Below, one piece after another: positions 1-18,980 of a stretch of DNA of 18,980 bases. Below the pieces are notes generated by a model. It did not search any database, was not told the origin of the DNA, and worked only from the letters and a program-made list of their open reading frames with translations. The stretch spans positions 1-18,980 of the forward strand of contig CAMYNZ010000016.1 of the NCBI GenBank assembly GCA_947259865.1, in the 5' to 3' direction. The stretch is from an uncultured Desulfobacterales bacterium. Its GTDB lineage: Bacteria > Desulfobacterota > Desulfobacteria > Desulfobacterales > G020354645. Position 1 is the stretch's first letter, and every line of letters starts with the position of its first letter. The position numbers were made by a program, and so were the translations under genes.

Positions 1-7
1 TCACCTG

Positions 8-883
8 TCAAAAACCAGTGGCTATTCGTAACCAATCGCCCGGAGATGGGGCAACAGTCCGACAATCAGTAAGAAAGATTATCTCACCACAGCTGTCCTG
101 GGTGGCGACAGTTAATTGAGCCGGGCAGTTTTGGAGAGCTTTGGCGACGGTGCTCAAAGCCTTTTGGGGTGTGTTGTTGGTTTCACTGAGATGGGCCAAA
201 ACAACATATTGAAGCCGATCATCGATGATCTCGTTCAGCAGTGTTTTTGATTCTTTATTTGACAGGTGGCCAGATCTGCTTTGGATACGTTGTTTCAACG
301 GCCATGGATAAGGGCCGTTTATCAGCATGGCCGGATCGTGATTGGCCTCCAGGATCAAAAGCGCGCATCCTTTTAAATGATGCTTAACCATCGAACTCAC
401 GGTACCGAGGTCCGTGGCGATACCAATTTTTAAGTCGTTTTTTTGGATGGTGAAACCGGCCGGATCTTCGGCATCATGGGAAATAGAAAAGGGATGGATT
501 GTTAACTCGTTTATTTCAAAGGGCTGGCCACACTCAAAGTAATGCGTGGTTTGAAGGTTTTGAAATATAAAAGATGCTTTTTCTGTTTTTCTGTTCAGAT
601 ACACCGGTAGTTTTAAACGGCGAGAAAGCGCGCCGACACCCTGGATATGATCCGCGTGTTCGTGGGTCACCAGTATGGCCTTTAGGCTTTCGGGAAAAAG
701 GCCTCTGGATTTGAGCCGGCGTTGAATTTCGATACCCGAGGGGCCTGCGTCCACCAGTATGGCGGTGGTACCATCGGTAATATATATCGCATTTCCCCTG
801 CTGCCACTGGCCAGGACACACACGGCCAGGGTGAAATCTTGTTCGGCCAACGGATTTAAATGATCGGGTTTGCGGGTATCCAT
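8..883 (-). CDS. WalJ/YycJ-type metallo-beta-lactamase-fold hydrolase
   Basis: A 291-residue metallo-beta-lactamase-fold protein. The metal site is complete: THEHADH (H74, H76, D78, H79), SHDAEDPAGF (H136), TDLG (D158) and AHLS (H231). The opening LASGSRGN, the LEANHD stretch and the SGHLSN segment (H206) are typical of the YycJ/WalJ subgroup of cytosolic hydrolases or exonucleases. That assignment is family knowledge; the substrate here is unknown. No signal peptide is seen, so it should be cytoplasmic. The ATG at 881-883 is the first plausible start, but there is no good Shine-Dalgarno sequence before it. The conserved fold starts near residue 20, so a slightly shorter protein is possible. 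It is the last gene of the long minus-strand operon in view, 49 bases after dut, and its stop lies 7 bases from the window edge. Confidence 0.88.
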   Translation of the reverse strand: MDTRKPDHLNPLAEQDFTLAVCVLASGSRGNAIYITDGTTAILVDAGPSGIEIQRRLKSRGLFPESLKAILVTHEHADHIQGVGALSRRLKLPVYLNRKTEKASFIFQNLQTTHYFECGQPFEINELTIHPFSISHDAEDPAGFTIQKNDLKIGIATDLGTVSSMVKHHLKGCALLILEANHDPAMLINGPYPWPLKQRIQSRSGHLSNKESKTLLNEIIDDRLQYVVLAHLSETNNTPQKALSTVAKALQNCPAQLTVATQDSCGEIIFLTDCRTVAPSPGDWLRIATGF

Positions 884-932
884 ATTAAATTTATTTTACC
901 TGTTGGGTAACTCAACGGTATTGCTCCAGAGC

Positions 933-1391
933 TTATTTTCCCGTATGGCCGAATCCGCCGGCACTGCGCTCGCTCGGGGCCAACTGCTCCACGATTTTTA
1001 ATTTTGCGCGATAGACTCTGTTGATAACCATCTGGGCAATGCGGTCGTTTCTACAGACGGTATATCTTTGGCTGCCTAAATTGATGACGGCTATCTTTAC
1101 CTCACCGCGATAGTCTGCGTCAATTGTACCCGGAGCGTTAATAAGCCCGATGCCGTGTTTTACAGCCAACCCGCTACGCGGGCGTATCTGGGCTTCGTAG
1201 CCTTCCGGAAGGGCAATTGCAAAGCCGGTAGGAACTAGCGCAATCATTCCTTGTTCGAGAGAAACCGGTTGTTCCACAGCCGCATGGATGTCCATCCCGG
1301 CCGCCTGGGCGGTCATATAGCGCGGAAGGGGTATATCCGCGTCTTTATCCGGTCTTAAGCGAACAAGCCTAATGCAAGGAACATCGGTCAT
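933..1391 (-). CDS. dut: deoxyuridine 5'-triphosphate nucleotidohydrolase (dUTPase)
   Basis: Trimeric dUTPase, which hydrolyses dUTP to dUMP and PPi, keeps uracil out of DNA and supplies dTMP synthesis. All five family motifs are visible in the 152 residues: AGMDIHA (31-37), RPRSGLA (70-76), the LINAPGTIDADYRGEV block (83-98, with catalytic Asp91), RIAQMV (117-122) and the C-terminal flexible Gly-rich arm SERSAGGFGHTG (140-151). The length is normal for the family. The start at 1389-1391 agrees with usual N-termini, but the leader lacks a clear ribosome binding site because a 7-base repeat array ends only 7 bases upstream. It is downstream of the M16 peptidase gene on the same strand. Confidence 0.96.
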   Translation of the reverse strand: MTDVPCIRLVRLRPDKDADIPLPRYMTAQAAGMDIHAAVEQPVSLEQGMIALVPTGFAIALPEGYEAQIRPRSGLAVKHGIGLINAPGTIDADYRGEVKIAVINLGSQRYTVCRNDRIAQMVINRVYRAKLKIVEQLAPSERSAGGFGHTGK

Positions 1392-1398
1392 ATCTTAG

Positions 1399-1447
1399 GG
1401 TTCAAGGTTCAAGGTTCGGGGTTCAAGGTTCAGGGTTCAAGGTTCAA
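1399..1447. repeat. seven-copy heptamer array (GGTTCAA) in the dut leader
   Basis: Seven consecutive 7-base units start at 1399, 1406, 1413, 1420, 1427, 1434 and 1441. Five are GGTTCAA; the third is GGTTCGG and the fifth GGTTCAG. The period is exact over 49 bases. Seen from the dut strand the unit is TTGAACC. The array fills most of the 82-base gap between the M16 peptidase stop and the dut start and stops 7 bases before the dut ATG. Confidence 0.95.
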
Positions 1448-1473
1448 TAAAAAAAAACGCCCCGGCCCCTGAT
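1448..1473 (-). terminator. T-tract after the M16 peptidase gene (weak terminator candidate)
   Basis: On the minus strand the M16 peptidase stop is followed by a GC-rich run (GGGGCCGGGGCG) and then nine T residues. The T-tract and GC-rich lead-in resemble an intrinsic terminator, but I cannot draw a convincing stem: only 3 base pairs with a 2-base loop. It may slow or partly stop transcription before dut, or do nothing. Confidence 0.25.
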
Positions 1474-2739
1474 TCAGTTACTTAATATTTCCATAAATGC
1501 ATTTTCGTCTTTAAGTGCGCCCAGGGTGGTCATGCCAAGCTGATCGCCTTGTAAAAGAAACTCGGCGATGGTGATGATATCTTCGTCTGATACGGCGTTA
1601 ATGTGATCCACGACGGTTTCCAGTGCAATGTCATGGCCGAAGTTTATCTCATTTTGTGCGAGTCGAACCATTTGGCTATCGATACTTTCGGATGCCAGCA
1701 AGAGGTTGCCAATGGTATAATCTTTTGCATCTTTAAGTTCTGTTTTGTCAACACGGTCATTTTTGAGGGCCTTCATCTCTTTTATAATCAACTCTGCCGC
1801 TTTGAGGGCATTTTCCGGCTGGACGGCGACATAGGCCCCGAAAATACCGGTATCGACATAGGAAGATATATAGGAATAAACAGAATACGCCAGTCCTCTG
1901 CGCTCCCGAATTTTCTGAAAAAGCCTCGAACTCATGTTACCCCCCAGAATGGTGTTGAGCAGAGAAAAAGCATATCGTTTTGGATTGGTTATAGATATCC
2001 CCCGGGTTCCCAAACAGATATGGACCTGTTCCAGATCACGGTAGTGCATTCTCACTTGAGAGTGACACGCAGGCGTTATTCGCTCCGCAAGACCGTTTCC
2101 CTGTCTGGATGACTTAAAAACGGGGGAAACCAGGTCGACAAAATGCTGATGCGATATATTTCCGGCGGCCGATATGACGATATGCTCGGGTTGATAGAAG
2201 CGGTGAAAAAAATCTTTAATAATCGATGCGTTGAATCCGATGACATTTTCACGGGTGCCCAGAATCGAACGTCCCAAAGGGTTGTCCCCCCAATAGGTAT
2301 TGCCCGAAAGGATATGAACATACTCTTCAGGATTGTCTTCCACCATATTAATTTCTTGGAAGATTACCGGGCGTTCTTTCTCCACTTCTTTTTCATCGAA
2401 AATGGAATTTAGAAAAATATCCGAAAGGATATCAACCATTGTTTCCAGATGGGCATCAATCACTCTGGCATGGTAACATGTGTATTCAAAGCTGGTAAAT
2501 GCGTTGGTTTGTCCACCGATTGCATCAAATTCTTTTGCGATTTGAAAGGCCGTCCGTTTTTGGGTGCCCTTGAAAATCATGTGTTCGATCATGTGAGACA
2601 GCCCGTTTTCCGAAGGCAATTCATCCCGGGCGCCAACATTTACCCAGACGCCCATCGATATACTGCGAGCATAGGGCATCTTCTTGGTTAATATCCGGAT
2701 GCCGTTGTCAAGGGTGGTTTTACTTATCGCCTGGTCCAT
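1474..2739 (-). CDS. M16 family zinc metallopeptidase (processing-peptidase-like)
   Basis: A 421-residue single-unit M16B peptidase, related to mitochondrial processing peptidase beta and Bacillus YmxG/MlpA. The inverted zinc motif HXXEH is intact (HMIEH, H49/E52/H53) and the third ligand is probably E129 in [13 protein letters not shown]-terminal M16 half follows, with [22 protein letters not shown] near 266-287, the usual substrate-cleft signature. No signal peptide is seen. The ATG at 2737-2739 lies inside the pnp 3' end, giving a 20-base overlap, and is preceded by GGAAG six bases upstream, so translation is probably coupled to pnp. Placement next to pnp is also seen in other bacteria. 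The substrate is unknown. Confidence 0.92.
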
Positions 2740-4819
2740 GATCTTCTTCCAAAACCGCCTTATGGCTCAAACGTATTTTGCCATCCCGGTTGATTTCAAG
2801 TACTTTTACTTTAATTTTATCTCCCTCTTTGACAATGTCGGATACCTTGGTAACCCGTCGGTTGGCTAGCTGGGAAATGTGAACCAAACCATCCGTGCCC
2901 GGTAAAATTTGGACAAAGGCACCAAAATCCATCACTTTTTGAACGGTTCCCTCATAGATTCGGCCCACTTCAGGTTCCATGGCGATATCGTCGACCATCT
3001 TTTGAGCAGCCTCGGCATCTTCTTTACAGAAAGCGGCAATTTTAACGATGCCTGAATCTTCTATTTCTATCCGGGTATTGGTTTCGTTCTGAATCGATCG
3101 AATAATTTTCCCGGACGGTCCAATAATTTCCCGTATTTTATCCGGATTGATCTTTATCGTAATGATTTTGGGAGCATAGGGCGAAATTTCTTTGCGGGCT
3201 TCATTGAGCGTTTCTAACATTTTTTGTAAGATAAAAAGCCGTCCGTTACGCGCCTGTTCAAGCGCTTTTTCCATGATTTCCCGGGAGAGTTCTCGGATTT
3301 TAATATCCATTTGAAGTGCGGTAATTCCCTCTTTGGTTCCGGCGACCTTAAAATCCATATCACCGGTATGATCTTCGTCGCCGAGAATATCAGAAAGTAT
3401 AACCACACGATCCCCGTCTGAAACCAGACCCATGGCAATACCCGCAACAGGACTTTTTATCGGCACACCGCCATCCATAAGCGCCAGTGTTCCCGCGCAT
3501 ACTGTTGCCATAGATGAAGAACCGTTTGATTCCAGTACCTCTGAAACAATTCTGATCGTATAGTCAAAATTCTCTTTATCCGGTAAGCTTTTTTCCAGGG
3601 CTCTCGTAGAAAGACCCCCATGTCCGATATCTCGACGCGAAGGTCCTCCGATGCGCTTGACCTCACCAACCGAAAAAGGCGGGAAATTATAGTGAAGCAT
3701 AAATGGTCGATACTCCTCGCCGCTCAGGGTTTCCACACGTTGCTCGTCCTGGCCCGATCCCAGTGTCAAAACACCGAGAACCTGGGTTTCACCACGCGTA
3801 AACAACGCACTGCCGTGGGGCCGTGGGAGTATTCCGGCTTCACAGGTGATCGGTCGGATTTCATCAAATTTACGGTTATCGATACGTCGGCCTTCGTCCA
3901 GGACAAGGCCGCGGCATATGTTTTTTTGGAGGTCTTGTAAAATTTCGTATATTTCCTCTTTGCGCTCGCTATATTCTTCCCCGAAATTTTCTACAATTTC
4001 AGTTTTAAGATCGCGCAAAGAAGCGTAGCGCTTTAATTTTTCGGGTATCAAAATGGCTTCCCGCATGGGTGATTGGGCCAGAGATTCAGCCTTCCTGACC
4101 AATTCCTCATCCTTTGCAGGAGGGGCAAACGGGCGCTTGGGCACCCCGACGGCCTCCACCAATTTTTCCTGGAGTTCAATTAACGGTAGCATCTCCTTGT
4201 GTCCAAAGTATATGGCTTCGAGCATATCGGCTTCTTTCACAATATCGGCATTTCCCTCGACCATAACAATACCTGTCTTTGAACCTGCCACTATGAGATT
4301 GATATCTGAATTTTCCAATTGGCTGATGGTCGGGTTTATCAAATATTGACCATCTATTCGGCCGACCCGGACGCATGCAATAGGACCCTCAAAGGGGATA
4401 TCGGAAAGGGTAAGTGCCGCCGAAGCCCCATTCATGGCCAGCGTATCAGATTCGTTTTCCTGATCCATGGACAACACCGTTGCGATTACCTGGGTTTCGT
4501 AGCGGTAATTTTTGGGAAACAACGGTCGAATAGGGCGGTCAATCAGACGAGCGGTCAGTGTTTCCTTTTCGCTGGGTCGACCAATTTCACGTCTAAAATA
4601 GTTGCCCGGGATTCGGCCGGCGGCATAAATTTTTTCTTGATACTCAACGGTGAGAGGTAAAAAATTAGCAGGACGTTCCTCCCTGGCGGATACGACTGTG
4701 ACCAGCACAATGGTTTCTTCATATTGCACCACGACCGATCCGGAGGCCTGTTTGGCGACTTTGCCGGTCTGAATACTTAACTGTTTTCCGCCGATTTGGG
4801 CGTTTAATGAAATTTCCAT
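2720..4819 (-). CDS. pnp: polyribonucleotide nucleotidyltransferase (PNPase)
   Basis: PNPase, the 3'-5' phosphorolytic exoribonuclease that degrades mRNA and also adds heteropolymeric tails, usually as a trimer and often in a degradosome. The 699-residue protein shows the full family layout: RNase PH-like domain 1 (about 10-145), an alpha-helical linker (about 240-305), RNase PH domain 2 (about 315-530), KH (about 550-610, [15 protein letters not shown]) and S1 (about 617-688, [13 protein letters not shown]). The phosphorolysis aspartates are present in [14 protein letters not shown] (D481 and D487). The start has a good binding site, AGGAG with a short A-rich spacer. It follows rpsO after a 171-base structured gap, as in many bacteria, and the M16 peptidase gene overlaps its end. 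Confidence 0.98.
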
Positions 4820-4878
4820 ATTTTTCTCCTAAAATTAAGCGATCAGGGACTCAACTGCTTGATGGTCGCCTAATCTTC

Positions 4879-4973
4879 GCCATTAAATGGCATGATAGCC
4901 GCACCCAATTTTCAGCTCTCAGCGTCTGCCGCTGGGCAAAACTGGCGGGCATCACCTGGCTCGGTTTACCGAG
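4879..4973 (-). promoter_or_regulatory. cluster of three hairpins in the rpsO-pnp spacer
   Basis: Three perfect inverted repeats lie in the 171-base spacer: CTCGGT/ACCGAG with a 2-base centre (4960-4973), CAGCG/CGCTG with a 5-base loop (4920-4934), and GCCATT/AATGGC around a single A (4879-4891). None has a T-tract on the transcribed strand, so they are not intrinsic terminators. In E. coli the same spacer is an RNase III processing site used for PNPase autocontrol (established knowledge). A similar role here is inference. Confidence 0.5.
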
Positions 4974-4990
4974 TTTTCGGGTTCGGGTTA

Positions 4991-5260
4991 TTAGCGTTTA
5001 AGCCCGAGGGTTTCAATGATTGCGCGATACCGGTTGATATCCTTGTTCTTCACGTAGTTTAGCAGTCTGCGACGACGGCCTACCAGCATCAGTAATCCCC
5101 TCCTGGAATGATGATCTTTTTTGTGAACTTTTAAATGTTCGGTAAGGTAGGAAATCCGATGGGTGAGAAGACCGACTTGAACTTCGGGTGAGCCGGTATC
5201 ACCTTCATGCAGTTTAAATTGCTTAATGAGTTTCTGTTTTTCTTCCGTAGTATAAGTCAC
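4991..5260 (-). CDS. rpsO: 30S ribosomal protein S15
   Basis: S15, an early-assembly 30S protein that binds the three-way junction of 16S rRNA helices 20-22. The 89 residues match the standard length. The rRNA-contacting segment is intact: [17 protein letters not shown] (20-36), then [18 protein letters not shown] (39-56) and [10 protein letters not shown]. The start codon is GTG (5258-5260), preceded by a strong GGAGG at 5271-5275 with a 10-base spacer. It sits 28 bases after truB and before pnp, the usual truB-rpsO-pnp order. Confidence 0.98.
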
Positions 5261-5288
5261 TTTGTTTCTGCCTCCTTTTTAATGTTGG

Positions 5289-6203
5289 CTAGTTTGGGAA
5301 AACACAGCAGTAATCCAATCTATCATCTTCCGGCACCTGCCTCAATACTGCGATCAGTTGACGATCGGTATCCACCACCTTGATGAACGCTTCCGATCCC
5401 AGAGGGGGAATCGGGTTTAGATCTTTATGCCAAAGTAGTTTACCTTGCTTTATTTTTTGAGTCAATTTTTGATCCGCACAAACAGCCGGCATGCCGCGCA
5501 GGGCATCGACCATGTTTATCACTCGTTGTGAGATATCACCTTCGCAAGCCAGTTTTTCAAGCTCGGTTAAGGTTAACGATTCATCAATTGAAAAATCACT
5601 GCTTTCAATCCGCCGTAGTTCTTTAAGATGTCCGCCGCAGCCGAGAGACAGGCCGATGTCGGAACAAAGTGTTCTAATGTAGGTGCCTGCGGAGCAAAAA
5701 ACTTCAAAATTGATCAGTGGCAAACGTATCTCGAGAATATGGATATACGATATCTGCACACGCCGCGGTGGTTTCTGAATCGGGTTGCCTCTTCTGGCAT
5801 GCTTGTAAAGTGGAATCCCTTTATGTTTCAAGGCCGAATAAACAGGTGGAAGCTGTTGGATGGTTCCCTCAAATTTATGCATGGCGGTGTGAATCATTTG
5901 ATCGGAAAATCCGCTACGATCACTTGTGGCCACAATCTTTCCACTAGAATCCTGCGTATCTGTTTGTACTCCTAAATGAAGCACTGCCTTGTATTTTTTA
6001 TTCCCATTCAAGAAGAATCGGGCAAGTTTGGTCGCGCTGTTGAGACAACACACGAGAACACCCGTCGCAAAGGGGTCCAGGGTTCCGGTATGCCCTGCTT
6101 TATCGGCTCTGAAAATCCGTTTGACGGTCGTAACTGCTCTGGCGGAAGAGATATTAGCAGGCTTATCGATAACGATGATACCGCTTTGGTTAGGACTAAA
6201 CAT
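5289..6203 (-). CDS. truB: tRNA pseudouridine(55) synthase
   Basis: TruB isomerises U55 in the T-loop of most tRNAs and also helps tRNA folding. The protein has 304 residues. The catalytic motif GHTGTLDPFATGVL carries nucleophile Asp43. Other family blocks are KKYKAVLHLGVQTDTQD (70s-80s), QLPPVYSALKHKG (about 117-129) and FEVFCSAGTYIRTLCSDIG (about 166-184). A C-terminal PUA-like segment follows (about 230-300). The start ATG at 6201-6203 has only a weak GGGA upstream. It lies 19 bases after the DHH phosphoesterase gene and 28 before rpsO. Confidence 0.97.
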   Translation of the reverse strand: MFSPNQSGIIVIDKPANISSARAVTTVKRIFRADKAGHTGTLDPFATGVLVCCLNSATKLARFFLNGNKKYKAVLHLGVQTDTQDSSGKIVATSDRSGFSDQMIHTAMHKFEGTIQQLPPVYSALKHKGIPLYKHARRGNPIQKPPRRVQISYIHILEIRLPLINFEVFCSAGTYIRTLCSDIGLSLGCGGHLKELRRIESSDFSIDESLTLTELEKLACEGDISQRVINMVDALRGMPAVCADQKLTQKIKQGKLLWHKDLNPIPPLGSEAFIKVVDTDRQLIAVLRQVPEDDRLDYCCVFPN

Positions 6204-6222
6204 ATGTGGTTTTTTCCCGCTC

Positions 6223-7194
6223 TCACAGCTTGTCAGCCAAATCTTTTATTTCGGCCTTTAGTTCGGCAAGCGTCGTTTCGATGCCAAATCCGGCCGCGGT
6301 GGAATGGCCGCCCCCTCCATAAATCGCTGCTATAGCTGCTACATCCACCGAACCGTCTGATCGCAGACTAACATGATAATGATTGGAGTTTGTTATGTTT
6401 CCAGCACCGTTTATATTTTCCTGTATGAGTGTCGCCACACTCACATCTTCAATTCGTCGCGCATAATTAATCATACCATCGATGTCTTCCGGCTGGGTGC
6501 CTGTCCGCGCCAGCATATCCTGGGTGATGGTAATTATCGATAATTTACCGTTGTCCGATATCTCGATGGATTCAAGGGCCAGATTCAGGAGCTTGATACG
6601 CCCCAGAGAGTAAGTTCCATAAACATGTTGGGCCACATTGTGCGGTTTCACGCCCCTTTCTGTCATTTCTTCACAGATGGCGAAGGCTGCCTGGTTGGTA
6701 TTTGAAAAGCGAAACGAACCGGTATCGGTCAATATGCCGGTATAGATAGATGTGGCTATGCTGAGATCAATAGGCACGGCTAATTTTTTAATCAGGCGGT
6801 ATATGATTTCAGCGGTTGAACACGCAAGTGTATCTATAAGCTGGTAGTGACCAAAGCCTGTGTTGGTAACGTGATGATCAATGTTAATAACTACCGGGAC
6901 TTTATTTACTTCAGATAAACCCGGACCGATCCGCTCTAGATTACCGCAATCGAGGATAACGGCGGTATCAAACTGCATCGTCTCATCCATTCGCCGAGCA
7001 ATGCGCTCAACCGAGGACAAAAATCGATACACGGCCGGTATGGGACTATCGTTGTATAGAAAAACCTTTTTGTTGATAGCCTCAAGGGCCAGTCCCATAG
7101 CAATCAGAGATCCGACTGCGTCACCATCCGGATTGCTGTGCGAGGCGAGCAAAATATTGTTACTGTCAACGAGGTGGCTTAATATCTGTTTCAT
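6223..7194 (-). CDS. nrnA: DHH/DHHA1 phosphoesterase, NrnA-like (nanoRNase / pAp phosphatase)
   Basis: A 323-residue DHH subfamily 1 phosphoesterase. Metal-binding motifs are intact: SHSNPDGDAVGS (H19, D23, D25), ILDCGN (D82), NIDHHVTN (D106, H107, H108) and LTDTGSFRFSNT (D157). The DHHA1 domain ends with GGGGHSTAAGFG (about 293-304). The family degrades 2-5 nt RNAs and, in some members, dephosphorylates 3'-phosphoadenosine 5'-phosphate. Which activity dominates here cannot be read from sequence. The start overlaps the rbfA 3' end by 29 bases, implying coupling. Its place just upstream of truB-rpsO-pnp is sensible, because it would finish the oligoribonucleotides that PNPase leaves. Confidence 0.93.
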   Translation of the reverse strand: MKQILSHLVDSNNILLASHSNPDGDAVGSLIAMGLALEAINKKVFLYNDSPIPAVYRFLSSVERIARRMDETMQFDTAVILDCGNLERIGPGLSEVNKVPVVINIDHHVTNTGFGHYQLIDTLACSTAEIIYRLIKKLAVPIDLSIATSIYTGILTDTGSFRFSNTNQAAFAICEEMTERGVKPHNVAQHVYGTYSLGRIKLLNLALESIEISDNGKLSIITITQDMLARTGTQPEDIDGMINYARRIEDVSVATLIQENINGAGNITNSNHYHVSLRSDGSVDVAAIAAIYGGGGHSTAAGFGIETTLAELKAEIKDLADKL

Positions 7195-7540
7195 CTTCCG
7201 TGCTGATACGGTTGAGCAGTTTATCTATACCCGCTCCATAGTCAAAGGTTTCATCATAAAAAAATTGAAGATCCGGCATGTATCGCAACCCTAGTTGGCG
7301 GGCAAGAGTGCGCTTTACAAAACCTAATGCACTTTTAAACCCCTGGATCGCAGCCTGTTGGCGTTCTTCTCCTCCGGGTGTCGAAAAATAAATTCGTGCT
7401 AAGCGTAAATCCCGGGTCATTCTAACACCGGTTATCGTTATCATTTCTAGCCGGGGGTCTTTTACGCGTTTTTGTAATATGTCTGAAAGGGTCTTTTGAA
7501 TCAGACCGCTTATTCTGTCGGCCCGGGAAAAAGGGATCAT
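7166..7540 (-). CDS. rbfA: 30S ribosome-binding factor RbfA
   Basis: RbfA is a small KH-fold assembly factor for the 16S rRNA 5' domain, needed for late 30S maturation and cold adaptation. The 124 residues have the typical start FSRADRISGLIQKTLSDIL, then VKDPRLEMITITGVRMTRDLRLARIYFS and the C-terminal LGLRYMPDLQFFYDETFDYGAGIDKLL, which is the family signature. The ATG overlaps the ylxP stop in an ATGA (7537-7540), and its own end overlaps nrnA. RimP, IF-2 and S15 genes in the same operon share its role in 30S biogenesis. Confidence 0.96.
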   Translation of the reverse strand: MIPFSRADRISGLIQKTLSDILQKRVKDPRLEMITITGVRMTRDLRLARIYFSTPGGEERQQAAIQGFKSALGFVKRTLARQLGLRYMPDLQFFYDETFDYGAGIDKLLNRISTEDETDIKPPR

Positions 7541-7824
7541 AGGTTAAACATCTCCATTTCCGTATCTATGATTTCCGCCAGCCCCAGCGAATCGGCCATA
7601 TTAAAAATTTTATCTATCTTGGAATTTAACATTTTTTTATCATTTCCGACCAGAGAAAATCCTATTTCTGATCTTTGATAAATGTCGTTTGAACCAACCT
7701 CTGCCACCGATGCATTGAAATTGTTGCGCAGCTGGTTAATCATAGATTTTACAATCCTTCTTTTGCTTTTCAGAGAACGGCAATCATGAAGTCTTATCGT
7801 AATAATTCCAATACCGACAACCAT
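7537..7824 (-). CDS. ylxP: DUF503 / YlxP-like protein
   Basis: A 95-residue DUF503 protein. The conserved stretches are LHDCRSLKSKRRIVKSMI (12-29) and NASVAEVGSNDIYQRSEIGF (about 37-56). Family members (YlxP in Bacillus) lie between infB and rbfA and are linked to ribosome assembly, but the molecular activity is not firmly known. The start ATG (7822-7824) has no Shine-Dalgarno sequence; the 20 bases before it are almost purely A/T and contain TATAAT ending 7 bases before the ATG. An inverted 9-base repeat array fills the rest of the infB-ylxP gap. The stop overlaps the rbfA start by 4 bases. Confidence 0.92.
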   Translation of the reverse strand: MVVGIGIITIRLHDCRSLKSKRRIVKSMINQLRNNFNASVAEVGSNDIYQRSEIGFSLVGNDKKMLNSKIDKIFNMADSLGLAEIIDTEMEMFNL

Positions 7825-7840
7825 TTTTTTAATTATATTG

Positions 7841-7994
7841 GTTAAATTTTTTGCATTAGTTGAGTTAGTTGAGTAAGTTGAATTGGTTGATTAGGTTAAA
7901 TTGGTTGTATGGATTTCAGTCACGCCAAGGAAAGCAGTCCTGCTATTACAACCAATTCAACCAATAAAACCAATTGAACCAACCAAACCAATTC
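7841..7994. repeat. inverted nonamer array between infB and ylxP
   Basis: The left arm is a 9-base periodic run, with clear units at 7859, 7868, 7877, 7886, 7895 and 7904 (GTTGAGTTA, GTTGAGTAA, GTTGAATTG, GTTGATTAG and so on) and an outlying match in phase at 7841. The right arm is its inverse: AACCAATTC, AACCAATAA, AACCAATTG, AACCAACCA, AACCAATTC from 7950 to 7994. A 37-base unique centre separates them. AATTGGTTGTA (7899-7909) and TACAACCAATT (7947-7957) are perfect 11-base complements, so the transcript could form a long imperfect hairpin. The right arm ends 6 bases from the infB stop. Confidence 0.93.
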
Positions 7995-8000
7995 ATCTTC

Positions 8001-10676
8001 TTACTTAAGTTCGGGTTTAATTTCTTCCAGATAATAACTCTCAAGTACGTCGCCGACTTTGATATCATTATAATTTTCGATGCCAATACCGCATTCATAG
8101 CCAGTGGGTACTTCTTTGACATCGTCTTTGTAGCGCCGCAGAGAAGAATTTCGACCCTCATAGAGGACGACACTGTCTCTGAGGATCCGTATAAGCCGGC
8201 CCCGTTCAATTTTCCCTTCGGTAACATAACAACCAGCGATGGTGCCCACTTTGGGTACATGAAATATTTCACGAACATCCGCTTTACCGAGAATACGTTC
8301 TTCAAAAGTTGATGCCATCATACCTTCGATGGCATTCTTGACATCCTTGATGACATCATAAATGACGTTGTAAAAACGCATATCGACATTTTCTTCACTG
8401 GCCAATGCCTGGACTTTTGATGTGGGCCGAATGCTGAAACCGATGATAATTGCATCTGATACCGCAGCCAGTGAAACGTCAGATTCGGCTATAGTACCGG
8501 TACCCGAGTGGACAATATTGATTTTTACTTCTTCATTTGAAAGCTTTGTCAATGAATCCGAAAGCGCTTCGATGGATCCGTGTACATCTGCTTTGAGAAT
8601 AAGATTGAGGTCTTTTATATCCCCTTCTTGCATTTTTTCGTAAAGCTTATCAAGGCTAAGCCTGCTGGTTTTAGCCAGCTCCTTGGAACGATGTTTGAGG
8701 ATTCGGTGTTCACTAACCTGTTTGGCGTCTTTTTCATCTTTCAAGGCGATTAACTCGTCTCCCGCCATGGGAACACCGGACAGGCCGATTACTTCCACCG
8801 GTATAGAAGGTCCGGCGGACTCCACCTGGGCCCCGCGATCGTTTAGCAGCGCTCGCAATTTCCCATAATAAACCCCGCACACTACCGTATTGCCCACTCG
8901 CAATGTTCCCTCCTGAACAAGAACCGTTGCAACAGCTCCTCTGCCGGAATCTATTTTGGATTCAACCACATAACCCTTGGCCAGTTTGTTGGGATTGGCT
9001 TTAAGCTCCAGAACTTCAGATTGAAGTAATATCATTTCCAGCAGCTCATCGATACCGGTATTTTGTTTGGCGGATACTTTGACGAATATGGTGTCCCCCC
9101 CCCAGTCTTCGGCGGCCAGACCGACTTCTGCGAGTTCTCGATAAACGCGTTCAGGATCTGCATTGGATTTATCTATTTTGTTGACGGCAACGATTATGGG
9201 AACATCTGCCGCTCTGGAATGGTTGATCGCTTCCAGGGTTTGAGGCATTACGCCATCATCGGCGGCCACCACAAGCACAACAATGTCCGTCACACTTGCA
9301 CCGCGAGCTCGCATTGCAGTGAATGCTTCATGGCCGGGAGTATCCAGAAACGCGATTTGACCTTTGTCGGTGGTTACATGGTAAGCGCCGATGTGTTGGG
9401 TTATCCCGCCTGCTTCAATATCCGTAACTCTGGTTTTTCGGATAACGTCAAGAAGCGAGGTTTTGCCGTGGTCAACATGCCCCATGATCGTTACGACCGG
9501 TGGCCGCTCGATTAATTTTTCTGGATCGTCTTCTTCTGCACTTATGATAGCATCTTCTTCGAAGGTGGCTCGCTCGACCTCGTATTCGAATTCTGCCGCC
9601 ACCAGAACCGCTGTATCAAAATCTATCGTTTGGTTGACTGTTGCCATAACACCCATGGCCATAAGGGTTTTAATCATTTCACCGGCTTTTATGCCCATCC
9701 GCTTGGCTAAATCCGAAAGAACAATGGTCTCATCGATTTTAATCCTGCGTTTGATGGCTTTAGCAGTTGTAATCTGTGTTTTTTGGCCCGCAGTCGTTGC
9801 CCTGGCCTTAAGTCCTTTTTTGGATTTACGGCCTCTTCGGCCTCTGGCATAGAGGTCTTGACCTTCTACAACTTCCTTCCGGCGAAATGAAATCTTCTTT
9901 TTGAGAAATTTTCTATCTATTTCCAGTTCTTCTGTTTTTTTCTTGCGTCTCTTTTTCTTTGTATCTATGGCCGGGGGTTCCGTTGCCGGGAGGGGCTCTG
10001 CTGCTGCTGACTTTGCCTTTTTAGAGATTTTTTTAATTTTGCCTGCCGGTTTTACAACCTCGACCGTTTCTTCCGGAGCGGGTTTTGCTTTGGGTGTGAC
10101 CGGCAGTTGAATGATCTTTGCAGCAGCGTCTTTCTTTTTCGGTTTTTTAACTCCCTTTTTGGCCTTGATTTCAGCTGGCGCAGCCGGTTTTTCGGCTGTT
10201 TCTAATACGGCAGATTCTGGCCCTGTGTCAGGTTGTGTTTCTGTGGGCTCGGGTTCTCTGGTTTTTATCACTACGTCTTCTTGGGGGGCATCCTCGACAA
10301 CCGTCGCTTCTGCCGAGATGTTTTCTACCGCGGTTTCAGCGGCAGCTGCCTGGGTCTCAGCATCGGCTGGGGTCATGACGGGCGATTCAGCTTCTACCGC
10401 CAGCGTTTCGGCCTCAAGACCGGTTTCTGGTTCGGTTACTTTATCTAACGGAACCGTCGTTTTTCTTCTCCGGATAACGGTCGGTTTTATGCGAGTTTCG
10501 ATGACTTCTTCAGGTTGCTGGCCGTACAGATTGGCCTTTATTTGATCCACCGTAATTTGATCCAGAGAACTCATATGGCTTTTTATGGTAACATCCATAT
10601 CTCTTATCTTATCGATAAGTGTTTTGTTTGTCATGCTTAGATCTCTGGCAAGTTCATAAACTCTGATCTTAGCCAT
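8001..10676 (-). CDS. infB: translation initiation factor IF-2
   Basis: IF-2 is the GTPase that places initiator tRNA on the 30S subunit and promotes subunit joining. The 891 residues show an IF2_N module (1-53), a long Ala/Pro/Glu/Thr- then Lys-rich linker (about 75-300), a second IF2_N module (about 308-366) and the G domain: G1 GHVDHGKT (399-406), G3 DTPGHEA (445-451), G4 NKID (499-502), G5 SAK (535-537). Domains II, III and IV follow to the C-terminus, including the fMet-tRNA binding C2 region. A strong AGGGGG lies four bases before the ATG at 10674-10676. The long linker is common in Deltaproteobacteria and Myxobacteria. It follows nusA by 97 bases, the classical order. Confidence 0.98.
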
Positions 10677-10718
10677 CCATCCCCCTAAATTAGTTTTAAC
10701 TGAATTTATTTTTATTCA

Positions 10719-10772
10719 CCTTGACCTGAATACCCTGTCCCGCCGCAGTTCTTCGGCAGACTGCCGGGGGAT
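10719..10772 (-). promoter_or_regulatory. overlapping hairpins in the nusA-infB spacer
   Basis: Right after the nusA stop the minus strand reads CCCCCGGCAGTCTGCCGAAG, then ACTGCGGCGGG. A tight hairpin CGGCA-GTC-TGCCG is possible. Alternatively the upstream CCCCCGGCAGT can pair with downstream ACTGCGGCGGG (9 of 11 positions). The two are mutually exclusive. No T-tract follows. This may be an mRNA processing or stability element; the function is unproven. Confidence 0.35.
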
Positions 10773-12131
10773 TCATTTACTCTCAGCTTCGATACTATCT
10801 TCCGGAGGTGCCGGTCCAGACCAATCGCCGCCTTCAACCCCATTATCTGGTGACCCAGACTCAGCTTCATCAGGGATTTCTTCCGGCAGGCTTGCATTTG
10901 CGAGTGCTTCTCTGGCGGCAGCAATCAGTTTGCCGGCTTTTTCTCCACCAATTCCCCGAATTTGTATTAAATCTTCAATGTTGGCACTTGCTATTTCACC
11001 AGCAGAAAAAAAGCCCTTTTCGTATAGTGCATCGGCCATACTTATGCCGATACCGGGTAAGGCCACCAGTGTTTGATAGCCGGTTTGCATGGCTTCGCTA
11101 TATATAGATTCGCTTTTGACATCCAGATGCCAGCCGGTAAGTCTGGACGCCAGGCGCACATTCTGGCCGCGTTTGCCGATGGCAATCGAGAGAAATTCAT
11201 CCGGTACGATTACTTCCATCGAGTTGTTTTCTTCGTCAATGATTACCCGGGAAATTTCGGCCGGCGCCAGTGCATTGCACACAAATTTGGCTGCATCCAC
11301 GTGCCAGGAAATGATATCTATTTTTTCTCCCCGAAGCTCTTGAACTACATTTTGAACCCGGCTTCCTTTCATCCCCACACAGGCACCTACAGGATCGATA
11401 TCTGAATTGTTGGAAGCTACCGCGATTTTTGCGCGGATACCGGGTTCACGGGCTGCTCCCATAATTGTGACGATTCCCTCACTGATCTCGGGCACTTCCG
11501 TTTTAAAAAGATGAATCAAAAAGTTTGGATGTGTTCGGGATAAAATGATTTGAGGACCACGGCTGTCCTGCAGAACATCGAGTATATATGCTCTTATTCG
11601 ATCTCCGCGCCGATAAGTTTCTTTGGGGACTTGCTCACGAACCGGTACTATACCTTCCGTATGTCCGAGGTTAACGATAATATCGCCACGATCCATTCGT
11701 TGTACAATACCGTGCAGAACTTCACCCTTACGGTCGATAAACCCGGCATAGACAGCGTCTTTTTCGGCATCCTTTATTTTCTGGATGATTACCTGTTTTG
11801 CCGATTGGGCCGCAATTCTGCCAAAGGTAGATGCGTCCATTTTCGTGCCCAAACTATCGCCGATTTCACAATCAGGATCGAGTTTTCGTCCCTCCTCAAG
11901 GCTGATTTGAAGATCAGGTTCCGTGATCTCTTCGGCCACATCTTTAAACTGGAAAATTTCTATCTCTCCGGCTTCTTCATTGTGCTGTACTTCTATGTCT
12001 ATTTTGCTGCCGAATTTTTTCCTGGCAGCCGATTTGAGAGCTTCTTCAAGCGCTTTAATCAGGATTTCGCGGTCGATACCTTTATCTCTGCTAACCTGTT
12101 CAACGACACGTTTGATATCTGAAATATGCAT
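10773..12131 (-). CDS. nusA: transcription termination/antitermination factor NusA
   Basis: NusA binds RNA polymerase and nascent RNA and controls pausing, intrinsic termination and antitermination. The 452 residues contain the N-terminal polymerase-binding domain (1-125), S1 (about 135-200), KH1 (about 215-280, VGACVGMKGSRVQNVVQEL), KH2 (about 285-345, SIAIGKRGQNVRLASRLTG) and a helix-hairpin-helix pair (about 354-408, LVALPGIGISMADAL and LIQIRGIGGEKAGKL). An acidic tail ends the protein. The single C-terminal domain instead of E. coli's two acidic repeats is usual outside Gammaproteobacteria. GGAG with a 7-base spacer precedes the ATG. It lies 57 bases after rimP. NusA autoregulation through leader terminators is known in E. 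coli, and a leader terminator is present here. Confidence 0.98.
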   Translation of the reverse strand: MHISDIKRVVEQVSRDKGIDREILIKALEEALKSAARKKFGSKIDIEVQHNEEAGEIEIFQFKDVAEEITEPDLQISLEEGRKLDPDCEIGDSLGTKMDASTFGRIAAQSAKQVIIQKIKDAEKDAVYAGFIDRKGEVLHGIVQRMDRGDIIVNLGHTEGIVPVREQVPKETYRRGDRIRAYILDVLQDSRGPQIILSRTHPNFLIHLFKTEVPEISEGIVTIMGAAREPGIRAKIAVASNNSDIDPVGACVGMKGSRVQNVVQELRGEKIDIISWHVDAAKFVCNALAPAEISRVIIDEENNSMEVIVPDEFLSIAIGKRGQNVRLASRLTGWHLDVKSESIYSEAMQTGYQTLVALPGIGISMADALYEKGFFSAGEIASANIEDLIQIRGIGGEKAGKLIAAAREALANASLPEEIPDEAESGSPDNGVEGGDWSGPAPPEDSIEAESK

Positions 12132-12188
12132 CAGCTTTCTCCATTTTTGACCGGTTCGCTTCCCTGCAATTTCCGGCCCCTGAGTTAT

Positions 12189-12734
12189 CTATTTTCCTTT
12201 CCGGGAAGCCCCGCCCGTCAGGTCGGGATGCTTCACAAGTCGCGCCCTGGTTATATCCTGATAAGGTATTGCGACTGTTTTATTTTCGATAGACAGGGTG
12301 ACAACTCCCTCGGATATGCCCGACAGAATGCCCTTGAATTTTTTCTGTCCCTCAATGGGTCGGGATGTCTTAATTCTAATAAGATTTCCATCGAATCTCT
12401 TAAAGTCATCGATTTTGGCCAGTGGACGTTCAGGTCCTGGCGATGAAACTTCAAGGCTATACGCTCCGGAGCCTTCAAGATTTACATCCAGTATGTCACC
12501 GATCTGGCGGCTGATAAATGCGCAATCATCCAAAGTAATCCCGCCGGGTTTGTCAATATATAACCGCAGGGTTTTGCCGCCCTTCTCCGGTCCGTATTCA
12601 ACCAGTATCAATTCCAGACCTTCCGACTCACAGACCGGCTCGGCGATGTCCCACACCTGTGAGATGATATCTGAAATAAATTTTCCAGCGGTTATGGAAT
12701 TTTTAGTTTTCCGTTTTTTTTTATGTTTTCTCAC
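12189..12734 (-). CDS. rimP: ribosome maturation factor RimP
   Basis: RimP is needed for 30S maturation. Core signatures are LELILVEYG, LRLYIDKPGGITLDDCAFISRQIGDILDV and YSLEVSSPGPERPL, followed by the SH3-like C-terminal domain (from about KTSRPIEGQKKFKG). I chose the GTG at 12732-12734 (182 residues). A GAG stands six bases upstream, and the longer frame that opens at 12791 would run straight through an intrinsic-terminator-like hairpin (12765-12786). A TTG at 12735-12737 is an alternative. Even from GTG the N-terminus has a Lys/Arg-rich extension of about 20 residues before the conserved start. This is the first protein gene after the tRNA-Gly. Confidence 0.93.
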   Translation of the reverse strand: MRKHKKKRKTKNSITAGKFISDIISQVWDIAEPVCESEGLELILVEYGPEKGGKTLRLYIDKPGGITLDDCAFISRQIGDILDVNLEGSGAYSLEVSSPGPERPLAKIDDFKRFDGNLIRIKTSRPIEGQKKFKGILSGISEGVVTLSIENKTVAIPYQDITRARLVKHPDLTGGASRKGK

Positions 12735-12764
12735 CAAGAGCTCATTGCACCGCTTAAAATATAA

Positions 12765-12786
12765 AAAACGGGCTTCCGCCCGTTTC
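12765..12786 (-). terminator. intrinsic terminator/attenuator upstream of rimP
   Basis: On the minus strand AAACGGGC-GGAA-GCCCGTTT forms an 8-base-pair GC-rich stem with a GNRA-type loop (GGAA), running into TTTTTTATATTTT. It lies between tRNA-Gly and rimP, about 30 bases before the rimP start. It can end the tRNA transcript, and partial readthrough would feed the nusA operon. E. coli has terminators at the same place between metY and rimP (known). NusA control here is inference. Confidence 0.8.
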
Positions 12787-12840
12787 CTCAAACTTAGGTA
12801 TTGCTTCTGCAGTGGATCTAGTAAGCTTATCAGTTCATGA

Positions 12841-12870
12841 TTAATACCGTTTTAAAGTGATGAACTTCAA
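12841..12870 (-). promoter_or_regulatory. possible second promoter between tRNA-Gly and rimP
   Basis: On the minus strand TTGAAG (12865-12870) and TATTAA (12841-12846) are 18 bases apart, each matching 4 of 6 sigma70 consensus positions. It would start a leader that runs through the terminator hairpin into rimP. This is a pattern match only. Confidence 0.3.
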
Positions 12871-12928
12871 ATTACCCATGCTTACAAGCGCTACCCTCAA
12901 ATTCCAAAGAGGGAAGGCGGGCTTGCTA

Positions 12929-13004
12929 TGGAGCGGGCAACGAGATTCGAACTCGCGACACCAAGCTTGGGAAGCTTGTACTCTACCAACTGAGCTATGC
13001 CCGC
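12929..13004 (-). tRNA. tRNA-Gly (anticodon CCC)
   Basis: A complete 76-base tRNA gene including an encoded CCA. Acceptor GCGGGCA pairs with TGCCCGC. The D-arm is GCTC/GAGT with AGTTGGTA, and the anticodon stem is CAAGC/GCTTG with loop TTCCCAA, so the anticodon is CCC. The T-arm GCGAG/CTCGT carries loop TTCGAAT. Discriminator base U73, G1-C72 and C2-G71 agree with bacterial glycine identity. It precedes rimP-nusA-infB, where E. coli carries the initiator tRNA gene metY. Confidence 0.97.
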
Positions 13005-13021
13005 TAACCAATCTAATGTTA

Positions 13022-13048
13022 GTTATGACAAAAAAACAGGGTTGTCAA
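13022..13048 (-). promoter_or_regulatory. promoter of tRNA-Gly (and perhaps the rimP-nusA operon)
   Basis: On the minus strand a perfect -35 TTGACA (13043-13048) is followed after 15 bases by CATAAC (13022-13027), a 4 of 6 match to the -10 box. The start point would fall about 10 bases before the mature tRNA 5' end. The spacer is short, so the exact -10 is uncertain. Confidence 0.5.
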
Positions 13049-13204
13049 TATTTTTCCTAAATAAATTTAAAGCAATAGACCGACCGTTAGCCCAAAGGCA
13101 ATGGTCTGGTTTGATATTTTTTTGCCGCAAAAAGCACAAATTTCAGGATTAAACTCCTAAACCTAATGTTATGTCCCAGAAATAACTTTATAAAGTATTT
13201 TAGC

Positions 13205-13350
13205 AGTTTGAAAGGCATTTGCTCACACCGGTGACCATTTTGGGGACGCCAGCTGCAGCGGGGCTAAATCAAAAGAACTCGACCTCGCTTGTGCACGGGA
13301 CTCAGACAGCTTTTGATTTTTATCCGCCAACGGTCTCCGGTGGATTTACC
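13205..13350. other. GC-richer non-coding patch with a 10-base inverted repeat
   Basis: This patch stands out from A/T-rich flanks in the 609-base gap between the tRNA and the cyclase gene. It holds a perfect inverted repeat AAATCAAAAG (13266-13275) / CTTTTGATTT (13310-13319) around a 34-base GC-rich centre, plus a smaller ATCCGCC/GGTGGAT pair at 13322-13345. Two frames stay open across it (one reads KAFAHTGDHFGDASCSG after a stop, without a start codon), suggesting either a decayed gene end or a repeat unit. I do not recognise it. The rest of 13049-13613 shows nothing else beyond possible promoter boxes. Confidence 0.4.
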
Positions 13351-13470
13351 CGCCAATTAACACTTGATCTTTTTATTGTATATCCATATGCTGTAGATTT
13401 GATTTATCGAGTGGTGTTTTTCTCCACAATTTTTCATAGAATCCGGGCTTCCCTTCATACAATAAAACTC

Positions 13471-13498
13471 TTTAAATATCATACGGTTATGGTAAACT
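13471..13498 (+). promoter_or_regulatory. candidate promoter of the adenylate cyclase gene
   Basis: TTTAAA (13471-13476), a 16-base spacer, then TAAACT (13493-13498) preceded by TGG, an extended -10 pattern. Each box matches 4 of 6 positions. An alternative pair is TTGATC (13364-13369) with TATGCT (13387-13392) at 17 bases. Either would give a leader of over 100 bases. Confidence 0.28.
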
Positions 13499-13613
13499 CT
13501 AAACGCCAAATCGTTTGATGCAGCGCCCGATGGCACCCAAAATTCACCTTCCGGGTCCGCCTCAAAACATTTTCGGGTATCCGGGCGATGACTCTAGTCC
13601 CAGTGAGGGGTTA

Positions 13614-14570
13614 ATGAAAGCAAAAAATAAAAATCGGGTCCATTTTACTGACCAAATGGTGTTGATCGGGTTTGGAATTGCGGCAGTTTACTGGATCCTT
13701 GACTCCATAATGGCTATTTTTTTGTCCCAGGAAGGTTATTTTTTGCAACGAATGATCGGTCTGGATATGAGCGAAATCTGGACTCGATTAATCGTTTTGT
13801 GCCTTTTTATTATTTTCGGATCACATGCCCAATTTACGATCAATGAGCGCAAGACGATGGCCAAAAAACTTGAAAGTGACCGCCGAACCCGGGAACGATT
13901 TCAAAGGCTGCTGTCACCCGATTTGGCAGAAATGGTGGTATCTGGAAAGTTAAAAGTAGAAAAAGGTGGTCAAAACCGGGTGGCGACAGTGGTTTTTATT
14001 GATATACGCGGTTTTACGGCGATGAGTGAAAATGCGCAACCAGCGGAAGTCCTGCAGATGCTCAACGAGTATTTTGAAATGGTCGTGGAAATCGTATTTC
14101 GCTACGAAGGAACGGTGGACAAGTTTATGGGTGACGCCATAATGCTTATCTGGGGCGCCCCTCTCACCCATGGTGACGACCCTATCCGTGCCGTTCAGGC
14201 CGCTCTCGAGATTAACGCCGAAATGACTGTATTTAATAAGAGACGAAGATCCGAAGATAAGACGGAAATCGGAATTGGCATTGGGGTAAATACGGGTAAT
14301 TTGGTTGCAGGTTATATGGGCTCTACCCGAGCAATGAGCTATTCTGTTATTGGTGACACGGTGAATACGGCATCCAGATTATGCGCATCCGCTAAACAGG
14401 GGCAGATCCTGATTTCTGAAAACACACTCAATTATTTGGATGGAAAATTTGAAGTATCAGAAATCGAACCGCTTCAGGCCAAGGGTAAGTTTAATCCGAT
14501 CCAGGTGTACAACGCCATCTCCCAAAAATCCTCCGCCAGCCCTCTTAAAACCGATGCTAACTGTCGCTAA
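13614..14570 (+). CDS. membrane-anchored class III adenylate cyclase
   Basis: This gene converts ATP to cyclic AMP at the inner membrane. The 318 residues contain two transmembrane helices (about 15-37 and 58-76), a short charged linker with the RFQRLLSPDLAEMV signature (95-108) and a class III cyclase domain (about 122-300). Catalytic residues are present: metal aspartates D130 (FIDIRGFT) and D174 (KFMGDAI), adenine-selecting K170, transition-state N251 and R255 (GDTVNTASR). The usual second adenine-contact position is Ser244 instead of Asp, as in subclass IIIb. I chose the ATG at 13614 because GAGGGG lies just before it. A longer frame opens at 13515 (TTG) or 13518 (ATG) but adds an unconserved 33 residues. 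It stands alone on the plus strand between two minus-strand blocks. No sensor domain is present, so the input signal is unknown. Confidence 0.93.
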   Translation: MKAKNKNRVHFTDQMVLIGFGIAAVYWILDSIMAIFLSQEGYFLQRMIGLDMSEIWTRLIVLCLFIIFGSHAQFTINERKTMAKKLESDRRTRERFQRLLSPDLAEMVVSGKLKVEKGGQNRVATVVFIDIRGFTAMSENAQPAEVLQMLNEYFEMVVEIVFRYEGTVDKFMGDAIMLIWGAPLTHGDDPIRAVQAALEINAEMTVFNKRRRSEDKTEIGIGIGVNTGNLVAGYMGSTRAMSYSVIGDTVNTASRLCASAKQGQILISENTLNYLDGKFEVSEIEPLQAKGKFNPIQVYNAISQKSSASPLKTDANCR

Positions 14571-14652
14571 ATCCCCGCCTGTCTCCAACTCTGGCAAAAC
14601 CCGCTGAGCAGTATTTTTTGTTGGTTCGGGTAAGGGGAACTTGATTGTAGTG

Positions 14653-14688
14653 GCCGACTTCGCCATACTAGCCTATGGCTACGACGGC
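14653..14688. repeat. intergenic palindromic element
   Basis: GCCG (14653-14656) and GCCATA (14662-14667) are mirrored by TATGGC (14674-14679) and CGGC (14685-14688), with symmetrical 5-base interior segments and a 6-base loop. The symmetry is too regular for a chance spacer. It lacks a T-tract, so it is more like a REP-type or small palindromic repeat than a terminator, though it lies between convergent genes where either would fit. Confidence 0.7.
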
Positions 14689-14723
14689 TGATTTGGCGTG
14701 AGGGATTACTGGCAAAAGCAATT

Positions 14724-14798
14724 GTTACGGGTTACGTGTTACGAGTTGCGTGTTCAATTTTCCAACCCGTAACGCGTAACACGCAACTGGCAACAGGC
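14724..14798. repeat. inverted heptamer array between cyclase and merR genes
   Basis: The left arm has 7-base units from 14724: GTTACGG, GTTACGT, GTTACGA, GTTGCGT, GTTCAAT. The right arm is inverted, from 14764: AACCCGT, AACGCGT, AACACGC, AACTGGC, AACAGGC. GTTACGGGTT (14724-14733) is perfectly complementary to AACCCGTAAC (14764-14773), and GTTGCGTGTT (14745-14754) to AACACGCAAC (14778-14787). These pairings cross each other. The array ends 9 bases from the merR stop. Confidence 0.93.
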
Positions 14799-14807
14799 AC
14801 TTATCAT

Positions 14808-15155
14808 TCACTTCAAAAGTTCACGGATGCTTTCCAATTCCTGACGCATTTCAGCCAGGATTTTAGCTGAAGTACGCTCTTTGTTTTTTCCGGTTTTGGC
14901 TTTTAGGTGTCGCTTGGCCCCGGGAATCGTGTATTTTTGGTTATAAAGAAGATATTTAATTTTGAGAATTATGGCCACATCACTTTTGGTATATATTCTT
15001 TGGCCGGAGGGGGACCGTTTGGGTCTGATCTGGGAAAACTCGGTTTCCCAAAACCGCAGCACATAAGTTGGGAGATCTGCCAGGGAACTGACTTCGCCGA
15101 TTCTGAAGTAAAGTTTATCGGGCAATTGGGTCTCGGGAAACATGGTGGTATCCAT
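14808..15155 (-). CDS. MerR-type transcriptional regulator
   Basis: A small 115-residue MerR-family protein. The winged helix-turn-helix is complete: YFRIGEVSSLADLPTYVLRFWETEF (16-40), wing RPKRSPSGQRIYTKSDV (44-60) and the two following helices (to about 85). A short basic, then coiled-coil-like tail (86-115) replaces an effector domain, so no metal or ligand site is visible. The ATG at 15153-15155 shares its first base with the pheT stop (TGATG), implying translational coupling. Such small MerR proteins behind pheT are common in Deltaproteobacteria (from memory of gene order). The target is unknown. Confidence 0.92.
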   Translation of the reverse strand: MDTTMFPETQLPDKLYFRIGEVSSLADLPTYVLRFWETEFSQIRPKRSPSGQRIYTKSDVAIILKIKYLLYNQKYTIPGAKRHLKAKTGKNKERTSAKILAEMRQELESIRELLK

Positions 15156-17569
15156 CAAGCCGGCAATGTTGCATTGTATTTTTCAACAAGCCGGTCGGTA
15201 ATGGTTTTGTTGAGGCGGTTGATCTCCTCGTCCTCCAACGTTTTGTGCGGTGACCGGTAGATGATTCTAAAGGAAATACTTCTTTTCCCGCCAGCAATAG
15301 GTGCACCCTCATAGATATCAAACAGGTGTAACCGCTCTATTAATTCTTCATTAGCACTTTCAATACTTTTTACGATCCTCTGGGATTCGATGTCTTGGTC
15401 TACAATGATGGTAATATCCCGTGTGGTAGCGGGAAATCTGGGAATTGGCTGAGATTGGACGGTTTCAGGTAAACAAGAAATCAACCGGTTAAGATTGAGT
15501 TCGAGAATATAGGCGGTCTGAACCAGATCAAAATTTTGAAGGACCCGGGGATGCACCTCTCCAACCAGTCCAATCGGAGTTTTAGCGATGATAATTTGAG
15601 CCGTATATCCTGGTTTGGTGTATGCGCATGATGCTTCCGGCAAGGAAGTAAATTCGCAACCGCCAAGGTTTAATTTCTGAAGCAATCCTTCGGCAACCCC
15701 TTTGATGTCGAAAAAATCACAGGGTGTTTCTTGAGAATGCCACGAGGGAAAAAGTCGTGCCCCGGTCCATAGACTCGCCAGCATCTCTATTTCCTCGGGC
15801 AATTGATCTCGGCCGAGGGAGATAAAAATTTTGCCGATTTCAAACAGTTTGAGGTTTTTCTCCTGCTGAGTATTATTGTAGTGCATTGTGCCCAGTAATC
15901 CGGGGATCAGAGATGTCCGCATGACGGCTTGTTCTTCAGTCAACGGATTTAATATTGTAACCATTTTCCTTCTGAAGTCATCGGCTTTCAGGGCCAGAAG
16001 ATCACAGGCATTGGGATTGACAAAGCTATAATTTATGACCTCTGAAAATCCAAAGCCCGTCATCTGATGCTTAATCCGGTTTCTTATTTCAAGGGATTTC
16101 AATGGCTTTCTTTTTTCAGCCGGTATCTTGGGGAAAGTCGTGGGAATATTATTGTATCCGGAAAGTCTTGCAACCTCTTCCATAAGATCTTCCGGCCGGG
16201 TCACATCCACTCTGAATGACGGCGGTACTACCGACAGGTTTTTCGAATCCTTTAATTCAGCATTGAATTCAATGGACGCTAACAAATCTTTAATTTTTTT
16301 TGCACCGAAGCGGGTACCCAGAAGGCGATTGGTATCCTTTACGCTCAACAGCAGTGTAGGGGTCGTGAGGGGTTTGGGATATTCATCAATGATACCCTCA
16401 ACCAGTTTACCATTGCCGATTTCTACCATCAGCTGGGTGGCCCGATTTAATGCGGCGATGGTACCCTCGGGATCGACTCCCCGTTCAAAGCGGTGGGATG
16501 CTTCCGTGTTCAAACCCAACTTTTTAGAAGTTTTACGAATACTGACCGGATTAAAATAAGCACTTTCAATCAACACGTTGCGGGTTGTCGATTCAATTTC
16601 TGAATTCAACCCCCCCATAACTCCGCCGACAGCAACCGGGTTTTCAGCATCGCAGATCATGAGCATGTCATTTGTAAGGCTGCGTTCCGTGTCATCCAGT
16701 GTTGTGAAGCGTTCTCCAGCGGCAGCCTTGCGAACAACGATTCTGTTACCGGCCAGGTGGTCGAAATCGAATGCGTGCAGCGGTTGTCCCATTTCCATTA
16801 GGACAAAATTGGTAATATCAACAATATTATTAATGGGTCGCAGCCCCACCGACAATAGCCGATCCTGTAACCAGAAGGGGGAGGGTCCGATTCGGATATC
16901 TGTTATCAGTCTGGCCGCATATCTGGGGCACAATTCCGGGGCCTCTAGCGTCACGGATGTTAATCCGGAGATTTCATTACGCGAGTCGGAAAGATCGGCC
17001 CTGGGATAGCGCAAGCGTTTTTTTTGAATACCGGCGATTTCTCTGGCGATCCCTATAATACTCAGGCAATCAGGTCGGTTTGGCGTTAGATCGATTTCAA
17101 AAATCGTATCGGACAGACCCAGGGCACTGGCAAGTTTTTGGCCAACGGTTGCAGATGGTTCGAGTGCCAGGATTCCGGCGCTATCTGTTCCAAGTCCCAA
17201 CTCGCTTTCACTGCATATCATGCCTTCCGATGGAATGCCGCGGATGACCGTTTCCTTGAGGACGGATCCATCCGGAAACGTCGTACCCGGCAAGGCTGTT
17301 GGAGCCAGCATTTCCCTGGCCACATTGGGCGCACCGCATACCACATCAATTTTTCGGCTATTTAAATCTAAACTGCAAAGTTGCAGGTTGTCGGCATTGG
17401 GGTGCGGACGAATATCTACAATGCGACCGACCAAAACGGTCTCGAGATAACCCCAGCGATCGGATACGGCTTCAACCTCTAATCCGACCATGGTCAGCGC
17501 TTCGGCCAGATGCTCGGTCTCCACATCTACGGATACGTATTCTTTGAGCCAGCTCAGACTAACTTTCAT
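15155..17569 (-). CDS. pheT: phenylalanyl-tRNA synthetase beta subunit
   Basis: The beta chain of the (alpha-beta)2 enzyme that charges tRNA-Phe; it carries the editing site and binds tRNA. The 804 residues have the N-terminal domain with the EMAP-like tRNA-binding fold (about 40-150, VGRIVDIRPHPNADNLQLCSLD), the B3/B4 editing domain (about 210-390, DITNFVLMEMGQPLHAFDFD), B5 (about 405-475, MEEVARLSGYNNIPTTFP at its end), a catalytic-like core (about 490-690) and the C-terminal ferredoxin-fold anticodon-binding domain (about 710-803, FPATTRDITIIVDQDI). The length is normal. It starts one base after the pheS stop and ends on the merR start. Confidence 0.98.
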   Translation of the reverse strand: MKVSLSWLKEYVSVDVETEHLAEALTMVGLEVEAVSDRWGYLETVLVGRIVDIRPHPNADNLQLCSLDLNSRKIDVVCGAPNVAREMLAPTALPGTTFPDGSVLKETVIRGIPSEGMICSESELGLGTDSAGILALEPSATVGQKLASALGLSDTIFEIDLTPNRPDCLSIIGIAREIAGIQKKRLRYPRADLSDSRNEISGLTSVTLEAPELCPRYAARLITDIRIGPSPFWLQDRLLSVGLRPINNIVDITNFVLMEMGQPLHAFDFDHLAGNRIVVRKAAAGERFTTLDDTERSLTNDMLMICDAENPVAVGGVMGGLNSEIESTTRNVLIESAYFNPVSIRKTSKKLGLNTEASHRFERGVDPEGTIAALNRATQLMVEIGNGKLVEGIIDEYPKPLTTPTLLLSVKDTNRLLGTRFGAKKIKDLLASIEFNAELKDSKNLSVVPPSFRVDVTRPEDLMEEVARLSGYNNIPTTFPKIPAEKRKPLKSLEIRNRIKHQMTGFGFSEVINYSFVNPNACDLLALKADDFRRKMVTILNPLTEEQAVMRTSLIPGLLGTMHYNNTQQEKNLKLFEIGKIFISLGRDQLPEEIEMLASLWTGARLFPSWHSQETPCDFFDIKGVAEGLLQKLNLGGCEFTSLPEASCAYTKPGYTAQIIIAKTPIGLVGEVHPRVLQNFDLVQTAYILELNLNRLISCLPETVQSQPIPRFPATTRDITIIVDQDIESQRIVKSIESANEELIERLHLFDIYEGAPIAGGKRSISFRIIYRSPHKTLEDEEINRLNKTITDRLVEKYNATLPA

Positions 17570-17570
17570 T

Positions 17571-18578
17571 TCAAAATTGTCTCAAGAATCTGTAATCGTT
17601 TTCAAAAAGTTTGCGGATATCGTCAATGCCGTATTTCAGCATGGCTAAACGATCCACGCCCATGCCGAATGCAAAACCGGTATAGCGACTGGTATCGTAG
17701 CCGACAGTTTCAAACAACGCCGGGTGCACCATGCCGGAACCGAGGATTTCAAGCCATCCGGTGTGAGAGCAGACCCTGCATCCGGTCCCTCTGCATATGA
17801 CACACAAAATATCGACTTCAGCGCTTGGTTCGGTAAAAGGGAAAAAACTGGGTCGAAACCGCAGGCTTGTGCGTTCATCAAAAAACTGGTGAACAAATGC
17901 CGTCAACACGCCTTTTAAATCACCAAAGGAAATATTTTCATCAACCAGCAATCCCTCTATTTGGTGAAACATAGGAGTATGTGTCAAATCAGAATCACAA
18001 CGGTAGACTTTACCGGGCATGATAATTCGCACGGGTGGAGATTGTTTTTCCATGGTTCTGATCTGCAGGGGTGATGTATGGGTTCTGAGGACAATATTGT
18101 CGGATACAAAAAATGTATCCTGCATATCCCGGGCCGGATGATCTTTGGGAAAGTTGAGGGCTTCAAAATTATAATAATCGGTTTCAACTTCGGGGCCTTC
18201 TGCAATATCGAATCCCATTCTTGTGAATATATCACACATTTGCGTGCTAATCTGGGTCAGGGCGTGCAAGGATCCGGCTGCAGCCGGTCTGCCAGGCAAA
18301 GACACATCTACTTTGTCAATCGTATCCGCTGATTTGGTTTCAAATCGCAGCAGCGCATCTTCAAATGTTTTTGCCAAGGACACTTTGAGCGCATTGGCCT
18401 TTTGACCCGCTTCTGCTCTTTTTTCGGGAGGAAGGCTGGCGATACCCCTCAGCAATTGTGTAACTTTACCCTTCCTTCCCAGGTAACGAATGGATATCGT
18501 TGTGATGGTCTTTGAATCAGCCGCTGTTTCAAGATCTTTTAGGGCCTCATTTTGAATCTGTTGGATCGATTGTTCCAC
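17571..18578 (-). CDS. pheS: phenylalanyl-tRNA synthetase alpha subunit
   Basis: The catalytic alpha chain of phenylalanyl-tRNA synthetase, a class II enzyme. It shows an N-terminal coiled coil (1-80), motif 1 (FTRMGFDIAEGPEVE), motif 2 (VYRCDSDLTHTPMFHQIEG) and motif 3 (GFAFGMGVDRLAML near the end). A Cys cluster C-x2-C-x4-C-x2-C (C259, C262, C267, C270) before HTGWLEILG is a zinc-knuckle-like insert seen in many bacterial PheS. I chose GTG at 18576-18578 (335 residues): GAGAAG lies six bases before it, and the following EQSIQQIQNEAL fits family starts. An in-frame ATG at 18600-18602 adds eight residues but has no binding site upstream. Confidence 0.96.
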   Translation of the reverse strand: MEQSIQQIQNEALKDLETAADSKTITTISIRYLGRKGKVTQLLRGIASLPPEKRAEAGQKANALKVSLAKTFEDALLRFETKSADTIDKVDVSLPGRPAAAGSLHALTQISTQMCDIFTRMGFDIAEGPEVETDYYNFEALNFPKDHPARDMQDTFFVSDNIVLRTHTSPLQIRTMEKQSPPVRIIMPGKVYRCDSDLTHTPMFHQIEGLLVDENISFGDLKGVLTAFVHQFFDERTSLRFRPSFFPFTEPSAEVDILCVICRGTGCRVCSHTGWLEILGSGMVHPALFETVGYDTSRYTGFAFGMGVDRLAMLKYGIDDIRKLFENDYRFLRQF

Positions 18579-18647
18579 TTTTATCTTCTCGCATCCTCGC
18601 ATTAAACTTTGAGGATTAAACTTCGGATGTCGATGCTACCGCCTGTT

Positions 18648-18666
18648 TTTCGGAATTGAACCGAAA
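18648..18666. other. small inverted repeat in the rplT-pheS spacer
   Basis: On the minus strand TTTCGG and CCGAAA are separated by seven bases, followed by AACAGG. There is no T-tract, so it is not an intrinsic terminator. In E. coli this spacer holds the pheM leader and attenuator, but I see no Phe-rich leader peptide here. Confidence 0.25.
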
Positions 18667-18695
18667 CGTTATATCCGGACAGGTCCTGACGTGCT

Positions 18696-18980
18696 TTAGA
18701 GCTTTTGTGAAGCCAGTTCGGCAATTTTGGCAAAACCGGGCGGGTCCGAGATAGCAAGTTCAGCCAATACTTTTCGATCAAGATTAACCTCGGCAAGCTT
18801 TAATCCGTGCATAAATTTACTATAGGATAAATTGTGTAAACGCACGGCAGCATTAATTCTTGCGATCCACAGCCGCCGGAATTCTCGTTTGCGAACTCTG
18901 CGGTCGCGGTAAGCATACATAAGTGCCTTATCGACTGCATCAACAGCAGTGCGGTATAATTTACTGCGGCCGCCGCGATA
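18696..18980 (-). CDS. rplT: 50S ribosomal protein L20 (partial, 5' end beyond window)
   Basis: The C-terminal 94 residues of L20, an early 50S assembly protein that binds 23S rRNA. The frame is open to the window edge and begins with [20 protein letters not shown], continuing [24 protein letters not shown], the family signature. The C-terminus [16 protein letters not shown] is also typical. About 23-25 N-terminal residues are missing compared with a usual length near 118. The order rplT-pheS-pheT is widely conserved, usually behind infC-rpmI. Confidence 0.96.

Follow-up and report, generated by a model that had tools for sequence, protein, structure and literature searches.

Arrays of 7-bp tandem units (heptads) form a real class of spacer elements that is widespread and changes fast. 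We consider them probably to be the slippage-prone arms of small, non-autonomous, MITE-like elements that are moved in trans. Relatives of the organism studied here show dispersed copies, inverted ends, some flanking direct repeats, presence/absence differences and length change by whole heptads. The window, by which we mean the whole 18,980-nucleotide stretch analysed, comes from an uncultured Desulfobacterales bacterium and holds three short-period arrays reported in a first-pass annotation. All three are real and beyond chance, and consist of the following features.

1400..1448, + strand: array 1, seven GTT heptads (GTTCAAG, GTTCGGG, GTTCAGG), single arm
7859..7906, + strand: array 2, left arm, GTT period of 9 bp, GTTGAATTG-like units
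7907..7949, no strand: array 2, centre, 43 bp separating the exact 9-bp runs
7950..7995, − strand: array 2, right arm, 9-bp units, inverted
14724..14754, + strand: array 3, left arm, heptads GTTACGN/GTTGCGN, GTT every 7 bp
14755..14763, no strand: array 3, centre, 9 bp separating the two arms
14764..14794, − strand: array 3, right arm, inverted heptads in the dialect of the left arm, GTT from 14794 to 14764

The seven GTT starts of array 1 run from 1400 to 1442 at a spacing of exactly 7 bp. In array 2, weaker units extend the left arm back to about 7840, and the right arm has a − strand GTT every 9 bp from 7988 to 7950. The pattern GTT(N4GTT)x4 matched the window five times, against no match in 200 dinucleotide shuffles, and a 9-bp GTT pattern also matched five times, against a shuffle mean of 0.01 and a largest value of 1. 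The second, inverted arm that had been claimed for two of the arrays belongs to arrays 2 and 3, array 1 having one arm only; folding as single-stranded DNA exceeded that of shuffles for array 2 (z −4.48) and array 3 (z −2.75), and array 1 gave no fold. All three lie between long open reading frames (ORFs), which upholds their placement in spacers near gene ends or starts. From these ORFs we take the spacer of array 1 to be bounded by a dut start and an M16 peptidase stop, that of array 2 by a DUF503 start and an infB stop, and that of array 3 by the stops of a cyclase gene and merR. The long ORFs of the window are presumably dut, M16 peptidase, pnp, rpsO, truB, nrnA, rbfA, DUF503, infB, nusA, rimP, cyclase, merR, pheT, pheS and rplT. 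Rfam gathering matches in the whole window came to one tRNA and nothing else; this gene (12932-13004, − strand) lies between those for rimP and the cyclase, and its anticodon, read by eye, is TCC (glycine).

Related loci (numbered L, their genomes G) were reached through NrnA, which gave 21. The closest, L001, belongs to G001, a 5.57-Mb Deltaproteobacteria MAG with 80% identity in NrnA. Its infB spacer contains degenerate GTTC-like arms, as judged by eye, and its cyclase-merR spacer is short and has no arms; at approximately 80% identity, such spacer differences do not show insertion. The GTT(N4GTT)x4 pattern is present in 17 of the 21 NrnA-linked genomes. The annotation had also supposed that similar heptamer runs occur in other Deltaproteobacterial genomes, and in a sample of 297 genomes from the phylum of G001 the pattern gave 5244 matches in 136 genomes. 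The reversed pattern, used as a control, gave 1575 matches in 111 genomes, but is not a clean null because TTG-anchored heptads also exist; GTT matches outnumbered control matches in 114 genomes and the converse held in 40.

An anchor-free scan, which counted any triplet recurring four or more times at an exact period of 5-15 bp, was applied to 39 usable stretches (565 kb) from 39 GTT-positive genomes, L180 being dropped as all N. At period 7, it returned 144 runs against 3.8 in first-order shuffles, bearing out the proposed excess over shuffled DNA; at other periods it returned 5-28 runs against 3.2-6.6. Earlier samples gave 57 period-7 runs against 3.3 for G001, 15 against 0.3 for G026 and 23 against 1.3 for G099, of which 10, 6 and 15, respectively, were GTT-anchored. 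The claim of one grammar with different units thus extends to related genomes, in which period-7 arrays occur in many dialects. The proposed GTT start holds in part: GTT/AAC is the commonest single triplet, followed by GCT, AAA, TTG and AAT with 9-11 each, but it is not universal, anchoring 15 of 76 period-7 arrays (15 of 144 runs), a share that is itself not neutral because the sample genomes were picked for GTT matches. Other anchors with a 7-bp period include GCT, TTG, AAT, GAT and more. Among arrays with exactly three invariant columns over five units, the columns were contiguous in 43 of 103, where 20% is expected (p = 4e-7), so the tendency towards three fixed plus four free positions is real, with an anchor that need not be GTT. 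Period 7 is the rule, and GTT is a favoured anchor, not an obligatory one. A perfect heptamer microsatellite of one fixed unit, like the STRR heptamer repeats of cyanobacteria, is ruled out by the 181 different tetramers that follow GTT among 969 units.

To describe the layout of the arms, we used a non-redundant set of 177 GTT arrays with four or more units, drawn from random stretches and from loci chosen for their arrays. Within 150 bp, an inward inverted partner was found for 77 arrays, an outward partner for 12 and a same-direction partner for 15 (these three groups overlap), with none for 80; both arms of one pair may each count. Inward partners therefore make up 77 of the 89 inward-or-outward pairings, and the inverted two-arm layout recurs well beyond the window. 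The centres of two-arm elements range from overlap up to 127 bp. Integron attC sites, which run RYYYAAC ... GTTRRRY, have the wrong orientation for most pairs (77 GTT>..<AAC against 12 AAC<..>GTT).

The annotation had suggested slippage coupled to template switching as the generating process; of this, slippage is partly supported, by length changes in steps of 7 bp. For the 30 of 53 two-arm elements with same-genome controls, the variable letters of an element's own arms matched at 0.55, against 0.61 for control arms taken from other elements of the same dialect in the same genome, a control that favours similar arms. The arms are therefore mostly not inverted copies of each other, and copying by template switching is no general rule; contrary to this picture, the left and right arms of family B in G004 (see below) are near-identical. 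Of the arrays between two genes (n = 133), 103 have co-directional neighbours, 16 convergent and 14 divergent ones; the corresponding numbers of spacers in G001 are 303, 65 and 75. A further 20 of the 177 arrays fall 'inside' ORFs and 24 at their edges, a result of the simple ORF-calling script, which gave overlapping ORFs. Between co-directional genes, one-arm arrays comprised 19 sense and 30 antisense cases. This strand bias is not clear, and with the tRNA as the sole Rfam gathering match of the window, an RNA-level role was set aside.

The different units of the arrays had been taken as an argument against transposable elements. That argument is not supported: three genomes contain dispersed, multicopy, array-bearing elements of approximately 86-330 bp. 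These have inverted ends, some copies are flanked by short direct repeats, and several are inserted relative to close kin. Terminal inverted repeats were seen as CCTRRRTTRAGCGG ends, TTAACCCTACAACG ends and the pair CAGGGCTTCTGACCTG / CAGAACTCCTGACCTG; CAGRRCTYCTGACCTG is another element end sequence. In G001, the end CCTRRRTTRAGCGG has 12 exact sites and bounds a family of gene-less elements of 86-210 bp, in which GTTC heptads start at the inner edge of the end. Ten delimited sequences reduced to seven distinct copies, since L106 and L107 (at 2473) were misdelimited and L091/L099 are one duplicated segment. Exact 5-bp duplications flank two of the seven (GCTGA and TTAAA); four have only offset matches, possibly chance because shifts of up to 3 bp were allowed, and one has none. 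Copies differ in the left arm, which has about two to five GTT units, and hardly at all in the right arm; the core is missing in two. Allowing one mismatch gave 44 CCTRRRTTRAGCGG sites (14 for the reversed pattern), none paired at a gene-sized distance, so that no autonomous partner was seen in G001. A MITE may outlive its autonomous partner, and for that reason our claim is of MITE-like elements and not of a named family. Array 1 of the window matches L102 of this family at 95% over 41 bp, in the heptads only, and nothing beyond heptads was seen to tie the window arrays to dispersed copies.

Among 20 stretches fetched from G004, picked partly for repeated pattern matches, 14 have at least 50 bp in common with another. 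Family A is approximately 230 bp long, with GTTRCGN heptads inside and TTAACCCTACAACG ends; TTAA occurs on both sides in three of the four copies having both ends, but is palindromic and may be part of the end. Family B has GTTCACA/GTTGTCG heptads near its ends, and family C has GTTCGAT heptads with AATTT on both sides in 2/2 copies. One kind of heptads is thus carried by families with unlike ends.

Turnover was followed among three close relatives, whose loci L005, L006 and L009 share 94-97% identity over aligned parts around nrnA. Orthologous spacers from G005 and/or G006 were retrieved for 17 arrays of G009, of which 16 were comparable; L224, at a contig edge, was dropped. L227, L228 and L235 were not queried, and L222, L237 and L238 had no orthologue set; L221 and L211 lacked the right anchor. 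Eight of the 16 are absent in every relative examined (one or two each): L231, L233, L236, L239 and L203 in both G005 and G006, and L232, L234 and L209 in the sole relative examined. At three of these spots, the relative carries other sequence (L236 in G006, L239 and L209). L220 is missing in G005, and G006 has a two-arm array of like dialect with a different centre. At L223, L226 and L229 (3/16), the gap in the relative is filled by different heptads or different sequence; the dialects at one spot are CCCGTAA and CCAGTRN for L223, and GTTRCGN and GATACTG-like for L229. L221, L230, L211 and partly L225 are common to relatives with altered length or centre. Between close strains, then, arrays appear, vanish and change unit, in the comparison of orthologous spacers that the annotation had proposed. 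Absence from both G005 and G006 may be one old loss because these genomes are sisters by identity; at sites with flanking duplications, the duplications argue for insertion.

At L232, AATTT flanks a 304-bp insert on either side and is present once at the empty site. The insert has inverted ends (CAGGGCTTCTGACCTG / CAGAACTCCTGACCTG) and appears to occupy the loop of an ACAGGAT palindrome. The ends of L234 are similar, and AATTT adjoins them as judged by eye, but G006 lacks a stretch larger than the element between these apparent ends. The insert at L231 measures 298 bp, lies between TAAATT and TAATTT, and reads as one two-arm array nested within another. L233 places 334 bp between a stop codon and the next start codon, with four bases lost and no target-site duplication seen. 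L236 has a 2-bp duplication only, and inserts replace a few bases at L203 (approximately 150 bp) and 38 bases at L220 (94 bp).

Further repeats occur in the same genomes. An element of approximately 260 bp without evident heptads, starting with GGCAACCGGTAATAAAATTTGAAAACG, occupies one nrnA-pnp spot in L005 and in L009, is missing there from L006, and recurs in L260 and, in part, in L230. In G009, L227 and L228 have a common stretch with ACGGATTTT- and ATCTGTGT-type units oppositely oriented and flanked by GTTC heptads, resembling a two-arm element of longer period. A CCCAATTGAG...CTCAATTGGG hairpin adjoins GTTRCGN heptads in L226, L233 and L238 of the same genome.

We consider it probable that elements of approximately 90-330 bp settle in gene spacers, a typical one having two inverted arms around a variable centre. 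The tandem units of the arms are degenerate, 7 bp long (sometimes 8-9 bp) and often of the form GTT plus four variable bases. A transposase encoded elsewhere would move the elements; the heptads could serve this enzyme as binding sites, or be a part of the ends that is tolerated and prone to slippage. The arms would lengthen and shorten through slippage, one-armed forms may be remnants or partial copies, and the three arrays of the window would belong to the same class as the elements of the relatives. The insertions at L232, L231, L203 and L233 relative to close kin and the 77 inward pairings of 89 argue for mobility; the lack of exact duplications at most G001 copies and the 80 of 177 arrays partnerless within 150 bp argue against it.

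Growth in place, by slippage or unequal exchange in 7-bp steps from seeds, with seeds in palindromes giving the inverted layout and no mobility, seems rather unlikely to us as the whole explanation. It accounts for the infB spacer, where L005 exceeds L006 by three GATACTG-type heptads, for L230, whose left arm start is kept in three genomes as length and centre vary, and for the variable unit number within the G001 family. It fits poorly with inserts of 94-334 bp missing from relatives and with multicopy dispersed elements bearing inverted ends, and slippage alone leaves the favoured contiguous three-letter anchor unexplained (43 of 103 against the expected 20%). Mobility alone, for its part, does not explain why families with different ends have heptads in common. 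A dedicated enzyme or replication process might write or rewrite 7-bp arrays in hairpin-forming spacers and mobile elements, a proposal made because elements with unlike ends have a common three-fixed-plus-four-free grammar and because kin have different dialects at one spot (L229, L223); we hold it to be distinctly unlikely.

A third reading, like the one proposed for Geobacter metallireducens, has selection keeping the arrays as sites bound by an IHF/HU-like protein, either a chromosome-wide regulator or a DNA-bending protein. The 'predicted global regulator binding sites' of that genome fall into classes 1-3, in sets of 16-48 copies, with tandem units of 7-9 bp (GTTGCTYN, TCTCCGTS[Y] and MTYCTGA); classes 1 and 2 form opposite-strand pairs at variable distance, and class 3 is drawn looped likewise (Aklujkar et al. 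2009, PMC2700814). Compared by description, the likeness lies in multicopy, paired 7-9 bp tandem units in a genome long counted with the Deltaproteobacteria. The Geobacter sites differ in being confined to one genome with a fixed consensus per class and in being read as IHF/HU-type sites, and the available part of their description mentions neither inverted ends nor empty sites nor a change of dialect (PMC2700814). Their paired layout and the contiguous anchors of our arrays favour regulation; the loss of eight of 16 comparable arrays from all examined relatives at 94-97% identity, the unlike dialects at one spot (L229, L223) and the unclear strand preference (19 sense, 30 antisense) make it very unlikely. 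An origin as REP-type palindromes, with REP-associated tyrosine transposases (RAYT, Y1 family) as the movers, is barely credible. Y1_Tnp (PF01797) was found in 19 of 20 array-rich against 11 of 20 array-free genomes (Fisher p = 0.008, a value that takes no account of kinship or of genomes having been chosen by array count), but is lacking in array-rich G101, and around 20 Y1 genes period-7 arrays number 0.40 per 10 kb, compared with 1.0 for 80 other stretches, most of them in other genomes. RVT_1 occurs in 12 of 20 array-rich and 6 of 20 array-free genomes, with kinship uncontrolled; neither RAYT nor a reverse transcriptase is in all array-rich genomes, and both were rejected as a required partner.

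The preferred reading, MITE-like elements with heptad arms, has partial parallels. Eukaryotic foldback elements (Tm1, Galileo) likewise have a variable middle between inverted arms that consist of short tandem repeats, but are much longer. The heptamer repeats TAACTGA, GGGNATC and STRR are similarly 7-bp, tandem and intergenic; they differ in having single fixed units, and the portions of their descriptions available to us mention no inverted arms with dispersed ends. In Beggiatoaceae, strain differences in TAACTGA heptamers are mostly 7-nt steps, and larger intergenic heptamer assemblages occur (PMC4679880). GGGNATC repeats are known from Xanthomonas and Nostoc, and a heptamer excess in many bacteria was noted earlier, with detailed study lacking (PMC4692102). 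BrickBuilt of Porphyromonas gingivalis is, similarly, an intergenic MITE with inverted ends and internal tandem repeats, but holds a minisatellite of a single 23-nt unit, in a single species, and the available text describes no inverted heptad arms (PMC4596501). Among open-licence papers, none was found that describes inverted heptad arms together with dispersed ends and turnover. The paired-repeat layout seen in one Geobacter genome in 2009 (PMC2700814, as far as its available text goes) and the known heptamer excess here meet in one class of spacer element. Why the period is seven can be tested on close genomes, in which sites are full, empty or switched, and the turnover warns against taking such sites as conserved regulation. 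Runs of six GTT heptad units also occur in contigs of a viral collection, IMG/VR, in at least 120 stretches (L340-L419).
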